Positions 1 to 64,000 of a stretch of DNA of 64,000 nucleotides are shown piece by piece. How positions within the stretch are numbered: the stretch's first letter is position 1; every line of letters begins with the position of its first letter. This DNA comes from Clostridia bacterium. Lineage in GTDB: Bacteria; Bacillota; Peptococcia; DRI-13; UBA5745. A program made the translations under genes and the position numbers. The stretch covers positions 1 to 64,000 of the forward strand of contig JAHDMJ010000023.1 in the NCBI GenBank assembly GCA_018436095.1, in the 5' to 3' direction. Under the pieces are notes generated by a model that was given only the letters and a program-made list of their open reading frames with translations, was not told where the DNA came from and made no database searches.

Positions 1-30
1 CTCGGTTTGTAGCGTCGTTTGGCAGTGACT

Positions 31-338
31 GTGCAAAATTGCAAGTTTGTTTACATAGTTATGGCCTTTTGTGCAAAATTGCAGCTTTGTAGTATGTGAT
101 TTGGCCTAAAAATAGGTTTTCACCCCATTTTCGGATCAAATTTGTTCCAAAAGGAAGATTTACGGGTTACAAACCTGCATTTTTGCTCAGTTAGCCTATG
201 CGAATGATAACAAACCTGCATTTTTGCTCAGTTAGCCCAAGCGAACGACGACAAACCTGCAATTTTGAGCAGTTAGCGCTGCAAAACAGTTTTAAAACGG
301 TCAAAGTCAGCGCACAACCTCGTTTTTTGAGCAGCCGG
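31..338. repeat. Intergenic inverted-unit repeat element, locus 1
   Basis: No gene is seen in 1-404. The stretch holds two forward units (31-50 and 71-90, TGTGCAAAATTGCAAGTTTG type), a 78-bp middle, then three inverted units at 169-196, 210-237 and 251-277, spaced exactly 41 bp and each ending CAGTTAGC. A degenerate fourth inverted unit lies at 313-338. The inverted units are complementary to the forward ones, so the stretch could fold into a long interrupted hairpin. The first ten bases match the start of a longer repeat at 59916-59925, so this element probably continues off the left edge. A 9-bp imperfect hairpin at 372-396 lies just past the mgtA stop but lacks a T run. Confidence 0.8.
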
Positions 339-404
339 TTTTCAACCAACCACGGGCCCTCTTATTTTGCAGGACAGGATAAAATGCATCCGGTCCTTTA
401 CATT

Positions 405-3050
405 TTAAAGCCATTCTTTGTAGCGCTTAATATAGACGGTTTTGATAAGCTGGGCAGACAGAAAGTAGCCGGCCAGGATCAGCAGGAGCCAGGGTGCAAA
501 AGAGGCAGGCAAAGGCATCATATCCAAGCCCACGGCAAAATCACTGAATCCCATGATGAGTGCCGCTGCCGCTACAATCAGGGTGGAAAGCAATAAGGGG
601 GCCGAAGGCCGGCCTTGCAGGAAGGGGATTTTCGCCGTGCGGATCATATAAATAACCAAGACCTGAGACACGGTGCCGAAAACAAACCAGCCGCATTGAA
701 ACAACGGAGCCAGCTCCGCCTTATTTGCGCCTACCACCCACCACATGACCGCAAAGCACAAAAGGTCAAAAACAGAGCTGAGGGGTCCCAGAAAGGCCAT
801 AAAAGTCTTAATTGATCCCGTTTCCCATTTCCGGGGTTTTTTAATGTACTCCTTATCCACACTGTCAAAGGGTATGCTTAATTGGGAAAAATCGCAGAGC
901 AAGTTTTGAGTGAGTATCTGCACCGGCAGCATAGGCAAAAAGGGTAGAAAAATACTGGCGGCAATCACTGAGATAATGTTGCCGAAGTTGCCGCTGGCCG
1001 CCATTTTGATGTATTTAATGATATTGCCGAAGGTGCGGCGGCCTTCGATTACCCCTTCTTCCAGCACCATCAGATCCTTCTTCAGCAGAATAATATCGGC
1101 GGTTTCTTTGGCAATATCCACTGCGCTGTCTACGGAAATTCCCACATCCGCCTGGCGCAGGGGCGGCGCGTCATTGATGCCGTCGCCCATATAACCTACG
1201 GTATGGCCTGCCTGCTGAAAGGCTTTGACCACCCGTTCCTTTTGGGAAGGCGACAATTTCGCAAATAAATCGCAGGTCCTGACCGCTTCCAGCAAGGCTT
1301 TATCATCCATGGCTTCCACGTCCCGGCCGGTCAGCAAATAGCCGGTATTGACCCCAACCTTGCCGCAAACCTTGACGGCCACCCCTTCGCTGTCGCCGGT
1401 CAGCACCACTGTCCGTACCCCGTGTTCTTTCAGGGCAGCAATGGCGGCCTTGGCGCTTTCCTTGGGCGGGTCGAGAAAACCGATGAAACCGATTAAAACC
1501 ACATCTTTTTCGTCGGCCACGCTAAAAACGCCGGTATCGGGCACGTGATTTTTTTGGGCCACGGCAATCATGCGCAGGCCCTCGTTGTTGTGAGCCTCAT
1601 AGGTGGCCATGGCAATCCGCCGGGTTTCCTCATCCAGCGGTAAAATCTGTCCGCCTATTTCCACAAAGGCTGAAATAGCCAGAATTTCCTCTACGGCGCC
1701 TTTGGTAATAAGCTGCCTTTTGCCGGACTTATCCGTTAGCACCACGCTCATACGGCGGCGGGAGAAATCAAAGGGTATTTCATCGATGAGGCTATAAGCC
1801 TGCAGAAGATCCTCAAGACCGTTTTCCGCCGCTCTGTTAATAATGGCAAGGTCGATCAGGTTTTTCAAACCCGTTTGAAAGTGGCTGTTCAGATAAGCGT
1901 GGCGCAGAATCCGGGTATCGTCTTCGCCGTGAAGATTCATGTATTTTTCCAGTACAATTTTGTCCTCGGTCAGCGTCCCGGTTTTATCGGTGCAGAGCAC
2001 ATCCATCTCCCCAAAGGTCTGAATGGCCCCCAGGGTACGGACAATGACCTGGTGCTTAGCCATGGATACGGCGCCTTTGGCCAGCGTAGAGGTCATAATC
2101 ACCGGCAGCATTTCCGGCGTCAGCCCCACGGCAATGCTGATGGCAAAAAGCAAAGCGCCGGCCCAGTCTCCTTTGGCCCAGCCATTAATCAGAAAGACCA
2201 CGGGCACCATTACAAACATCATGCGGATCAGCAACCGGCTCACCGAATCCACGCCCCGTTCAAAACTGGTTTTGGCCCTGTCGCCGGAGAGGGATTTGGC
2301 CATGGAGCCGAAGTGGGTGGCATTGCCGGTAGCCAGCACCAAGGCAGTGGCGCTGCCGCTGACGATATTGGAGCCCATAAAGCCGATGTGGTGCAGGTCC
2401 GTCAGACTATCTCCCTGCTGATTTTTTATATCGCTGAATTTCTCAACGGGATTGGATTCGCCTGTAAGCGCCGCCTGGGCCACAAAGGTGTCCTTCGTCG
2501 TCAAAAAACGCACATCCGCAGGCAGCATATCACCGGCAGACAGGCGTACGATATCACCGGGCACCACTTCATCCATAGCAATTTCAACCAGCTTGCCATC
2601 CCGCCAGATATCAGCCTTATTAGAAATCATTTTGGCCAGTTTTTCAGCGGCGGCATTGGAGCGCTGGCCCTGTACGAAAGCCACCAGACTAGACAGAATC
2701 ACCAGGGACAAAATAATCAGAATGGTAAAGTAGTCGGGTTTTGAAGAAAACACCACGTCCGTAAAATAAGTAATAGCGGCAATCAGCAGCAAAATCAGGT
2801 TAAAGGGGTTAATCACCGCTTCCCTTAACCTGTGCAGCACCGTCTCCTTATTTCCTATGGTAATTACGTTTTTGCCATACTCGTCCTGCCTGTCCGCCGC
2901 ACCTTGGCTGGTTAAGCCTCCCGCATCCGCCGTCAGCCGGCTAAACACCTCCTCAATAGGTAAGAAAGCAAACAAACGGATCTTCTTTTCGCTGTCATGC
3001 TTATTTTTTTGGATCTGGCTGCTGTAATTTTTTTTGTTTAAGAACTTCAC
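405..3050 (-). CDS. mgtA: Magnesium-transporting P-type ATPase, MgtA/MgtB type
   Basis: P-type ATPase of the type IIIB Mg2+ importer family, acting in the cytoplasmic membrane. With the start chosen here (GTG at 3050, 881 residues) it shows the N-terminal cytoplasmic region, TGES near residue 196, the membrane motif LTPEMLP near 310, the phosphorylated Asp in DKTGT (about 355) and the hinge GDGIND (about 624), then the C-terminal membrane helices. The frame stays open upstream to 3269, but AAAGGA sits 9 nt before the GTG and abuts the ATG at 3059. The upstream frame also overlaps a terminator and a separate leader ORF, so GTG 3050 is preferred. Length matches the family (about 900). Probably regulated by the leader at 3103-3261. 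Confidence 0.93.
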   Translation of the reverse strand: MKFLNKKNYSSQIQKNKHDSEKKIRLFAFLPIEEVFSRLTADAGGLTSQGAADRQDEYGKNVITIGNKETVLHRLREAVINPFNLILLLIAAITYFTDVVFSSKPDYFTILIILSLVILSSLVAFVQGQRSNAAAEKLAKMISNKADIWRDGKLVEIAMDEVVPGDIVRLSAGDMLPADVRFLTTKDTFVAQAALTGESNPVEKFSDIKNQQGDSLTDLHHIGFMGSNIVSGSATALVLATGNATHFGSMAKSLSGDRAKTSFERGVDSVSRLLIRMMFVMVPVVFLINGWAKGDWAGALLFAISIAVGLTPEMLPVIMTSTLAKGAVSMAKHQVIVRTLGAIQTFGEMDVLCTDKTGTLTEDKIVLEKYMNLHGEDDTRILRHAYLNSHFQTGLKNLIDLAIINRAAENGLEDLLQAYSLIDEIPFDFSRRRMSVVLTDKSGKRQLITKGAVEEILAISAFVEIGGQILPLDEETRRIAMATYEAHNNEGLRMIAVAQKNHVPDTGVFSVADEKDVVLIGFIGFLDPPKESAKAAIAALKEHGVRTVVLTGDSEGVAVKVCGKVGVNTGYLLTGRDVEAMDDKALLEAVRTCDLFAKLSPSQKERVVKAFQQAGHTVGYMGDGINDAPPLRQADVGISVDSAVDIAKETADIILLKKDLMVLEEGVIEGRRTFGNIIKYIKMAASGNFGNIISVIAASIFLPFLPMLPVQILTQNLLCDFSQLSIPFDSVDKEYIKKPRKWETGSIKTFMAFLGPLSSVFDLLCFAVMWWVVGANKAELAPLFQCGWFVFGTVSQVLVIYMIRTAKIPFLQGRPSAPLLLSTLIVAAAALIMGFSDFAVGLDMMPLPASFAPWLLLILAGYFLSAQLIKTVYIKRYKEWL

Positions 3051-3102
3051 TGGAATCATTCCTTTCTGTTGGGATTCCCCGGCGAAACGGCAAAAAGGCA
3101 TA

Positions 3103-3127
3103 AAAAAATGCCGTCCCAACAGACGGC
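3103..3127 (-). terminator. Intrinsic terminator/attenuator in the mgtA leader
   Basis: On the minus strand GCCGTC, a 6-nt loop and GACGGC are followed by ATTTTTTT. The hairpin lies 24 nt after the leader ORF stop and about 50 nt before the mgtA start, where a transcription attenuator would be expected. That it responds to leader translation or Mg2+ is inference. Confidence 0.75.
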
Positions 3128-3150
3128 AAAAATATAGGCAGATTAAGCCA

Positions 3151-3261
3151 TTAGCATAAAAGCGCAATGGAAAACAGCCCGCAATAAGTGCCGACACATT
3201 GGTTACCCGTTTTACTCTGGGGTGTGGGTTCATAAAAAAGACTTCGAGGGTTGCCGTCCAT
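3151..3261 (-). CDS. Proline-containing leader peptide upstream of mgtA (36 aa)
   Basis: A 36-codon ORF, ATG to TAA, with a good ribosome binding site (AAAGGA, 9 nt upstream of ATG). It starts MDGNPRSLFYEPTPQ and ends SIALLC. The E-P-T-P run recalls the acidic/proline-rich MgtL leader of enterobacterial mgtA (E-P-D-P-T-P), where such codons stall or destabilise ribosomes at low Mg2+ and change transcription into the structural gene. Here a terminator hairpin follows directly, then mgtA. The ORF is in a different frame from mgtA. Expression and function are inferred from arrangement and motif; no homology search was possible. Confidence 0.6.
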   Translation of the reverse strand: MDGNPRSLFYEPTPQSKTGNQCVGTYCGLFSIALLC

Positions 3262-3310
3262 TGGCTCACTTCCTTTCGCTAATATCTATTATGCCAATCT
3301 ATGCTTTATC

Positions 3311-3505
3311 TTATGCCAAAACATCCAGCTTGTGCCCAAAAGAAGGGAGCGGTGTGGGTACAGCCGATTCCAGGCTTTCAATCAGGTTGGCAGCCATGGT
3401 CTCCTGCAAATCCATAACTTTTTTTGTCATGGCAATATCTACCGCTGCGGCAGTCTTGCCCAGGCTCATCCCTATGCTGGCGGCTGCAATAGCTTCTATC
3501 TCCAT
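3311..3505 (-). CDS. yjfB: YjfB family putative motility protein
   Basis: Small protein of 64 residues starting MEIEAIAAASIGMSLGKTAA, typical of the YjfB family (about 60 aa, alpha-helical, linked in Bacillus to the motility regulon, molecular role not known). The start at 3505 is chosen because AAGGTGA lies 6 nt upstream; the frame extends to 3550 without a better site. Only 49 nt separate it from the mgtA leader ORF on the same strand, so co-transcription is possible. No membrane segment or signal peptide is seen. Confidence 0.8.
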   Translation of the reverse strand: MEIEAIAAASIGMSLGKTAAAVDIAMTKKVMDLQETMAANLIESLESAVPTPLPSFGHKLDVLA

Positions 3506-3598
3506 AAAATCACCTTTTTCCTCATAAATCTCTAAAAACCACTCTGCCAAAATTATACTATGCTTTGCTATAAGAATGCAAGCCCGGGGAGACGATAT

Positions 3599-3750
3599 AT
3601 ATCAGGACAAGAGTATTATCCTGATATCCGGCTCAGGCCAAGCCCATGAGCAATCGGTGAACATCGAGGGAGGGAATCCGGAGAAAAGGCCATGTCGGCT
3701 ATAGCCAAGGATTCGCAGAGATGAAAATCGAGGATTTTCATCTCTGCGAA
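3599..3750. repeat. Two inverted repeats upstream of the methyltransferase
   Basis: The gene-free stretch 3506-3810 contains a 9-bp inverted repeat (ATATCAGGA 3599-3607 / TCCTGATAT 3619-3627) and a perfect 18-bp inverted repeat with a 3-nt loop (arms 3712-3729 and 3733-3750, TTCGCAGAGATGAAAATC). Neither is followed by a T tract, so they do not look like ordinary terminators. The larger one ends 3 bp before a candidate -35 box. Confidence 0.8.
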
Positions 3751-3753
3751 ATC

Positions 3754-3782
3754 TTGACATATCCTTAAAAGGATGGTATTGA
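3754..3782 (+). promoter_or_regulatory. Candidate sigma-A promoter for the DNA methyltransferase
   Basis: TTGACA at 3754-3759, a 17-bp spacer, and TATTGA at 3777-3782. It lies directly downstream of the 18-bp perfect inverted repeat and about 29 bp before the GTG start at 3811. Confidence 0.55.
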
Positions 3783-3810
3783 TGGATAGGAAAGGGGTGC
3801 AGCCAACAAA

Positions 3811-4815
3811 GTGATAGAAAAAAGACAACGGGCAGAGCGCAATAGAACTATCGTTTTGGCTCCTGAGGAAGAGCAGTTGTATTTAAGCCGCTGCCTTGCT
3901 GAAGAAGCAATGACCTCAAGCAGCAACATTGCCAAAGATGGAAGTATTGCCGGGGTCAGCGGTATCCTTGATCAGGTCATTTACGGCGATTGTTTTAAAG
4001 CCCTCTCCCGGCTGCCAAGCCAATTCGTGGATCTGCTGATTGTGGACCCGCCCTACAATCTGGATAAAACCTTCAGCACCAGTAAGTTTCGGAAAATGGC
4101 CGCCGCCGATTACGAGGCCTTTACCCGGCAATGGTTGAACAGCCTTGTTCATACACTGAAAGACACAGCCTCCATCTATGTATGCTGTGATTGGAAAAGC
4201 AGCCTGATTATCGGCCCTGTCCTCAGCGATTTTTTTCTTGTGCAAAACCGTATCACCTGGCAGCGGGAGAAAGGCCGGGGCTCTTTGTCTAACTGGAAAA
4301 ATGCCATGGAGGACATCTGGTTTGCAACGGTATCCAAAAAATATACCTTTAATGCGGAAGCCGTTAAACAGCGCCGGAAGGTCATAGCTCCTTACCGTAT
4401 TAACGGCCAGCCGAAGGATTGGCAGGAAACGGCAGAGGGCAAATACCGGGACACCTACCCCTCTAATTTCTGGGAGGATATTTCTATTCCTTATTGGTCC
4501 ATGGCAGAAAACACCGATCATCCTACGCAAAAGCCGGAAAAGCTTTATGCCAAGCTGATCCTGGCTAGTTCAAATAAAGATGGTATGATCCTCGACCCTT
4601 TTGCCGGCGTGGGCACAGCCTGCGTTGTGGCCAAGAAGCTGGGCCGGCATTATATCGGCATCGAAAAAGAGTCTCAATACTGTGCTTTGGCGGCAAAAAG
4701 GCTGGAAATGGCAGAGAAGGATGCCTCCATTCAAGGCTACGCCAATAATGTTTTTTGGGACCGCAATTCTCTGGCAGAACAGAAGAAAGAGGCTAAACGG
4801 CCCTCTTGCCATTAA
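3811..4815 (+). CDS. Site-specific DNA methyltransferase, beta-type (N6-adenine/N4-cytosine)
   Basis: 334-residue enzyme transferring methyl from S-adenosylmethionine to an exocyclic amino group in DNA. Catalytic motif IV is DPPY (79-82). HPTQKP lies at 237-242 and the SAM-binding motif I DPFAGVGT at 262-269. The order IV before I marks a beta-class N6_N4_Mtase. DPPY is most common in N6-adenine enzymes, so adenine methylation is likelier than N4-cytosine. Start is GTG at 3811 with AAAGGGGTG upstream. No restriction endonuclease or specificity gene is adjacent, so it is an orphan in this window. The recognition sequence cannot be read from the protein. Confidence 0.9.
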   Translation: MIEKRQRAERNRTIVLAPEEEQLYLSRCLAEEAMTSSSNIAKDGSIAGVSGILDQVIYGDCFKALSRLPSQFVDLLIVDPPYNLDKTFSTSKFRKMAAADYEAFTRQWLNSLVHTLKDTASIYVCCDWKSSLIIGPVLSDFFLVQNRITWQREKGRGSLSNWKNAMEDIWFATVSKKYTFNAEAVKQRRKVIAPYRINGQPKDWQETAEGKYRDTYPSNFWEDISIPYWSMAENTDHPTQKPEKLYAKLILASSNKDGMILDPFAGVGTACVVAKKLGRHYIGIEKESQYCALAAKRLEMAEKDASIQGYANNVFWDRNSLAEQKKEAKRPSCH

Positions 4816-4851
4816 GCTTCGTTCTACCCGCAACTCATTTTAAGAAAGCAG

Positions 4852-4888
4852 CAAGCCCTGGGATTAATCCTATGGGCTTGTTTTTTTG
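4852..4888 (+). terminator. Intrinsic terminator after the methyltransferase
   Basis: CAAGCCC (4852-4858) pairs with GGGCTTG (4874-4880), followed by a run of T from 4881. Confidence 0.85.
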
Positions 4889-5006
4889 TTTTTATATTAG
4901 AGGTTAAGCTTATATAGCTTTATTTATGCATTACACTTATCTACCCGTCCATGCATATGCTGGAATGGGTTACTATTATCAATTAATTTAGAAGGAACGT
5001 GATATA

Positions 5007-7100
5007 GTGAATGATTTTGAAACCGACAAAAAAAGGCTAACCGCCTCGCAACATCCCCTTTACGCTGATAATAACCGATCCTGTTATGGAAAACCACCCT
5101 CCTGCCGTCCACCCTGCCCTCCCGATCCCTCTTGCTCTTTATGCCCTCCGGGGCCCCGGGGTCCAAGGGGCCCGAAAGGCGACCCCGGCTGCCCGGGACC
5201 GCCGGGTCCAAGGGGTCCCCAAGGCGCTCCCGGTCCTCAAGGTCCAATAGGGCCTCAAGGGCCCCAGGGACCTCAAGGACCTCAAGGAATAGCAGGTCCT
5301 CCCGGCGCAACTGGAGTTACCGGAGCTACCGGTGCAACGGGTGCAACCGGCCCCGCCGGACCTGCCGGTGCAACAGGGGCAACCGGGCCTGCCGGACCCG
5401 CCGGAGCAACAGGGGCAACCGGACCTGCCGGACCTGCCGGAGCTACCGGTGCAACAGGGGCAACCGGACCTGCCGGAGCTACCGGTGCAACAGGGGCAAC
5501 CGGACCTGCCGGAGCTACCGGTGCAACAGGGGCAACCGGTCCCACTGGCGCAACGGGTGCTGACGGAGCAACCGGTCCCACTGGTCCTACTGGCGCAACG
5601 GGTGCTGATGGGGCAACCGGCCCAACTGGCCCCACTGGCGCAACAGGCCCCACTGGCGCAACCGGCCCTACCGGCCCCACAGGGCCAACGGGAGTATTCG
5701 AGCCTGACCAATTCCTATTTAATGTTATTGGAGAAACCGGTAGTGCAACAGTTGGGCTCGGAGAAAATCTTATTTTTGAATCCTCTACGCTGGATATAAC
5801 GGTTACGCCGGGTTCTGCAATAGTAACGATTGAAGACCCTAACCCGACAGGTCCTACCGGCCCCACTGGTCCTACTGGCGCAACCGGTGCTGACGGAGCA
5901 ACCGGCCCCACTGGCCCTACCGGCGCAACCGGTGCTGACGGAGCAACCGGCCCCACTGGCCCTACCGGTGCAACAGGCGCTGACGGTCCTACCGGCCCCA
6001 CTGGTCCTACTGGCGCAACAGGCGCTGACGGGGCAACCGGACCCACTGGTCCTACCGGCGCAACGGGCGCTGACGGGGCAACCGGACCCACTGGTCCTAC
6101 CGGCGCAACAGGCGCTGACGGGGCAACCGGCCCCGCTGGCCCTACCGGCGCAACAGGCGCTGATGGGGCAACCGGCCCCACTGGCCTTACCGGTGCAACA
6201 GGCGCTGACGGAGCAACCGGCCCCACTGGTCCTACCGGCGCAACAGGCGCTGACGGGGCAACCGGCCCCACCGGCCCCACTGGCGCTGACGGGGCAACTG
6301 GTCCCACTGGTCCTACCGGCGCAACGGGTGCTGATGGGGTAACCGGCCCCACCGGCCCTACCGGCGCAACGGGTGCTGATGGGGTAACCGGCCCCACTGG
6401 CCCTACCGGCGCAACGGGCGCTGACGGGGCAACTGGTCCCACCGGCCCTACCGGCGCAACGGGCGCTGACGGAGCAACCGGCCCCACTGGTCCTACCGGC
6501 GCAACGGGCGCTGACGGAGCAACCGGTCCCACTGGTCCTACTGGCGCAACGGGCGCTGACGGAGCAACCGGTCCCACTGGTCCTACTGGCGCAACGGGTC
6601 CTACCGGCCCCACTGGCGCAGATGGCATAGATGGCGCAACTGGCCCTACCGGACCCACCGGTCCCACTGGCCCCGAAGCAATACTGGCTTATGGTGGTCT
6701 ATACAATGATACGACCCAGCTCATTACCATTCCTGCGGACGGTGAGGAAACCGTTGCGCTGCCAGAAAGTATGGCAAATACTAACGTGGCGTTAGGGACT
6801 GACAGTATCACTATTAATATTGCCGGAGACTACCGTGTGGAATATTTTATTCAGCTACAGTCCACCAGTGGTGATTTCGGCTTGCTTGCCGGTGTACAAA
6901 TCAATGGGTTGTTTTTGCAGTCATCTTTGATTAGTACTATCGTATTAACCTCTGCTTTTGAGACGGTCACGCTCAGCGGTATTGTTCCCTTAGCCGCAGG
7001 CGATGTGCTAACCTTAGTATTGTCAAGCCTTACCGGAGGAAGTGTTTTGTTTGGCGGAGGTACAAGTGCCAACCTGAGCGTAATGAGGTTAGGCACCTGA
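5007..7100 (+). CDS. Collagen-like repeat protein with BclA-like C-terminal domain
   Basis: 697-residue surface protein. Residues 1-45 are a Cys/Pro-rich head without a signal peptide. Residues ~46-229 are Gly-X-Y collagen repeats (GPRGPKG then GATGPAGP types). Residues ~230-277 are a non-collagen island. Residues ~278-554 are highly regular [15 protein letters not shown] 15-residue repeats. Residues ~556-697 are a globular beta domain like the BclA C-terminal domain (TNF/C1q-like), which trimerises exosporium filaments in Bacillus. Start is GTG with GAAGGA 10 nt upstream. The 45-bp DNA repeat period makes length variation likely. The Thr-rich Y positions are typical O-glycosylation sites in BclA proteins. 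A location on spore or exosporium is inferred; a germination operon and glycan genes are in the same window. Confidence 0.92.
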
Positions 7101-7197
7101 TCTTTCCTTTCCTAAAACAACCGGGCCTGCCGGGCCTTAAGGTTTGGCAGCATAGGGCAGTTTTTGCAACGACGCGGTCCAAACCATTATGCTTGCT

Positions 7198-7266
7198 ATG
7201 GGCGGCAGCCTTTTGTTTGGTCCCGGTTTAAATGCCAACTTGAAGGTTACGCAGATAAGCAACTAA
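7198..7266 (+). pseudogene. Remnant of a second BclA-like C-terminus
   Basis: A 22-codon in-frame remnant (GGSLLFGPGLNANLKVTQIS then stop) resembles the last residues of the neighbouring collagen-like protein ([20 protein letters not shown]). A short collagen-coding-like stretch (GGGCCTGCCGGG) also lies at about 7124. There is no open frame joining them and no ribosome binding site. This looks like the decayed end of a tandem duplicate or a rearranged paralogue. Confidence 0.65.
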
Positions 7267-7288
7267 TTCCGGCGCCTAAACAATGATT

Positions 7289-7327
7289 GGGAGGCAATAG
7301 CTTTTAGCTTTCGCCTCCCTTTTTTTA
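7289..7327 (+). terminator. Intrinsic terminator after the collagen-like gene
   Basis: GGGAGGC (7289-7295) pairs with GCCTCCC (7313-7319), then T7. It lies after the pseudogene remnant, so it terminates the collagen-gene transcript about 190 nt past its stop. I see nothing further in 7328-7589. Confidence 0.9.
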
Positions 7328-7589
7328 TAGCTAACGTTTTAGGCCGTTGCCAATAGAGGAACAAGTCAACAGATAGACCGGCAACCGATTACCGCCGCCG
7401 TTTCGATGTATACAAGCCAGCGTTTAGTAACTATTGAAGCCAATTATCTTTCGATTGTTTGCATACGCTTTCAGCAGCATAATAAAAAACTCCGGTATCT
7501 TCCAAAGGCTTAGATCTACATTATGGCCCGGGACAAATTCGAGATATGGCTGCCGCCTATTTTTGATCTATTCTTTCCTCTTGCCGCAT

Positions 7590-9371
7590 CTAGATTGAAA
7601 ACCCCTCCGCCGCTATGGACGCCATATCAGGGACTTTGCCGCGTGGCTCCGGCAAAGCCCTCGATACGGGTCTGAGGGGGGTTTTCTTATCTCCTAAACG
7701 GAATCGGGAAACCAGGGTTTGCATTTGACTGGACTGCCTGCTCAAAATCTCGCTGGAAGCTGCGCTCTCCTGAGCAGTAGCTGAATTTTGCTGTACAATT
7801 TCCGCCAACTGGCTGATGCCCAAATGGATATGGTTGATTACTGTGCTCTGTTCCTGAGAGGCGGCAGGGATCTCTCCGACAATCTTGCTGCTCTCGTTTA
7901 TACCCTCTACAATGCCGCTAAAAGAAGCGGCGGTCTCTTGAGCAATTTGTACGCCCAGCTTTGATTTACCCAAAGAATTCTCAACTAACTGCCGGATGTT
8001 TTCGGCAGCCTCCGCACTTTGCAGGGCCAGGCTGCGCACTTCATCGGCCACCACCGCAAAGCCTTTACCTTGCTGGCCGGCCCGGGCAGCTTCAATGGAG
8101 GCATTCAATGCTAAAATGTTGGTTTGGAAAGCAATATCCTGGGTCACTTTAATAACCTTATGAATTGAATGGCCGGCCTGCTCAATATCTTGTACGGCTT
8201 GTATCATTCGCTTCATCTGCCGGGAGCCCATTTCCGCACTATCCCTGATAGCGTGGGCCACCGTTGCTGCCTGCTCCGCCAACTCTGCATTATGCTTCGT
8301 CTTTTCCGCCACTTGGGAAATCTCAGCAGAAAGCTCCTCAATCCCGGAAGACTGCTCCACTGAGCTATGGGCCAATATCTGAGCTCCATTGGCGATTTGT
8401 GCAGCCCCTAAGGATACCTGGTCGGCACTCCAGCGGATTTGAGCCAACATGGCGCTAAGAGTTTCAATGGTGCTCTGCATGGCAATGCCCATAGAATCCT
8501 TCTCGCTTCGAGGGGTCACATGAACGGTCAGATCGCCGCCGGCAATAGTCCCCAAGGTATGGATTTGGTTTTGAGTGCTTTCCACCATTTGCTGAAAGGC
8601 GTTGGTCAGCGCACCGATTTCATCCTCAAAGTCACTGGTTAATTTAATCTCCATGTCGCCCCGGGCAATCTGCTCCGAAGCGCCGATCAGCTTGCCAATA
8701 GGCCGGCCAATGATACGGCGGGTCAGCAATATTGAAAACATACAGTAAATGACCGTGGTGCCCAGGCCAATTGCCAGGAGAATAGCGGCAAAGCCATTGC
8801 TGTTGCGCAGCACGCCGTCTACCCCCAAATCAACGCCCACAACGCCAATTACTTTTTTATCGGCGTCCAGAATGGGCGAAAATCCGGAGACCATATAGCC
8901 AAAACCTTCCGAATCATAAATAGAGGTAAATGAAGGAAGGCCGTTGCCGATGGTTTCAAACATCTCGTCGGCAAATGCGCTGGCCGGCTCTTGTGCCAAT
9001 AAACCCAGGGCCTCTTCTCCGGGAGTGTCAGCGTCGGCAAAGTAATAAACGCTCTGGTCGTAGCGGCTGTCCAAAACATAAAGGTAGGTAACTCCCGCGG
9101 AGGCCGCGGTTTCACTGACGAATCCTTGTACCCTGTGCCAATAATCATTTTCCTTGCCGGCCTCTAAAATCAGGGCAAACTGCTCTTCATCGATACCGGC
9201 AGCTACCGTATCGGCAATGGTCATGGCCCGCTGGGCACTGGCTTCAATAGAGTTCATCCGAAAGAATATATAGCTGAATATACCCATAAACATCGTGCTA
9301 AACAATGCAATAGCAATGGCCATACAGGAAATTTTACCCGTAATACTTTTCAAAAAACCATTCTTTTTCAT
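7590..9371 (-). CDS. Methyl-accepting chemotaxis protein with Cache-type sensor
   Basis: 593-residue transmembrane chemoreceptor. TM1 spans about 13-36, an extracellular Cache-like sensor about 40-190 (with Y-VLDSR and [10 protein letters not shown] elements), TM2 about 193-213, HAMP about 214-265, then the cytoplasmic signalling domain with the conserved hairpin tip [20 protein letters not shown], which contacts CheA/CheW. The ligand is unknown; single-Cache sensors often bind small organic acids or amino acids. ATG at 9371 has AGAGGTG about 11 nt upstream. It is divergent from the AraC regulator at 9723. No che genes are in the window. Confidence 0.93.
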
Positions 9372-9722
9372 GGATGCCTACACACCTCTTATACTTAAAA
9401 TCAGCGGACTTCTCCCATCCCTTGGGCATAATCAGGGTACAAATTGCCGGATGCATAATACCAAATATTTCCCAACAGCAGGCCATGAATGTAATGAATA
9501 CCCTTTTTAATCACTTCAATAAATTTATCGCTATTCTATTCTTTAGCCCCTACCTCCTTTGTTTTGTTGTCAGGCCGGAAACCAGATGTTAGAATACATT
9601 ATAAATGATTTTTGACCGTTAATAAACATGATGTCATCACGGTTCGGCCTCGCTTTTTCGGGCATTAAAAGAGAGGAAAACCGCAGGCAAAACCGCTATC
9701 CTAACCTTAGGAGCTGATATAT
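9372..9722. other. Divergent intergenic region, chemoreceptor / AraC regulator
   Basis: 351 bp between two divergent genes, AT-rich with several short reading frames that lack ribosome binding sites. It must hold both promoters, but I could not assign a convincing -35/-10 pair. No repeat of the dispersed family is present. Confidence 0.5.
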
Positions 9723-10574
9723 ATGGAATGGATCAAGAGGCTAAATAACGCAGTTAACTATATCGAGGAGCATCTGGCGTCAGAAATCGATTATGAGGCA
9801 TTAGGCAGGATTGCCTGCTGCTCCTCCTATCACTTTCAGCGGATGTTTGGCTACATGGCAGGTATTCCTCTCTCGGAATATATCCGCCGCCGCAAAATGA
9901 GCCGGGCGGCTGCCGACCTGCAAAAAGGCGAGAATAAAATCATCGATATTGCCCTTAAGTATGGCTATGATTCGCCCACCGCCTTTAACCGGGCCTTCCA
10001 AAGCATTCACGGCTTGCCGCCTTCCCAGGCTAAGACCGGCGGCGTCACCCTTAAATCCTTTCCGCCCATCAGCTTCCAAATCACGATTAAAGGAGCGGAG
10101 CAAATGGATTATCGCATTGAGACAAAAGAGGCCTTTCGTATTATCGGTATAAACGCCCCCCTGGACAAGGATATCGAAAAAAACTTTGAGGCTGTGCCCC
10201 TTTTATGGCAAAAGGCGGCCATGGACGGCACTATCCCCCGCCTGGTTACCATGATGAACAGTAAGCCAATGGGCATTTTAGGCGTCAGCGCCTGCCCCGA
10301 AGGCTTGGAAAACTGGCGTTACTACATTGCTGCTGCCAGCACCTTGCCTGCCGACGGTTTTGAAGAATACACGGTTCCCGCCGCTACCTGGGCCATCTTC
10401 AGCGGCCAGGGCACCGGTCAATCTATCCAGGAGCTGGAGCGCCGCATCGTCAGCGAATGGCTGCCTACTTCCGGCTACGAATACGCCAATGCCCCGGATG
10501 TAGAGGTTTATCTGGATCCCGATCCCAAAAACACCAAATATGAAGTTTGGATTCCGGTAGCGGAAAAACAGTAG
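9723..10574 (+). CDS. AraC family regulator with GyrI-like effector domain
   Basis: 283 residues. Two helix-turn-helix motifs of the AraC/XylS DNA-binding domain occupy about 8-106, including the typical IALKYGYDSPTAFNRAF second helix and GLPPSQAK. From about 125 to the end lies a GyrI-like/BmrR-type small-molecule binding domain ending EVWIPV. This DNA-binding-first arrangement is typical of the Rob/SoxS-like AraC-GyrI proteins that sense hydrophobic or cationic compounds. ATG has GGAG 9 nt upstream. The target is unknown; the divergent chemoreceptor or a distant efflux gene are possibilities. Confidence 0.9.
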   Translation: MEWIKRLNNAVNYIEEHLASEIDYEALGRIACCSSYHFQRMFGYMAGIPLSEYIRRRKMSRAAADLQKGENKIIDIALKYGYDSPTAFNRAFQSIHGLPPSQAKTGGVTLKSFPPISFQITIKGAEQMDYRIETKEAFRIIGINAPLDKDIEKNFEAVPLLWQKAAMDGTIPRLVTMMNSKPMGILGVSACPEGLENWRYYIAAASTLPADGFEEYTVPAATWAIFSGQGTGQSIQELERRIVSEWLPTSGYEYANAPDVEVYLDPDPKNTKYEVWIPVAEKQ

Positions 10575-10582
10575 AAAAATAG

Positions 10583-10627
10583 AAGGCGGCGTCTCAGCAA
10601 AGGGACGTCGCCTTGTCTTATTTTTGG
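10583..10627 (+). terminator. Terminator between convergent genes
   Basis: AAGGCGGCGTC (10583-10593) pairs with GACGTCGCCTT (10604-10614), with one G-T type position, followed by GTCTTATTTTT. It serves the AraC gene and could also act for the convergent symporter gene. Confidence 0.75.
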
Positions 10628-10678
10628 TGAAAAACCTTTTATAATTGAGGTCACTTAAAAAGCCGCTCAAGTCCTATT

Positions 10679-12109
10679 TTATTCTCCCTCCGCCTGCCGC
10701 AAAAAATCCACCTGTTGAGCAGCCGGCTTTTTCGTTAATAAGGAAACCGCAACCAAAACGATTATGCTTACAGAGGCAGCTAATATATTCGAGGGCAGCC
10801 CCAGAATGCCGGCGGCCTTGCCCGATAAGAAGAATTCGGCAATGAGGCCGGCAGCCACTGAAGCCAGGATCGAGCAAAATGCAGCGGCAGCCGTGGCTCT
10901 TTTCCAGATAAGGCCCACCACCAGCGGGAAAAAAACCGCCGTTGAGTAGAAAAGGCCGCCTAAGTACATGATACGGATAATGTTATCCAGGAAGAAAGAA
11001 ATCGTAATGGAAAATACGCAGACTAAAACGGTAATAATACGTATGGCTCTTAGGGATTGCTTATCGCTGGCCGCCTTGTTTTTGTGCATAATGGGCCCAT
11101 AAATATCATTAATGAATAAGACCGAGGCAGCCAGCAGCATGGAGGAAGCCGTTGACATGGAAGCGGCAAAGATTCCGCCTAAAACCAAGCCGGCAATGCC
11201 TACGGGTATGTAGTTCCTGATAAACATGGCATAGCCTACATTGGGGTCCTCCAAGCCGGGCAGCAGCACCACGATACAAATGCCGATAATCGCTATGGCT
11301 AAACCGTAGACGAAATAGGAAGCGCCGGTAAAAATAAAGGCAAAGCGGGCCGTGGCCTTATCCTTGGCGGCAAAGATTCTTTGGATATAGTGCTGGTTTG
11401 TGGCATAGGTGAAAATACAAAACAGACTCCAGGAAAGAACGGTTTTCAGCTCTATATTGCCGAAGCTCAAAAACTCGGGGGGCAGGCTGGCCACCAACCC
11501 GCTGTAGCCGCCAACCTTTACTAAGGAAATAGGCAGCGCAATAGCCAGGGTAGCCATAATCATTACAAACTGAACGATATCCGTATTGACCACAGCAATC
11601 ATGCCGCCGCCCATGGTATAAAGAAGAACGAAGAGCACCGTTGCGATTAAGCCCACGTTTTGGGGCACGCCCAAAACACCGTGGAGGGCTACAGCGCCTA
11701 CCAGGAATTGAGTAGACAACTGGGTGATGATGGCCAAAAGATGCATTACAGAAGCTACCACCTTCGTACTTCTGCTATACCTTTTTTCCAGAAAGTCGGT
11801 TATGGTAACCATGCCCGGCAGCTTCATCTTGCCTGCAAAAAAAATGCCTAAAAGAATAAAGGCCGGTACTGCCGACCAATCCCACCAGGCGCCGGCAATG
11901 CCCACCGTATAGCCAAAGGCCATGGCTCCGATCAAGCTGCTGCCGCCAAACTCCGTGGCCGCCATACTGAGGCCCGCTTCCAGCTTGCTTAATTTATTGC
12001 CGGCTAAAGTGAAATCATTAAAGCTCTTGACCTTTTTCGTTGAAAAATATCCTACATAAGCTGTGACGATAAAGATAACGGCAACGCCCAATATATCTAA
12101 AAACCTCAT
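10679..12109 (-). CDS. Sodium:solute symporter family protein
   Basis: 476-residue polytopic membrane carrier of the SSS family, with about 13 predicted helices. Near the N-terminus it has SFNDFTLAGNKLSK and EFGGSSLIGAMAFGYTVG, typical of SSS proteins (TM1 and the Na+-binding TM2 region), and later the conserved VNTDIVQFVMIM segment. Substrate cannot be deduced; the family includes pantothenate, proline, and mono- and dicarboxylate carriers. ATG has GGAGGAG 9 nt upstream. It follows the MFS gene on the same strand, but a strong hairpin separates them, so it probably has its own promoter. A short palindrome (GATTAATTTTAATC, 12151-12164) lies upstream. Confidence 0.88.
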   Translation of the reverse strand: MRFLDILGVAVIFIVTAYVGYFSTKKVKSFNDFTLAGNKLSKLEAGLSMAATEFGGSSLIGAMAFGYTVGIAGAWWDWSAVPAFILLGIFFAGKMKLPGMVTITDFLEKRYSRSTKVVASVMHLLAIITQLSTQFLVGAVALHGVLGVPQNVGLIATVLFVLLYTMGGGMIAVVNTDIVQFVMIMATLAIALPISLVKVGGYSGLVASLPPEFLSFGNIELKTVLSWSLFCIFTYATNQHYIQRIFAAKDKATARFAFIFTGASYFVYGLAIAIIGICIVVLLPGLEDPNVGYAMFIRNYIPVGIAGLVLGGIFAASMSTASSMLLAASVLFINDIYGPIMHKNKAASDKQSLRAIRIITVLVCVFSITISFFLDNIIRIMYLGGLFYSTAVFFPLVVGLIWKRATAAAAFCSILASVAAGLIAEFFLSGKAAGILGLPSNILAASVSIIVLVAVSLLTKKPAAQQVDFLRQAEGE

Positions 12110-12204
12110 GTTATATTGCTCCTCCTACAACATCAACGATGGTTTCACCCGATTAATTTTAATCAAAAATCCAGAAAAAACAATAGCCCGTCAAATATGC
12201 GAAA

Positions 12205-12244
12205 ATGCAGATGATCCCTCCGCAAAGAGAAAGATCATCTGCAT
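12205..12244 (-). terminator. Hairpin between MFS gene and symporter gene
   Basis: Perfect 12-bp arms ATGCAGATGATC (12205-12216) and GATCATCTGCAT (12233-12244) lie 23 bp past the MFS stop. The minus-strand T run is weak (ATTTTCG); the plus strand has a better one. It is most likely the terminator of the lyase-MFS operon. Confidence 0.7.
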
Positions 12245-12266
12245 AGCTTTTTAAGGCTATGGTCTA

Positions 12267-13511
12267 TTAATTTACCGCCGGCTTCACCAAAGCTTTTTCT
12301 TTTTCATTCATGCTATGAAGTACTTTAGAGCAGATAAATCCTAAAACGGAACAGACCAGACAAAGGATAAACAGATAGGTATAACCTGATTCGCCTTTAT
12401 CAAGCCAGCCTCCTACCAAGGTATAAAAGAAAGCATCGGGAGAAAAGCCGACAAAGGAAGCCAAGCCAATTACGGCGCCGGTTTGCTCCAGGGGTATATT
12501 TGATTCGGCCACCGTTGCAAAATAGATGCCCCGGAAGCCAAACAATACGGTGCTGAGAAGAACCATATTGATCACCGCCAGGATTACCAAATTAGAAGAT
12601 CTGGGCAGCAGCAAATAAAAAATCTCGCAAGCAGCAATGACGATGAAGCCCAGAGAAAGAATTTTTAAGGAAGATCCCACTTTGTCCACAAGGATTCCCG
12701 CTAAGGGCGAGGCCCCCATTTTAATGGCATAGGTCCGGATAATAGCCAAGCTGGAAATGACGGCCATGGAGATTTTGAAAACATCCTTCAGATAAGGATT
12801 CAAATAGGTCAGCGAAGAAAAAGTCATATAAGTAGAGAAAATAATACCGCCGATCAGCCAGGCTTTGGGCATTTTGACGGCGCTGGCAATTTGCCGGAAG
12901 GAGATCTTGTCAACACCGGCCACAGACTTTTCTTTGACCAGGAAATAAAGGATAATACCGCAGAGAATGGAAAGACCGGAATAAAGCCACACTACGTATT
13001 TGAAACCGATGGTAACGTCGTCAAAAACCTCAAACAGGTATAAACCGATAAAGGAAACCACCACGCCGGCGATGCCGGAAAGGCCTTCGTTAAAGCCGAA
13101 CATTTTGCCTTGCTCATCCTCATCGCCCAGCATGCGGATCACTTTAATGGAAGCGGCCCAGAAGGTGAGAATGGTGGTTACGCCCCAAGCGGCAAAGATA
13201 ATCAGCAGTCCCGTGTAGGAAGGAAAGCTGGCAAAATAAAAACCCAGCAAACCGGAGGAAATCAGGGAGAAAGAGAGCAGTTTTTTGGCAGAAATCTTAT
13301 CGGCTAAAAAACCGCCGGGGAAATATAAGATGGTGGCAAGAATACCGTACATGCTGATGAGATTGCCCAATTGCTGATGGTCCAAGCCCAAGGCTTCCCG
13401 CATAGGATCATAAAAAGTGGATTTCAGATAAGGCAGACTGTACATTACCGTGGTACCGCTGGCAATAATGAATATGATAAGATATTTTTTCCAATCAATA
13501 GTACTTTTCAT
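12267..13511 (-). CDS. MFS transporter
   Basis: 414-residue major facilitator superfamily protein with about 12 helices. The loop 2-3 motif is recognisable (GGFLADKISAKKL, the G-x-x-x-D-R/K-x-G-R/K type). It resembles the family of organic-anion/sugar-phosphate-like MFS carriers, but the substrate is not readable. It begins 13 nt after the PLP lyase stop, on the same strand, so the two form an operon transcribed from the MerR-type promoter at 14785-14815. The pairing suggests import of the lyase substrate or export of its product. ATG has GAGGGA upstream. Confidence 0.88.
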   Translation of the reverse strand: MKSTIDWKKYLIIFIIASGTTVMYSLPYLKSTFYDPMREALGLDHQQLGNLISMYGILATILYFPGGFLADKISAKKLLSFSLISSGLLGFYFASFPSYTGLLIIFAAWGVTTILTFWAASIKVIRMLGDEDEQGKMFGFNEGLSGIAGVVVSFIGLYLFEVFDDVTIGFKYVVWLYSGLSILCGIILYFLVKEKSVAGVDKISFRQIASAVKMPKAWLIGGIIFSTYMTFSSLTYLNPYLKDVFKISMAVISSLAIIRTYAIKMGASPLAGILVDKVGSSLKILSLGFIVIAACEIFYLLLPRSSNLVILAVINMVLLSTVLFGFRGIYFATVAESNIPLEQTGAVIGLASFVGFSPDAFFYTLVGGWLDKGESGYTYLFILCLVCSVLGFICSKVLHSMNEKEKALVKPAVN

Positions 13512-13523
13512 TGGATTCCCTCT

Positions 13524-14696
13524 CTATTCTTTTGTAATTTGCAATTGATCGAAAGCCTGCTTAAGATCGGTGATAAGATCCTCCGCCCGTTCCAGCCCTA
13601 CGGCAATTCTGATCATGCTGCTGTTTTCCACCTGGATCAAAGTGAGACCTTCTCCCAGGCTGGTAGCTATGGTCAACAGCTTAGTGGCGTTAAGCAGCTT
13701 GTAATCTGCCTCCCGCACCGTCATGCCGTTAATGTTGTTTTTAAGCCAGAACGAGACAATTCCACCTCCTTTGCCGCCCATCTGTTTTTGGCAGAGATTG
13801 TGCTGGGGATGAGATGCCAGGGCCGGATAGATTACCCTGTCCACGTAGGGACAGGATTCTAAGTACTCAGCGATAGCCAGGGCATTTTGGCAATGCTTTT
13901 CGATGCGCATTTCCAGGGTCATCATTCCCCGCATAATCAGCCAGGCATTAAAGGGGGACAGAGCCGCTCCGGTGAAGCAAGGCATGCCGGGATAACGGAT
14001 TTTATCGATGAGCTCTTTTTTGCCGATAACAGCGCCGCCTAAGGTGTCGCCATGGCCGTTAATGTATTTGGTAAGGCTGTGGATGACTAAGTCGGCTCCC
14101 CACTGCAAGGGCCTTTGGATAGGTGGCGGTGCAAAGGTGCTGTCCACGATAAACAGGCAGTCGTTGGATTTGGCAATTGCGGCGATGGCTTCGATATCCA
14201 CCACACCCAAAGTCGGATTGGCGGGAGTTTCAATAAAAATGATGCGGGTATTCTGGCGGATGCTTTGATTGACGTTTTCCGTATCTTTGAAATTGGCAAA
14301 GCTGACTTCCACATTCAACTTCTGCAGCAAATCCCGCATAAAAATATCGCTGTGAAAAAACAAGCCTTCCGAGCAAAGGAGATGATCGCCGTGAGACAGT
14401 AAGGTAAGCAAGGTCGAGCATACGGCCCCCATACCGGAGCCCGCCGCTAAAGCGGCTTCGCCGGCTTCCAAAATTGCCAGCTTTTCCTCCAAGGCCAGTA
14501 CCGTGGGATTACCCTCCCTGGTGTAGAGATAACCCAGCTTACCCCAGGCAGCGTCCATTTCCTCAACGGTATTAAAACCATAGGTAGCCGTTTGAAAAAT
14601 GGGGGCAGCCAAGGCATGGGTAGCCGGATCAAAATGATGGCCTGCGTGGATTAGCTGGGTATCCAACCCCAGGCCGGCCAAATCCTTCTTTGACAT
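13524..14696 (-). CDS. Cys/Met metabolism PLP-dependent enzyme (methionine gamma-lyase-like)
   Basis: 390 residues, fold type I PLP enzyme of the trans-sulfuration family (cystathionine gamma-synthase/lyase, methionine gamma-lyase). Visible motifs are YTREGNPT (cofactor-phosphate Tyr/Arg), SGMGAV, the PLP-Lys in SLTKYINGHGD, and the C-terminal SVGLE-like IRIAVGLE. The canonical active-site segment (L-Y-G-C/H in family members) is here LFFH, so the conserved catalytic Tyr is replaced by Phe. Substrate is therefore uncertain: gamma-elimination, gamma-replacement or another sulfur/selenium amino acid reaction. It is first gene of an operon with the MFS carrier, under MerR-type control. Confidence 0.85.
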   Translation of the reverse strand: MSKKDLAGLGLDTQLIHAGHHFDPATHALAAPIFQTATYGFNTVEEMDAAWGKLGYLYTREGNPTVLALEEKLAILEAGEAALAAGSGMGAVCSTLLTLLSHGDHLLCSEGLFFHSDIFMRDLLQKLNVEVSFANFKDTENVNQSIRQNTRIIFIETPANPTLGVVDIEAIAAIAKSNDCLFIVDSTFAPPPIQRPLQWGADLVIHSLTKYINGHGDTLGGAVIGKKELIDKIRYPGMPCFTGAALSPFNAWLIMRGMMTLEMRIEKHCQNALAIAEYLESCPYVDRVIYPALASHPQHNLCQKQMGGKGGGIVSFWLKNNINGMTVREADYKLLNATKLLTIATSLGEGLTLIQVENSSMIRIAVGLERAEDLITDLKQAFDQLQITKE

Positions 14697-14784
14697 AGTA
14701 AGCTCTCTCCTTATATAATCTGAATTAGAATATTTAGACGGAAAATAAGCTGGAAAATAAAATAGAAACCCTCTGATGACCCTG

Positions 14785-14815
14785 AGTCTAAACCCTGCCC
14801 CTAGGGGACAGTCAA
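14785..14815 (-). promoter_or_regulatory. MerR-type promoter with 19-bp spacer for the lyase-MFS operon
   Basis: On the minus strand TTGACT (14815-14810), a 19-bp spacer and TAGACT (14790-14785). The spacer contains GTCCCCTAGGGGCAGGG, with the palindrome CCCCTAGGGG, much like BmrR/Mta-type operators. An over-long 19-bp spacer carrying a dyad is the hallmark of promoters activated by MerR proteins through DNA distortion. The divergent gene at 14892 encodes a MerR regulator. Confidence 0.85.
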
Positions 14816-14891
14816 GCAGGGAAATCGCAAAAGGAGAAAAATATTTTAAATGCTCGAAAAAGGGATTAAAAACGATAGAGGCGAATGAGGA

Positions 14892-15692
14892 ATGGACAAG
14901 CTTTATACCATCGGCGAAACGGCCAAACTAAACGATATTTCGATCAAAAGTCTGCGGCATTATGATGAAATAGGCTTGCTGAAGCCTTTTTATATTGATG
15001 ATCAGTCAGGCTACCGCTATTACACTTATAGCCAGTTTGCTTTCATTGACAAAATCAAGCGTTATAAAAACGTGGGTATGCAATTGAAGGATTTGAAGGA
15101 GATTTTTGAATCCCAAAACTTGGAGAGCATTGAGCTTTTGCTGAAAGAACGCCGGCAGGCCATCGATGAGCAGGCCCGGCTGCTGGAGGACATGAAAGAG
15201 AATGTCCGTTGGCTGATGGATTTCTTTGAATATTCCAAAAGTATGCAGGTTGAAAGCTCCATTACGATTAAAGAGTTGCCGGAGCGTTATGTCATCAGCG
15301 CACCCTGCAATGAGGGGGATTCCATTTACGATATGGATTTGGCCCTCCGCAAGCTCCTGTCTTTGCCGGTATTTAAGAATACCCAGATTCTGAATCCCTA
15401 CGGTTATATTTTGGATTTTGACAAGCTCATGGAAAACAAAATGCTGGCCCGTTATTCAACGGTCAGCATTCGTGATCTGCCAGCAGAAAGGAATCCTTAT
15501 ACCCGTACTATTCCCGCCGGTACTTATCTCTGTTATAAAGCCAACATCCTTTCGGATGATTGGGATATTTCCCCTTTGATCCGCTATTGTCAGCAGCACT
15601 CGGTCCGCAAGCCTTTTGCGGTGGCTTTCGAATATTTGACCAAGCTTCATGATCCCCAGCAATCACCTTATGAGATAACGATTTTGCTGTAG
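14892..15692 (+). CDS. MerR family transcriptional activator (BmrR-like)
   Basis: 266 residues. A winged-helix MerR DNA-binding domain (YTIGETAKLNDISIKSLRHY, residues 5-24, then GYRYYTY) is followed by the long dimerisation helix (about 75-115) and a C-terminal GyrI-like/effector domain ending PYEITILL. It lacks the paired cysteines of metal-sensing MerR proteins, so a small organic ligand is likelier. It is divergent from the lyase-MFS operon, whose promoter has the 19-bp spacer expected for direct activation. Start at ATG 14892, with GAGG close upstream. Confidence 0.92.
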   Translation: MDKLYTIGETAKLNDISIKSLRHYDEIGLLKPFYIDDQSGYRYYTYSQFAFIDKIKRYKNVGMQLKDLKEIFESQNLESIELLLKERRQAIDEQARLLEDMKENVRWLMDFFEYSKSMQVESSITIKELPERYVISAPCNEGDSIYDMDLALRKLLSLPVFKNTQILNPYGYILDFDKLMENKMLARYSTVSIRDLPAERNPYTRTIPAGTYLCYKANILSDDWDISPLIRYCQQHSVRKPFAVAFEYLTKLHDPQQSPYEITILL

Positions 15693-15741
15693 GCTGGGCC
15701 TTAACGCCAACATGTCAGCCAATGTCTCTTCTCTTTCTGCT

Positions 15742-15780
15742 ATGATAAATTCAGGAGCCTGGCCAGGCTGAATTTATCAT
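15742..15780. repeat. Inverted repeat between the MerR and Kelch genes
   Basis: Arms ATGATAAATTCAG (15742-15754) and CTGAATTTATCAT (15768-15780), 13 bp, perfect. The loop carries the overlapping palindrome AGCCTGGCCAGGCT. It lies 50 bp past the merR stop and 27 bp before the next start. No T tract follows, so it could be an operator or a weak terminator. Confidence 0.75.
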
Positions 15781-15806
15781 TCTATAAAAGGAAGAGAGGT
15801 TTAGAA

Positions 15807-17564
15807 ATGGATTACCAATGGGAAAAGGTAGAAACTACGCTGACTCAAGTGTTAGATTCAGATAAACGATTAGCACAATATAACAACAGAATTTATCTTC
15901 TTGGCGGCTATAAAAGTCCCAGTCTTGACTCCAAAACCGTGTTTATGTTTGATCCTGCAACAGGAATTTGGGAGAGCAAGGCTCCTGTTCCAAGAGACGT
16001 AGCGGCTATCGCCATCTGCCTAAATAATAAAATTTATCTGGTAGCCGGTCAGAGCCGCAATCAAAGCATCAAGGATGTATATGCCTACACACCGGAAACG
16101 GATATGTGGGAACAGAAAAATGATTATCCCTTAGATGTTGCCGGAAATGCGGTTATTACGCACAAAAATAGACTATACTCCTTCGGCGGTTTTAAATATG
16201 TGTCAGGTTCGATGGCAGCTACCGCCAACTGTTATGTTTACCTGGAAGAAGAAGACTCTTGGCTACGTTTGAAAGATATGCCGGCTGCCTTGATTTTTCT
16301 AGACTCCATAAGTTACAAGGATCATATCTATATCATAGGTGGCGCTAAAGCTACATCAGGCGGTGGAGGTAACCCCACCAATATTTTCTGGCGCTATGAT
16401 ATCAATGCTGATATCTGGGAAGATTATGGCGTCTTACCCGATAAATTAAAAGGTGCATTCTTTGTCGGTTCTGGAGATAAAATATTTTCCATAGGCGGTC
16501 AAGACCCTTATACCGCCCATATCTACTCCTTTACTATGGGTCAATGGGAGCAAATTGCCAATAAAAACTTTAATAGAGGCAGGCCAATTATTGTCAACAA
16601 TGAATTATATACTTTTAGTGGTTATTATGGCATACCCTTCGCAATCGAAAAATTAATCATCGGCCCACCAACAAATAAATTTACCATTAGCCAACAATAT
16701 CAACTTGGAGACGGCACTCCGATCCAAGCCGACGACTCTGTGACCTTGGATGCCGGGGAAGCTTATAACCAAACGGCTCCTAAACTGGCAGGATTCAGTC
16801 GTATAGGTCACAAGCTTGACGATGGTGCTCTTAACTCTCATTGGATTGCCAAGATTGACAACGTTAGCGCTGACCACACCGTTACTTTCGTCTATGCCTT
16901 GGGAGATGAACCGATACCACCCATCGAATATACTATCACTCAAGAATATCAGGATGTAAACGGGGTTAGCCGCCGCCCTGATGATACTATCCAGGCGATA
17001 CAAGGCACCTCTTACACATACAATGCTCCTGGCATCAACGGTTATGTTTGTGCCGGCTATAAGATAGATGGCGGCTCCCTATATTTAGGCTCCCTTGCTA
17101 AAATTTTAGAGGTACAGGATAACCATACGGTGACCTTTATTTATGTTCCGGAAACCCCTGAAGGCGATGAGGAATTTATTATTACTCAAGAGTATCGCAC
17201 CAATGATGGGACCACCATCTACACCACCGATTATGAAAAGGCTAAGAGAGGCAACACTTACCGTAAGGTTGCTCCGATCTTTTCCGGTTATAGCCGGGTC
17301 GGTTACAAAATTGACAGTGGTGACCTAATTTTCGGAGGAACTGCAATCATCCCTAATGTGGGGCAGGATTATACCGTTACATTTGTCTATGCCAGCGGCA
17401 ACGAAGGTGGCGGCACAGGGGAGAATTGCGGTCGCTGCAACTGCGTCAAGAGCTCTTGCTGTCACAAAGGCAAACATTTCGCTATGAACATTGAAGTTTG
17501 TGGTTATGAGGAGCCTGAGGAAATTACCGCTGCTATTAATGCTGCTTTTGATGCAAGGAAATAG
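15807..17564 (+). CDS. Kelch-repeat protein with three MucBP-like domains and Cys-rich tail
   Basis: 585 residues, no signal peptide. Residues ~1-285 are Kelch-type beta-propeller repeats (IYLLGG, IYLVAGQ, LYSFGG, IYIIGGAK, IFSIGGQ, LYTFSGY). Then come three ~75-residue repeats of MucBP-like type (ITQEYQ...G...Y...AP...G....GYKIDGG.......HTVTFVY) beginning near 290, 375 and 455. The tail holds a cysteine cluster (CGRCNCVKSSCCHKG) and a short acidic C-terminus. Function unknown. MucBP-like repeats are usually on exported surface proteins; absence of a signal peptide fits spore-coat or crust deposition from the mother cell, or non-classical export. ATG has AGAGG 9 nt upstream. Confidence 0.85.
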   Translation: MDYQWEKVETTLTQVLDSDKRLAQYNNRIYLLGGYKSPSLDSKTVFMFDPATGIWESKAPVPRDVAAIAICLNNKIYLVAGQSRNQSIKDVYAYTPETDMWEQKNDYPLDVAGNAVITHKNRLYSFGGFKYVSGSMAATANCYVYLEEEDSWLRLKDMPAALIFLDSISYKDHIYIIGGAKATSGGGGNPTNIFWRYDINADIWEDYGVLPDKLKGAFFVGSGDKIFSIGGQDPYTAHIYSFTMGQWEQIANKNFNRGRPIIVNNELYTFSGYYGIPFAIEKLIIGPPTNKFTISQQYQLGDGTPIQADDSVTLDAGEAYNQTAPKLAGFSRIGHKLDDGALNSHWIAKIDNVSADHTVTFVYALGDEPIPPIEYTITQEYQDVNGVSRRPDDTIQAIQGTSYTYNAPGINGYVCAGYKIDGGSLYLGSLAKILEVQDNHTVTFIYVPETPEGDEEFIITQEYRTNDGTTIYTTDYEKAKRGNTYRKVAPIFSGYSRVGYKIDSGDLIFGGTAIIPNVGQDYTVTFVYASGNEGGGTGENCGRCNCVKSSCCHKGKHFAMNIEVCGYEEPEEITAAINAAFDARK

Positions 17565-17650
17565 TTAAATGCTAAATAAACTCCCGTGTGTAGCAAAGAC
17601 GCTGCCAATATTAAAATGGTCACTGTGTCAAGGGCAATTTAAAAAGAATC

Positions 17651-17747
17651 TATAAAAATCTCCGCAGATCTGTTTAAACAGGTTTTACGGAGAGGTATGT
17701 AAGCAAACGCTGGCAGTGATATCACTTCGATAAAGCTGCCAGCGTTT
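17651..17747. terminator. Two hairpins downstream of the Kelch gene
   Basis: In the gene-free stretch 17565-17934 there are two structures. One is a hairpin bounded by CTCCG (17660-17664) and CGGAG (17688-17692) with an inner CTGTTTAAACAG palindrome. The other is a 12-bp perfect inverted repeat AAACGCTGGCAG (17705-17716) / CTGCCAGCGTTT (17736-17747). The second probably ends the Kelch transcript, though its T run is poor. A TATAAT lies at 17890-17895 before the radical SAM gene, without a good -35. Confidence 0.55.
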
Positions 17748-17934
17748 AATATATCCGTATATCTATAAGTATTATGAAAGCTTTAATAAAAAGATTTTGT
17801 TTCAAAATAAAACTGCTGAAAGAAATACGGGCATACTCATAGGGCATGTCTTTGCCGTTTAACAGCTTTTTTTCAAACCTGCAAAATGCTATAATCAACT
17901 TAAAGTGATTTGCTTGGAAGGGGTTAAAAGAATA

Positions 17935-18972
17935 ATGTATCAGGGTTGCTCGATGATAAGGGCTTTTGCTCTCAACTTTAATGGAAGAATTAATACAGGT
18001 AGAAAATGCCTGACCTTATGCTGCGAGCCTATTGATGATTTACCGGCCTCTACGCTTGAGGATACACCGCAGGAAACGATAGAGCGTTTTATTGAAATGT
18101 GTAGCAACGTAATCAAAGAAAGCAAAGAGCATGCTGCCCACGCAAACGCCGGCAAAAGGCTGCATACGGCAGGCTGCGCCAATTGCGCCAACTATATTCC
18201 CGGTCAGTGGGATGGGGATGGTCTTATTCACTACATCAATTTATCAATGTACCCTGCACCTTGCCAGTCTAAATGTATTTATTGTGGTGTCCATAGCGGT
18301 GAATCCGGTAGATTCACAAAAGAGACTTGCAGCGCCGCTTATGAACAGATGTTTGATGCTCTGGATTATGCCCGTAAGAAAGGGCTGATAGCACCAGGAG
18401 CTTTCTGGCAGGTTTCCAGTGGTGAGATAGCCATTCATCCTTATAGGGAGAGAATTTTTAATTTGGTGGCAGATCAGCGTGCCACGTTCTTCACAAACTG
18501 TTTCATTTTCGACGAAAAAGTTGCAGAGAATTTAAGTAAGAATCCCAACTCAGCAATTAATTTTTCTATTGATGCAGGCACACCCCAAACCTGGCTGAAA
18601 GTTAAAGGCGTTGATAATTTTAAAGAAGTAACTGAAAACTTAGCAAGATACTTTGGGGCTAGTTCTGGGCCAGGACAAATAACATTAAAATATATTATTC
18701 TTCCGGGTATTAATGATAATATGGTGGATTTCCTGTCAGTGATTGGCATAATGAAGGTTTTACGTATTAAGCATCTAACGATTGCCCGGGATACTTCAAA
18801 AAAATACGAGGTCGCTTCAGAAGAATCAAATAAGCTGTTAAACGCAGCGGCTTATCTGCTGGCCATGCTTTATAGGAAAGACATAAGTGCTGATATGTTT
18901 ACTTACACGCCAAATGAGCGGGAAAAAGTAGTGGCTATAGCCAATGAACTGCTGCATACAGGTAAAGTGTAA
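17935..18972 (+). CDS. Radical SAM protein
   Basis: 345 residues from ATG 17935. GGAAGGGG lies about 11 nt upstream; the frame is open to a GTG at 17905, but no site supports it. CQSKCIYC (Cys 110, 114, 117) is the CxxxCxxC motif that binds the SAM-cleaving [4Fe-4S] cluster. Earlier cysteines CANCANYIPG (near 80-90) could bind an additional cluster. Later FSIDAGTPQTW and ITLKYIILPGIND fit the radical SAM barrel. The reaction is unknown. It faces the glycan cluster that ends at 19030 and may belong to it functionally; the other radical SAM protein there is a different type. Confidence 0.85.
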   Translation: MYQGCSMIRAFALNFNGRINTGRKCLTLCCEPIDDLPASTLEDTPQETIERFIEMCSNVIKESKEHAAHANAGKRLHTAGCANCANYIPGQWDGDGLIHYINLSMYPAPCQSKCIYCGVHSGESGRFTKETCSAAYEQMFDALDYARKKGLIAPGAFWQVSSGEIAIHPYRERIFNLVADQRATFFTNCFIFDEKVAENLSKNPNSAINFSIDAGTPQTWLKVKGVDNFKEVTENLARYFGASSGPGQITLKYIILPGINDNMVDFLSVIGIMKVLRIKHLTIARDTSKKYEVASEESNKLLNAAAYLLAMLYRKDISADMFTYTPNEREKVVAIANELLHTGKV

Positions 18973-19029
18973 GAACAGTTAAAATATGAGGAAAATCATC
19001 CGCAAATATGATATTACAAATGAGTTGAA

Positions 19030-20169
19030 TTATATATAATCGCTATACCGCTCCGCCTGCAATTTATATTGCCGGCTTTTTTGCTTAAGAAGGCCCCTTA
19101 AGTGATCCTCTTTATTATAAAGCAACTTAAATCTATCTATAATCTCACGTGATGATTTAATTGCGGCAACATCAAGCACAAATTGGCTCAACCCCAAATC
19201 CTCTGCAATACCTACCGCCTTCACGGAGTAGCCAATAACTAAAGTAGGGATGCCTGATGAATATGCCGCAATAGAAGCATGAGTTCTAGAACAAACAAGG
19301 AAACTGCATCTTGAAATGACAAACTTCAGTTCAGCAGCAGAAAAATTCTGGTCTGTCAGCCATATCCGGGAATGCAGATCTGGGGCAAGCAATTGCTTAA
19401 TCTCGGACAAAATGTCATAATCATTATCCATCGGCATTAGTACATGAGGGATTAACGCGATTTTCATATCTGTCTCAGAAAGTATGTAATCAATCAGGTT
19501 TCGGATATTTTCAAGCAATATACCTGACATAGTTTCTCTGCGCATAACCAGCGGGCTAACATTTATCCCCACTATATTTCCTGTCTGAAAATCATCGGGT
19601 AACGGGATTTGCTTAGCCTCTAACAAAAAAGCAGGATCAGGCAGCAATTGGATATCGGTGTTTATAGCTGATTGCTGCAAAGCACTATATGTTTTACTTT
19701 CACGGGCCAATAGGTGCGTATATGTATTCAAAATGTCTAAAATATGGGGTGTAATCATAGCCGGCTCCACAGAACAGCCCCAAAGAATGGATTCAGCATT
19801 TTTTTCTGTAGCCTGCTGTTGAAACACCGCCAATCTATGCCAATTGGGGTAGCAAAAATTATCTCCGCCAACGGAAAGACAGGTAGTGTCTTTGTCAATG
19901 AAGCCAAGAGCCTCAGCATACATTTTCCGGGCAAGACCCTCCTTTTTAATAATAGAGCCGCTTTGTCTCTCCTGCCGCCAGATTTCCGGAATAGGTGAAA
20001 AAAACTTGTCAGCCTCTATATCATACTCTCTATCCTGTTCAGGGAAATGAGATGAAATGGCAATATAAGCATTCTTGTATTTTTTACGTATTAGCCTTAT
20101 TGTGGTTTGGACAATTGCCTCCGCACCATGATTGTAAGCGCCACCATGGCCGTATAAAAGGAATTTCAT
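19030..20169 (-). CDS. Polysaccharide pyruvyl transferase family protein
   Basis: 379 residues, CsaB/WcaK-type family, which adds pyruvyl ketals from phosphoenolpyruvate to sugars of surface polymers. Seen: N-terminal YGHGGAYNHGAEAIVQTT (GT-B-like nucleotide loop), LSVGGDNFCYPN, LWGCSVEP, and the C-terminal CSRTHASIAAYSSGIPTLVIGYSVK, all typical of PF04230 proteins. The cytoplasmic location follows from lack of a signal or TM segments. It is the last gene of a minus-strand cluster of glycan genes, 17 nt after the preceding glycosyltransferase, so it is in the same operon. The acceptor sugar is unknown. Confidence 0.85.
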   Translation of the reverse strand: MKFLLYGHGGAYNHGAEAIVQTTIRLIRKKYKNAYIAISSHFPEQDREYDIEADKFFSPIPEIWRQERQSGSIIKKEGLARKMYAEALGFIDKDTTCLSVGGDNFCYPNWHRLAVFQQQATEKNAESILWGCSVEPAMITPHILDILNTYTHLLARESKTYSALQQSAINTDIQLLPDPAFLLEAKQIPLPDDFQTGNIVGINVSPLVMRRETMSGILLENIRNLIDYILSETDMKIALIPHVLMPMDNDYDILSEIKQLLAPDLHSRIWLTDQNFSAAELKFVISRCSFLVCSRTHASIAAYSSGIPTLVIGYSVKAVGIAEDLGLSQFVLDVAAIKSSREIIDRFKLLYNKEDHLRGLLKQKSRQYKLQAERYSDYI

Positions 20170-20186
20170 AAGCTATCTGTCTCCGT

Positions 20187-21854
20187 TCAAATAATCAGCC
20201 TTTGGCATAATGCGGCAATATCCGCATCCTCAGGTAAAAGCTGTTTGAGCTCATCCAACTCCTTGCCGGCTTCTTCTTTCCGGGAACAATCAAGCAGGTA
20301 GGATATCCATATTTTTTTGAAATACAAATACGCATCTGCATTTTCAGCTGCCGCAGAAAGATTCTGCCCCAGCAGTATATAAGCTTCTGCATCATCTTCA
20401 TCTATTTCCACATTGTCAACGGAGATAAACTTATCAAGGGCCTTCTGGTAGTCTCCCCTGATCACCCAGCGGATTGACTGTGAAAACGCTGCCGCCAAAT
20501 TGGCGTTTATGCCTCTAAGCAAGGGATGCTTAGCAAGAAGGGTACAAATCTGTGCGTTAATATTTAACATCTTTGCAGATTGGGGCCGTTTTTTTCGTAT
20601 GTCTATAAGTAGTGCAAAAACTTCATTCTCCGGTTTGTTTAGTGCAAAAAAGGCGGCAATCTCCAGTTCTGTCAGCGGTACGGTATCGGCATTATTTTTT
20701 TTAAACCATTTATGAAGCTGATCCATTATACGGTTATAATCACCTTGCAGTAGATATTGGCTTATCCAGGGCAGCTCCCAAATAATATAAGCTAAACTTT
20801 TTTGACTTATAGGGAGATCTTCATGAATAGCCACAAAAATTTCTGCGGCTATATCTGCACCTTTTTCTGTCCGGCAGATATCTTGCAAAAGAATCCAATG
20901 GGATATTGTGCCTATAATAGATTGATAATCACTCGAAGCTGTTGAGGGCAGTTTTTTCAATTCAACTGTGGTTTCATAAGTAAAGATGTCCCGCATGGCC
21001 GCCAATTTTTCCAACGACGACAACGCTGCATGAATCACAACATTTAACGTATCTTTGATTGCATTCATGTAAATCAGTAATAAAAAATGTTCATTCCTAG
21101 GGGTGATACTACCACATCTGTTTAGAAGAAAATTTCGGGTTGCCTCATGAAGAATGCGGTCCGATCGCATTCGTTTGGAATCAAATAGATAAGAGGCAGA
21201 CTTGGGCGAAAGGTAATATTTGTGATCAGTCCCGGCCAGAATGCCAATGCGTGTTGCACAACTGAAAGATTCCAGACAACCTAAGGTATCGGCGCCATAG
21301 CCAAATGCTCTTCCTTGAGGAAACCATTTTTCTGTTTGGCGAGCTTTTAGAACGGAAAGTTTATAAAGCTTCCCCCATTCCGTTCTCATGAACTGGTGGT
21401 ATAGAGAGAAAAAATCACTAAAGTGCTGCGGGTCGCATAATACCATGTTTTTTTCAAGGGCACGTTTCCCCAACAATTGCTCGGTTTCTGTACTGATAAA
21501 ATCACTACCGCAGGCTACAATGTCCAGATTCCATTCTTTCAAAAAATCCATACAGTTGCTTAGAAAATATTTTGAATATTCATCATCGGCATCCAACTGG
21601 CAATAGTAGTCTTCCTCTCGCTCTGCAGCAATAATATTTAATGAATTTATTCCTACATTATTAGTTTCGTTGCGAAGAGGAACTATGCGCGTATCCTTAT
21701 AGGCATATTCAGCAATAATAGTACCAGTTTGGTCTGTGCTTCCATTATCCAGCACGTAATATTTAATATCATGGTAGGTTTGGTTCAGAACGCTCTCTAT
21801 CGCTCGTCGGATTGTTTTTTCGGCATTGTATGCCCTTGTCCAAACAACAATCAT
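20187..21854 (-). CDS. Family 2 glycosyltransferase with long helical C-terminal region
   Basis: 555 residues. The N-terminal GT-A domain (about 1-230) shows WTRAYNAEKTIRRAIESVLN, YYVLDNGSTDQT and the nucleotide/metal-binding QLDADDEYS (DxD-like). The remaining 300 residues are alpha-helical, probably TPR-like (repeated LL.....A..Y.....YL.. patterns near the end), which could bind a protein acceptor or partners. The donor sugar is unknown. ATG has GAGGATA just upstream. It is in a minus-strand operon between a methyltransferase-like and a pyruvyl transferase gene. Confidence 0.87.
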   Translation of the reverse strand: MIVVWTRAYNAEKTIRRAIESVLNQTYHDIKYYVLDNGSTDQTGTIIAEYAYKDTRIVPLRNETNNVGINSLNIIAAEREEDYYCQLDADDEYSKYFLSNCMDFLKEWNLDIVACGSDFISTETEQLLGKRALEKNMVLCDPQHFSDFFSLYHQFMRTEWGKLYKLSVLKARQTEKWFPQGRAFGYGADTLGCLESFSCATRIGILAGTDHKYYLSPKSASYLFDSKRMRSDRILHEATRNFLLNRCGSITPRNEHFLLLIYMNAIKDTLNVVIHAALSSLEKLAAMRDIFTYETTVELKKLPSTASSDYQSIIGTISHWILLQDICRTEKGADIAAEIFVAIHEDLPISQKSLAYIIWELPWISQYLLQGDYNRIMDQLHKWFKKNNADTVPLTELEIAAFFALNKPENEVFALLIDIRKKRPQSAKMLNINAQICTLLAKHPLLRGINANLAAAFSQSIRWVIRGDYQKALDKFISVDNVEIDEDDAEAYILLGQNLSAAAENADAYLYFKKIWISYLLDCSRKEEAGKELDELKQLLPEDADIAALCQRLII

Positions 21855-21879
21855 ATTATCCTCATTGCTAAAGTTTTAT

Positions 21880-22737
21880 TTAACGCTTTGAAAATAAAAA
21901 GCCTATCCCTTCCCGGGCATATATCCTTCTGTATAAGACTCGCTCAGTCATTTCCCACCCCAATTTGGACAATATGCTCACCAACTTTTCCTCTTGCACT
22001 GAGTTTTTATATCCGGCTAATCTCCCCAGAGCTGTATTTTTAGTGAAAGTATAGTAGATGATTATTTTTTTCTTTGTGCATTCACTTATTTGCGATAAAC
22101 ATTTTGATAAATCATGCACATACATTAAAGCAGCACAGATAAAGCTTACATTGCATTGTGAAGGAATTATGATATCTTGGTTTAAATCACAAAAAACAAC
22201 CTCATCGTATCGCTGGATATAGTCATAAGGAGTATATTTAATTGATTCCGAGATACAAGTTTTCAGATGCATTGATCCTGCGCCAAACTCAAACACTGAT
22301 TCATCGGCCTCCTCAATCCATCGTTTTGCCATATCCTCCACAATCCAATCATTTAATGAAAAATCAAAGAACATTTCCCTGTCATCCCAAGAAACATTTT
22401 CCAGCGCTAACTGAGCAATGAATTCTTCTAGCTCAAATACATTTTGATATCCCTGATTTTTTAGCTGCGCATACACCTCCTTAGACTTCGCGGGATCAGC
22501 AATAGTAATTAAAACCTGAACCCGGCTTTTCTCAGCCGCAGCAGAATATGATAGGTTCATCTGTTGAAAGCTCCAAATAGTGCAACCTGTACCTTTTTGT
22601 ATACCAGAAATATAGTTATCGGCAAAGGCCGTTATATTAATTGCCAGTGACTTCAAACTCGAATACACGCTTTCTCCTATGGCCCCCGCGCCAAACAAAA
22701 TAATGGGCTCCCCTCTTATTTCTTCTATAGAAAACAT
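21880..22737 (-). CDS. Rossmann-domain protein with methyltransferase-like C-terminal half
   Basis: 285 residues. The N-terminal half (about 1-110) is a Rossmann-like domain with IILFGAGAIGESVY, like the nucleotide-binding/PglD-type domains found in sugar-modification clusters. The C-terminal half (about 118-285) resembles a divergent class I SAM methyltransferase: FEFGAGSMHLKTCI as motif I and VVFCDLNQDIIIP as motif II. The glycine motif is weak (GAGSMH), so activity is uncertain. The next gene upstream carries the same type of N-terminal domain on a radical SAM enzyme. ATG has GAGAGGA 8 nt upstream; 4 nt separate it from that gene. Confidence 0.65.
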   Translation of the reverse strand: MFSIEEIRGEPIILFGAGAIGESVYSSLKSLAINITAFADNYISGIQKGTGCTIWSFQQMNLSYSAAAEKSRVQVLITIADPAKSKEVYAQLKNQGYQNVFELEEFIAQLALENVSWDDREMFFDFSLNDWIVEDMAKRWIEEADESVFEFGAGSMHLKTCISESIKYTPYDYIQRYDEVVFCDLNQDIIIPSQCNVSFICAALMYVHDLSKCLSQISECTKKKIIIYYTFTKNTALGRLAGYKNSVQEEKLVSILSKLGWEMTERVLYRRIYAREGIGFLFSKR

Positions 22738-22741
22738 TGCT

Positions 22742-23998
22742 TTAGTCCTCTCTCACCATAACAGCAACTTCACCTGTCTGAAGTTGTTCTGCTACAGGAA
22801 CTTCTTCATTGGTATAGCCACGTCCATAACAATATTGGCAAACATTAGTAATGCTTGGATGCATTAGGTAATCATCGATACGTTTCTGCAAATCAAGTCC
22901 GTGGTCTGACATTAAATCAATACTATCAGCAAATGTTTTCGAGAGAATGCCCAAGTTCTCTATATTAGCTTGAAATGGACAACGATAAAGTGTGCCCGAC
23001 TGGAAATATGCAACTCCCTTGCCATAGCATTTACAACAGTCATCGACTACCGCCTGCAGGGCCTTACCTGTTCTGGGCTCTTTAGTCATATGAGAAAAGC
23101 GTCTCCATTTTTGCAGTGCTACTGTATATTTAATTTTATGGTTTTCTAACAACCTTTTTAGTTGCTCTATTTTTGTGGAATGCTCTCCATAATCAGAAAG
23201 ACGAACTGTAAACTTTTCGTGACGTAAAGCAGCCAGCATATCTTTATTCGGCAGAATAGTGCCATTTGTGATGGGATAAACAGATTCCACGGTGGGGCAT
23301 TGGGCCAGATATTCAAGCAAAAGGGGCAGGGGCTGCCATAAGAATATCTCCCCCCCTTCAATTGTTATATATTCAAAATTGCGATAGGGCAATAATTTAT
23401 CCAGAGAGACCTTTACATCATTCCAGTCCGAGTCAACGGGATTTTTGTAATAGGGCATTAGACTAGTGCAATTTTTACAACGCAATGTACAGCGCTCGGT
23501 AACTGCAATATCAAGGGCATATTTTTGTTTTTCCTTTTCACCGTCATAAAAATTAGCTAATTTACGCATATACCGGTCAATATAAAAACTCAGGGTTTCC
23601 TGACGGTACCAATCCGGATGATACAACTCCTCGAATCCAGTTCCGTCAAATTCCATAAATAAAGAAGCACAGGTATATACCCGATCAAAGCCAAGAGTAT
23701 TCTTTACAAATTGATACGCCGGCTCATGATTATAAGGTGTAACCAAAATAGCAGCGTCGGGGAATTGCACTTTAGTCTCTCTGGGCGAATAAATATTTTT
23801 ACCCATGAACAGAGTGCCCCATCTGGTTTGATCACTGTCACAAAAACCCAAGATATCAATTTTCATTTTATCAAATAAAAATTTAGCCAAAGCACCTTGC
23901 AACCCCGCACCGTATATTAGGATTGTCCCGCTCATTTCATTAAAATCAGGAATCTCCATATTTTCAAACCATTCTGGGTGTTTATATTGATATCTCAT
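22742..23998 (-). CDS. Radical SAM protein with N-terminal Rossmann-like domain and C-terminal Cys cluster
   Basis: 418 residues. Residues about 24-115 form a Rossmann-like domain (ILIYGAGLQGALAKF). CTLRCKNC (Cys 170, 174, 177) is the radical SAM cluster motif, followed by TIEGGEIFL (GGE-type SAM contact). The C-terminal DCCKCYGKG, YRCPF and VCQYCYG cysteines look like a SPASM/twitch-type auxiliary cluster region. Proteins of this design occur in glycan and peptide-modification clusters; the substrate here is unknown. It shares its N-terminal domain type with the adjacent 21880-22737 product. ATG has AAAGGAG 7 nt upstream. Confidence 0.88.
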   Translation of the reverse strand: MRYQYKHPEWFENMEIPDFNEMSGTILIYGAGLQGALAKFLFDKMKIDILGFCDSDQTRWGTLFMGKNIYSPRETKVQFPDAAILVTPYNHEPAYQFVKNTLGFDRVYTCASLFMEFDGTGFEELYHPDWYRQETLSFYIDRYMRKLANFYDGEKEKQKYALDIAVTERCTLRCKNCTSLMPYYKNPVDSDWNDVKVSLDKLLPYRNFEYITIEGGEIFLWQPLPLLLEYLAQCPTVESVYPITNGTILPNKDMLAALRHEKFTVRLSDYGEHSTKIEQLKRLLENHKIKYTVALQKWRRFSHMTKEPRTGKALQAVVDDCCKCYGKGVAYFQSGTLYRCPFQANIENLGILSKTFADSIDLMSDHGLDLQKRIDDYLMHPSITNVCQYCYGRGYTNEEVPVAEQLQTGEVAVMVRED

Positions 23999-24018
23999 CG
24001 TTATTCTCCTTTATTCAA

Positions 24019-24930
24019 TTATATATATCTACTCATCCATTCCTTCTCAAAATCCAACATATATTCACAGCCTAAAAAATTCGCTTGATTCGCTGCCAAC
24101 TCCCGCTTCATTGCCGCCGCCTGGTTTTCACAGCCGCTAATCCCTAGCCGCTCCACCTTCTCCACCATGCTGATCATAAACGACCACTCAAAATACCGCC
24201 AAGCTTCCGCTTTGGCAGGGAATAGCCCGCACAACCATTCCGTACGTTCCCGATAAGCCCGTAGATATTCTTCCAGTGTCTCCGGCGTCAACAGGCTATG
24301 ATTGGTTGTCCATGCCGAGTTATTTCCCTCGTGCCTGTTAAACGTATATTTAGGTAGTCCGTGATAAGCCACCCGCTGAGGCAAAGCCAGCAGGCGATAC
24401 ATCAGAGCAATATCATCATAAGCCCCTTCCTCGGGGAAACGCAGTTTTTCTGCAATATCGCGCCGGAATATCTTGGTAGGAAAGGCCATGTTATATTTTT
24501 TCCGCCACATCAGCTCAATCAAAGCTTCCTCAGGAGCCATTATACGTTTTTCGGCAAACGCTTTATCGGCAGCGCCGCAGATAGCCACCTCTGCGGCGTT
24601 TTCTGTTGCCAAGCTGTACAGGAACTCCAGAAAATCCGGCTCTGCCCAGTCGTCATCGTCAACAAAAGCGATCCACTGACCTTTCGCAGCATCCAGGCCG
24701 GCATTGCGGCCGGAGCCGATGTTGCCCCGCTGCCGGTGGATCACACGAATCCGGGAATCCCGGGCAGCATACTCATCGGCAATGGCGCCGCTGCGGTCAG
24801 TGGAACCATTGTTTACAATAATAAACTCAAAATCCTTTAAGGTCTGTCCTAGGATGCATTCAATCATATTGCCTACAAGCTTTTCCCGATTGTAGGTCAA
24901 CATGATTACACTGATTTTAGGTATTGCCAT
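24019..24930 (-). CDS. Family 2 glycosyltransferase
   Basis: 303 residues from ATG 24930. GT-A fold with ISVIMLTYNREKLVGNMIEC at the N-terminus, FIIVNNGSTDRSG, and WIAFVDDDDWAEPDFLEF containing the DxD-type metal/nucleotide site. It probably transfers a sugar from a nucleotide donor onto a surface or protein-linked glycan in the cytoplasm. The start is set by the TGATG overlap with the upstream cytidylyltransferase stop, a sign of translational coupling; the frame runs 39 nt further upstream inside that gene. Donor and acceptor unknown. Confidence 0.9.
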   Translation of the reverse strand: MAIPKISVIMLTYNREKLVGNMIECILGQTLKDFEFIIVNNGSTDRSGAIADEYAARDSRIRVIHRQRGNIGSGRNAGLDAAKGQWIAFVDDDDWAEPDFLEFLYSLATENAAEVAICGAADKAFAEKRIMAPEEALIELMWRKKYNMAFPTKIFRRDIAEKLRFPEEGAYDDIALMYRLLALPQRVAYHGLPKYTFNRHEGNNSAWTTNHSLLTPETLEEYLRAYRERTEWLCGLFPAKAEAWRYFEWSFMISMVEKVERLGISGCENQAAAMKRELAANQANFLGCEYMLDFEKEWMSRYI

Positions 24931-25703
24931 CAATCCCACACTTTCCAGGGCGCGTTGCCGCTGCTCCAATAATGCTCCAGGGCCCCTTTATCTCTCTGGG
25001 TATCCATACACTGCCAATAGCCGTAATGCTTGTACACCCCAAGCTTCTTCTCTGCACTTAGGCGCTCAAGGGGCGTACGTTCCAACACCGTCTTATCGTT
25101 ATCGATGTAGCCGAAAAGCGCCGGCTGGGCTACCATAAACCCGCCGTTGATCCAGCCGCCATCCTCTATGGCCTTCTCCTTGAAGGCGGTGACCGTATTT
25201 CCCTCTATATCAAGCACGCCAAAACGCCCTCCCGGCTGGATTGCCGTGAGGGTCACTGTGCTGCCTGTGCTTTCATGCTGGCGAAGCAAGGCATTTAAAT
25301 CAACATCGCTTACGCCGTCGCCGTAAGTGAGCAGGAAAGGCTCATTGCCCACATAGGGCTGGATCCGCTTGATACGTCCGCCTGTCTGTACATCGGCGCC
25401 GGTGTCCACAAGGGTCACCTTCCAAGGCTCCGACACATTGGCATGGACGATCATCTTGCCGCCGTCGGCAAAATCAAAAGTGACGTCGGATCGATGGAGG
25501 TAGTAGTCGGCAAAATACTCCTTGATCATGTATCCTTTATAGCCGCAGCAAATAATAAATTCTTTGAACCCGAAGTGGGAGTAATACTTCATAATATGCC
25601 AAAGAATAGGCGAGCCGCCGATTTCAATCATCGGCTTGGGACGCAGGTGGGATTCTTCCGAGATGCGGGTACCATAGCCCCCCGCAAGTATGACTACCTT
25701 CAT
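24930..25703 (-). CDS. rfbF: Glucose-1-phosphate cytidylyltransferase-like nucleotidyltransferase
   Basis: 257 residues. Forms CDP-glucose from CTP and glucose-1-phosphate in the RfbF family, the entry point to CDP-linked 3,6-dideoxy and branched sugars. Seen: VVILAGGYGTRISEESHLRP (nucleotide-binding loop), KPMIEIGGSPILWHIMK, FLLTYGDGVSDVDL, and WINGGFMVAQPALF, all characteristic of RfbF. Start ATG 25703 has AAGG 8 nt upstream. It is first gene of the minus-strand glycan operon, with a sigma-A-like promoter upstream. No CDP-glucose 4,6-dehydratase (RfbG) is in the window, so either the pathway is completed elsewhere or CDP-glucose is used directly. Confidence 0.88.
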   Translation of the reverse strand: MKVVILAGGYGTRISEESHLRPKPMIEIGGSPILWHIMKYYSHFGFKEFIICCGYKGYMIKEYFADYYLHRSDVTFDFADGGKMIVHANVSEPWKVTLVDTGADVQTGGRIKRIQPYVGNEPFLLTYGDGVSDVDLNALLRQHESTGSTVTLTAIQPGGRFGVLDIEGNTVTAFKEKAIEDGGWINGGFMVAQPALFGYIDNDKTVLERTPLERLSAEKKLGVYKHYGYWQCMDTQRDKGALEHYWSSGNAPWKVWD

Positions 25704-25754
25704 TTGCAAACCTTCTTTATTCTATAGATATTTTATTCTGTCTTTATCACGGGT

Positions 25755-25784
25755 ATTATATCAGATCGTGCATTATTTTGCCAA
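25755..25784 (-). promoter_or_regulatory. Candidate sigma-A promoter of the glycan operon
   Basis: On the minus strand TTGGCA (25784-25779), an 18-bp spacer and TATAAT (25760-25755), about 50 bp before the rfbF-like start. Confidence 0.65.
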
Positions 25785-25911
25785 TTAATATCAGGGTATA
25801 AGCAGAAACTTAAACAAAGTATCGCCTCATAAAACTTCCGCAGGAGAAATACATGCGAGAGCCCAGGCTTAGTGACCCTTTGCGGCAGTAACCTAACGAC
25901 GGACAGCGCTT

Positions 25912-26151
25912 TGAGCAAAATTGCAAGTTTGTCATCCTATTGGCCCCCAAATGTGCAAAATTGCAAGTTTGTACCATGCAAACAGTGTTTTTGGCCCATT
26001 TTTCTTCTGAAAGTGACTAAGAAATGGGTTTTCATGCAACAAACACATCTTAACCTGCATATCCCGAATAAAAATACGGCAGTCGTCCCTACAAAGCTGC
26101 AATTTTGCACAGTTAGCTACATCAAACAGCAACAAAGCTGCAATTTTGCAC
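25912..26151. repeat. Intergenic inverted-unit repeat element, locus 2
   Basis: Between divergent genes (rfbF-like and a chemoreceptor). Forward units lie at 25912-25932 and 25952-25972 (TGTGCAAAATTGCAAGTTTG type, 40 bp apart). Inverted units lie at 26091-26116 and 26132-26151 (ACAAAGCTGCAATTTTGCAC, 41 bp apart), the first followed by AGTTAGC. The middle contains its own hairpin (CCCATTT near 25995 with AAATGGG near 26030). The four units pair two-by-two, giving a symmetrical long hairpin. No reading frame here has a plausible start. Confidence 0.85.
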
Positions 26152-26200
26152 AAAAATGCCGCTAGGGAGAACCTGCCCCATTGGAGGATCACTACCGTCC

Positions 26201-26255
26201 TGCCCAAGTGAGGCTCACTGCCCAAGTGAGGCTCACTGTCCAAGTAGACGGTCAC
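26201..26255. repeat. Three 18-bp tandem repeats
   Basis: TGCCCAAGTGAGGCTCAC at 26201-26218 and 26219-26236, identical, then a diverged third copy TGTCCAAGTAGACGGTCAC at 26237-26255. It lies about 145 bp before the chemoreceptor start, between repeat locus 2 and the gene. Confidence 0.9.
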
Positions 26256-26399
26256 ATTCAACTCTTCTCCTAAGAAATTAAACAGAAATGTTGAAGATAA
26301 TTGTCATAAATTGATACTATTACTTTACTATTTATGCTATTTATTATATTATAAAAATCGAAAGTATATTTTCAAGAATAAAATTGCGGAGGGATCCGG

Positions 26400-28346
26400 A
26401 TGCTACAGCTCATCAGAAAATCCATCAAGGTTCAGGTCACGCTTCTTTTTGCCATTATCTTTATATTTAACGCCATCGCTGTAGCAGTTTTACTTAGCGG
26501 CTGGTCCCACAACAGGGAATGTGCCGCCGACCTGGAGCATAAGCTTGATCAAAGCCGGCAGATATCCGCCATCACCACAGCCCATACGGACTGGGTGGAC
26601 GATTTAAGGCTTCATTTGCAGAAAGGCCAGGATTTCACCGGCAGCCTTAATCCCGATACCTGTTCCTTCGGCCAATGGGTCAGCACCTTAGACGAAGATT
26701 TAGCCAAGGATTCCATTATCGCCGGAGCCATAGAAAGCATCATGGAGCCCCACCGGCTAATCCACTCCCGGGCCCAAGAGGTTATGGATCTCAAGAAAAG
26801 CAGTTCCAAAGCAGCCATGGATGTTTTTCAGAGTTCAATTCTGCCCAACGTCCTGACCATCATCCAGGGGCTTAACACCATCGCCGACCGGTGCAACACT
26901 TTAGCTGTTGAGAGCATGAGCATCTCCGCTGCGACCCTTCAATTCAATTCCATTGTCCAGCTTGTTATCATCGTTCTGGTTTTGCTGATATCCGTGGTCA
27001 TAGCCTTTTTCATTATCAGCATAACCGTCAAGCCGGCCATCATGATCACCGGCGCAGCAGAAAAGCTGGCTAAAGGCGATTTGGATGCTGAAATTCACAT
27101 TAAAGGCCACAACGAAATGGCCAGAATGGCCGCCGCCCTTAATGCCGCCATCAGCTTAATCGGCCGCTATATTCAGGATATCTCTCATAAGCTGGAGCTG
27201 ATGTCCCAGGGCGATATGCGCATCAACGTGGATATCGATTACATCGGCGATTTTGCCGCCATCAAAGAGGCTATGATTAATACCAGCGCCGCCCTCAATC
27301 ACACCTTGCTGACCATCAATTCCGCCGCCCAGCAAGTCAGTCTTGGCGCCGATCAAGTCTCCGGCGGCGCTCAGGCTTTAGCATCGGGCTCCAGCGAGCA
27401 GGCTTCCTCTGTGGAAGAGCTTAGTGCCTCCATTACCATGATTGCGGGGCAGGCTGAGGAAAACTCCGCCAACGTCAAAATGGCGGCCAGCTATGTAGAG
27501 CAGGCTGTGGCAGGCGTAGGCGCCGGCAATGAGCATATGGCCCAGCTAACGGCGGCAATGGAAGATATCCGCACTGCCTCCGCCCAGATAAACAATATTA
27601 CGAAGGTCATCGAAGACATCGCTTTCCAGACAAATATTCTGGCCTTAAACGCCGCTATTGAGGCTGCCCGGGCCGGCAATGCCGGCAAAGGTTTTGCCGT
27701 GGTGGCCGACGAGGTGCGCAATTTGGCGGCAAAATCCGGGGAAGCAGCCAAACAGACTGCAGCCCTAATCCAGGCCTCCGTGGCCACCGTAGGCAAGGGC
27801 AACCAGACAACTGCACAAACGGCGGAGATTCTGAAGGATGTCGGTATCAAAGCAAAAATGGTCAACGAAAGCATCATAAAGATCAATGAATCCTCCAGTA
27901 TGCAAGCCGGTGCCATCGAGCAGATCAAAGACGGCCTTACTCAGGTTTCTGCCGTAGTGCAGAAAAATGCCGCCACCGCCGAAGAAAACTCCGCTATCAG
28001 TGAGGAAATGTCAGGCCAGGCCGCCACACTGCGGGGAGAGGTGGCCAAGTTCCAGCTTGATCACCAATATCAGGTCAATACTCAATATCAGGCCGCTACT
28101 CAACATCAGGCTAATGTTCAACATCAGGTGAATACCCGATATCAGATGAATACCAATTACGAAGCCAAGCTGGATTTGCCGGCGGGGGCAGGAGCAGACT
28201 ATAAGGCAGAAGCAGGCTTTGTTCCGGCGGGACAAGACGACTTTGTAGAATCAGACCATACTCCAGCCGACTTTGCATCAACAGACCTGACACCGGCAGA
28301 ATCAACGGCCACCAATCTGGACCTGCCACCGCTAAATCTCTCCTAA
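26400..28346 (+). CDS. Methyl-accepting chemotaxis protein with extracellular CZB-like domain
   Basis: 648 residues. TM1 about 11-32. An extracellular sensor region (about 35-190) carries the CZB (chemoreceptor zinc-binding) pattern: H in AHTDW, C in DTCSFGQW, and HxxxH in EPHRLIH. TM2 lies about 193-213, then HAMP repeats and the signalling domain with [20 protein letters not shown]. After the signalling domain is a Gln-rich tail with degenerate six-residue repeats (QYQVNT-like, about 558-585) and an acidic end without a CheR-tether pentapeptide that I can recognise. ATG has GGAGG 7 nt upstream. The probable ligand is zinc or a zinc-reactive oxidant such as HOCl, as known for CZB domains. 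Confidence 0.9.
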
Positions 28347-28402
28347 TCTTTACCTTACAATGTTATTTAGTTGGGGGCATAATCGTAACCCTTGGGCGAA
28401 TC

Positions 28403-28612
28403 TGCTCAATTTTTTCGCTTGTATGTGGTTCAAGGCTTCTTCCTGTTCAATTTTTTCGTTTGTAGGTGAATTGCAGAGGCCATTAAGTGAAATTCTGGCC
28501 GGTTTTGTTCAATTTTTACGGTTGTCCGTAAATATTCGGTTGCATTTCACATACAAACGTAATTTTTGCTCAGCTAACCTGGGGCAATCGATCACAATCG
28601 CAATTTTTGCAC
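28403..28612. repeat. Intergenic inverted-unit repeat element, locus 3
   Basis: Between the chemoreceptor and the DUF1538 gene. Forward units start at 28403, 28444 and 28506 (TGTTCAATTTTTTCGTTTGT type, first two 41 bp apart). Inverted units start at 28552 (ACAAACGTAATTTTTGCTCA, then GCTAACC) and 28593 (CACAATCGCAATTTTTGCAC), 41 bp apart. The unit core differs from loci 1 and 2, but the forward and inverted copies here match each other (TTTTTCGTTTGT against ACAAACG-AATTTTT). Confidence 0.75.
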
Positions 28613-28671
28613 CCCTGGCCGGGGTCACTGCCGCCCCGACAGCGCCTCCAAAGATTCATCCCATTACTTTC

Positions 28672-28702
28672 AACCCTGCACATTCACCGTGCAGGGTTTT
28701 TC
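28672..28702 (+). terminator. Intrinsic terminator downstream of repeat locus 3
   Basis: AACCCTGCAC (28672-28681) pairs perfectly with GTGCAGGGTT (28689-28698), followed by TTTT. It is 326 bp past the chemoreceptor stop, so the chemoreceptor mRNA would include repeat locus 3 in its 3' untranslated region, or it ends a separate RNA. Confidence 0.85.
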
Positions 28703-28788
28703 AATTCATCCGCCTCTCACTCCGATGGATCCTCCCTTGTCCGCCTCCTCCAATAGGCAAAAATCAGACGCCCCTTTAACTCCGAAAA

Positions 28789-28817
28789 TTGACTATGAAT
28801 TCAACCTCCTCTATAAT
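28789..28817 (+). promoter_or_regulatory. Strong sigma-A promoter of the DUF1538/PII operon
   Basis: TTGACT (28789-28794), a 17-bp spacer, and a perfect TATAAT (28812-28817). Transcription would begin near 28824, giving a leader of about 315 nt before the DUF1538 start. Confidence 0.85.
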
Positions 28818-28823
28818 GATATT

Positions 28824-29138
28824 ATAAATAGTATTAAATCCTATTGTCGATACTAATACTCTGTAACCCTAAAAGTTTACATCGGCTTGCCTATTTTCCA
28901 CAATACATCCGCGCCCTTAGTATCTTAGGATAGCGGATACATCTGTGCCCAATATCTAAGGATAGCGAATTGTATCCGCAGGATTGGGTTTACAGAACCG
29001 GCGTTGAGGCTCTCGCCATAGCTACCGGCCATGCCTCACTTCTCCGCCTTGCACCTGGAAAAATATTCGGCGCATCCATGACAACTTTTAGGAGTCACCA
29101 AGTACTACAATAGGGCCAAAAAACGCCGGGGAGGTTAT
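28824..29138 (+). promoter_or_regulatory. Long structured 5' leader of the DUF1538/PII operon
   Basis: No reading frame with a ribosome binding site is seen. The leader holds two imperfect ~34-bp direct repeats (about 28904-28937 and 28938-28971, sharing ATACATC.G.GCCC...ATCT.AGGATAGCG). Complementary segments can pair alternatively: ATACATCCGC with GCGGATACAT, or GCGGATACA with TGTATCCGC. A TGAGGC...GCCTCA stem lies near 29007-29037. The length and competing pairings suggest a regulatory RNA, perhaps ion- or metabolite-responsive. It does not match a riboswitch class I can recognise. Confidence 0.45.
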
Positions 29139-30653
29139 ATGAATTCAATTACGGAAAAATTTAAAGAAATTATTGCATCAGTTTTGCCCTTCATTGTCAT
29201 TGTGGTGCTGCTGAGCTTGTTTGTGGTCCCTCTTGACCGGGAAACCCTGGTCAAATTTTTGCTGGGCTCATTATTTATCATGATCGGCATGCCTATATTT
29301 TTGCAAGGAATCGATTTAAGCATCAGCCCTATGGGAGAGATGATGAGCCAGGCCCTGATTAAAAAAGGCAGCCTGCAGTTGCTTTTGATCGGCAGCTATA
29401 TTTTCGGGTTTATCGTTACCGTGGCCGAACCCGACATGCATATCTTAGTGGGTCAAATTAATGCCGTGACGATGGGTCAAGCCAGCAAAACCCTGCTGCT
29501 GGTGGTGGTTTCCGGCGGTGTGGGTTTAATGGTATCCTTCGGCATTTTGCGCATGTTGAAGGCCATGTCTTTGCCTTTAGCCTTTACCTGTATTTATATC
29601 GTTATCTTCGTCTTAGCCTTTTTCGTCAACGGCGACTACCTGGCTCTGGCTTTTGATGCCAGCGGCTCCACAACCGGCTCCATCACCGTCCCCTTTTTGC
29701 TGGCTTTGTCAAGCGGTATCACCGTAATCACCCGCACAGACAGCAGCGAGGATATCGATAGCTTTGGCCTGCTGGGCATTGCTTCCGCCGGCGCCATCGT
29801 AGCCGTGCTGCTCTTGGGCATTTTGTCCGGCAATCCTCAATTAGAAGGCAGTCTGCCTGTGGCCGAGGTATCAGCCAGCGGTGTGGTAGGCAGCTTCCTT
29901 TCCGAAACGGCAAAAATGGCCCGGGAATCCATTATTGTTATTTTGCCTGTGGTTGTACTGTTTTTTATTATGAATATAGTCACCATTAAGCTGAAGGGCA
30001 GGCAAATAAAGAAACTGGTGGTAGGTTTGCTGTACACCTGGCTGGGCCTTACCTTCTTTCTTGCCGGAGTCAATGCCGGTTTTATGGATGCCGCCCGGCA
30101 GCTTGGCTATCAGATTGCCGGCCTGGATAAATACTGGCTCCTGATTTTGGTGGGAGCAGTTTTTGGCATTGTTACTATTCCGGCGGAACCTTCCGTTCAC
30201 GTGCTGACCCAGCAAATCGAAGAAGAAACGGCAGGCTCCATCAAGGGCAACACGGTGATGCTGACCCTTTGCATCGGCGTAGCCGTAGCCGTAGGCCTTT
30301 CCATATTGCGCATCATCATACCCGGCCTGCAACTGTGGCATATTCTATTGCCCGGCATGGCTCTGGCCTTGCTGCTTTCCTTTTATATCCCTTCCATATT
30401 CGTCGGCATTGCTTTTGACTCCGGCGGCGTTGCCTCCGGCACAATGACGGCCACCTTTATCCTACCCTTTGCCCAGGGAGCCGCTGAACGCATTCCTTTA
30501 GCCAACGTGGTCACCGACGGCTTCGGTGTAATTTCCCTTGTTGCCATGACGCCTTTAATCGCTTTGCAGATTCTGGGCCTTATCTATAAGCTCAAGATCA
30601 AAAAAGCCGAGCGTATGGCGCAGCTAAAAAAAGCAGAAGGAGACAAAGCATGA
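29139..30653 (+). CDS. DUF1538 domain-containing membrane protein
   Basis: 504-residue polytopic membrane protein with two homologous halves, each a DUF1538 domain. Repeated elements include GMPIFLQGIDLSISPMGE / GLTFFLAGVNAGFMDAA, VAEPDMHILVGQI / PAEPSVHVLTQQI and FDASGSTTGSITVPF / FDSGGVASGTMTATF. The duplicated acidic/His motif (AEPxxHxL) and the Asp/Ser-Gly motif look like a transport site formed by two inverted or tandem halves. The substrate is unknown; family members are predicted permeases. The start has GGAGG 5 nt upstream. It is coupled by ATGA overlap to a PII-like protein, which suggests AmtB/GlnK-style control. Confidence 0.9.
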   Translation: MNSITEKFKEIIASVLPFIVIVVLLSLFVVPLDRETLVKFLLGSLFIMIGMPIFLQGIDLSISPMGEMMSQALIKKGSLQLLLIGSYIFGFIVTVAEPDMHILVGQINAVTMGQASKTLLLVVVSGGVGLMVSFGILRMLKAMSLPLAFTCIYIVIFVLAFFVNGDYLALAFDASGSTTGSITVPFLLALSSGITVITRTDSSEDIDSFGLLGIASAGAIVAVLLLGILSGNPQLEGSLPVAEVSASGVVGSFLSETAKMARESIIVILPVVVLFFIMNIVTIKLKGRQIKKLVVGLLYTWLGLTFFLAGVNAGFMDAARQLGYQIAGLDKYWLLILVGAVFGIVTIPAEPSVHVLTQQIEEETAGSIKGNTVMLTLCIGVAVAVGLSILRIIIPGLQLWHILLPGMALALLLSFYIPSIFVGIAFDSGGVASGTMTATFILPFAQGAAERIPLANVVTDGFGVISLVAMTPLIALQILGLIYKLKIKKAERMAQLKKAEGDKA

Positions 30654-31687
30654 TGATGAAAAATAATGATAATCCGCAAGGCTACAGCTTAATGTTTGTT
30701 ATTGTTAATCAAGGCAAGGGCAGCAAAATTCTCCAGGCTATCTCCGAAATGGGCATCTGCGGGGCGGCTGCGTTTTATGGCCGGGGTACGGTACCCAATC
30801 ATATCTTAAAGTTTCTCGAGTTGGCCGACGTTCGCAAAGAAGTGGTTATGGTAGCTATGTCCTCCAGTGATGAACAAAAAATAGTGAATGCCCTTATCGA
30901 TAAGTTTTCCTTGAACCGCCCTAACAAAGGCATTATATTCACTCTTCCCCTCTCCGCTGTTTATGGCCGTGGTCATCATTACCAGGGGCCGGCCTTTTGC
31001 CCCAGGGAAGGCACCCCCTGGCAGGCTGTAATGACGATTGTGGATAAAGGCAATACCGATAAAATCCTGGATTATGTTGACGATCACGGCTTTCCCCGGG
31101 GTACCGTCATTGACGCCCATGGCTCCGCCGATAAATCCAATAAGTTCTTCAATTTAATGTTTGAATCGGAAAAAGACCTGCTGCTGATGATTACCCCCCG
31201 GGAGCAAGCTTCTCCCCTGGCCGATCTTCTTACGGACCATCTTAACTTAAACCAGCCCAACAGCGGCATCCTTGCTTTATTTAATCTGCATCAAGCTGCC
31301 GGCATCACCTTGCCCTCACAAGAAGAAAGGAGCTTTACCCCGGGCCCCATCAAAGGCTGCGGCGGTTACTCCGCCATTTTTATCATTATTGAAAACGACA
31401 AAGACGAGGCCGTCATCCAAAGCGCCGAGAGGGCCGGTTCTACCGGCGGCACCATCATCCATGCCCGCAGTATTTGCTCCTATTACGGGAAAAATTTCCT
31501 CTCCCACGGCGTTGAGGAGGAGCGGGAAATTATCTTCATTATCGCCGAGGATGAGAAAACTCAAGCCATCTCTCAGAGGGTCAGCGATGATTTAGGATTG
31601 GGTCCTGAGGGAACGGGAAAAGGCATCATTTTGGTAGCCCCCCTGTGCAGTGTCATCGGCCTGGCCCCCGAAATCATTGACAAATAA
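30650..31687 (+). CDS. Protein with three tandem PII (GlnB)-like domains
   Basis: 345 residues with three PII-like domains at about 10-110, 117-212 and 240-340, each with a beta-alpha-beta core (FVIVNQGKGSKILQAISEMG; MTIVDKGNTDKILDYVDDHG; FIIIENDKDEAVIQSAERAG), a T-loop-like segment (GTV/GTVIDAHG/GTIIHARS) and a C-terminal strand with GKGIIFTLPL-type ending. Canonical PII proteins are single 110-residue domains that trimerise, so three fused domains could form a pseudo-trimer in one chain. AGAAGGAG precedes the ATG, which overlaps the permease stop (ATGA). Probably gates or senses for the DUF1538 permease; the effector nucleotide or ion is unknown. Confidence 0.85.
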   Translation: MMMKNNDNPQGYSLMFVIVNQGKGSKILQAISEMGICGAAAFYGRGTVPNHILKFLELADVRKEVVMVAMSSSDEQKIVNALIDKFSLNRPNKGIIFTLPLSAVYGRGHHYQGPAFCPREGTPWQAVMTIVDKGNTDKILDYVDDHGFPRGTVIDAHGSADKSNKFFNLMFESEKDLLLMITPREQASPLADLLTDHLNLNQPNSGILALFNLHQAAGITLPSQEERSFTPGPIKGCGGYSAIFIIIENDKDEAVIQSAERAGSTGGTIIHARSICSYYGKNFLSHGVEEEREIIFIIAEDEKTQAISQRVSDDLGLGPEGTGKGIILVAPLCSVIGLAPEIIDK

Positions 31688-31751
31688 CCAGCCATAGGAT
31701 ATAGTTTATTTATTAGCACTGAATCCTAATAAGAAAAAAAGAGGTACATTT

Positions 31752-32042
31752 ATGCATTGGTCCGGACTCCTGATAGGTCTGCTTTCTTTCCTTATTATCG
31801 GTATATTTCATCCCATCGTCATCAAATGTGAATATTACTTTACCTGGCGTATCTGGCCGGTTTTTCTTATTGGCGGTTTGATCTTTTGTATTGCCTCCCT
31901 GTTTGTCGCCCATACCGTTTTATCCGGCGCCCTTGCCGTGCTAGGCTTTACCATGCTTTGGTCGATTCATGAACTGAAAGAGCAGGATCAGCGGGTGAAG
32001 AAAGGCTGGTTTCCTGCCAACCCCAACCGCAAAAAACAATGA
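31752..32042 (+). CDS. DUF4491 family membrane protein
   Basis: 96 residues, three hydrophobic segments (about 4-20, 37-55, 58-75), with the family pattern WSGLLIGLLSFLIIGIFHPIVIKCEY at the N-terminus and WSIHELKEQDQRVKKGWFPANP at the C-terminus. This fits DUF4491, small membrane proteins of unknown role common in Firmicutes. ATG is preceded by GAGGTACATTT. It is 64 nt after the PII-like gene on the same strand and 15 nt before the next gene, so it may share the operon. Confidence 0.85.
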   Translation: MHWSGLLIGLLSFLIIGIFHPIVIKCEYYFTWRIWPVFLIGGLIFCIASLFVAHTVLSGALAVLGFTMLWSIHELKEQDQRVKKGWFPANPNRKKQ

Positions 32043-32057
32043 GGTGAGATCGTTTTT

Positions 32058-32435
32058 ATGCGTATACGTGTAATCTTCCTGACTGCCGCCGGCTTGCTCC
32101 TTTTTGCCTTGGGTTTTATCGGTATATTTCTGCCGGTCTGGCCCACCACCCCCTTCGTGCTGGCAGGAGCCGCCTGCCTGACGGGCACCCCAAAGCTGCG
32201 GGCCAGAATCCTGCGTATTTCCTTTTTTCGGGAGTATATCGAAAACTACGAAAGCCGCCAGGGTCTCTCCCGCAAAACAGTGATCAAAAGCCTGACTTTC
32301 TTATGGGCGATGCTTATTTTCTCTATGGTCAGAATGAACCGCCTGCCTTTAACGCTCCTTCTGACTTTGATCGGTATTTGCGTGACAGCACATATCTTAT
32401 GGATCGCCAGACCCAAAGAGGGCTCTGCAAAATGA
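32058..32435 (+). CDS. ybaN: YbaN family (DUF454) inner membrane protein
   Basis: 125 residues with the DUF454 signature near the N-terminus: GFIGIFLPVWPTTPFVLAGA (residues 19-38), then RISFFREYIENYESRQGLS and two further hydrophobic segments. Members are small membrane proteins of unknown function. Start ATG 32058; GAGGTGAGATCG lies just upstream. The stop overlaps the next start (ATGA), so the downstream gene is translationally coupled. Confidence 0.88.
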   Translation: MRIRVIFLTAAGLLLFALGFIGIFLPVWPTTPFVLAGAACLTGTPKLRARILRISFFREYIENYESRQGLSRKTVIKSLTFLWAMLIFSMVRMNRLPLTLLLTLIGICVTAHILWIARPKEGSAK

Positions 32436-33121
32436 AGCAACAAAAACGTGTCTTTGGCTGGATCGAAGCAATCTTTGATATTCTTTATCTGTTGACCGCC
32501 GCTGCTATCGGACTTTGGCTTATGTTTGGGCCCGAAGCCGGCGGGGCAGTATCAGCGGCGCCCTCACCTCCGGCAGTACGCCTGCTGGCCGGCAGCGCAG
32601 CTCTGGTGCTGGCCATCGGCGACGCCTTTCATCTGCTGCCCCGGATCGCCGCCATCCTGACCCGGCGGGAGCAGACCCTGGCCAAGGCTATGGGCTTTGG
32701 CAAACTGGTCACTTCCATTACCATGACCTTTTTCTATCTGCTCTTGTGGCAACTGGGCTTGAGGCTATTTTCCCCAGACTTGCAGCCCGGCTGGTCTCTT
32801 TTGATTTACGGTCTTGGAGCCCTGCGTATTCTGCTTTGTCTTTTCCCTCAAAACCGCTGGCTGGACCGCCATCCTCCCCTCCGCTGGGGCATTTACCGCA
32901 ATATTCCTTTTCTTCTTATCGGCCTGGGGGTAGCGGCTCTCTTTGCTGCCCACAGAGGCTTGGTACCAGCCGCAGACGGCATGGGGCCAGCCATCCTCCT
33001 GAGCTTCATCTTCTACCTTCCCGTAGTGCTCTGGGCCGATAAAAAACCAAAGCTGGGCATGCTGATGCTGCCCAAGACCTGTGCTTATCTCTGGATATTG
33101 TTTATGTTCCTGTCCTTTTAA
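32432..33121 (+). CDS. Hypothetical polytopic membrane protein
   Basis: 229 residues from ATG 32432, which overlaps the ybaN-like stop and has GAGGG 8 nt upstream; the frame runs open further upstream inside ybaN but without support. About seven hydrophobic segments are visible, with loop motifs GDAFHLLPRI (near residue 71) and LDRHPPLRWGIYRNIPFLL. I do not recognise the family with certainty. It follows DUF4491 and DUF454 genes in a tight run, so it likely belongs to the same transcription unit. Confidence 0.75.
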   Translation: MKQQKRVFGWIEAIFDILYLLTAAAIGLWLMFGPEAGGAVSAAPSPPAVRLLAGSAALVLAIGDAFHLLPRIAAILTRREQTLAKAMGFGKLVTSITMTFFYLLLWQLGLRLFSPDLQPGWSLLIYGLGALRILLCLFPQNRWLDRHPPLRWGIYRNIPFLLIGLGVAALFAAHRGLVPAADGMGPAILLSFIFYLPVVLWADKKPKLGMLMLPKTCAYLWILFMFLSF

Positions 33122-33178
33122 ATCAAGAGCGTATAAATACGCCATTGATCATATACGAAAACAGAAAGGAGCGAAGCT

Positions 33179-34693
33179 ATGGAAAATTACAAAAAATTAA
33201 CAAACGAAGTAGGCGCACCGGTTCCCGATAATGAAAACGCCATTACTGCCGGCCCCCGGGGTCCCGTGGTGATGCAGGATGTCTGGCTTTTAGAAAAAAT
33301 GGCCCATTTCAACCGGGAGGTCATCCCCGAACGCCGTATGCATGCTAAAGGCTGGGGCGCCTACGGTAATTTCACCGTTACCGGCGACATCTCCCAATAT
33401 ACTAAGGCGAAGGTTTTACAACCCGGCGCTAAAACCGACATTTTCGTCCGCTTCTCCACCGTTGCCGGCGAAAGAGGCGCTGCCGACTGCGAGCGGGATA
33501 TCCGGGGCTTTGCCTGCAAATTCTACACCGAAGAGGGCAACTGGGATTTAGTAGGCAACAACACCCCCACCTTCTTCATTCGGGACGTCCATAACTTCTC
33601 CGATTTAAACAGGGCTGTTAAGCGGGATCCCCACACGGGCCGCCGCTCTGCCCAAAACAACTGGGACTTCTGGACCCTCTTGCCCGAAACCTTCCATCAG
33701 CGGACCATCGTCATGTCCGACCGGGGCATTCCCGCCTCCTTCCGCCACATGCATGTCTTCGGCGAGCATACCTTCAGCTTTTATAATGCCAAGAATGAAC
33801 GGGTATGGTGCAAATTCCATCTGCATACCCAGCAGGGTATTAAAAACCTGACCAATGAAGAGGCCGCCAAAATCAACGGCATGGACCGGGAATACCACGG
33901 CAAGGATCTCTTTGAAGCCATTGAGCGCAAGGAATATCCCCGCTGGACCATGTACGTACAGATCATGACCGAGGAACAGGCGAAGAATCATTATGAAAAT
34001 CCCTTTGATATTACGAAGATTTGGCGCCATAAAGAATTCCCCCTCATCGAAGTGGGCGTGCTGGAACTGAACCGCAATCCCGGGAACTACTTTGCCGAGG
34101 TAGAGCAATCCGCTTTCACTCCCGCTCATGTGGTACCCGGCATCGGCTTTTCTCCCGACCGTTTCCTTCAGGGCCGGCTCTTTGCCTATGGCGATGCCCA
34201 GCGCTACCGTTTGGGTGTAAATCATAACCACATTCCGGTGAACCGGGCCAAGGTAGAGGTCAACGAATACCACCGGGACGGCGCCATGCGCACAGACGGC
34301 AACTACGGCGCTGCACCGGCCTATTCCCCCAACAGCTACGGCTATTGGACTGCTCAGCCGGAAGTGGCGGAGCCTCCTCTGGAAATCGAAGGGGCCATGT
34401 GGCGCTACGATCCCAAGGATGATCCTACGGATGATAATTTCCGGGCCGGCGGCGATCTCTGGCGGATTTTGGCCGAGGATAAAAAGCAGCTGCTCATCGA
34501 AAACACTGCCGCCGATATTGCTCCCGTCACCAAAAACATTAAATACCGCCATGCAGTCCATTGCTATCTGGCCGACGAAGAATACGGCCGCCGGATGATT
34601 GAGGCTTTGGATCTTTGTCCGGACAAAGTAAAAGAGCTGGCCAAACTGGACAATAAAGGCCTGATTGAAGCCACCCTTTCTCACGATATGTAA
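33179..34693 (+). CDS. katA: Monofunctional heme catalase
   Basis: 504 residues; decomposes hydrogen peroxide to water and oxygen. The distal catalytic His is in [13 protein letters not shown] (H55), the catalytic Asn in [12 protein letters not shown] (N127/128), and the proximal heme-ligand Tyr in [14 protein letters not shown] (Y337). The length of about 500 marks a small-subunit clade catalase. No signal peptide, so cytoplasmic. ATG has GAAAGGAG 8 nt upstream. It probably protects an anaerobe or microaerophile against oxidative stress and may also be spore-associated. Monocistronic, with its own terminator. Confidence 0.97.
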
Positions 34694-34711
34694 TAAGCCC
34701 TGGTTATCGGA

Positions 34712-34746
34712 GGCTGCCGCACCAATTGATTGCGGCAGCCTTTTTG
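34712..34746 (+). terminator. Intrinsic terminator after katA
   Basis: GGCTGCCGCA (34712-34721) pairs with TGCGGCAGCC (34731-34740), then TTTTTGTTTG. Confidence 0.93.
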
Positions 34747-34861
34747 TTTGTTTTTCCCATAAACTTATTGATTATGATAGGCATATTGCTTCTGTAATTT
34801 GTAAAAAGTATAGGGAAATAAGCATTTGGTTTCCCTAATTTTATAAAAAGGAAGTGCCGCT

Positions 34862-36796
34862 ATGGAATTCTCTATGCTCTGTTCCCCTTTTAACATTGGC
34901 CAACTGCCAATAAAAAACCGTTTTATTGTACCTCCCATGGGAACGAATTACGCCAACGCCGACGGTACGGTGTCACAACAGCTTATCGATTATTATGTTG
35001 CCCGGGCCAAAGGCGGCTTTGGCCTGATTATTGTGGAGGTTACGGCAGTTGACCCTTTAGGCAAAGCGATTATTTACGAAGCCGGCCTATGGGAAGACAA
35101 CCAGATCGAGGGCTGGACAAAATTAGTCAAAGCCGTTCACGATGCGGGAGCTAAAATTTTTATGCAGCTCCATCATGCCGGCCGTCAAACATCTCCTCCT
35201 TATATTGGCGGCAAGCAGCCCGTTGCCCCTTCCCCTATAGCTTGCCCCCTTTTGGGTTCCATGCCTCATGAGCTGACCAATGATGAAGCATGGCGGATCA
35301 TTGGCCAGTTTGGCGACGCAGCCTTCAGAGCCCAAAAAGCCGGCTTTGACGGTGTGGAAATCCATGGCGCCCACGGTTATCTGATTGCCCAATTTATGTC
35401 TCCCCATGCTAACAAACGGCTGGATGAGTTTGGCGGCGATTTTGCAGGCAGAATGAAATTTCCTTTGGAGATATTTAAGGATGTCAGGAAAAAATGCGGC
35501 TACAATTTCCCCATGACCTTCCGGTTTTCTTATGACGAAAAAGTCAACGGCGGATTAACCACGGAGGATTCCACGGTTATTGCCAGGCTGGCAGAAGAGG
35601 CCGGCGTTGACGCTTTAAGCGTCTCCCTGGTAACTTATGCAAATATGCAATGGCTGATTGCCCCTGCCGCCGTACCGCCGGGCTATAACCAATATGCCAC
35701 AGAAATCATTAAAAAATCGGTAAATATTCCGGTATTCTGCGTAGGACGTTTTAACAATTTCCCTATGGCCGAAGATGTGCTGAAAAATCAAAGGGCCGAC
35801 GCTATTTGTTTTGGCCGGGAATCCTTAGCCGATCCGGAAATCCCTAATAAAGTGAAAGAAGGCCGGCTTGAGGAAATCAGCCCTTGCATAGCCTGCCTGC
35901 AATCCTGTGTGGGCTATCTCTTTGATCCCAAAGTAAACAAAGTTTCCTGCCTGGTAAATCCCATAACGGGTCACGAAGGCCGTTATGATCTTAGTGAAAC
36001 AGCAAATAAAAAGAAAGTCCTGATCATAGGAGCCGGGCCCGCCGGGCTGGAAGCGGCCTGGGTAGCGGCTAAACGTGGTCATCAAGTTACGGTTTACGAA
36101 AAAGAAAAGGCCGCCGGCGGCCAGTTTAGACTGGCGGCCATACCGCCTACAAAGCAGGAAATCCTGTATATGCTCAAATATTACATGACCATGGGAAAAA
36201 AATACGGCGTGGAATATAAGTTTGATACGGAAGCTGCAGAGGATGATATCATCAAAGAAAAGCCCGACGTTGTGATTTTGGCTACGGGCAGTATACCCCA
36301 GTTGCCGGATATTCCGGGCATACACGAAAAGTCCTTTGTTTCCGTCCCGCAAATCCTGGACGGTCTTGTTTCTCCGGGCAAAAACGTGTTGATTGTGGGC
36401 GGCGGTATGTCCGGTGCGGAAACGGCGGATTTTCTGGGCGAGCATAACCATGCGGTAACCATCGTCGATATGCTGCCCGAAATTGCTCAGGATGTGGAAA
36501 GCGGCGTCAGGGTATTTTTAATGGAACGTTTGGAAAAACACCGCACCCGGATGATCACCAAGGCCAAAGTAAAACGCTTCTATACCGACGGCGTGCTGGT
36601 CAGCCAGGATGGAGCAGAAAAAGAGCTGCGGGGCTTTGACACCGTCGTATTATCTTTAGGCGTAAAATCTTATAATCCTCTTGAAGAGAAACTTCGCTCC
36701 AAAGTCAAAGAGCTATATGTCATCGGTGACGCCAAAGAAGCGGGAAAGGCAAATCAGGCCACAGAGGAAGGCCTTGCCATAGCTTTAAAAATATAG
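34862..36796 (+). CDS. NADH:flavin oxidoreductase / 2,4-dienoyl-CoA reductase family protein
   Basis: 644 residues, the fused OYE design. Residues 1-330 are a FMN-binding TIM barrel (PPMGTNYA, MQLHHAGRQ, HGAHGYL with catalytic Tyr173). The [4Fe-4S] cysteines are CIACLQSC (342, 345, 349) plus Cys363. Then comes a FAD domain (LIIGAGPAGLEAAW, about 387-400) and a NAD(P)H domain (VLIVGGGMSGAET, about 505). Electrons pass NAD(P)H to FAD, Fe-S, FMN, then an activated C=C bond. Candidates are 2,4-dienoyl-CoA, enoate, or bile-acid-type (BaiCD/BaiH) substrates; the exact one is not readable. AAGGAAG lies 7 nt before ATG. Confidence 0.93.
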   Translation: MEFSMLCSPFNIGQLPIKNRFIVPPMGTNYANADGTVSQQLIDYYVARAKGGFGLIIVEVTAVDPLGKAIIYEAGLWEDNQIEGWTKLVKAVHDAGAKIFMQLHHAGRQTSPPYIGGKQPVAPSPIACPLLGSMPHELTNDEAWRIIGQFGDAAFRAQKAGFDGVEIHGAHGYLIAQFMSPHANKRLDEFGGDFAGRMKFPLEIFKDVRKKCGYNFPMTFRFSYDEKVNGGLTTEDSTVIARLAEEAGVDALSVSLVTYANMQWLIAPAAVPPGYNQYATEIIKKSVNIPVFCVGRFNNFPMAEDVLKNQRADAICFGRESLADPEIPNKVKEGRLEEISPCIACLQSCVGYLFDPKVNKVSCLVNPITGHEGRYDLSETANKKKVLIIGAGPAGLEAAWVAAKRGHQVTVYEKEKAAGGQFRLAAIPPTKQEILYMLKYYMTMGKKYGVEYKFDTEAAEDDIIKEKPDVVILATGSIPQLPDIPGIHEKSFVSVPQILDGLVSPGKNVLIVGGGMSGAETADFLGEHNHAVTIVDMLPEIAQDVESGVRVFLMERLEKHRTRMITKAKVKRFYTDGVLVSQDGAEKELRGFDTVVLSLGVKSYNPLEEKLRSKVKELYVIGDAKEAGKANQATEEGLAIALKI

Positions 36797-36825
36797 GCGG
36801 AGGGGTAAATTCTAATAAATCCTGT

Positions 36826-36863
36826 GCAGGGTGGATAATTAAGCTGTCCACCCTGCTTTTATT
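36826..36863 (+). terminator. Intrinsic terminator after the OYE-type gene
   Basis: GCAGGGTGGA (36826-36835) pairs with TCCACCCTGC (36847-36856), then TTTTATT. Confidence 0.92.
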
Positions 36864-36984
36864 ATGCGGTCAAGTCTGTCCTTGGGTAGAACGCCTGATT
36901 GTTTATTACCTCCCTTGATCTATGTATAAAAATTTTATAATATATATTAAAAGCAAATAAAAAAATGCTGAAAAGAGGAACATT

Positions 36985-37683
36985 ATGACCAAGGGTGCAA
37001 CTATCCTCATTGTGGATGATGATCCGGAAATTAGAGAAATCGTTCATATTTTGCTGTATCGCAAAGGCTTTATTGTAAGGGAAGCACCTGATGCAGATAG
37101 GGCTCTGATCATGCTCAAAGAGCCTGTGGATTTGATTATATTGGATATTATGATGCCGGGCCGATCCGGTTTGGAGTTGTGTACGGAAATTCGGAAAGCT
37201 GCAACGACTCCGATTCTGTTTTTATCGGCCAAAACACAGGATCGGGATAAAGCGGAAAGCTTTTTGCGAGGCGGAGATGATTATCTGGTTAAGCCCTTTT
37301 CCTCTATTGAGCTGGTGTCAAGAGTACATGCGCTTCTTCGCAGGTGCCTGATCTATCAAAAAAAACCGGATACCGTCGTAAAGAATGTCATCAAAACAAG
37401 AGAACTGCATGTGGATTTTGATACTGGAGCTGTTTTTCTTAGAGGGCAAAAGATCATTTTGACCAGTATCGAATATCAGGTTCTGCAACTACTCCTGCAA
37501 AACCGCAAAAAGATATTCTCTGCCCGTGAGATTTATGAGCATGTTTGGCAAGAACCCTTTCTGCCCCTGTCTAATAACACAGTTATGGTACATATTAAAA
37601 ACCTTAGAAAAAAGCTGGAAGAGGATTTAGGACATCCCCAGTATATCCGCACAGCCTGGGGAAAGGGGTATTACATTGAGTAG
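36985..37683 (+). CDS. OmpR/PhoB-type response regulator
   Basis: 232 residues. The receiver domain (about 6-120) has the acidic pair DDD near residue 12, phospho-acceptor Asp in LIILDIMMPG (residue 54), Ser/Thr and the Lys of YLVKPFSS. A winged-helix output domain (about 135-230) ends YIRTAWGKGYYIE. It resembles VanR-like regulators. ATG has GAGGAA 6 nt upstream; a TTGATC/TATAAT-like pair at 36915-36941 is a weak promoter candidate. The histidine kinase gene overlaps its stop. The pair converges on the nickel/peptide ABC operon, a plausible target. Confidence 0.94.
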   Translation: MTKGATILIVDDDPEIREIVHILLYRKGFIVREAPDADRALIMLKEPVDLIILDIMMPGRSGLELCTEIRKAATTPILFLSAKTQDRDKAESFLRGGDDYLVKPFSSIELVSRVHALLRRCLIYQKKPDTVVKNVIKTRELHVDFDTGAVFLRGQKIILTSIEYQVLQLLLQNRKKIFSAREIYEHVWQEPFLPLSNNTVMVHIKNLRKKLEEDLGHPQYIRTAWGKGYYIE

Positions 37684-38983
37684 TATAAAGAATGAGCATC
37701 GGCTCGCCCATAAACTGATTCTTTCCGTCATTGCCGCCTTTCTTGTTTCCGCCGCTTTTTTCCTGGTCCTGCAGAACACAGCTCGCAATATGATCCGCAG
37801 CTATTGTGCAAGACCTGAAGTAATTGCGGCGCATCTTGAAAAAAAAGCGGACAGTCTACAGCATTACATTAAAGACCACAACATATCCATTTCAGGGATT
37901 CTTGAGCTGGATGGCTGGGTAGCAAGAGAAGATTTGACTACGGTTGCGGTTTATTACGATGATAAGCTGTTATACAGCTCCTATATGGTATTTCCAAATT
38001 TTTCGCTTAAAAGCAAAACCCCATATGAAAGCTTATCTCTGAATAACAGCTACACGCTGACTTTTTGCGATGGAGAAGCTCTGGTTTTCATTAGTGATTT
38101 ATTTGCTCATCGATATACGGACTATGCAACTTACCTTAATCTGGTTATATTTTTCCTGTGCTTTATTATCATTATGATTTTATTGATCAGCAAAAAGGTG
38201 GCATACATCAATACCCTGGAGCAGGAAATCCAGGTCTTGGAAGGCGGAAATTTGAATTACGCAATCACCATAAAAGGAAACGATGAGCTGGCTTCTTTAG
38301 CTCTGGAAATAGATGAAATGCGCAGAGCTTTTATCGCAAGAGAACAATATGCCGACCGCATGAGAGCTGCCGGCAACGAACTGATGACCGGGATCTCTCA
38401 CGATTTGCGAACGCCGCTCACGGCTTTGATCGGATATCTGGAGGTAATGGAAGGCGAAGAGGTGCCAACGAAGCAAAGCCCTTTTTTGCAAAAATGCAAA
38501 AATCGGGCTTTCCAAATTAACGGTTTGATCAATGATCTGTTCGAATATTTTTTTGTATCCACAAGCGGAGACGAACAGCTGCAGCTCGGTACTTATGCGG
38601 CCCGGGAAGCGCTAAACGAGATTATCAGAGATTATGCGTTTTTAATGGAGCGGAGTGGCTTTACGGTTATCAACCATATTGAGCTGCCACCCGGCTCCAT
38701 AAAAGTTGACGGTGATATGATCCAGCGGGTATTTGATAACCTGCTTTCCAACATTCGAAGGTATGCTGATCCTGCCCATCCAGTCCGATTGGAAAGCATT
38801 TTTCAATGCCATGAGCTGCTGCTTATCATACATAATCGCATTCTGGATTATCCTGAAACTGTACGGCATACCGGCCTGGGGTTGAAAACTTGCGAGAAAA
38901 TGATGTCGTTGCAAGGAGGGCGGTTTATTTACGGGCATCAGGATGGTTGCTATACCGTACAGCTTGGCTTTACCCTTATTTGA
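37676..38983 (+). CDS. Sensor histidine kinase
   Basis: 435 residues from TTG 37676, overlapping the response-regulator stop by 8 nt with GAAAGGGG upstream. TM1 about 14-32, an extracellular sensor about 33-155, TM2 about 156-172, and HAMP about 175-225. The dimerisation helix holds the phospho-acceptor His in GISHDLRTPLTAL. ATPase boxes are an N-box-like DNLLSNIRRY and G-box TGLGLKTCEKMM. The kinase domain is slightly degenerate: the N-box has DNLLSN, and a clear D-x-G-x-G (G1) box is not evident (the region reads HNRILDYPETVRH). Signal unknown. Confidence 0.9.
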   Translation: MSSIKNEHRLAHKLILSVIAAFLVSAAFFLVLQNTARNMIRSYCARPEVIAAHLEKKADSLQHYIKDHNISISGILELDGWVAREDLTTVAVYYDDKLLYSSYMVFPNFSLKSKTPYESLSLNNSYTLTFCDGEALVFISDLFAHRYTDYATYLNLVIFFLCFIIIMILLISKKVAYINTLEQEIQVLEGGNLNYAITIKGNDELASLALEIDEMRRAFIAREQYADRMRAAGNELMTGISHDLRTPLTALIGYLEVMEGEEVPTKQSPFLQKCKNRAFQINGLINDLFEYFFVSTSGDEQLQLGTYAAREALNEIIRDYAFLMERSGFTVINHIELPPGSIKVDGDMIQRVFDNLLSNIRRYADPAHPVRLESIFQCHELLLIIHNRILDYPETVRHTGLGLKTCEKMMSLQGGRFIYGHQDGCYTVQLGFTLI

Positions 38984-39007
38984 TTCTCCAGTGAAAAACA
39001 TTCTTTT

Positions 39008-39610
39008 TCAGCTCTGGCCTACTGCATATATTCGGTCACAAATACGGTGCAGCAGGCTCTTTTCGTGGCTGACCACGATCAATCCAAGATTTCGGCCTTG
39101 GCATATTTTGAGGAGGCTGTGCCAAATCTTGGCCTGTGTTATGGCATCAAGCATCGTCGTCATCTCGTCGGCTATCAGATACTTTGTTTCGGGGTTCAGG
39201 GCTCGGGCAATGCAGAATCTTTGCAGTTCCCCACCCGAAAGCTCAATTGGCCATCGATTCATCCATTCCTCCCGAATTTCAAAGGCATCTAAAATATCTT
39301 GGGAGGGGATATACGATTCTGTCAGTATCTCGTACATACGCCACTTAGGATCAACAGCTTTTTCCGGATGCTGGTAAATAAGCTGTACCGGACGGAATTT
39401 ACGCTGCCGGAAAACGTTGTTATCCAGTAGGACACGCCCCTCAAGGGGAGGCATATACCCTGCCAATATTCGGGCTAGGGTGGTTTTTCCGCAGCCGCTA
39501 TAACCGGACAGACCCAGCACCTCGCCGGGTTCCACTGAAATATTGATATCTTTAAAGACCCACTGTTCTTTCTGGTAATAGAAACCTAGGCCTTCACCAA
39601 TCAAGGGCAT
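39008..39610 (-). CDS. ABC transporter ATP-binding protein, OppF/NikE type
   Basis: 200 residues. Walker A GYSGCGKTT (about 37-45), signature LSGGELQRF, Walker B LIADEMTTMLD and the switch His in VVSHEKS. It is the second ATPase of a nickel/oligopeptide-type importer and pairs with the OppD-like subunit whose gene overlaps it by 10 bp. At 200 residues it is shorter than OppF (about 310-330) and lacks its C-terminal oligopeptide/dipeptide domain, which fits NikE-like or metal-type subunits. The stop lies 24 bp from the convergent kinase gene stop. Confidence 0.88.
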   Translation of the reverse strand: MPLIGEGLGFYYQKEQWVFKDINISVEPGEVLGLSGYSGCGKTTLARILAGYMPPLEGRVLLDNNVFRQRKFRPVQLIYQHPEKAVDPKWRMYEILTESYIPSQDILDAFEIREEWMNRWPIELSGGELQRFCIARALNPETKYLIADEMTTMLDAITQAKIWHSLLKICQGRNLGLIVVSHEKSLLHRICDRIYAVGQS

Positions 39611-40431
39611 AATTCGGTTCCTCCTTCCGCTCTAAACTCCAAATCAAAATCATTTTGTGGCAGGGCTCTCCATAATCTGCGGGTATAATCGGTTTGCAGG
39701 CCTTCACCCTTTCCCTCAAATGCCGAAGCCTCGGATATTTCAACAGTACGCCCGTCTTTAATTACGGCCATGCGATCTGCGATTTCCAACGCCGACATGA
39801 TATCATGAGTGATCAGCATAACTCCCGCCCCCGCATCAGCGAATTTTTTAAGCTGTTTCAAAATTTCCGATAACGCCTGGGGATGGATGCCGGGCGTAGG
39901 CTCGTCAGCGATGACCAAGCGCACGCCTTCACGTACGCTGGTGGCGAATAGTACACGGCGCAGCATACCTCCGGAAAGTTCATAAGGAAATAGGTTGCTG
40001 GTATTTTCCTGCAAATCGTACTGGCAAAACAGTTCCTGCTGTTTTTTCTTAGCCTGACTTTTTTCCAGTCCAATCTGTACCTGCTTACCTACAGGCATAA
40101 GCGGATCCAAATAGTTGACGGACTGCGGAATGAAAGAGATTTCCTTGCCGCGCAGTTGAATTTTACGTTCATCAGTCAGTTCCTCTCCGCAGTACATAAT
40201 TTGTCCCTTGCAGATGGCATTTCCAGGCAGTATGCCAAGTACCGCATGGGCAAGCAGGCTTTTACCTGAACCGCTTGCGCCTACTACAGCCACGATTTCC
40301 CCTTCGTGTATATCTACGTGCAGATCTGCAATCGGTTTAATCGTACGTTTCTGTGTTCCTTTAAAATATTGTGTAAAACCGATCTCCAGTTTTTTCACCT
40401 CTAAAAGCGGTGTTTTTTCTGTCCGATTCAT
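39601..40431 (-). CDS. ABC transporter ATP-binding protein, OppD/NikD type
   Basis: 276 residues. Walker A GASGSGKS (about 44-51), Q-loop IPQSVNYLDPL, signature LSGGMLRR, Walker B LVIADEPTPG and switch His LITHDIMSALEIADRM. Forms a heterodimeric ATPase with the downstream OppF-like protein. Start is taken at ATG 40431 because AGGGGG lies 6 nt upstream; the frame starts at 40449. It overlaps the permease gene stop at 40442 only if one of the upstream starts is used. Part of a five-gene minus-strand operon. Confidence 0.9.
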   Translation of the reverse strand: MNRTEKTPLLEVKKLEIGFTQYFKGTQKRTIKPIADLHVDIHEGEIVAVVGASGSGKSLLAHAVLGILPGNAICKGQIMYCGEELTDERKIQLRGKEISFIPQSVNYLDPLMPVGKQVQIGLEKSQAKKKQQELFCQYDLQENTSNLFPYELSGGMLRRVLFATSVREGVRLVIADEPTPGIHPQALSEILKQLKKFADAGAGVMLITHDIMSALEIADRMAVIKDGRTVEISEASAFEGKGEGLQTDYTRRLWRALPQNDFDLEFRAEGGTELCP

Positions 40432-40441
40432 CATAATCCCC

Positions 40442-41278
40442 CTATTCATTGGAACTCGTAGGCTCCATCATGATACGGAGCTGCTCGCCGATATTATCAA
40501 AGCTCTTGATTACGATTACCAGTAAAAGCCCGGGAAAGAGGACCAGCCACCACTTTCCTGTAGAAATATGGTTCATTGCCTCCGAAAGAATGATGCCGAT
40601 GGCCGGAGTCTGGGGAGACAGGCCGAACCCCAAAAAAGTCAGCGCCGCTTCATGCAGAATCACATGAGGAAACATTAGCAAAAACCCGATCATGATTTGC
40701 GGAAACACAGACGGCAAAATATGCTTACTGGCAATAAACCAGGCAGATTTCCCATAGCTTCTGGAAATATGGATATATTCTGCATTTTGAAGCTGCAAAA
40801 CCTCGGCCCGAACCACCCTTGCCAAAGACATCCAATGTGTGAAAGAGACGCCGAGAACGATGCCCCGGATGCCGCCTCCCGCAATAAAGGATATTAGAAT
40901 CATAAACACAAGATGGGGCATTCCAATAAATAAATCTATAACCCATGAGATTGCGTTGTCTACTTTCTTCCCGAAGATAGCCGCTCCGGTTCCCATTACC
41001 GTAGCGACAACTACGCTCATCATAGACGCAAATGCTCCAACTGCCAAAGACAGGCGCAGCCCTTTGATCGTTCTTGTCAGCATATCCCGCCCTAACCAGT
41101 CTGTTCCGAACAGGTGCTTTGAGCTTGGCGGCAGGTTTTTGCTTCCCGCGTTCAACCGAAGATTTGTGTCGCCGAGTATAAAACTAAGTATTAAAATGCT
41201 CAATAAAAGAATGGTAGAAAATGCCAGCATCCTGACCATTTTCTTTCTTGTATTCTGCTCCGGTTTCTTCTTGTCCAT
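40442..41278 (-). CDS. ABC transporter permease, OppC/NikC type
   Basis: 278 residues with about six helices. LFGTDWLGRDMLTRTIKG after TM1 and the inner-membrane coupling motif EAALTFLGFGLSPQTPAIG (EAA-loop family) are characteristic of NikC/DppC/OppC permeases. It partners with the OppB-like permease one base pair upstream. The substrate is not defined by the permease; metal-chelate or peptide. ATG has GGGGGACGG upstream. Confidence 0.9.
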   Translation of the reverse strand: MDKKKPEQNTRKKMVRMLAFSTILLLSILILSFILGDTNLRLNAGSKNLPPSSKHLFGTDWLGRDMLTRTIKGLRLSLAVGAFASMMSVVVATVMGTGAAIFGKKVDNAISWVIDLFIGMPHLVFMILISFIAGGGIRGIVLGVSFTHWMSLARVVRAEVLQLQNAEYIHISRSYGKSAWFIASKHILPSVFPQIMIGFLLMFPHVILHEAALTFLGFGLSPQTPAIGIILSEAMNHISTGKWWLVLFPGLLLVIVIKSFDNIGEQLRIMMEPTSSNE

Positions 41279-41279
41279 T

Positions 41280-42248
41280 TTAACCGTCCCCCTTTATACG
41301 CGGATCGACGACCATATTCAGGATATCCGCAATAAAATTTCCCATAAAGACAAATAGAGAGCTGATTAAAATGATCCCCATCAGCAAGGGGATATCTCCT
41401 TTCAGTCCGGCGGTGGTCAGAGTGCTTCCCAATCCTGGATAAGCAAATACCTGTTCAGCAAGTACGGAGCCGCCAAACAGCTCACCGAAGTAAGCAAATT
41501 GCAGGGAAATGGCAGGGATGATGGAGTTGCGAAAACCATGGTTTATAAAAATCTGCCATTTGCTTTCGCCTCTTGCCTTAGCAAATAGCACATATTCAGT
41601 ATTAAGGATATCAATCATCTTTTCCCGGGTATGCATCGCAATGTTTGCGACTCCTAAAATACTAAGTGTCAGTGCAGGCAGCACAAAATGCCTCACCCGG
41701 TCGATAAAAAGCACTTCACTGTCCAGTACGCCGGCCGGCGCGGCAAGACCTACAGGAAACCATCTGAGCCATACTGCAAAAACGATAAGAAGAATAAGCC
41801 CCAGCCAGAAGATGGGAGTGGAAACCAACGTATAGCTGTACCACTTTATAACTTTATCAAGGGGTTTGCCCCGATTCATAGCGGAAACAACACCAAGCAA
41901 GTATCCTAAGGACCCAGATAAAACCCATGCGGTTCCCATCAAAGCGAACGAGGTCATTGCGCGGCTCTTGATAATGCTGATTACGGGACTGCGGTACAGC
42001 TTGGATATTCCGAAATTTCCTTGGAGTAAAGAGCGCGCCCATGAAAAGTATTGCTCTGCGGGGCTTTTATCTATTCCCCAGTACTCCCTGATTTTTTCAA
42101 TCTGTTCAGGGGATGCGGAGCTGTCACCTCCCACATAAGCGTTCACAGGATCCATGGGAGATATATGGATCAGCCAAAATGTCAGAATCGATAAGCCGAT
42201 GATCAGCGTAACCATACGAACTATACGAATCAAAATTGTTTTTGCCAA
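41280..42248 (-). CDS. ABC transporter permease, OppB/NikB type
   Basis: 322 residues from TTG 42248. The frame opens at an ATG 24 nt further upstream, but a strong AGGAGG lies between that ATG and the TTG at 7 nt spacing, so the TTG (then AKTILIRIVRMV) is preferred. Binding-protein-dependent permease with FWLIHISPMDPVNAYVGG, a loop with ARAKGESKWQIFINHGFRN (coupling helix) and the C-terminal NMVVDPRIK typical of NikB/OppB. Second gene of the operon, about 100 bp after the binding protein gene. Confidence 0.88.
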   Translation of the reverse strand: MAKTILIRIVRMVTLIIGLSILTFWLIHISPMDPVNAYVGGDSSASPEQIEKIREYWGIDKSPAEQYFSWARSLLQGNFGISKLYRSPVISIIKSRAMTSFALMGTAWVLSGSLGYLLGVVSAMNRGKPLDKVIKWYSYTLVSTPIFWLGLILLIVFAVWLRWFPVGLAAPAGVLDSEVLFIDRVRHFVLPALTLSILGVANIAMHTREKMIDILNTEYVLFAKARGESKWQIFINHGFRNSIIPAISLQFAYFGELFGGSVLAEQVFAYPGLGSTLTTAGLKGDIPLLMGIILISSLFVFMGNFIADILNMVVDPRIKGDG

Positions 42249-42346
42249 TGTGCTTCCTCCTTGCATCATCAAGAAAAGGAAGCTTGCGGGAAGCGGCGGC
42301 TTCCGGCAAACTCCCGATTTCTAATGTCTTTGTAAGTAGCAGCAGA

Positions 42347-44032
42347 TCAATCTGCCCACGTCCATTCCGTAATATTTCCAAACAGCGCCCATTCGTGACC
42401 GTGAGAATGAATCGGCTGCTTGCCCACATCGAGCTTCTCGTTTGCCAGATATAGATGATCCACCCGGGCCAGCCAGATGATGGGGATATCGCCAAGTGTG
42501 CCGAAGCCGGTTTGGCCATCCCACTGTGCAAGCTTCCAGTATTTATTGGCTTCATCCTGGGTAGGCGCCTGCATAGCTTTGTCCAGATACTCGTCCACAA
42601 TAGGATTAGTATAGTGGGTCAAATTCTCATAGCCCCGATTGATAACCGAGGAATGGTACATGGTATAAAGCTGATGAGGATGGTGGCGTCCGCCGCCCCA
42701 CATCACCGCATTTTCTTTACCTTTGACGTAAATCTCATCCCAGGTCATTCCTATGGCGTTGATTTTGATGCCAAAAGCCTGGGCCAGATCAGCTGCCGCC
42801 AAAGACATATCGCTTCGAAGTTGATCGCTGGAGCTAAAGAGCAAGTTGAATTCTGCTTTTAGGCCATCCTTTTCAACAACACCGTCATTGTCGGTATCTA
42901 CCCATCCGCCTTCGGCAAGAATTCTTTTAGCTTCCTCAATATTTCCGTCCTGAATGACGGTTTCCGTATTAAACCAAGGCAGGTAATCGCAAAGAGAGAA
43001 GGCTTTCTGGCCATAGCCATCCAGCGCAATATCAATAATTGAATCGCGGCTTAATCCTGCACTCAATGCCTTGCGGATGGCAAGGTCAGAGGTGACGTCA
43101 TTACCGACATTGACATCGTTTTCGTTGATCTTTCCTTTGCCGCCGCTTCTTTGCGTAGGCATGGAAATTCCCCGGGAATCGATGCTCTCAAAATTAAGAA
43201 GAGTCATGCCTTCAATGTTTTGATCGGCAAACGTGGGAGGAACATAAACGATATCGGCTTCCCCGGCTTTGGCGGCTGCCAGCGCCGCATCCTCCGCCAA
43301 CAGAAGAAGCGTCAGTCTCTTGAACTGCGGTACTGTTCCATACCAATACTCATTGTATTCCATGATGATCTGCTGACCGTCATTGTACTGAATTACCTTA
43401 TAAGGACCCGAACCGACAGGATTGTTTGAGTAATTATCGTCATACAAATCCTTCGGAACTATCCCTATTTCGGTAAGCTGGCTGACAAAGGTAGAGCGAG
43501 GTTCTTTAAGTGTAATAACAATAGTGGATTTATCTTTAGCGTCTATGGATTGCATAAAGGATAAATCAAATTTAACACCGTCTTCTTTAAGCATTTCGTA
43601 TGTAAATTTCACATCCTCCGCCGTAACTGGATTGCCGTCGGAGAACTTCACATCATCCCGGAGCGGAAAGGTCCATGTCAGAGCATCTTCACTGACTTCG
43701 TAAGATTTGGCTAAATCAGGCACAAAGTTCATGTCCGAATCGATTCTTAGCAGAGAGCTGTGCGTCAAACGAATTTGTGCATGGGTTCCCCAGCCTTTTT
43801 TGGGGTCAAATACGCCGGTATCGGTTTTACCTACGGCAAGTATAAGTTCTTCCTTCTTGGGGGCGGCTTGCGAAGGCGTATTTGGCTCATCAAGGGGCTG
43901 AGCTGAGGACGGAGATGGGGTTTGTGCAGAAGAAGAACTGCAGCCGGCCACTGCAAACCCGACCGATGCTATCATAACCATGCATAGTGACATAGCCCGC
44001 TTCCACGGCATATATTTCTTTGTCTTATCCAT
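42347..44032 (-). CDS. Extracellular solute-binding lipoprotein, family 5 (NikA/OppA type)
   Basis: 561 residues. Signal sequence with lipobox AVAGC (Cys about 31), then a Ser/Pro/Gln linker, then a family 5 binding protein: LTWTFPLRDDVKFSDGNPVTAEDVKFTYE is the classic signature region. GWGTHAQIRLTHSSL near 85 resembles NikA-like binders. A histidine cluster GGGRHHPHQLYTMYH near 475-488 could contact a metal or metal-chelate. It delivers ligand to the OppB/OppC-like permeases encoded next. Substrate is either nickel/metallophore or peptide; metal is favoured by the short ATPase and His cluster, not proven. ATG has GGAGGG 7 nt upstream. Confidence 0.9.
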   Translation of the reverse strand: MDKTKKYMPWKRAMSLCMVMIASVGFAVAGCSSSSAQTPSPSSAQPLDEPNTPSQAAPKKEELILAVGKTDTGVFDPKKGWGTHAQIRLTHSSLLRIDSDMNFVPDLAKSYEVSEDALTWTFPLRDDVKFSDGNPVTAEDVKFTYEMLKEDGVKFDLSFMQSIDAKDKSTIVITLKEPRSTFVSQLTEIGIVPKDLYDDNYSNNPVGSGPYKVIQYNDGQQIIMEYNEYWYGTVPQFKRLTLLLLAEDAALAAAKAGEADIVYVPPTFADQNIEGMTLLNFESIDSRGISMPTQRSGGKGKINENDVNVGNDVTSDLAIRKALSAGLSRDSIIDIALDGYGQKAFSLCDYLPWFNTETVIQDGNIEEAKRILAEGGWVDTDNDGVVEKDGLKAEFNLLFSSSDQLRSDMSLAAADLAQAFGIKINAIGMTWDEIYVKGKENAVMWGGGRHHPHQLYTMYHSSVINRGYENLTHYTNPIVDEYLDKAMQAPTQDEANKYWKLAQWDGQTGFGTLGDIPIIWLARVDHLYLANEKLDVGKQPIHSHGHEWALFGNITEWTWAD

Positions 44033-44066
44033 TTTATTCCCTCCATATAAAATAAAAATCGTCTTA

Positions 44067-44092
44067 TCATATAGCTATATTGGGCTATATGA
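44067..44092. promoter_or_regulatory. Candidate operator upstream of the ABC operon
   Basis: Perfect 9-bp inverted repeat TCATATAGC (44067-44075) / GCTATATGA (44084-44092) with an 8-bp spacer, 35 bp before the binding-protein start. The position suits a repressor site. It does not match the NikR consensus half-site (GTATGA) or a Fur box. Confidence 0.6.
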
Positions 44093-44265
44093 CATAAACA
44101 ACAGCTTGGTTAGCCACTTCTAACTATAATGCAAGATATACTTCAATTCAATCAGTAAGGGGGATTCTTCAGAATTCTTCAGAATTTAAACATAAGATTT
44201 GCTAATTATCAAATATGCTATTTTAAGAGCTATCCAAATGATCAAATAATTTATTTAGACGCCAA

Positions 44266-44310
44266 AAAACCCCTTATTCCCAAAGAAACTCTTAGAGAAT
44301 AAGGGGTTTT
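44266..44310. terminator. Terminator of the thi operon (bidirectional form)
   Basis: AAAACCCCTTATTC (44266-44279) pairs with GAATAAGGGGTTTT (44297-44310), 14 bp perfect, with A and T runs on either side. It lies just after the thiD stop, and the ABC operon starts on the far side. Confidence 0.92.
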
Positions 44311-44340
44311 TACTTGCGAATCCCGTCTTGCCCGCTCCTA

Positions 44341-45123
44341 TTACCTAATACAATAGTTATGCTCTATGGGTCCGGCGCCCTGGCCAAGGTCAAGCATTGC
44401 CCGCAAAGCCCCCGTCAGATAGGCCTTAGCCTGGCCGATACTTTCCTGCAGGTTCATGCCGGCAGCTAAGTTGCAGGCTATGGCTGAAGAAAGGGTGCAG
44501 CCGGTGCCATGGGCATTGGGATTATTGATATACTCCCCTTTATACCAGTGCTGGCTGCCCTTTTCGTAAAGCAGATCTGTGGCTCTGTTGCCCAGATGGC
44601 CACCCTTGATCAGAATGCCGCCGCCGTAATTCCGCGCTATTTTTTCGGCGGCTTTAACCATTCCCGCCTCATCCTTGATTTCAAAGCCGCATAAAACCTG
44701 GGCCTCCGGAATATTGGGCGTAATGACAGTCCCCAAGGGCAATAGCTGAGTCAGCAAAGCTGACCTGGCCTCATCACTAAGGAGCTTGCCGCCGCTGGTG
44801 GATATCATAACCGGGTCCACCACTATATTTTTGGCCCCATACTGCCGCAGCTTGACCACAATCACCTCAATGATCTTGCTGTTTGAGACCATGCCAATCT
44901 TTACGGCGTCAGGATAAATATCGGTGAAAATACAGTCCAGCTGCTGGGCTACAAATTCCGGCGTTGCATCCATAATACCGTAGACCCCGGTGGTGTTCTG
45001 CGCCGTCAAGGCGGTGATTACGCTCATGGCGTACATTTTATGAACGGCAATAGTCTTGATATCCGCCTGTATCCCGGCGCCGCCGCTGCAATCGGAACCG
45101 GCTATGGTAAGCACTTTTTTCAT
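44341..45123 (-). CDS. thiD: Hydroxymethylpyrimidine/phosphomethylpyrimidine kinase
   Basis: 260 residues; phosphorylates HMP and HMP-P for thiamine synthesis. Start ATG 45123 has AAGGA 8 nt upstream; the frame extends to 45192 inside thiE. Ribokinase-like fold: TIAGSDCSGGAGIQADIKTI at the N-terminus (substrate Asp/Ser-Gly motif), VVDPVMISTSGGKLL and the anion-hole/catalytic base motif NAHGTGCTLSSAIA. It is the last gene of a cytX-thiM-thiE-thiD salvage operon, followed by a strong terminator. Confidence 0.96.
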   Translation of the reverse strand: MKKVLTIAGSDCSGGAGIQADIKTIAVHKMYAMSVITALTAQNTTGVYGIMDATPEFVAQQLDCIFTDIYPDAVKIGMVSNSKIIEVIVVKLRQYGAKNIVVDPVMISTSGGKLLSDEARSALLTQLLPLGTVITPNIPEAQVLCGFEIKDEAGMVKAAEKIARNYGGGILIKGGHLGNRATDLLYEKGSQHWYKGEYINNPNAHGTGCTLSSAIACNLAAGMNLQESIGQAKAYLTGALRAMLDLGQGAGPIEHNYCIR

Positions 45124-45134
45124 CGGGCTGTCCT

Positions 45135-45818
45135 TCACGGCTCTAAGTCCTCCTTTACCGTTTTCTCCGCCAGCACTCTCAAATGGCGGCATTCTGCCTC
45201 GATATCCTCAGCTTTAAAAATCGCCGATACCAGGGCTACGCCGGCAATGCCCGTACCGGCCAGCCGGCTCATATTTTCCTTATCTATGCCGCCAATGGCT
45301 ACTACCGGTATGGATACGGCTTGACAAATGGCTTTAAGGGTTTCCCGGCTGACGCTATCGGCATCGGTCTTTGTAGCGGTGGGAAAAACTGCGCCTACGC
45401 CCAGGTAATCGGCACCCTCTGCCTGGGCCAGCAGGGCCTGCTCTACGGTACGGACCGAAACCCCCAGGATCATCTTTTCTCCTATCAGCTTCCGCACCCG
45501 GGCGGCCCCCATATCCTCCTGGCCCACATGGATGCCGTCGGCGCCGGATTTTACAGCTATTGCCACATTATCATTGACGATGAAGGGCACCCCGTATTGG
45601 CGGCACAGGGCCTTCACCGCCACAGCCTCTGCCAGAAAGGCTGCCTCATCCAGCCCTTTTTCCCGCAACTGGATGCAGGTTGCGCCGCCCCCCAGGGCTG
45701 CCTCCACTTGCTCAAAAAGGCTTTGCCTGCCTGTCCAGGCCCTGTCGGTAACGCCATAAAGCAGCAAGGAATCTTTATCCCACTTCAGTTTATCGGATTT
45801 CAGTTTATCGCACTTCAT
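45135..45818 (-). CDS. thiE: Thiamine-phosphate synthase
   Basis: 227 residues; joins HMP pyrophosphate and thiazole phosphate to thiamine phosphate. ATG 45818 has GGGAG 8 nt upstream and overlaps the thiM 3' end by 14 bp; the frame opens further up inside thiM. TIM-barrel motifs are CIQLREKGLDE, VPFIVNDNV, GADGIHVGQEDM, YLGVGAVFPTATK and VVAIGGI. The first 18 residues contain a short repeat (CDKLKSDKLKWDK, encoded by 15-bp tandem repeats) not found in typical ThiE proteins. Confidence 0.96.
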   Translation of the reverse strand: MKCDKLKSDKLKWDKDSLLLYGVTDRAWTGRQSLFEQVEAALGGGATCIQLREKGLDEAAFLAEAVAVKALCRQYGVPFIVNDNVAIAVKSGADGIHVGQEDMGAARVRKLIGEKMILGVSVRTVEQALLAQAEGADYLGVGAVFPTATKTDADSVSRETLKAICQAVSIPVVAIGGIDKENMSRLAGTGIAGVALVSAIFKAEDIEAECRHLRVLAEKTVKEDLEP

Positions 45819-46656
45819 ATTTTGCTCCCACTTCCAATCCCTTACCGTTAAGGTGGTAGATTTCATCGATGATATGGTTGCGGTAAGCGGCATTGCCTTC
45901 TCTGGCCGCCAGCCTGGCAAAAGCCTGCTCACCGCAAAGGCCCATGGCGCAGACGGCAGCCGCCGCTGCCTCCAGGGGATGATGAGGATTAGCGGCCAGA
46001 TAAGCCGCCGTCATCGCCGACAGCATACAGCCGGTGCCTGTGATTCTGCTCATCATCGGGTGACCGTTGCGGATGCAGAAAGCTTTTTCGCTGTCGGCAA
46101 CAATATCAATAGCGCCGGTGATAACGATAACGGCGCCGCTGGCCTCAGCAAACTTTTTGGCAAAAGCGACGACTGAATCCAGATTTTCTTCAGTGGAGCT
46201 ATCGGCAGCATTGGCATCCACCCCTTTAGTCCCCCCTACAATGCCTGCCATGGTACTGTTTGTCAAGAAAGCAATTGCCAGGGTTTTGATCTCCGAGGCA
46301 TTGCCCCGAATAACGGTAAAGCGCAGAGCCTTCATTAGCTGCAGCGCCGTTTCCGTGCGCAGCTTTGAGGCCCCCGCTCCCACGGGATCAAGGATCACGG
46401 GATGACCTAGCTGATTAGCTTCTTTCCCGGCAGCCAGCATAGCCGGTATTGTAGCGGCAGTCAAGGTGCCGATATTGATGTTGAGGCTATTGCAAATAGA
46501 GGTGATCTCCTCCACTTCGCCGATATCCTCCGCCATGATGGGCGAAGCGCCGCAGGCCAGCAGGACATTGGCACAGTCATTAACGGTAACATAATTCGTA
46601 ATATTATGGACGAGGGGTCCCATCCGCCTGACGTTTTCCAGAAACTCATTAAACAT
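45805..46656 (-). CDS. thiM: Hydroxyethylthiazole kinase
   Basis: 283 residues; phosphorylates 4-methyl-5-(2-hydroxyethyl)thiazole for salvage. Motifs: VHNITNYVTVNDCANVLLA near the N-terminus, PVILDPVGAGAS, VIRGNASEI, and RITGTGCMLSAMTAAY with the catalytic Cys/Gly loop. AAAGGAG lies 12 nt before the ATG. It overlaps the cytX stop by 8 bp and is followed by an overlapping thiE, so the operon is tightly coupled. Confidence 0.96.
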   Translation of the reverse strand: MFNEFLENVRRMGPLVHNITNYVTVNDCANVLLACGASPIMAEDIGEVEEITSICNSLNINIGTLTAATIPAMLAAGKEANQLGHPVILDPVGAGASKLRTETALQLMKALRFTVIRGNASEIKTLAIAFLTNSTMAGIVGGTKGVDANAADSSTEENLDSVVAFAKKFAEASGAVIVITGAIDIVADSEKAFCIRNGHPMMSRITGTGCMLSAMTAAYLAANPHHPLEAAAAAVCAMGLCGEQAFARLAAREGNAAYRNHIIDEIYHLNGKGLEVGAKYEVR

Positions 46657-47899
46657 GTTTGTCCAGACTCCTTTCTCTTTGGCTTTTATTTGCAGGGTTT
46701 CCTTTGATCAGCAGATTACCAAAAATACAAAGCAGGCTTGTAATTATCATTACCGGCAAAGTATTACCTACCGGCGTATCGATACTGATAAATCCCCTGT
46801 AGATGATAAAGCCCGCCAGCCATATTACGATATTCAGCCAATCCACTCTTTTCCCGGAATTATCCTTTTTCAAAATAAAATAATCGGTAATTAGAATAGC
46901 GGCCATAGGGGCAAACACAGAACCAATCAAATAGAGAAAATCCGTCATTTCGGTGATTGGCGTTAGTATGGCAAGAGCTGTACCAAAAATACAGACGGCA
47001 ATAGCCACCGGCTTCTCTTTAATTTGCCCGGATAGGGCTTTTGAGCTTACGCCGGCGGAGTAAGCGTCCAGGTAAGTGGTGGTAACCGTAGAAAATAAGA
47101 CGATGATTAATCCGACCACACCCAGTCCGGCCTTTATCATGATAGGGGCCACATCGCTTTCTCCCGTGAAAAGTGCCGCTCCCAGTCCGATAATATACAT
47201 CCAGCAGCTGGCAAAGCTATAAGTCAAGGCGCTGGACACAGTGGCGGCAAAAGGCTTTTGAGCCTGACTGGTGTAATCGGAAATCAGCGGCAGCCAGGAA
47301 AGAGGCATGGCTACCGCCAACTCAACGGCGGCGCCAAAGCTGAGAGCCGGGCCCGTCAAATCCTGTCCCTGGCCTATACTGCCCTGCCCAACAAGATTCT
47401 GGCCGCCTCCTTTGAAAACTACCCCGCTTAAAACTAAGGTCAGCAGAAACAAACCGCTCATCGTAATAATATTAACCGTCGTAAGTTCCTTAATACCGAT
47501 GAGCAGCCAGACAATGATCAGCCCGCCGATGATCAGGCTCCAAAGCCAGTTGCCGCCTATATCGATAATGGCTCCGGCTGCCGCCGCGCCGCTGACAATC
47601 ATCACTGCCGTCCAGCCCACCAACTGCAATACGTTCAGGGAGGAAAAAAGCCGGGAGCCTTTTTCACCAAAGGATATTTTCACCGTTTCCATGGCGCTGC
47701 GGCCCGTTTGGCCGCCGATCAATCCTGCCAGGAAAAATAAAAAGCCGCCGATAAGGTGTCCCGCAAGAATGGCAGCCACACCCTTGGCAAAGCCAAGAGG
47801 GGCCAGTAAGGTACCCGTCAGGATTTCGGCGATGGATACGGCGGCGCCAAACCAAATTAGGCTATTGGCAAAAGTAGTGGTTTTCTTTTCTGTGATCAT
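46649..47899 (-). CDS. cytX: Putative hydroxymethylpyrimidine transporter (NCS1 family)
   Basis: 416 residues, about 12 helices, nucleobase:cation symporter-1 (cytosine permease) family. Typical signatures are IWFGAAVSIAEILTGTLLAPLG near the N-terminus and LPLISDYTSQAQKP in the middle. The CytX branch is recognised because it sits in thiamine salvage operons behind TPP riboswitches; it is thought to import HMP. Here a TPP riboswitch with its terminator precedes it and thiM follows with an 8-bp overlap. ATG 47899 has GAAGGAAACA upstream. Confidence 0.92.
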   Translation of the reverse strand: MITEKKTTTFANSLIWFGAAVSIAEILTGTLLAPLGFAKGVAAILAGHLIGGFLFFLAGLIGGQTGRSAMETVKISFGEKGSRLFSSLNVLQLVGWTAVMIVSGAAAAGAIIDIGGNWLWSLIIGGLIIVWLLIGIKELTTVNIITMSGLFLLTLVLSGVVFKGGGQNLVGQGSIGQGQDLTGPALSFGAAVELAVAMPLSWLPLISDYTSQAQKPFAATVSSALTYSFASCWMYIIGLGAALFTGESDVAPIMIKAGLGVVGLIIVLFSTVTTTYLDAYSAGVSSKALSGQIKEKPVAIAVCIFGTALAILTPITEMTDFLYLIGSVFAPMAAILITDYFILKKDNSGKRVDWLNIVIWLAGFIIYRGFISIDTPVGNTLPVMIITSLLCIFGNLLIKGNPANKSQRERSLDKHV

Positions 47900-47991
47900 T
47901 GTTTCCTTCTTTCTCCAGGGTTCCCTCTTTTGCAGATCATGCCCCTTCAGGGAGAATCCCCCTTCTGGGGAATCCCCCTTCGGGGGGATGC

Positions 47992-48023
47992 AAAAACGGA
48001 GAACACCAGTGTGGTGTTCTCCG
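47992..48023 (-). terminator. Attenuator terminator of the TPP riboswitch
   Basis: On the minus strand CGGAGAACACCA, a CAC loop and TGGTGTTCTCCG are followed by TTTTT. It is the expression platform downstream of the aptamer. Confidence 0.93.
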
Positions 48024-48041
48024 CATAAAGCAAGTCAATAT

Positions 48042-48128
48042 CTGCTCCCTACGTTGGCATTACCCACATCAGGTTTAAGGGTCGAAGCTTTTCGCTTCCT
48101 CTCAGCCCGTCTCACGAGCTCCCCTGAT
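48042..48128 (-). promoter_or_regulatory. TPP riboswitch (THI element)
   Basis: On the minus strand the conserved CTGAGA, ACCC, ACCTGA, GGGTAATGCCAACGTAGGGA signatures appear in the right order and spacing, bracketed by an outer stem. It is followed by a terminator 20 nt further on, then by cytX. Thiamine pyrophosphate binding is expected to favour the terminator and switch off the cytX-thiM-thiE-thiD operon. Confidence 0.97.
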
Positions 48129-48202
48129 TCTTTTTTACGCCCTTAACCGCTATCGTTTCGGTTGCGGCGCTTCGTTATTATACTGCAATTCTTTTCCCTT
48201 TG

Positions 48203-51200
48203 TCAATGGCTGCTGACTACGGGCAGCTTGGCCGCTGCATCGTAATCCACGTTAAAGCCAAGATGCTCCCCTAAAAACCTGAGCTTTACATAATTGCTGC
48301 CGTCCACATTATACATGGGCGCCTCCAGCATCTGGCCGTTGACCATCAGCGTCAGCCGGCCCAGGCCTTCTCCGGCAGAAGGATCAATCGTGAAATCATC
48401 TCCCAAGAGCTTGGAATAGATGGCATTGGTCACATAACGGTAATCGTCCTGCTGATGGGCCTTATTGGTCATGGTATTGGCAAATAAGGTGATGTTGTAG
48501 CCGTCCTGTACATACTCAATAGCCGTAACCTGGTTCTGGTATTGGGGAATGTAATCGGCTGCCATGAAGCCTTCGATGGGATAATCGCTGCCGGTCTTAA
48601 TCAGAACCTTAGCTCCTTCCGGCACCTGGGTAATGAAGTTGCCGCCATAGCCGTACATGATATCGTCCCCTGCCGCCGCATAGCCGGCGGTAATCAGGCT
48701 GTCATCCACATAGGATACTGTAGTAAGGGCGTCAAAGTTGCCGCCTTTTTGGTAATCCAGGCCGATACCCAGCTCCTTCACCAGCTCTAAAGCTGTGGCG
48801 GTATAACCGATATAAGGCTTGCCCATCTCCACATAAGCTTTTTCGCCATCGCTAAGAGCCCTGCTGCCTACGATAACGTCGGCGGCTTCCAGACTGTCCG
48901 TCAGCTCAAAGCCCAACTGCCGGCTGTAAGCAAAGAGATCCCAGCCCAGGTTGGTATTTAGCCGGTCGCTGTAATTAGCCACGCCGTAAGCCTGACCGTC
49001 CATCAACTCAAAGGCATTGGCGGTTTTGCCCGGCACATACAGCTTAGGCGCTTTGACAATTTTCTTGGCAGTGGGCAAAGTATCACCGGCCGCCCCTTCC
49101 AGAATGTACTGATCCTTGACTAGGGCAAAATCAGCAGCGGCGGTTACAAAGCCGCCCTTATGCTCACCTGCCGTGATATAGCCTACGGTTTTGCCGGCTT
49201 GCAGCAAGCTATTGACGGCTTTTACCGCATCCAGGCTGTTGTTGGCGATAATTACGGCATTGCCCTGGCCTGTCACAATGGTCTTGATAGCAGGAACCTT
49301 ATCCAGGGCTTCCAAATCGGCTGCCTTGAAGGCCCCTGCCTTCGTAATAACCTCAGCGTCAAAACCCCGCAATTGAGGGAACGCTGTCAAGGGCTCGGAG
49401 TAGAGGTCCGTCCAGTCCGTAATAACAATATTGGAATACAAGGCCGCATTGGCCATGTTCCTTTTGGCCTGACGCATATCCACAATGACGGCGCCTTTTT
49501 TATACTCTACACCGCCTACCGTAACATCCTTATTCAACTGCTGCAGCCTTACGTCATTGCGCAGCAGATATTCAATCATCTCCTTGGCGGCCTGGCGATT
49601 GCGCTGGCTGCCGGAGTCAATGGGAATGGCATAATATTCGGGGAAGAAATTCTGGTTTTCTTCATACTTCTGCCGGAACACACCGGCTTCGGCGCCAATT
49701 TCGTCACTTTGACTGACGTAGTAGGGGCGAACCGTGTCGGCGTCAATATTGTTCAGGCCCCGGCGGAAAAACTCCAACTGGTTCGTAAAGATTCTGTCTT
49801 TATTGGCAGCTACGAAATCCGCATTGCCGATGAAGCCGTATTTAATAGCATCCACCGCCTCCTGGCTGCCATAGGGCACCTCGACAGTATAGGCGCTGGT
49901 GCCGTGGAGGAAGGAGTATTGGGGCGTGTAGCTGGTGGACATATCGTCAAAGGGTATCCAGCTTTTATGGCCATTTTCATCAACGGTTAAATAATCCCGC
50001 ATAGGCATTTGGAAGCTGTTTAATTTGCTGTTGTTGGCAATAGCGGCGCTGCCAAAATACTCACCCTGGGCTAAAGCCGTATCCATAAACAGATCGTACT
50101 CTGCATTGGGCTCATGGGTGGGAGAGCAGGGCTCAATCTGAAATTGAGTATAAAAACCGTGGATTTCATAGAAGGCAACGGGATTCCATTTGGCAATCAA
50201 CCGGGTCATGGCTTGAGTCTCCGGCTGAGTCTGGAAAGTATTATCCCGGTTCAAGTCAAAATAATTGCCGTTGGTACGGGTGAGAGCCCTTTTGCCGTCG
50301 GCATTTTGAGAAGGCACCAGGATGAAGAAAACATCCTCCAGCACCTTGGCCACATCCAGCTCTTTTTGTTCGATATTATAATATTGATTCATCTCTTCGG
50401 CAGTCAGAGTCACCGATGCGTCGGCGCTGGGCTTCAGGTCAGTGGGCTCAAAAACTCCATTGCCCTGAATATAGCCTACGCCGGTGACTTTATCTTTAAT
50501 AAGCTCCGGCCAAACCTTACCGTCGGCGGCCATTTCTTTTTCTAACCGGGCCCGGCCTTCTGCCGTCAGACCGGCGATCATATCATAGGAAATCCTTTGC
50601 TTTTGCTCCGCCGCCGCAATGATGGCTTCCAGGAAGTCCATGCAAGAGTCGGAGCCGGGGATTTCATCGGCATGGATGTTGCTGTACATAATAGGCACTT
50701 TATAAGATAGGGCTTTTTTCTCAATCTCAGCCTGCAGGGCTGCCGGCTGGGTTTCTGCCCGCTCCGTCAAGGCCAGGTGATTGGTCAAGTCCTTTTCCGC
50801 GGCGGCCAGAAAAATAGCTTTGATGTCCTGGCCTTCGGCGGTCTGGCCAATGACCTCTACCTTGGCATAGAGGCCGGCCTGGTTAGCCCTGGCTGCTAAA
50901 GCCTCCAGCTCCGCGTCGATCTGGCTCTGGGTTTTGAAGGAATCGTAAGGCCGAACCTGGACCGCAGCCTCCCCCTTCACCTGACCGTTAACGGCGCAGC
51001 TTAAAACGTATTCGCCGGTATAATCCAGGATGCTGTTTCTGACCAGCCGGCGGTCCCGGTTGTCAACGCCGTTATAACCAAACATAGGGGCGGCGTCAAA
51101 AGTAAGCTGCAGATAAAGGCCGTCTTTTTGAACAACGCTGTTTTTAATGTTGGTAAACAAGGGCTGTTTTGGCTGGGCTGCCGTCTCCACCGTCTGCCAG

Positions 51201-51535
51201 GCCTCCAAGGGTCCCCCTAAGAACTGGTAAGGAAACATCGCTTCGTCCTGCAGTCCCTTTTGGCGGCTTAAGCTCCAGGAAACCCGGTTACTGCCGACGG
51301 CTTCCTCCAGGGCTGCTTTTTCCATATCCGTGATCTTTACCTGGACTTGGAAAGACCGCCCCTCCATCAACGCTATGGCCTGGGCCCCTTGGCCTGTATT
51401 TTCAAACACTGCCTGCTGTACTGCCGCTGCAGCCAAAGCCGGTCCGGCGGCGGTCATTGTAGACAGAATTAAGGCCAAACAAAGCAGAGATGCAAGAAAA
51501 ACGCGACTAAATCCATTAATCTTTTTGTACACCAC
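48203..51535 (-). CDS. Secreted M14-type zinc carboxypeptidase with C-terminal copper-amine-oxidase-N-like segment
   Basis: 1110 residues. Signal peptide about 1-36 (ALAAA). M14 peptidase catalytic features: zinc ligands H288 and E291 in NIHADE and H459 in EIHGF, substrate-binding DLNRD (R430), catalytic Glu E552 in VEVPYGS. A long non-catalytic region follows. The last ~45 residues (APMYNVDGSNYVKLRFLGEHLGFNVDYD) resemble a truncated copper amine oxidase N-like domain, common as a wall-binding module in Firmicutes. GTG start with AGGAGGA 8 nt upstream. It probably digests peptides or peptidoglycan stems outside the cell. Single gene, both neighbours separated. Confidence 0.88.
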   Translation of the reverse strand: MVYKKINGFSRVFLASLLCLALILSTMTAAGPALAAAAVQQAVFENTGQGAQAIALMEGRSFQVQVKITDMEKAALEEAVGSNRVSWSLSRQKGLQDEAMFPYQFLGGPLEAWQTVETAAQPKQPLFTNIKNSVVQKDGLYLQLTFDAAPMFGYNGVDNRDRRLVRNSILDYTGEYVLSCAVNGQVKGEAAVQVRPYDSFKTQSQIDAELEALAARANQAGLYAKVEVIGQTAEGQDIKAIFLAAAEKDLTNHLALTERAETQPAALQAEIEKKALSYKVPIMYSNIHADEIPGSDSCMDFLEAIIAAAEQKQRISYDMIAGLTAEGRARLEKEMAADGKVWPELIKDKVTGVGYIQGNGVFEPTDLKPSADASVTLTAEEMNQYYNIEQKELDVAKVLEDVFFILVPSQNADGKRALTRTNGNYFDLNRDNTFQTQPETQAMTRLIAKWNPVAFYEIHGFYTQFQIEPCSPTHEPNAEYDLFMDTALAQGEYFGSAAIANNSKLNSFQMPMRDYLTVDENGHKSWIPFDDMSTSYTPQYSFLHGTSAYTVEVPYGSQEAVDAIKYGFIGNADFVAANKDRIFTNQLEFFRRGLNNIDADTVRPYYVSQSDEIGAEAGVFRQKYEENQNFFPEYYAIPIDSGSQRNRQAAKEMIEYLLRNDVRLQQLNKDVTVGGVEYKKGAVIVDMRQAKRNMANAALYSNIVITDWTDLYSEPLTAFPQLRGFDAEVITKAGAFKAADLEALDKVPAIKTIVTGQGNAVIIANNSLDAVKAVNSLLQAGKTVGYITAGEHKGGFVTAAADFALVKDQYILEGAAGDTLPTAKKIVKAPKLYVPGKTANAFELMDGQAYGVANYSDRLNTNLGWDLFAYSRQLGFELTDSLEAADVIVGSRALSDGEKAYVEMGKPYIGYTATALELVKELGIGLDYQKGGNFDALTTVSYVDDSLITAGYAAAGDDIMYGYGGNFITQVPEGAKVLIKTGSDYPIEGFMAADYIPQYQNQVTAIEYVQDGYNITLFANTMTNKAHQQDDYRYVTNAIYSKLLGDDFTIDPSAGEGLGRLTLMVNGQMLEAPMYNVDGSNYVKLRFLGEHLGFNVDYDAAAKLPVVSSH

Positions 51536-51666
51536 GATAATATTCCTCCTCTCGAATTTAACTAATTATACATCCGAATTTATTAATATGCAAAGGAAAA
51601 TTTAAAATTTTCCTGCGGTTTTTCCCTGAAGAACAACGGCGTTAATTTGTGCTTCCTGTAAAAACG

Positions 51667-51763
51667 AGGCTGTCACAAAAAGTGATATGCTCCCTTCCAG
51701 GCAAACAAGTGAAAGAATAAATCACTTGATACTGAGAAGGGAGCATATTATTTGCGACAGCCT
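51667..51763. mobile_element. MITE-like palindromic element
   Basis: In the gene-free stretch 51536-51889. Terminal inverted repeats AGGCTGTC...GCTCCCTT (51667-51696) and AAGGGAGC...GACAGCCT (51737-51763) match except for a three-base indel and a few substitutions. Between them lies AAGTGAAAGAATAAATCACTT, itself a hairpin. GGCTGTC-CAAA ends are typical of IS1182-like transposon termini. No transposase is present, so it looks like a non-autonomous miniature element or solo ends. A target-site duplication is not clear. Confidence 0.6.
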
Positions 51764-51889
51764 TGAATGTCCTTATTAAATTGTACATTTCAATTCTGCG
51801 ATTAGGTCTGCTTCCCCGACTTTTTCAATGAGCCCGGTTTGTCGAGGGCTTAATACGGTTATTTTTTAGTCCTTTTTTGCCTCGCCTTC

Positions 51890-53077
51890 CTAGGGCCGCC
51901 TCTGCAGCAGCACCAAAATAAAGGCTATAATACAGGTAGCAGCCGCCAGGATAAAGGAAGTGGTGTAGGAACCGCTTTTGACAAGATGATTTGAAATAAT
52001 CGGAAACAATAAGGCGGAAATACCAAAGCCCACCATGACGCAACCGTAATTAAGCCCCATATGCTTCGTGCCGAAATTGTCCGCCGTGATGGCCGGATAC
52101 ACGCCGGCAGCGCCGCCAAAGCCGAAGGCAATGGCCGCAATGCAAATGAGAAACAAAGAGCCCCGGGCCACAATCATGGTCAGAATCGCCAGCATGGTAA
52201 TCAAAATAATCGCATACACCGCCTGCTTGCGGCCGATTAAATCGGATACCCAAGAGGTAAGCAGACGGCCGGAGGCGCTGGCTATTCCCGTGATCATTAC
52301 CCCTAAAACCGCTAATTCCTGGGACAAGCCCCTTTCCGCCCCCAGAGTCATAAAAAGAGGATTAAGAATGAAATAGGCCGGCAAAATGCAGAGCAAGGAT
52401 AAGCTGATTAAGTAAAACTGGCGGGTTTTCAGCATCTCCCCGGTGGAATACTGCTTTTTGGTCACATTCATCTTGGAGGCCACAAAACCGGGAGGCGCGT
52501 AACCGGCGGGCGGATTATCGATATTCAGGGAACAGCCCACACAAACAACCAGAAAGATAGCCCCGAAGGCCAGCAGGGTTTTGGGAACGCCGGCGCCGGC
52601 CAAAAGGGTGTTGGTAATGGGCGCAAAGATCACCAAAGAAAAGCCGAAAGCCGCCACCATAAAGCCCGTGGCAAAGCCCCGCTTATCGGGGAACCATTTT
52701 TGAACTACGGACACCGTGGCCGTATAAACGATACCGGTGCCTAAGCCGCCGATAATGCCGTAGGTGATATAAACAAGCCAGGGGGCAGCCTTGGTGACGA
52801 AAGCTGTCAGAATCATACCCAGGCTGATCAGAACGCTGCCAAAGACCGTCACCGGTTTGGGACCGATTTTATCCTGGGCCTTGCCGCCCAAGATGATACC
52901 CAAAACGAATACGGCCAGCATAATCGATGAGGTATAGCCGGCCTTAGAGGCCTCCCATTCCAAATGCTGAGCTACAGGACCCCTAAACACGCTCCACATA
53001 TAGATGATGCCGGCGCATAGCTGGATCAGCATGCCGGCGATCAATAGCCCGTAGCGGCTTTTTACTTGATTCTCCAT
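51890..53077 (-). CDS. Oxalate/formate antiporter-type MFS transporter
   Basis: 395 residues from ATG 53077, where GAGG lies 6 nt upstream; the frame runs to 53113. Twelve helices with the OxlT-like family signature: CAGIIYMWSVFRGPVAQHL near the N-terminus, GGLGTGIVYTATVSVVQKWFPDKRG in the middle, and a second-half AVYPAITADNFGTKHMGLNYG. The family exchanges or takes up organic anions such as oxalate, formate or related monocarboxylates. Substrate not determined. It is monocistronic, with the gerKB gene upstream on the same strand. Confidence 0.87.
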   Translation of the reverse strand: MENQVKSRYGLLIAGMLIQLCAGIIYMWSVFRGPVAQHLEWEASKAGYTSSIMLAVFVLGIILGGKAQDKIGPKPVTVFGSVLISLGMILTAFVTKAAPWLVYITYGIIGGLGTGIVYTATVSVVQKWFPDKRGFATGFMVAAFGFSLVIFAPITNTLLAGAGVPKTLLAFGAIFLVVCVGCSLNIDNPPAGYAPPGFVASKMNVTKKQYSTGEMLKTRQFYLISLSLLCILPAYFILNPLFMTLGAERGLSQELAVLGVMITGIASASGRLLTSWVSDLIGRKQAVYAIILITMLAILTMIVARGSLFLICIAAIAFGFGGAAGVYPAITADNFGTKHMGLNYGCVMVGFGISALLFPIISNHLVKSGSYTTSFILAAATCIIAFILVLLQRRP

Positions 53078-53159
53078 TCTTTTCCTCGCTTCCTGTAAAT
53101 ACTTGTCCATCATTATACAGTAGAACGCTAAGCAAGGAAAGCAATTTTTTATCAGATTA

Positions 53160-54254
53160 TCAGATATTCCTTTCCTGCTTCTGCCTTCTCAGATAAAGCT
53201 CGCCGCAGCCCCAGATAAACAGCGGCAGAATCACCTGAAAGGGGAAAGCATAATAAGGATAGTATTTCAGGAAAGCAAACATCTCCATAGTATTTTTATA
53301 TAAGATGCAGCAAAGGGCCATAGCAAACATCCCCAGGGGCAAAACGAGGATCCGGTAATCCTTCAGCCCGAAAAGGCTGGCTAACCCCTTACTGGCAACT
53401 AAAAGACAGACGGTAATTTTAACAATGCCGGCAAATAGAAAATTCGAGGAAATGGTGCTCTCGATTCTGGCTAAAAAATCACTGATTCCGATGATCCGGG
53501 CCGTTACATAAGAGGGGAAGTAGTTGGCCCGCATCATGGTAGGACCGAGCAAAGTCAAATTTCTAAAAAACACCAGAAGGAAAACAACTAATATGATGGC
53601 AAGAGCATATAAAAACAGCTTATACGGGCTGTCGTTCTTCTTAAAAGAGCCGGCCAGTCCTAAGAATATCACAGTTTCCGCATAGGGGAAGGAAAAGATT
53701 TGGAAGGTGCTTTCGGCAAACTGGGCCCCGGTATGTTCTCCGATGGGCAGCAGGTCGTCAACCTTGGCCTGGGGTATAGAGGTGACGAACGTAAACAGCA
53801 CCACGAATACTACAAAGAAAAAGACGGCTATCGACCATTTGCCCAGGGTTCGCACACCGCTTCTGGCCATATAGATAGTGGTAAGAATCATCAATATCAT
53901 AATCGGCAGCTGGGGTGTTTCCGGCATGGCGGATATCTGGGTAAATTCCGAGAAATTCCGCAGCACCAAAGCGCAAAGATGTATGGCATACCACGTGAAT
54001 AAAGCGATGCATATTTTACCGCAGATCTTTCCGAACAAGATATCTGTAATGTCAAATATGTCTTTTTCAGGAAACATGGTTATGATTCGTCCGTAAATCA
54101 AAAACATGGGTATGGCGGCCAAGGTAGCCAATAATATAGGTATCCAGGCCTCCTGGCCTACGCTGGTGCTGACCCCCATTACTACGCTGCTGCCAAAGTT
54201 GAACAGTACTATGCTGAACATTACCTGGTTAAAGGTAACTTTCCCCTTTTTCAT
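53160..54254 (-). CDS. gerKB: Spore germination protein, GerAB/GerKB family permease-like subunit
   Basis: 364 residues, ten helices, the amino acid permease-like B subunit of a GerA-type germinant receptor in the inner spore membrane. This subunit is thought to bind the germinant directly. Family features: FNQVMFSIVLFNFGSSVVMG at the N-terminus, LRNFSEFTQISAMPETP after the third helix, and a C-terminal hydrophobic run ending LFIWGCGELYLRRQ. It is the last gene of gerKA-KC-(D)-KB. Germinant unknown. Confidence 0.92.
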   Translation of the reverse strand: MKKGKVTFNQVMFSIVLFNFGSSVVMGVSTSVGQEAWIPILLATLAAIPMFLIYGRIITMFPEKDIFDITDILFGKICGKICIALFTWYAIHLCALVLRNFSEFTQISAMPETPQLPIMILMILTTIYMARSGVRTLGKWSIAVFFFVVFVVLFTFVTSIPQAKVDDLLPIGEHTGAQFAESTFQIFSFPYAETVIFLGLAGSFKKNDSPYKLFLYALAIILVVFLLVFFRNLTLLGPTMMRANYFPSYVTARIIGISDFLARIESTISSNFLFAGIVKITVCLLVASKGLASLFGLKDYRILVLPLGMFAMALCCILYKNTMEMFAFLKYYPYYAFPFQVILPLFIWGCGELYLRRQKQERNI

Positions 54255-54257
54255 CGC

Positions 54258-54482
54258 CTATCCCCTCCCCTGTACGTTGAAAAGAGCATCAATAGCCTTT
54301 GTAATCAAGATGTTGGGCGAGGGAATTGAGATTTGCAAACTGTCGAGGATCAAGATGATGAAGCTGATAAGCATAATCACCGTATAAATCCTTTTTATCC
54401 CTTTCTCTGCCTGCTTTAAAGCCGTTTTGTAATCATAAATTATCACCGTCAGGAATAAGAACAAGATTATGGCCGTCAGCAT
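54258..54482 (-). CDS. Small two-helix GerD-subunit-like membrane protein of the ger operon
   Basis: 74 residues. Two hydrophobic segments (about 1-17 and 33-50) with a short basic linker (DYKTALKQAEKGIKR). Position, size and topology match the small D subunits of GerA-type receptor operons (two helices, ~75 residues), which modulate receptor activity. It lies 3 nt before the gerKB start and 13 nt after the gerKC stop. ATG is preceded by AGGAGGGCAAA. Function inferred from context. Confidence 0.7.
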   Translation of the reverse strand: MLTAIILFLFLTVIIYDYKTALKQAEKGIKRIYTVIMLISFIILILDSLQISIPSPNILITKAIDALFNVQGRG

Positions 54483-54495
54483 TTTGCCCTCCTGA

Positions 54496-55632
54496 TCATT
54501 TAATAAAGCCGGAATTAACGATATGCACCTTTGATGATACTTCTATCTCAATGTTGGAGAACACTTCATCCCAATGGGGTTCTAACTCCTCCCACAGCTT
54601 TAAGTCCCTCTTATACACCATATCGCTGAAGTTGAAGATATCGGCTTGGTATTCCTGTTGGACTTTTGCCACCACAGCCTTAATCTTCTCCTCAATCATC
54701 ACTTCTGCGGCTTCCTCGATTCGTTTGATGACCTCTTCATTGGTTAAGTCCAGCTCTTCATGATTTTCCGCAACGGACACATCAATACTGCTTTCAATTT
54801 TCACCTTTAACCGTTCTTGCTGATAACTGAAGGATTTTTTGGTGTCGCTCCGGAAGATTTCCAAAGAAATATCATCGGTTTCGCGGCCGAGCATATCCAG
54901 GGTCAGGATACCGCCTTCCAGCTTATCCTCCGCAAACAAAACATACCGGGATTCTTCCGGCGTCAGAAAACCTGCCAGCTTGTCTCCTTTAAAAACAGCG
55001 CTGCCGTTGGCCTCGGTGACTTCCCGGTCGCCATTTTTTGTTTTGCGCAAGGCCGGCAGAATCGCCGCATTGCCCTTGGATTTAAGCATGTTGTATATAT
55101 CGTAAAGCTGCATGTGGATGGTGCTGGCGGTAACGCTTTTATCCTTTGTAATAATTTCATGAATAATTGACGACATGATGCCGCTCATCTTTTCGTCTTT
55201 TTTCAAGATCACGGCGGCAGTATCTTCCTGGGACAAAGCCACGCACATGGTTTCCCGGCATTCGCCGTCCCGCAAAAACCATTCGATGGCGTCGAATATC
55301 CCCTCTTTCTCTGCAAATTGCTGGCTGATTACCAAAACATAACTGCTGCCGAAATACAGCCGGTTCAGCTCTTTCTTTTTGGCGTTTCTGGCTGCATCAA
55401 ACAGGTTTTTGCCTTCAGAAGTAATAATCCTGCTGCCAATATTGCTTCGCTTTTCCGCCGTCAGCAGGTCGGCAACCTCATAGCTCATCTTATATTCGTT
55501 ATTTTCCTTATCGAAATCCACGGCGATGCCTACCACGATATTCACTTGGTCCAGGCCCCGGTAATTCCAGCAGCCGCAGAGGCCCAAAGCCACCAGTATA
55601 TACAGCAGACAAACCAGCAAGCGTTTAGCCAT
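54496..55632 (-). CDS. gerKC: Spore germination protein, GerAC/GerKC family lipoprotein
   Basis: 378 residues from ATG 55632, with GGGAGGTG 5 nt upstream. Lipobox LGLCGCWNYR, the typical C-W-N/D/S-R-E/G start of GerC proteins, anchors it to the outer face of the spore inner membrane. Then come GerAC N-terminal and C-terminal regions, with GSSYVLVISQQFAEKEGI and a C-terminal helix VAKVQQEYQADIFNFSDMVYK. The start overlaps the gerKA 3' end by 8 bp. Confidence 0.93.
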   Translation of the reverse strand: MAKRLLVCLLYILVALGLCGCWNYRGLDQVNIVVGIAVDFDKENNEYKMSYEVADLLTAEKRSNIGSRIITSEGKNLFDAARNAKKKELNRLYFGSSYVLVISQQFAEKEGIFDAIEWFLRDGECRETMCVALSQEDTAAVILKKDEKMSGIMSSIIHEIITKDKSVTASTIHMQLYDIYNMLKSKGNAAILPALRKTKNGDREVTEANGSAVFKGDKLAGFLTPEESRYVLFAEDKLEGGILTLDMLGRETDDISLEIFRSDTKKSFSYQQERLKVKIESSIDVSVAENHEELDLTNEEVIKRIEEAAEVMIEEKIKAVVAKVQQEYQADIFNFSDMVYKRDLKLWEELEPHWDEVFSNIEIEVSSKVHIVNSGFIK

Positions 55633-57178
55633 TATTGCCACCTCCCTGCTGCCTGACTTCGTTTTCACTCAGCTCTTCGGGGCGTTCAATCATATCAGGC
55701 CAGGGAGAGCGGATGAAAATATCCTTGTTTTTTTGGAAGCTGAAGCTGCCCTCCAAGGATAGGTGGTCTACGCCAAAAGATTTCAGGTTGTTGAGGTGAA
55801 TGAACAGCAGGGAAAGGCCTATGGTCAGGCCAAAGAAGCCGAAGCTTGAAGCCAGCAGCAGCAATAGCAGCCGCCAGAAAATAATTGGCGCATTCAACTT
55901 CGGCACCAAAAGGCTGGTAATGCCTGTAGCCGCCACCATGATGATCATCGGCGCCGCCACCAGGCTGGCCTCAACGGCGGCCTGGCCGATAACCAGAGCC
56001 CCCACAATGCTTAAAGCCTGGCCGATATTGGAGGGCATGCGGACACCTGTTTCCCGTAAAATGTCAAAAACGATCAGCATGATTACAGCCTCCACAGCAG
56101 CAGGCAAAGGCACGTTTTGGCGTTCCAGGGCAATCCTCATCAATAGCTGCAAAGGCAATATCTCCTGATGGAAGGCCACTACGGCGATATACAGTCCCGG
56201 CACCGCCAGAGTCAAAAAGAAACCCATAATACGCAGCATTCTGGAAAAGGAAGAATAATAGAAGTTAAAGTAATAGTCCTCATTGACTTGAAAATTTTCA
56301 ATAAAAAGATAAGGCACAGTCAGAGCTACGGGGGTGTTGTCCACCAAAACAGCAATGCGGCCTTCCAGAAGCTTAGCCAGCACAACATCAGGCCGTTCGG
56401 TGCTGCCTACGGTACGAAAAGGCGAATTAGGAAAGTCGTGGATCTGCTCGGTGATATAGTTGGAATCCAGTATCCCGTCAATATCGATTTTGTTTAGCCG
56501 CCGCAAAAGTTCCTCTAAAACGTCCTTGTTCACCAAGCTGTCGAGATAGCAAATACAAACCGTAGTTTGGGTGCGTTTGCCCAAAGTCATGGTTTTCGTT
56601 TTTAATTCATTTGTACGGGCTCGCCGCAGGATTTGGGAAAGGTTCTGAATCAGGGATTCCGTAAAGCCGTCCCGGGGGCCGCTGAGAACTTTTTCATTAT
56701 CCGGCTCCGCTATGGAGCGAACGGCAAACTGCTTCGTATTTAAAACGGCGGCCTGATCACAGCCCTCTACGAAAAGCACGGTATCGCCGTGGGTCACACT
56801 TTCAATCAGGGCTTTAAAGGTGTTGATTTTTTTTGATTCCCCCACCTGTACTACAGTGGCCAGCAGGCTTTCCAGCAGCGGTTCGCCCCCCTCCGGCCTT
56901 TTGGTCATCAGGGGCTCCACAATATTGTTGTTGACAATTTCCGAATGGACTACGCCGTCAATAAAGATCAGGAAATAACGGATAGGGTCTTTCCCCGGAC
57001 TTTGAATCATCTTATATTGGACAATATCCACGTTGTTAAACAGCTTTTTAATCACTGCAACATTTTCGTCCAATGACCGGCTGAATTTATGCTCTTCAAG
57101 AGGATAGTTCAAGCGGGCAATTTTTTCATCAAGATCCGTAGCTTTTCCGGCGCACAATTTTTTCAAAAACCGCAGCAT
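55625..57178 (-). CDS. gerKA: Spore germination protein, GerAA/GerKA family
   Basis: 517 residues. A hydrophilic N-terminal domain (about 1-295; includes FIDGVVHSEIVNNNIVEPL and SPFRTVGSTERPDVVLAKLLEGRIAVLVDNTP, strongly conserved in GerA proteins) is followed by about five helices with RMLRIMGFFLTLAVPGLYIA and EAVIMLIVFDILRETGVRMP. It forms the oligomeric channel-like subunit of germinant receptors. First gene of the operon; it starts 42 nt downstream of a strong terminator. ATG has AAAGGAG 7 nt upstream. A possible sigma-G promoter overlaps that terminator (see findings). Confidence 0.95.
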   Translation of the reverse strand: MLRFLKKLCAGKATDLDEKIARLNYPLEEHKFSRSLDENVAVIKKLFNNVDIVQYKMIQSPGKDPIRYFLIFIDGVVHSEIVNNNIVEPLMTKRPEGGEPLLESLLATVVQVGESKKINTFKALIESVTHGDTVLFVEGCDQAAVLNTKQFAVRSIAEPDNEKVLSGPRDGFTESLIQNLSQILRRARTNELKTKTMTLGKRTQTTVCICYLDSLVNKDVLEELLRRLNKIDIDGILDSNYITEQIHDFPNSPFRTVGSTERPDVVLAKLLEGRIAVLVDNTPVALTVPYLFIENFQVNEDYYFNFYYSSFSRMLRIMGFFLTLAVPGLYIAVVAFHQEILPLQLLMRIALERQNVPLPAAVEAVIMLIVFDILRETGVRMPSNIGQALSIVGALVIGQAAVEASLVAAPMIIMVAATGITSLLVPKLNAPIIFWRLLLLLLASSFGFFGLTIGLSLLFIHLNNLKSFGVDHLSLEGSFSFQKNKDIFIRSPWPDMIERPEELSENEVRQQGGGNNG

Positions 57179-57213
57179 AGCTTCTCCTTTGATGAGCAGT
57201 ATTCTTTTTAGTA

Positions 57214-57246
57214 TAAAAAAAGCAGGGATTTTTATGCATCCCTGCT
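57214..57246 (-). terminator. Intrinsic terminator between the pil and ger operons
   Basis: On the minus strand AGCAGGGAT (57246-57238) pairs with ATCCCTGCT (57229-57221), followed by TTTTTTAT. It is 98 bp past the pilO stop. Confidence 0.92.
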
Positions 57247-57343
57247 AATGTAAACACCATTTCCGCTGAATCAACATGGTCATTGAACAAGCAATTCAAG
57301 AAAGGATTGATCGTATGAGCCGAACTGAGCTTGTGATTGTGTC

Positions 57344-57895
57344 TTAAAGCTTCTCGTAAAGAAGCAGTGTCAGCCGTACCGAAACAGGCTGGGCGGCAAT
57401 ATCCCCCTGAGGTGAGGCGGCAGCTGGCTGAACAGTGATGTTTTGCAGCTCGCAGCGGTAAGGAAAGTCATATAAGGCGCTTAGAATTTCCTTGGCCTGG
57501 GCGTAGCTTTCTGCGGCAAAAGTCAGCTCAACGCTCCGTTGGGCCAGATGTTCATCTAAACGCGGCTGAACAAAGGTTAGCCCATAGTCCCGGGCATTAA
57601 GTAAAATGCTGTCAAACTCCAGCATAACCAGATTGATATTATCGTATTCCGGCACGGCTACAGGACGAAAATCCGGTGAAAGCTCCGCTTCCTTCAGGGC
57701 CTTTTCCATCTGCCGCAACCGGATCAACTGGGACTGTCCAAGGGCCAGTTCCTCTTCGGCAATGACCAGCCGCTGCTGGGCTGCCGCAAGCCGGCGCCCT
57801 ACAGGCAGGTAAAAAAACTGCATATAGGATACGGCAACCAGCAGGAATATCAATAGAATAAGCAGTACTCTTTCGCGTTTTGATAGCTTTCTCAT
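57344..57895 (-). CDS. pilO: Type IV pilus assembly PilO-like protein
   Basis: 183 residues. One N-terminal TM helix (about 9-27), then a coiled-coil region (about 33-70, RLAAAQQRLVIAEEEL) and a ferredoxin-like C-terminal domain. This fits PilO/GspM-type inner-membrane alignment proteins. Its ATG overlaps the pilN stop (ATGA). Sequence conservation in this family is low, so the call rests on topology, size and the position after pilM and pilN. Confidence 0.8.
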   Translation of the reverse strand: MRKLSKRERVLLILLIFLLVAVSYMQFFYLPVGRRLAAAQQRLVIAEEELALGQSQLIRLRQMEKALKEAELSPDFRPVAVPEYDNINLVMLEFDSILLNARDYGLTFVQPRLDEHLAQRSVELTFAAESYAQAKEILSALYDFPYRCELQNITVQPAAASPQGDIAAQPVSVRLTLLLYEKL

Positions 57896-58518
57896 GATTT
57901 CTGATCCTCCCCGGCTGCCGTCGTCGGAGCTTGGTCTGCGTCGCCTCCGGCTATTTGGCCTTCCCGGCTGCCGGGAACCGCCAAAGTAATGGTCATGGCG
58001 GCAGTAGCCCGCTTATCGGCCTTTTGCCCGGCGGCGGCATTATATATCTGTACAGCGTCCACCAGCTCCCTGGCCATCAGCCGCTGGTAAATGCCAGACA
58101 TCTCATTTAATGTTACCCCGGCCAGCCGCACCGTAATCTGCTGCTCACTTATGGTAAAAGAATGGACCTGAGCCCAAGGCAAAAGCTCCTCTTCAATGAG
58201 CTTAAAGCAGTCCATAACATTCACCTTGCCGGATAAAGCGGGCTGGGTTTGCTGCTCAATTTCATAAGTCTCCCGAAGCGGGGCCAAATCCTTTAACGCT
58301 TCACGGGTTTTCTGCAGCAAAGCCTCCTGCTGCAGAGCCTGAGCCTCTGTTTTCTGGGTCAGCCGCCAGGGATCGGCAATGTTCAGCTTTACCAGCACCA
58401 GCAGCATCAGCAGAGCCGCCGGCACAAACAGGGTATTGCGGCTGAATCGATAGGATTTTTTTGCCCGTTGAGCTAAATTGATGGCGGTCTTAGCAGTGAT
58501 ATCTTTTGCTTCTGCCAT
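57892..58518 (-). CDS. pilN: Type IV pilus assembly PilN-like protein
   Basis: 208 residues. Cytoplasmic N-terminal ~28 residues (PilM-binding position in PilN proteins), TM about 31-48, a coiled-coil (about 53-85) and an extracellular domain. An Ala/Gly/Asp-rich C-terminal tail (about 180-208) looks unstructured. Call supported by order pilM-pilN-pilO and topology. It begins 7 nt after pilM, with AGAAGGAAA just before the ATG. PilN links the cytoplasmic PilM ring with PilO. Confidence 0.8.
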   Translation of the reverse strand: MAEAKDITAKTAINLAQRAKKSYRFSRNTLFVPAALLMLLVLVKLNIADPWRLTQKTEAQALQQEALLQKTREALKDLAPLRETYEIEQQTQPALSGKVNVMDCFKLIEEELLPWAQVHSFTISEQQITVRLAGVTLNEMSGIYQRLMARELVDAVQIYNAAAGQKADKRATAAMTITLAVPGSREGQIAGGDADQAPTTAAGEDQKS

Positions 58519-58525
58519 TTTCCTT

Positions 58526-59476
58526 CTACCTCCCCATTAATTCCAGAGCCGCACCCACAGCCGTACCGTAGCGCCTCTCCCGGCCGATAGCCGGCATTAA
58601 ATCATCCAGCGTATGAATGTGCAGAGGGATATTATTCCGGATGATTTCCGCCAATACCGGGTTGGCCGTGACGCCCGCCGTCAGATAGACATCCTGCAGG
58701 TCGGAGTCCGGCGTATTAAAGCCATAAAAATTGATGGAACGCAAACTTTCAATGGCAATGGTGCTGCAGAGCTCCCGCAAGGGTTCCTCCTCAGGCCCTC
58801 CGTCAGCCTTCCGGGGCACTTCCGCCAGCTGCCGGCCCCCCAGTTCAATAACCTGGGTAGTCTCATATACGCTGCTGCGATACATATGCACCCGGGTGGC
58901 GCTGTCGCCCAGGTCGATGATGCAGTATTCTGCCGGCTGGCTCTGGGGATTATCCTTTTCGTAGAAGCGAATCAAATTGCGGTAGGTCAGGTATTCCGGC
59001 ACCGCCACAGCAAGCTTCAACCCTGCTTTAGCCAGGGCGGTACGGCACTGGGCAATGGTCTCCCTGGCTGCCACGGCAGCCAAGAACTGCATTTGTACCG
59101 GCTTGCCCTCCTGATCGTTGATTTGCCTCACAAAAGCATAGTCGAAGAAGTAGTTATCCTGGTTACCCTTGATATAGTCCTGAAACTCATAGGGCAGATT
59201 AAGCTGCAACTGCTTTTCCGTCATCCAGGGCAGGGTGATGGAGCGCACAAAGGCAGTCTGCAGAGGCAAAACCAGGGCGCAGTGGCGCTGGGTAATCCGC
59301 TCCCGTTTAAGCAGAGCCCGCAGCTCTTTAGCCAGGGCATCAGGCAGGATTTCCTTCGCCTGCTGCTGGGCAGCAGGGATATCCAGGGCAGCCAGCCGTT
59401 CTACCGCCCCATCCTTCACCAGAGCCAGACGGATCGCAGCGGAACCGATATCTATGCCGAGATAAGTGTGTGCCAT
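58526..59476 (-). CDS. pilM: Type IV pilus assembly ATPase-fold protein PilM
   Basis: 316 residues from ATG 59476, where GTGGAGG lies 4 nt upstream; the frame runs on to 59593 through a repeat. Actin/FtsA-like fold: YLGIDIGSAAIRLALV (phosphate 1 loop), YCIIDLGDSATRVHMYRS (phosphate 2 loop) and a C-terminal AGVTANPVLAEII adenosine-type motif. PilM is a cytoplasmic member of the PilMNO complex. It is the first gene of the second half of the pilus locus and is separated from pilD by about 1.1 kb of repeats, so it may need its own promoter. Confidence 0.9.
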   Translation of the reverse strand: MAHTYLGIDIGSAAIRLALVKDGAVERLAALDIPAAQQQAKEILPDALAKELRALLKRERITQRHCALVLPLQTAFVRSITLPWMTEKQLQLNLPYEFQDYIKGNQDNYFFDYAFVRQINDQEGKPVQMQFLAAVAARETIAQCRTALAKAGLKLAVAVPEYLTYRNLIRFYEKDNPQSQPAEYCIIDLGDSATRVHMYRSSVYETTQVIELGGRQLAEVPRKADGGPEEEPLRELCSTIAIESLRSINFYGFNTPDSDLQDVYLTAGVTANPVLAEIIRNNIPLHIHTLDDLMPAIGRERRYGTAVGAALELMGR

Positions 59477-59527
59477 ATTTCCTCCACTTTTATAAACGAT
59501 TACGCAAATATTTCCGGCTAGGCATGA

Positions 59528-59573
59528 CCCAAGCAAGCTCCCGGCTTGGGCCAAGCAAGCTCCCGGCTTGGGC
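59528..59573. repeat. Two tandem hairpin repeats upstream of pilM
   Basis: CCAAGCAAGCTCCCGGCTTGGG occurs twice in tandem (about 59529-59550 and 59551-59572). Each copy is a hairpin with CCAAGC and GCTTGG arms. The pair is bounded by an imperfect GGCATG / CATGCC. It lies about 50 bp before the pilM start. Confidence 0.85.
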
Positions 59574-59663
59574 CATGCCCGGCGACGGCACATCGACCGG
59601 TCAAGCCGTATGCGGCGGCCCTTGAAAAGCCTTTAGGCCTATGCGGCCTGCCCAGCCGGCATT

Positions 59664-60508
59664 TTGCTCAAAATTGCAGGTTTGCAGAAGGAATGAAAAA
59701 TTTGCCTTAGTCTCAGCCGGGTGTACAAAATTTGAAGTATTATGTGGTTTGCTTTGTTGAAATAGGTATTTCAATCCTACTCATACACTAAATGCAGGTA
59801 AAGGACGGTGCGCAGGGCGGCAAAAATTGAAATTCCGAGCAGTTAGCTGAGGCAAATACACATAATACCTGGTTTTTTGTACAACGGCTGGATGGGAAGC
59901 GACTTTTTCAGTGCCCTCGGTTTGTTGAAGGTACTGCAAAAGCCGGACAAGCTGACCTTCGTGGGGCTGAAATCGGATTCACTGTTGCCAACTGCACAAA
60001 AATCGAAGTTGTGTGACGGCAAGCAGGGGGTTTTCCCTGTTTTCGGTTCCAGATGCACAAAAATTGAGGTTGTGTGACGATTATAGGGCAGTTCTTAGTA
60101 ATCTGAGCCCATTTGAAGGACATGGTGCAGCACAACTTCGCTTCTTGTGCAGTTAGCCTCTGCTTTTAGCCTAAATTTGATGTCCGCTGCAACACAACTT
60201 CGATTTTTGAGCACCCCGCCCGATTTGCCGGTCAAGTTTTCTCAGTGCTCTTGGTTTGTTGAAGGCACTGAAAAACCGGGCAAGCTAACCTTCGTGGAGC
60301 TAAAATGTACAAAATTTGAGGTTTTATGTTTATTTGCCATGGCTAGCTGTACAAAATCTTCAGTTTTATGTTGGTAAGCACTGTTTTCTCTGTATTTAGT
60401 GTCAACGATAATTTGAATCCACTATCTTAAAGGAGGCACCCACCCAAAACCTCAAATTTTGTACAGGCGGCTGGATGGGAAGCGACTTTTTCAGTGTCCT
60501 CGGTTTGT
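59664..60508. repeat. Composite intergenic inverted-unit repeat element, locus 4
   Basis: This fills most of the 1.1-kb gap between pilM and pilD; I see no gene in it. Forward units lie near 59664, 59722, 59993, 60054, 60306 and 60348. Inverted units lie near 59821, 59857, 60131, 60192 and 60442. They form three sub-elements with different unit cores (TGTACA-TATTATGTG, TGCACA-GTTGTGTG, TGTACA-GAGGTTTTATG), each matching its own inverted partners. Longer direct repeats are a 41-bp segment at 59885-59925 and 60468-60508 (one mismatch) and a diverged 64-bp segment at 59909-59973 and 60243-60306. Confidence 0.85.
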
Positions 60509-60602
60509 GAGCCCTACCGATAGCATTTTTGCATATTAAGAATCAGCGCCCTGCAGCGGCCCTGCAGCGGCACTATACCGGGACCCGCCTTTTTGCGGAT
60601 GT

Positions 60603-61415
60603 TTACGAAAACAGGCTGAGCCAGGCGCTCACTGCCGGGGAAGCGGCAAACAGCGACAGATATACAGCCGCCGCAATAGCCGGCCCAAAGGGAAAGGCTG
60701 CGGGATTGGCAGGGTTGCCGGCTGTCTTGCCACTAAGGAGACCAAACAAAATCCCCAGGATACAGGATAAAATCAGCAGAAACAGGCTTTCCGCCGGCCT
60801 AAAGAACCAACCCGCCGCAAAAAACAGCTTGATATCGCCGCCGCCCAAGCTTTCCCGGCCCAGCAGCCGGTCCATAAGCAGAGACAGGGCCAAAAGCGGC
60901 AGCGAGGCAGTCAGAGCTCCTAAGAAGCCGCTGAGAGCGGCGGCGGCCAGGTCACCGCCGGAGGTAAAGGGTAGAAAGATCAGCCATATAATGAAAATTG
61001 CCAGGTTCAGGCCGTCGGGTATGATTGAAGTATCGAAATCCACCAAGGCCAGAACCAGCAATATTGTAGTCAAAATCAGGTATTGCAGGGTTTGGATTGT
61101 GAGATCAAAATAAAGCACCAGAGCCGCAAAAAGTCCGGCGCAAAGCACTTCGGTCAAGAGGCAGCGCAGCGGAATAACGGCGCCGCAACGGCGGCAGCGG
61201 CCCCGCTGCCAAAGCCAGGACAGTATAGGAATCAGCTCAAGAGCGCTCAAGGTCTCACCGCAGACATCGCAGCGGCTGCGGCCCTTGAGAAAGGAAGTAC
61301 CCTCAGCCAGGCGCTGGGCCAGACAAGCGGCAAAGCTGCCTGCTGAGGCCCCCAGCAGCAAAGTCAGAGCCAGGGTATAGATGGTGAGAAACGGACTTAA
61401 ATAGAGGGAAAGCAA
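60603..61415 (-). CDS. pilD: Prepilin peptidase / N-methyltransferase
   Basis: 270 residues, TTG start with GGAGG 6 nt upstream. Cleaves and N-methylates type IV prepilins. The N-terminal domain has the zinc-type cysteine pairs CDVCGE and CRRCGA. Catalytic Asp residues are in LVDFDTSIIPD and GGGDIK of the GxGD aspartyl protease core. About eight helices. It follows pilA, separated by a hairpin. Together with pilA in the same operon it would process the prepilin here. Confidence 0.95.
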   Translation of the reverse strand: MLSLYLSPFLTIYTLALTLLLGASAGSFAACLAQRLAEGTSFLKGRSRCDVCGETLSALELIPILSWLWQRGRCRRCGAVIPLRCLLTEVLCAGLFAALVLYFDLTIQTLQYLILTTILLVLALVDFDTSIIPDGLNLAIFIIWLIFLPFTSGGDLAAAALSGFLGALTASLPLLALSLLMDRLLGRESLGGGDIKLFFAAGWFFRPAESLFLLILSCILGILFGLLSGKTAGNPANPAAFPFGPAIAAAVYLSLFAASPAVSAWLSLFS

Positions 61416-61456
61416 AGGGCTCCTCCTGATGAAAGAAATCGGGGAATCCGGGTAGG

Positions 61457-61486
61457 CTGCCCGCAGCCGCTGAGGGATGCGGGCAG
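61457..61486 (-). terminator. Stem-loop between pilA and pilD
   Basis: CTGCCCGCA (61457-61465) and TGCGGGCAG (61478-61486), 9 bp perfect, with a 12-nt loop and no T tract on the minus strand. It is likely an mRNA-stabilising or partial terminator hairpin allowing more pilA than pilD expression (inference). Confidence 0.55.
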
Positions 61487-61529
61487 GGCCCGGGTTGGGG
61501 TTGAGTTGAAATTAGTAAAAATGCTTGTG

Positions 61530-61937
61530 TTACGGAGCAGTAATACCAAGAAGCGGGCTATCCCAGGTCGTGCTGGTAACTGCCCCACCTGTCACAGTTA
61601 CTCTAAGGGGCTCCTCATCTACTTTGTCTGATTGGCCGACCATGCCGCCAGTGTCACCAACTGCAGCCTTCATATTTTCCTTGTTATCAACGGTAATAAC
61701 GTAAGTTTTTTCATCTGTTTCATTGTTTAACAGATATTCAGTTACGGCTTGGGATTTAGCTGCCCGCAGATTTGCCTTGTCTACGGCTTCGCGGGCACTT
61801 TCCATCTGTGAGGTGAAAATTGGAATGGCAATGGCAACCAATACGGCAATAATGGCGATGACGATCAGCATTTCAGGCAGCGTGAAGCCTTTTCTTGAGG
61901 TTCCCTTGTGACGGATTCTTTGAATCATGTTGTTCAT
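61530..61937 (-). CDS. pilA: Type IV prepilin (major pilin-like)
   Basis: 135 residues. Class III leader ending RKG, cleavage before FTLPEMLIVIAIIAVLVAIA; Glu5 of the mature protein is present, followed by the hydrophobic helix and a short acidic/Thr-rich globular domain. Mature length about 119 residues. AAGGAGGAG lies 11 nt before the ATG, a strong site fitting a major subunit. It is downstream of pilC and upstream of pilD on the same strand. Confidence 0.93.
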   Translation of the reverse strand: MNNMIQRIRHKGTSRKGFTLPEMLIVIAIIAVLVAIAIPIFTSQMESAREAVDKANLRAAKSQAVTEYLLNNETDEKTYVITVDNKENMKAAVGDTGGMVGQSDKVDEEPLRVTVTGGAVTSTTWDSPLLGITAP

Positions 61938-62067
61938 ACTTTTATATCTCCTCCTTTTGTATTATGCCGTGTATGCTCACGGCCGCTTGGTATTTATATC
62001 AGCCGGACCCAAAGCGTAAATGCCCCAAGGCCCGGCGAGATACCGGTGAAATTGAAATCCTTATTCT

Positions 62068-63267
62068 TCAGAACCCTTGATACATCGATAAAATTGGCAG
62101 ATAAACCGCCAGCAGAATAAGGCCTACAATCAAGCCGAGAACCAGGGTGATGATCGGCTCCATCAAAGTGAGAGCCCGCTGGGTGGCTACCTGGGTTTCG
62201 TTTTCGTAGTATTCACCCACCACTTTCAGCACCTCCTCCAGGGTTCCCGTTTCCTCCCCCACCTGGATCATTTCCCGCAATAGCTCGGGAAAGGCCTCCG
62301 AAAGGCTCAGGCAACGGCTAAGGGTACTGCCGCTGTTCAGCCCCATCAACTGCTGCTGCACGGTATCGCTGATCCAGGCATTGTCCAGCACCGTGGCCGC
62401 CACCGCCGCCGAACGCAGCATCGGCAAACCGGAGGCCAGCAGGGTGGTGAGGGAATTAGCAAACTGGGCCGCTCCATTCATGTAGGCGATTTTGCCCAAG
62501 ACCGGTATGGCAAGCACCAAACGGCTATGCAGCAGCCTGCCCCGGGGCGTCCGCTTAAAATACCGGTAGCTCAGGAGGGCTGCCAAGGCAACTGCCGCCA
62601 AAAGTGGCCAAAAGCGTTCAAAAAAGCTGCTGATAGCAATGAGGGCCCGGGTAATCCCGGGGAGCTCTACGCCCATGGCGGCGAAATTGCCGGTAAAGGC
62701 CGGCACAGCCATCACCATGATGATGACGATAACCGCTGCCGCCACTGCCAAGGTAAAGGCTGGATAGATCATGGCGGACCGCACCTTGCTTTTCGTCTTG
62801 GCGGCCTTGTCATAATGGCGCTCCAGCCGCCGGAAAGCGGCAGGCAGGTTAGCCGACGCCTCCCCCGAGGCTACCGTCTCGATAAAGGTAGCCGGCAAGG
62901 CGGGCCCGCTGTCCCGCAGAGCCTGAGCCAGCGTAAAACCGCCGGCCACATCGGCAGCCGCCTGGCGCAGAATCTTTTGCAGAGCCTTATCCTCAGTCTG
63001 GCTGGCAATCAGCTCAATAGTCCGGATCATGGGCAAACCGGAAGACAAAATGATTGAGAACTGGGAGCAGAGGACGGCCAGGGCTTTCTCCTGGATTTTG
63101 CCGGCGGGCCTTTTAATGTTCAGGACCTCCGGCACCTGGGAAAGCTTGATGACAACAGGATGGTTTTCCTTGATATTGCCTACGGCCTCTTGCTTTGATG
63201 CGGCCTGAACAGTGCCGCTGACCTGTTTACCGCCCTCGGTTAAGGCTTTATAACGAAAAGTTGGCAG
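62068..63267 (-). CDS. pilC: Type IV pilus inner membrane platform protein PilC (CTG start)
   Basis: 399 residues when begun at CTG 63267. The longest ATG/GTG/TTG frame starts at 63135, but 44 further codons in frame encode PTFRYKALTEGGKQVSGTVQ..., the typical conserved N-terminus of PilC/GspF. GAGGTGA sits 7 nt before the CTG, and an in-frame TGA is three codons upstream of it. Two GspF domains (about 60-185 and 265-390) and three TM regions follow. PilC is the inner-membrane platform for pilin polymerisation, working with PilB. CTG initiation or an error at this base are both possible. Confidence 0.9.
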   Translation of the reverse strand: MPTFRYKALTEGGKQVSGTVQAASKQEAVGNIKENHPVVIKLSQVPEVLNIKRPAGKIQEKALAVLCSQFSIILSSGLPMIRTIELIASQTEDKALQKILRQAAADVAGGFTLAQALRDSGPALPATFIETVASGEASANLPAAFRRLERHYDKAAKTKSKVRSAMIYPAFTLAVAAAVIVIIMVMAVPAFTGNFAAMGVELPGITRALIAISSFFERFWPLLAAVALAALLSYRYFKRTPRGRLLHSRLVLAIPVLGKIAYMNGAAQFANSLTTLLASGLPMLRSAAVAATVLDNAWISDTVQQQLMGLNSGSTLSRCLSLSEAFPELLREMIQVGEETGTLEEVLKVVGEYYENETQVATQRALTLMEPIITLVLGLIVGLILLAVYLPILSMYQGF

Positions 63268-63307
63268 GGTAGATCACCTCGGCTTTATTGAACAAGTTTG
63301 GTATTTC

Positions 63308-64000
63308 TCATAGTTCCCCGGCAACGAAAACCGTGCGCCGGGCCTCCTCCACCGTGGTAACGCCGGCCAGCACCAGCTCCCTGACCCGGTTAGCCATGGG
63401 AATAAAGCGGCCCTCGCGACGGATAATCTCCTCCATTTCCTCACGGTTGTAGCCGCCGCTGATGGCCAGGCGCAAAGCATGGCTGAGAATCAAAATCTCA
63501 AAGACGCCGGTGCGGCCAAGATAGCCGGTGCCGGCGCAAGCCGGGCAGCCGGTGCCCCGGTAGACTTGAGGCACTGCCTGTTGGTCCAGGCCCAGGCTTA
63601 GGAGCTCTTCGGGACCGGGTTTGCAGGCCATGCGGCAATCAGGGCAAATACGCCGCACCAGCCGCTGGGAAATGATACCGTTGAGGGCGCCGGCAATGAT
63701 ATAAGGCTCAACACCGATATCAACCAGGCGGTCCAGGGTGGCAAAGGCGTCGTTGGTATGGAGGGTGGAAAGCACCAGATGGCCGGTGATGGCAGCCCGC
63801 ATGGCGATCTGGGCCGTTTCACTGTCCCGGATCTCGCCGACGGCGATGATATCGGGGTCCTGGCGCAAAATCGAGCGCAACCCGCCGGCAAAGGTCAGAC
63901 CGGTCTTCTCATTGATCTGCACCTGGCTGATGCCGCTGACATTGTACTCAACAGGGTCCTCCAGCGTAACCAGGTTGATTTGCTGGCTGTTTAACTCATT
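63308..64000 (-). CDS. pilB: Type IV pilus assembly ATPase PilB (partial, runs off window)
   Basis: C-terminal 230 residues; the 5' end lies beyond position 64000, with the frame open to the edge. GspE/PilB family hexameric ATPase powering pilus extension. Seen: TLEDPVEYN (Asp box region), [19 protein letters not shown] (Walker B region), His box [14 protein letters not shown], and zinc-binding CPDC...CPAC, which is typical of PilB/GspE and absent from PilT. It is 40 nt upstream of the pilC start on the same strand. Confidence 0.95.

What the first reader, a model, noticed from the sequence alone, without database searches (positions are those of the whole stretch)
25912..26151. Undescribed family of symmetrical inverted-unit elements in intergenic DNA (best-formed copy)
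Seen: two forward ~21-nt units 40 bp apart, a central hairpin, then two inverted units 41 bp apart, so the units pair two-by-two. Similar elements occur at 31-338, 28403-28612 and 59664-60508. The unit edge is constant (GCTAACTG before forward units, CAGTTAGC after inverted ones), but the core varies by locus while forward and inverted copies agree within a locus: GCAAGTTTG/CAAACCTGC at loci 1-2, TCGTTTGT/ACAAACG at 3, GAAGTTGTGTG/CACAACTTC and GAGGTTTT/AAAACCTC at 4. That covariation is what selection on pairing, or local gene conversion, would give. Inference: structured RNAs, REP/BIME-like sequences, or protein-binding arrays phased about four helical turns apart.
Basis: partly seen in the sequence, partly recalled or inferred. 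Interest (0 to 1): 0.82.

Follow-up and report, generated by a model that had tools for sequence, protein, structure and literature searches.

The report
Helically phased nested mini-transposons in Clostridia
The repeated units are the end-marks of a large family of tiny gene-less jumping DNA elements that fill the gaps between genes in this bacterium, keep their marks on one face of the DNA helix, and often jump into one another at a fixed distance from those marks.

Summary
The focus (25912-26152) holds two forward and two inverted 21-nt units, spaced 40 and 41 bp, around a hairpin. The unit is a major dispersed repeat of the host, a Clostridia genome: 213 exact 17-mer hits genome-wide, 0 in the reversed control, about 275 units in an 848-kb sample. 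One sister species carries it; 3 sparser same-genus genomes show none.

It is not RNA selected for pairing. All spacings are quantised at about 10.4 bp in both species, and forward/inverted agreement exists only between subfamilies, not within one.

The elements are short, gene-less and MITE-like. Many carry an outer inverted repeat, GAGGNCACTGAAAAAGT, with 9-bp target duplications. Intact IS1182-family insertion sequences in related genomes have the same ends and 8-9-bp duplications. These elements often insert exactly 19 bp from the CAAAA of another element's unit, duplicating its variable core. In the sister species the ends are about 95% identical while interiors are about 58%, and the outer repeats are often missing, so something preserves the units.

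The focus copy belongs to a subfamily without the outer repeat; no target duplication was found for it, and no mobilising enzyme was found in its genome. What binds the units is inferred, not shown.

The parts
25912..26152 (.). Focus element (A-type): F F - hairpin - R R, bounded by TG...CA, in the gap between divergent genes (glucose-1-phosphate cytidylyltransferase on -, methyl-accepting chemotaxis protein on +)
25912..25932 (+). forward unit 1 TGAGCAAAATTGCAAGTTTGT
25952..25972 (+). forward unit 2 TGTGCAAAATTGCAAGTTTGT
25995..26029 (.). central hairpin CCCATTTTTCTT...AAGAAATGGG
26091..26111 (-). inverted unit 1 TGTGCAAAATTGCAGCTTTGT (on -)
26132..26152 (-). inverted unit 2, identical to inverted unit 1
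30..273 (.). A-type element F F R R R; alignments with other loci start exactly at its first TG (pos. 30); flanked at 1-3 by CTC, read as the end of an outer TIR cut by the contig edge
313..333 (-). solitary unit with a B-type core (GAGGTTGTGC)
28404..28612 (.). D-type element (core TTCGYTTGTAT); copies in own and sister genome, homology ending at 28612
59665..59918 (.). composite of an A-type unit and a C-type element ending in the TIR ...TTTTTCAGTGCCCTC
59993..60213 (.). B-type element (unit TGCACAAAAATCGAAGTTGTG) F F R R
60261..60501 (.). complete C-type mini-transposon with the outer TIR at both ends; 90% identical to C4:126911-127151 with unrelated flanks

Best explanation
The loci are copies of a superfamily of short, gene-less mobile elements (MITE-like). 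Each has one or more copies of a ~21-bp unit (TGNNCAAAAWTGCARGTTTGT and core variants) pointing inward from both ends around a 50-130-bp centre. SHOWN: the family is dispersed and intergenic; homology often ends exactly at the outermost units; spacings follow the DNA helix; one branch carries an IS1182-like terminal repeat with 9-bp target duplications and inserts 19 bp from units of other copies. INFERRED: the units are binding sites for a protein (transposase or host factor) that must sit on one face of the helix to bring the two ends together over a DNA too short to bend freely. Ends are conserved and spacings phased because only such copies are functional. Subfamily cores would reflect different binding specificities. 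Arrays grow by tandem duplication and by elements landing in units of earlier elements.
For: 213 exact unit hits in the genome, reversed control 0. Subfamilies A, B and C converge on one profile. Dispersed copies are 75-94% identical. Alignment ends pile up at the unit boundary (right offset 0 in 22 of 119). Forward-inverted spacing: period 10.44 bp, R 0.80, n 53, versus at most 0.45 in uniform nulls; sister species 10.34, R 0.88, n 56; same phase in both at 10.5 bp. TIR GAGGNCACTGAAAAA: 26 elements, 5.42/9 flank matches versus 2.57 +/- 0.31, with a peak only at length 9. 96 of 109 TIR ends have a forward unit within 100 bp, 0 an opposite one. 18 of 25 unit matches in TIR-end flanks lie exactly 19 bp from the TIR. 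A complete IS1182-family IS in G012 has the same TIR and a perfect 9-bp duplication GGATGAACC. G048 copies have the TIR and duplications of 9 bp (CCAAATCTG) and 8 bp (CTTTTAGA). Sister-species ends are 95% identical, interiors 58%.
Against: The focus and other A- and D-type elements have no outer TIR and no detectable target duplication. No relative of the matching IS1182 transposase exists in the own or sister genome, and no transposase found in either carries unit-bearing ends. Not every transposase family was searched. That so few decayed copies are seen, and that units outlive the outer TIR (33 of 56 sister elements have none), is more than plain MITE decay predicts.
Confidence: 0.7

Rival explanations
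1. Host-maintained nucleoprotein sites: the elements spread once as mini-transposons, but the units are now kept copy by copy because a host DNA-binding protein uses them (local regulation, DNA looping or chromosome organisation).
For: In the sister species ends are 95% identical against 58% for interiors; on a 391-kb contig all six detectable elements have near-intact ends and no decayed copy is found by interior similarity; outer TIRs are lost while units persist; spacing is helically phased.
Against: No binding protein is identified; sites are mobile, nested and patchy between species of one genus; positions show no regulatory rule (19 tandem, 13 convergent, 7 divergent gaps). Continued transposition with fast loss of dead copies gives similar patterns.
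Confidence: 0.2
2. Structured RNA: the units pair two by two in a transcript and the variable core is kept complementary by selection.
For: The focus folds with z -3.6 as RNA, as any inverted repeat would; cores agree between arms across subfamilies.
Against: Within subfamily A no variable position agrees between arms more than shuffled; even the focus has two mispaired positions per stem (AAGTTTGT versus AGCTTTGT); arm spacing follows the B-DNA repeat, which RNA pairing does not require; no Rfam match.
Confidence: 0.04
3. REP/BIME sequences mobilised by a RAYT (Y1/HUH) transposase.
For: Intergenic, high-copy, mosaic, inverted arrangements; no target duplication for A-type elements.
Against: Units are about 21 bp, not hairpin-forming REPs with a GTAG-like tetranucleotide; the GAGG branch has 9-bp duplications and terminal repeats of a DDE-type IS. 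A RAYT gene was not searched for.
Confidence: 0.04

Closest known systems
IS1182-family insertion sequences (NF033551) and MITEs derived from such ISs
   Same: TIR GAGGCCACTGAAAAAGT and 8-9-bp duplications shared with complete IS1182 copies in G012 and G048
   Different: The ISs carry no units at their ends; the mini-elements have phased units, and many lack the TIR altogether; another IS1182 member (ISPse1, PMC3281130) makes a 4-bp duplication
Prokaryotic MITEs in general (review PMC10969869)
   Same: Under 500 bp, inverted ends, intergenic, no gene, target duplication in younger copies
   Different: Several subfamilies with different cores share one architecture, spacings are quantised by the helix, and copies target each other's units at a fixed distance
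BrickBuilt MITE with minisatellite (Porphyromonas gingivalis, PMC4596501)
   Same: MITE with an internal direct-repeat array, always intergenic
   Different: BrickBuilt repeats are 23 nt without spacers; here 21-bp units sit on 40-41-bp periods and are inverted between the two arms
Multi-site transposon ends (Tn7 TnsB sites, Mu, IS21; from general knowledge)
   Same: Several ~20-bp direct units at each end, inverted between ends, TG...CA outermost
   Different: No rve-type transposase with units found in the genome; whole elements are only ~100-390 bp
REP/BIME
   Same: Intergenic interspersed mosaics of inverted units
   Different: Unit size and structure, 9-bp duplications, IS1182-type ends

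Membership tests
MITE | short (<500 bp), no coding capacity, many copies | tested here: met
   Complete TIR-bounded elements 190-319 bp; no gene between forward and inverted arrays in the 848-kb sample
MITE | terminal inverted repeats | tested here: met
   GAGGNCACTGAAAAA branch; for A- and D-types the units themselves bound the homology
MITE | target site duplication | tested here: inconclusive
   Met for the GAGG branch (9 bp); not found for A/D types, including the focus
MITE mobilised by IS1182-family transposase | ends and duplication identical to an autonomous IS | tested here: met
   G012 and G048 IS1182 copies: same TIR, 8-9-bp duplication; applies to the GAGG branch only
MITE mobilised by IS1182-family transposase | autonomous partner in the same genome | tested here: not met
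   No relative of that transposase in G000 or G004
MITE mobilised by IS1182-family transposase | transposase acts on the element | not testable with these tools
   Needs a biochemical or in vivo assay
Structured RNA | compensatory changes between paired arms | tested here: not met
   No excess agreement within subfamily A
Structured RNA | transcription of the element | not testable with these tools
   No RNA-seq available
REP/BIME | associated RAYT (Y1) transposase | not tested
   Searches went to PF00872, PF01609, PF06782, PF00665 and an IS1182 protein only
Tn7/Mu/IS21-like ends | rve-family transposase bounded by the units | tested here: not met
   Only an IS3-like gene in G000 and a fragment in G004, no units near either

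The most novel reading that the evidence does not exclude
The units are sites of an unidentified DNA-binding protein that builds a helically phased nucleoprotein complex on hundreds of dispersed mini-elements; several subfamilies with different core specificities coexist, mobile elements use these sites as landing pads at a fixed 19-bp distance, and the sites are preserved copy by copy after the transposon ends have decayed.
Probability: 0.3. Interest if true: 0.75.

Novelty: new variant of a known kind. Interest (0 to 1): 0.55.

Why it matters
It offers a natural readout of helical-phase constraint on mini-transposon ends across more than a hundred measured spacings in two species, a case of gene-less elements targeting each other's binding sites at one-base precision, and a test case for when a mobile repeat becomes a conserved protein-binding site. 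The repeats also break the assembly (several contigs start or end in them) and sit in promoter-length gaps.

Tried and rejected
TG...CA ends: no duplication for A-type elements at any tested offset. A 3-4-bp duplication for sister elements looked significant, but both flanks are A- or T-runs that recur as shared flanking modules, so I do not claim it. IS256 (C17:100-1170) and an IS1182/IS4-like fragment (C4:168970) in the own genome, ISLre2 in the sister genome and an IS3-like gene have no unit-bearing ends. Viral contigs: no match to the tandem unit pair. The genome-collection scan returned only the sister MAG, Clostridia bacterium SM1-B15.1; records close to the window's own may be left out of it. 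GCAGTGAC in A-type flanks is mildly enriched, but no consistent outer repeat was found. Literature searches found no description of this family.

Full report
OBSERVATION. The focus element is as described: units at 25912-25932 and 25952-25972 (forward), 26091-26111 and 26132-26152 (inverted), and a hairpin near 25995-26029. The three other loci are also real. The 17-mer CAAAATTGCARSTTTGT occurs 213 times in the 3.7-Mb host genome and never in the reversed-pattern control. In an 848-kb sample a profile finds about 275 units (0-11 in reversed controls, depending on threshold). Seeds from cores A (GCARGTTTGT), B (GAAGTTGTGTG) and C (GARGTWTTATG) converge on one profile. A D type (TTCGYTTGTAT) occurs at 28404-28612.

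DISTRIBUTION. None of 39 relatives has the exact A unit. A looser pattern finds the family in one sister species, G004, where TGNNCAAAAWTGCARNTT hits 130 times against 0 in three other, less complete same-genus genomes. The public-collection scan places G004 as Clostridia bacterium SM1-B15.1. G004 mostly has simple forward-inverted elements with ends TGNGCAAAATTGCARGTTTAAAGTGT.

HELICAL PHASING. In the host, forward-inverted distances are 77, 96-100, 108-109, 117-119, 127-129, 138-142, 150, 159 and 171-172 bp, with three outliers at 35 and 46 bp: best period 10.44 bp, resultant 0.80 (n 53), versus at most 0.45 in 300 uniform controls scanned over the same periods. G004 gives 10.34 bp, 0.88 (n 56), with the same phase at 10.5 bp. 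Same-arm spacings are mainly 40-42 and 61-62 bp. D-type total lengths are 212, 222-223 and 243-244 bp. Complete TIR-bounded elements are 190-192, 195-196, 200-202, 233, 241-244, 309 and 319 bp.

NOT RNA COVARIATION. Forward and inverted cores agree within elements more than between them (0.728 versus 0.567 +/- 0.019), but so do units of the same arm (0.72). Within subfamily A no variable position shows excess agreement. The agreement is subfamily identity, not compensatory change.

TRANSPOSON ANATOMY. The sequence GAGGNCACTGAAAAA(GT) flanks many elements. Of 109 distinct TIR ends with at most 1 mismatch, 96 have a forward unit within 100 bp and none an opposite one, mostly at 15 or 35-37 bp (some loci were fetched by unit, others by TIR). 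For 26 elements with both ends, flanks match at 5.42 of 9 positions versus 2.57 +/- 0.31 shuffled, with a peak at length 9 only. Perfect cases include C17:34851-35094 (CGATGAACC), C18:106950-107140 (CTTAGGCGG) and L228 (TGTAAAATC). In the window, 60261-60501 is 90% identical to C4:126911-127151, and the alignment ends at the TIRs.

AUTONOMOUS KIND. In G012 (same order) a complete 1730-bp IS1182-family IS (NF033551, E 6e-97) has TIR GRGGCCACTGAAAAAGT and a perfect 9-bp duplication GGATGAACC. G048 has copies 72-73% identical to it with GAGGCCACTGAAAAAGT, one with a 9-bp and one with an 8-bp duplication. Host and sister have no detectable relative of this transposase. The GAGG branch is therefore filed by ends and duplication, not by a resident partner.

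SELF-TARGETING. Scanning outside TIR ends for the conserved part of the unit, 18 of 25 matches lie with the C of CAAAA exactly 19 bp from the TIR, and no other distance exceeds 2. The 9 duplicated bases are thus the variable core of the target unit. This explains flanks such as ACAAACC|GAGGGC and the composite at 59665-60508.

CONSERVED ENDS. In G004, unforced end positions are 95% identical between copies and interiors 58% (shuffled interiors 44%). On a 391-kb contig all detected elements have near-intact ends, and no decayed copy shows up by interior similarity. Outer TIRs are absent on both sides in 33 of 56 and present on both in 7. Something preserves the units beyond the outer ends: continued mobility by another route, or use by the host.

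THE FOCUS ITSELF. It is an A-type element without the outer TIR. Copies of A-type elements end at the outermost TG...CA (right offset 0 in 22 of 119 alignments), but no target duplication was found. It lies between divergent genes, so effects on transcription are possible, but promoter matches there lie outside the element. Calling it mobile rests on its family, not on its own flanks.

CONCLUSION. A large, nested, helically phased family of gene-less mini-elements, partly IS1182-compatible. The binding protein and the mobiliser of the A and D types are unknown. Known kind (MITE-like), new variant.

Noticed in passing
window 48029-48135 (-): TPP riboswitch (RF00059, 64.8 bits).
   Followed up: no
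G000 C17:1-1340 (L326) and C2:1-160 (L010): An IS256-family IS sits inside an A-type array; the remaining 85 bp (C17:1333-1417) are identical to window 188-272.
   Followed up: partly
window 1-141 and G000 C1:56360-56500 (L008): The first 141 bases of the window are identical to the end of contig C1, so C1 and C12 are either adjacent or share a collapsed repeat.
   Followed up: no
L071 (G004 C33) 1497-1800: The sister species shows its own array growth: five units of 41-bp period with linker GGCTCGYTGC instead of GGCTAACTG.
   Followed up: partly
G004 elements, e.g. L136, L169: Element centres carry a conserved CACTARATAYAGCYAAATRCAG and ~10-bp-spaced GGCTGTATTT repeats, possibly an intrinsic bend.
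   Followed up: no
L172, L149, L190, L183 flanks: A second kind of flanking module (GCATCCGGTTAACGTCTGCAAACCTTGGAAAA on one side, a different ~60-bp module on the other) recurs around units without the GAGG repeat.
   Followed up: partly
L342/L370 (G012 C115): The complete IS1182 copy lies beside genes that look like conjugative-element membrane proteins (by eye, not searched).
   Followed up: no
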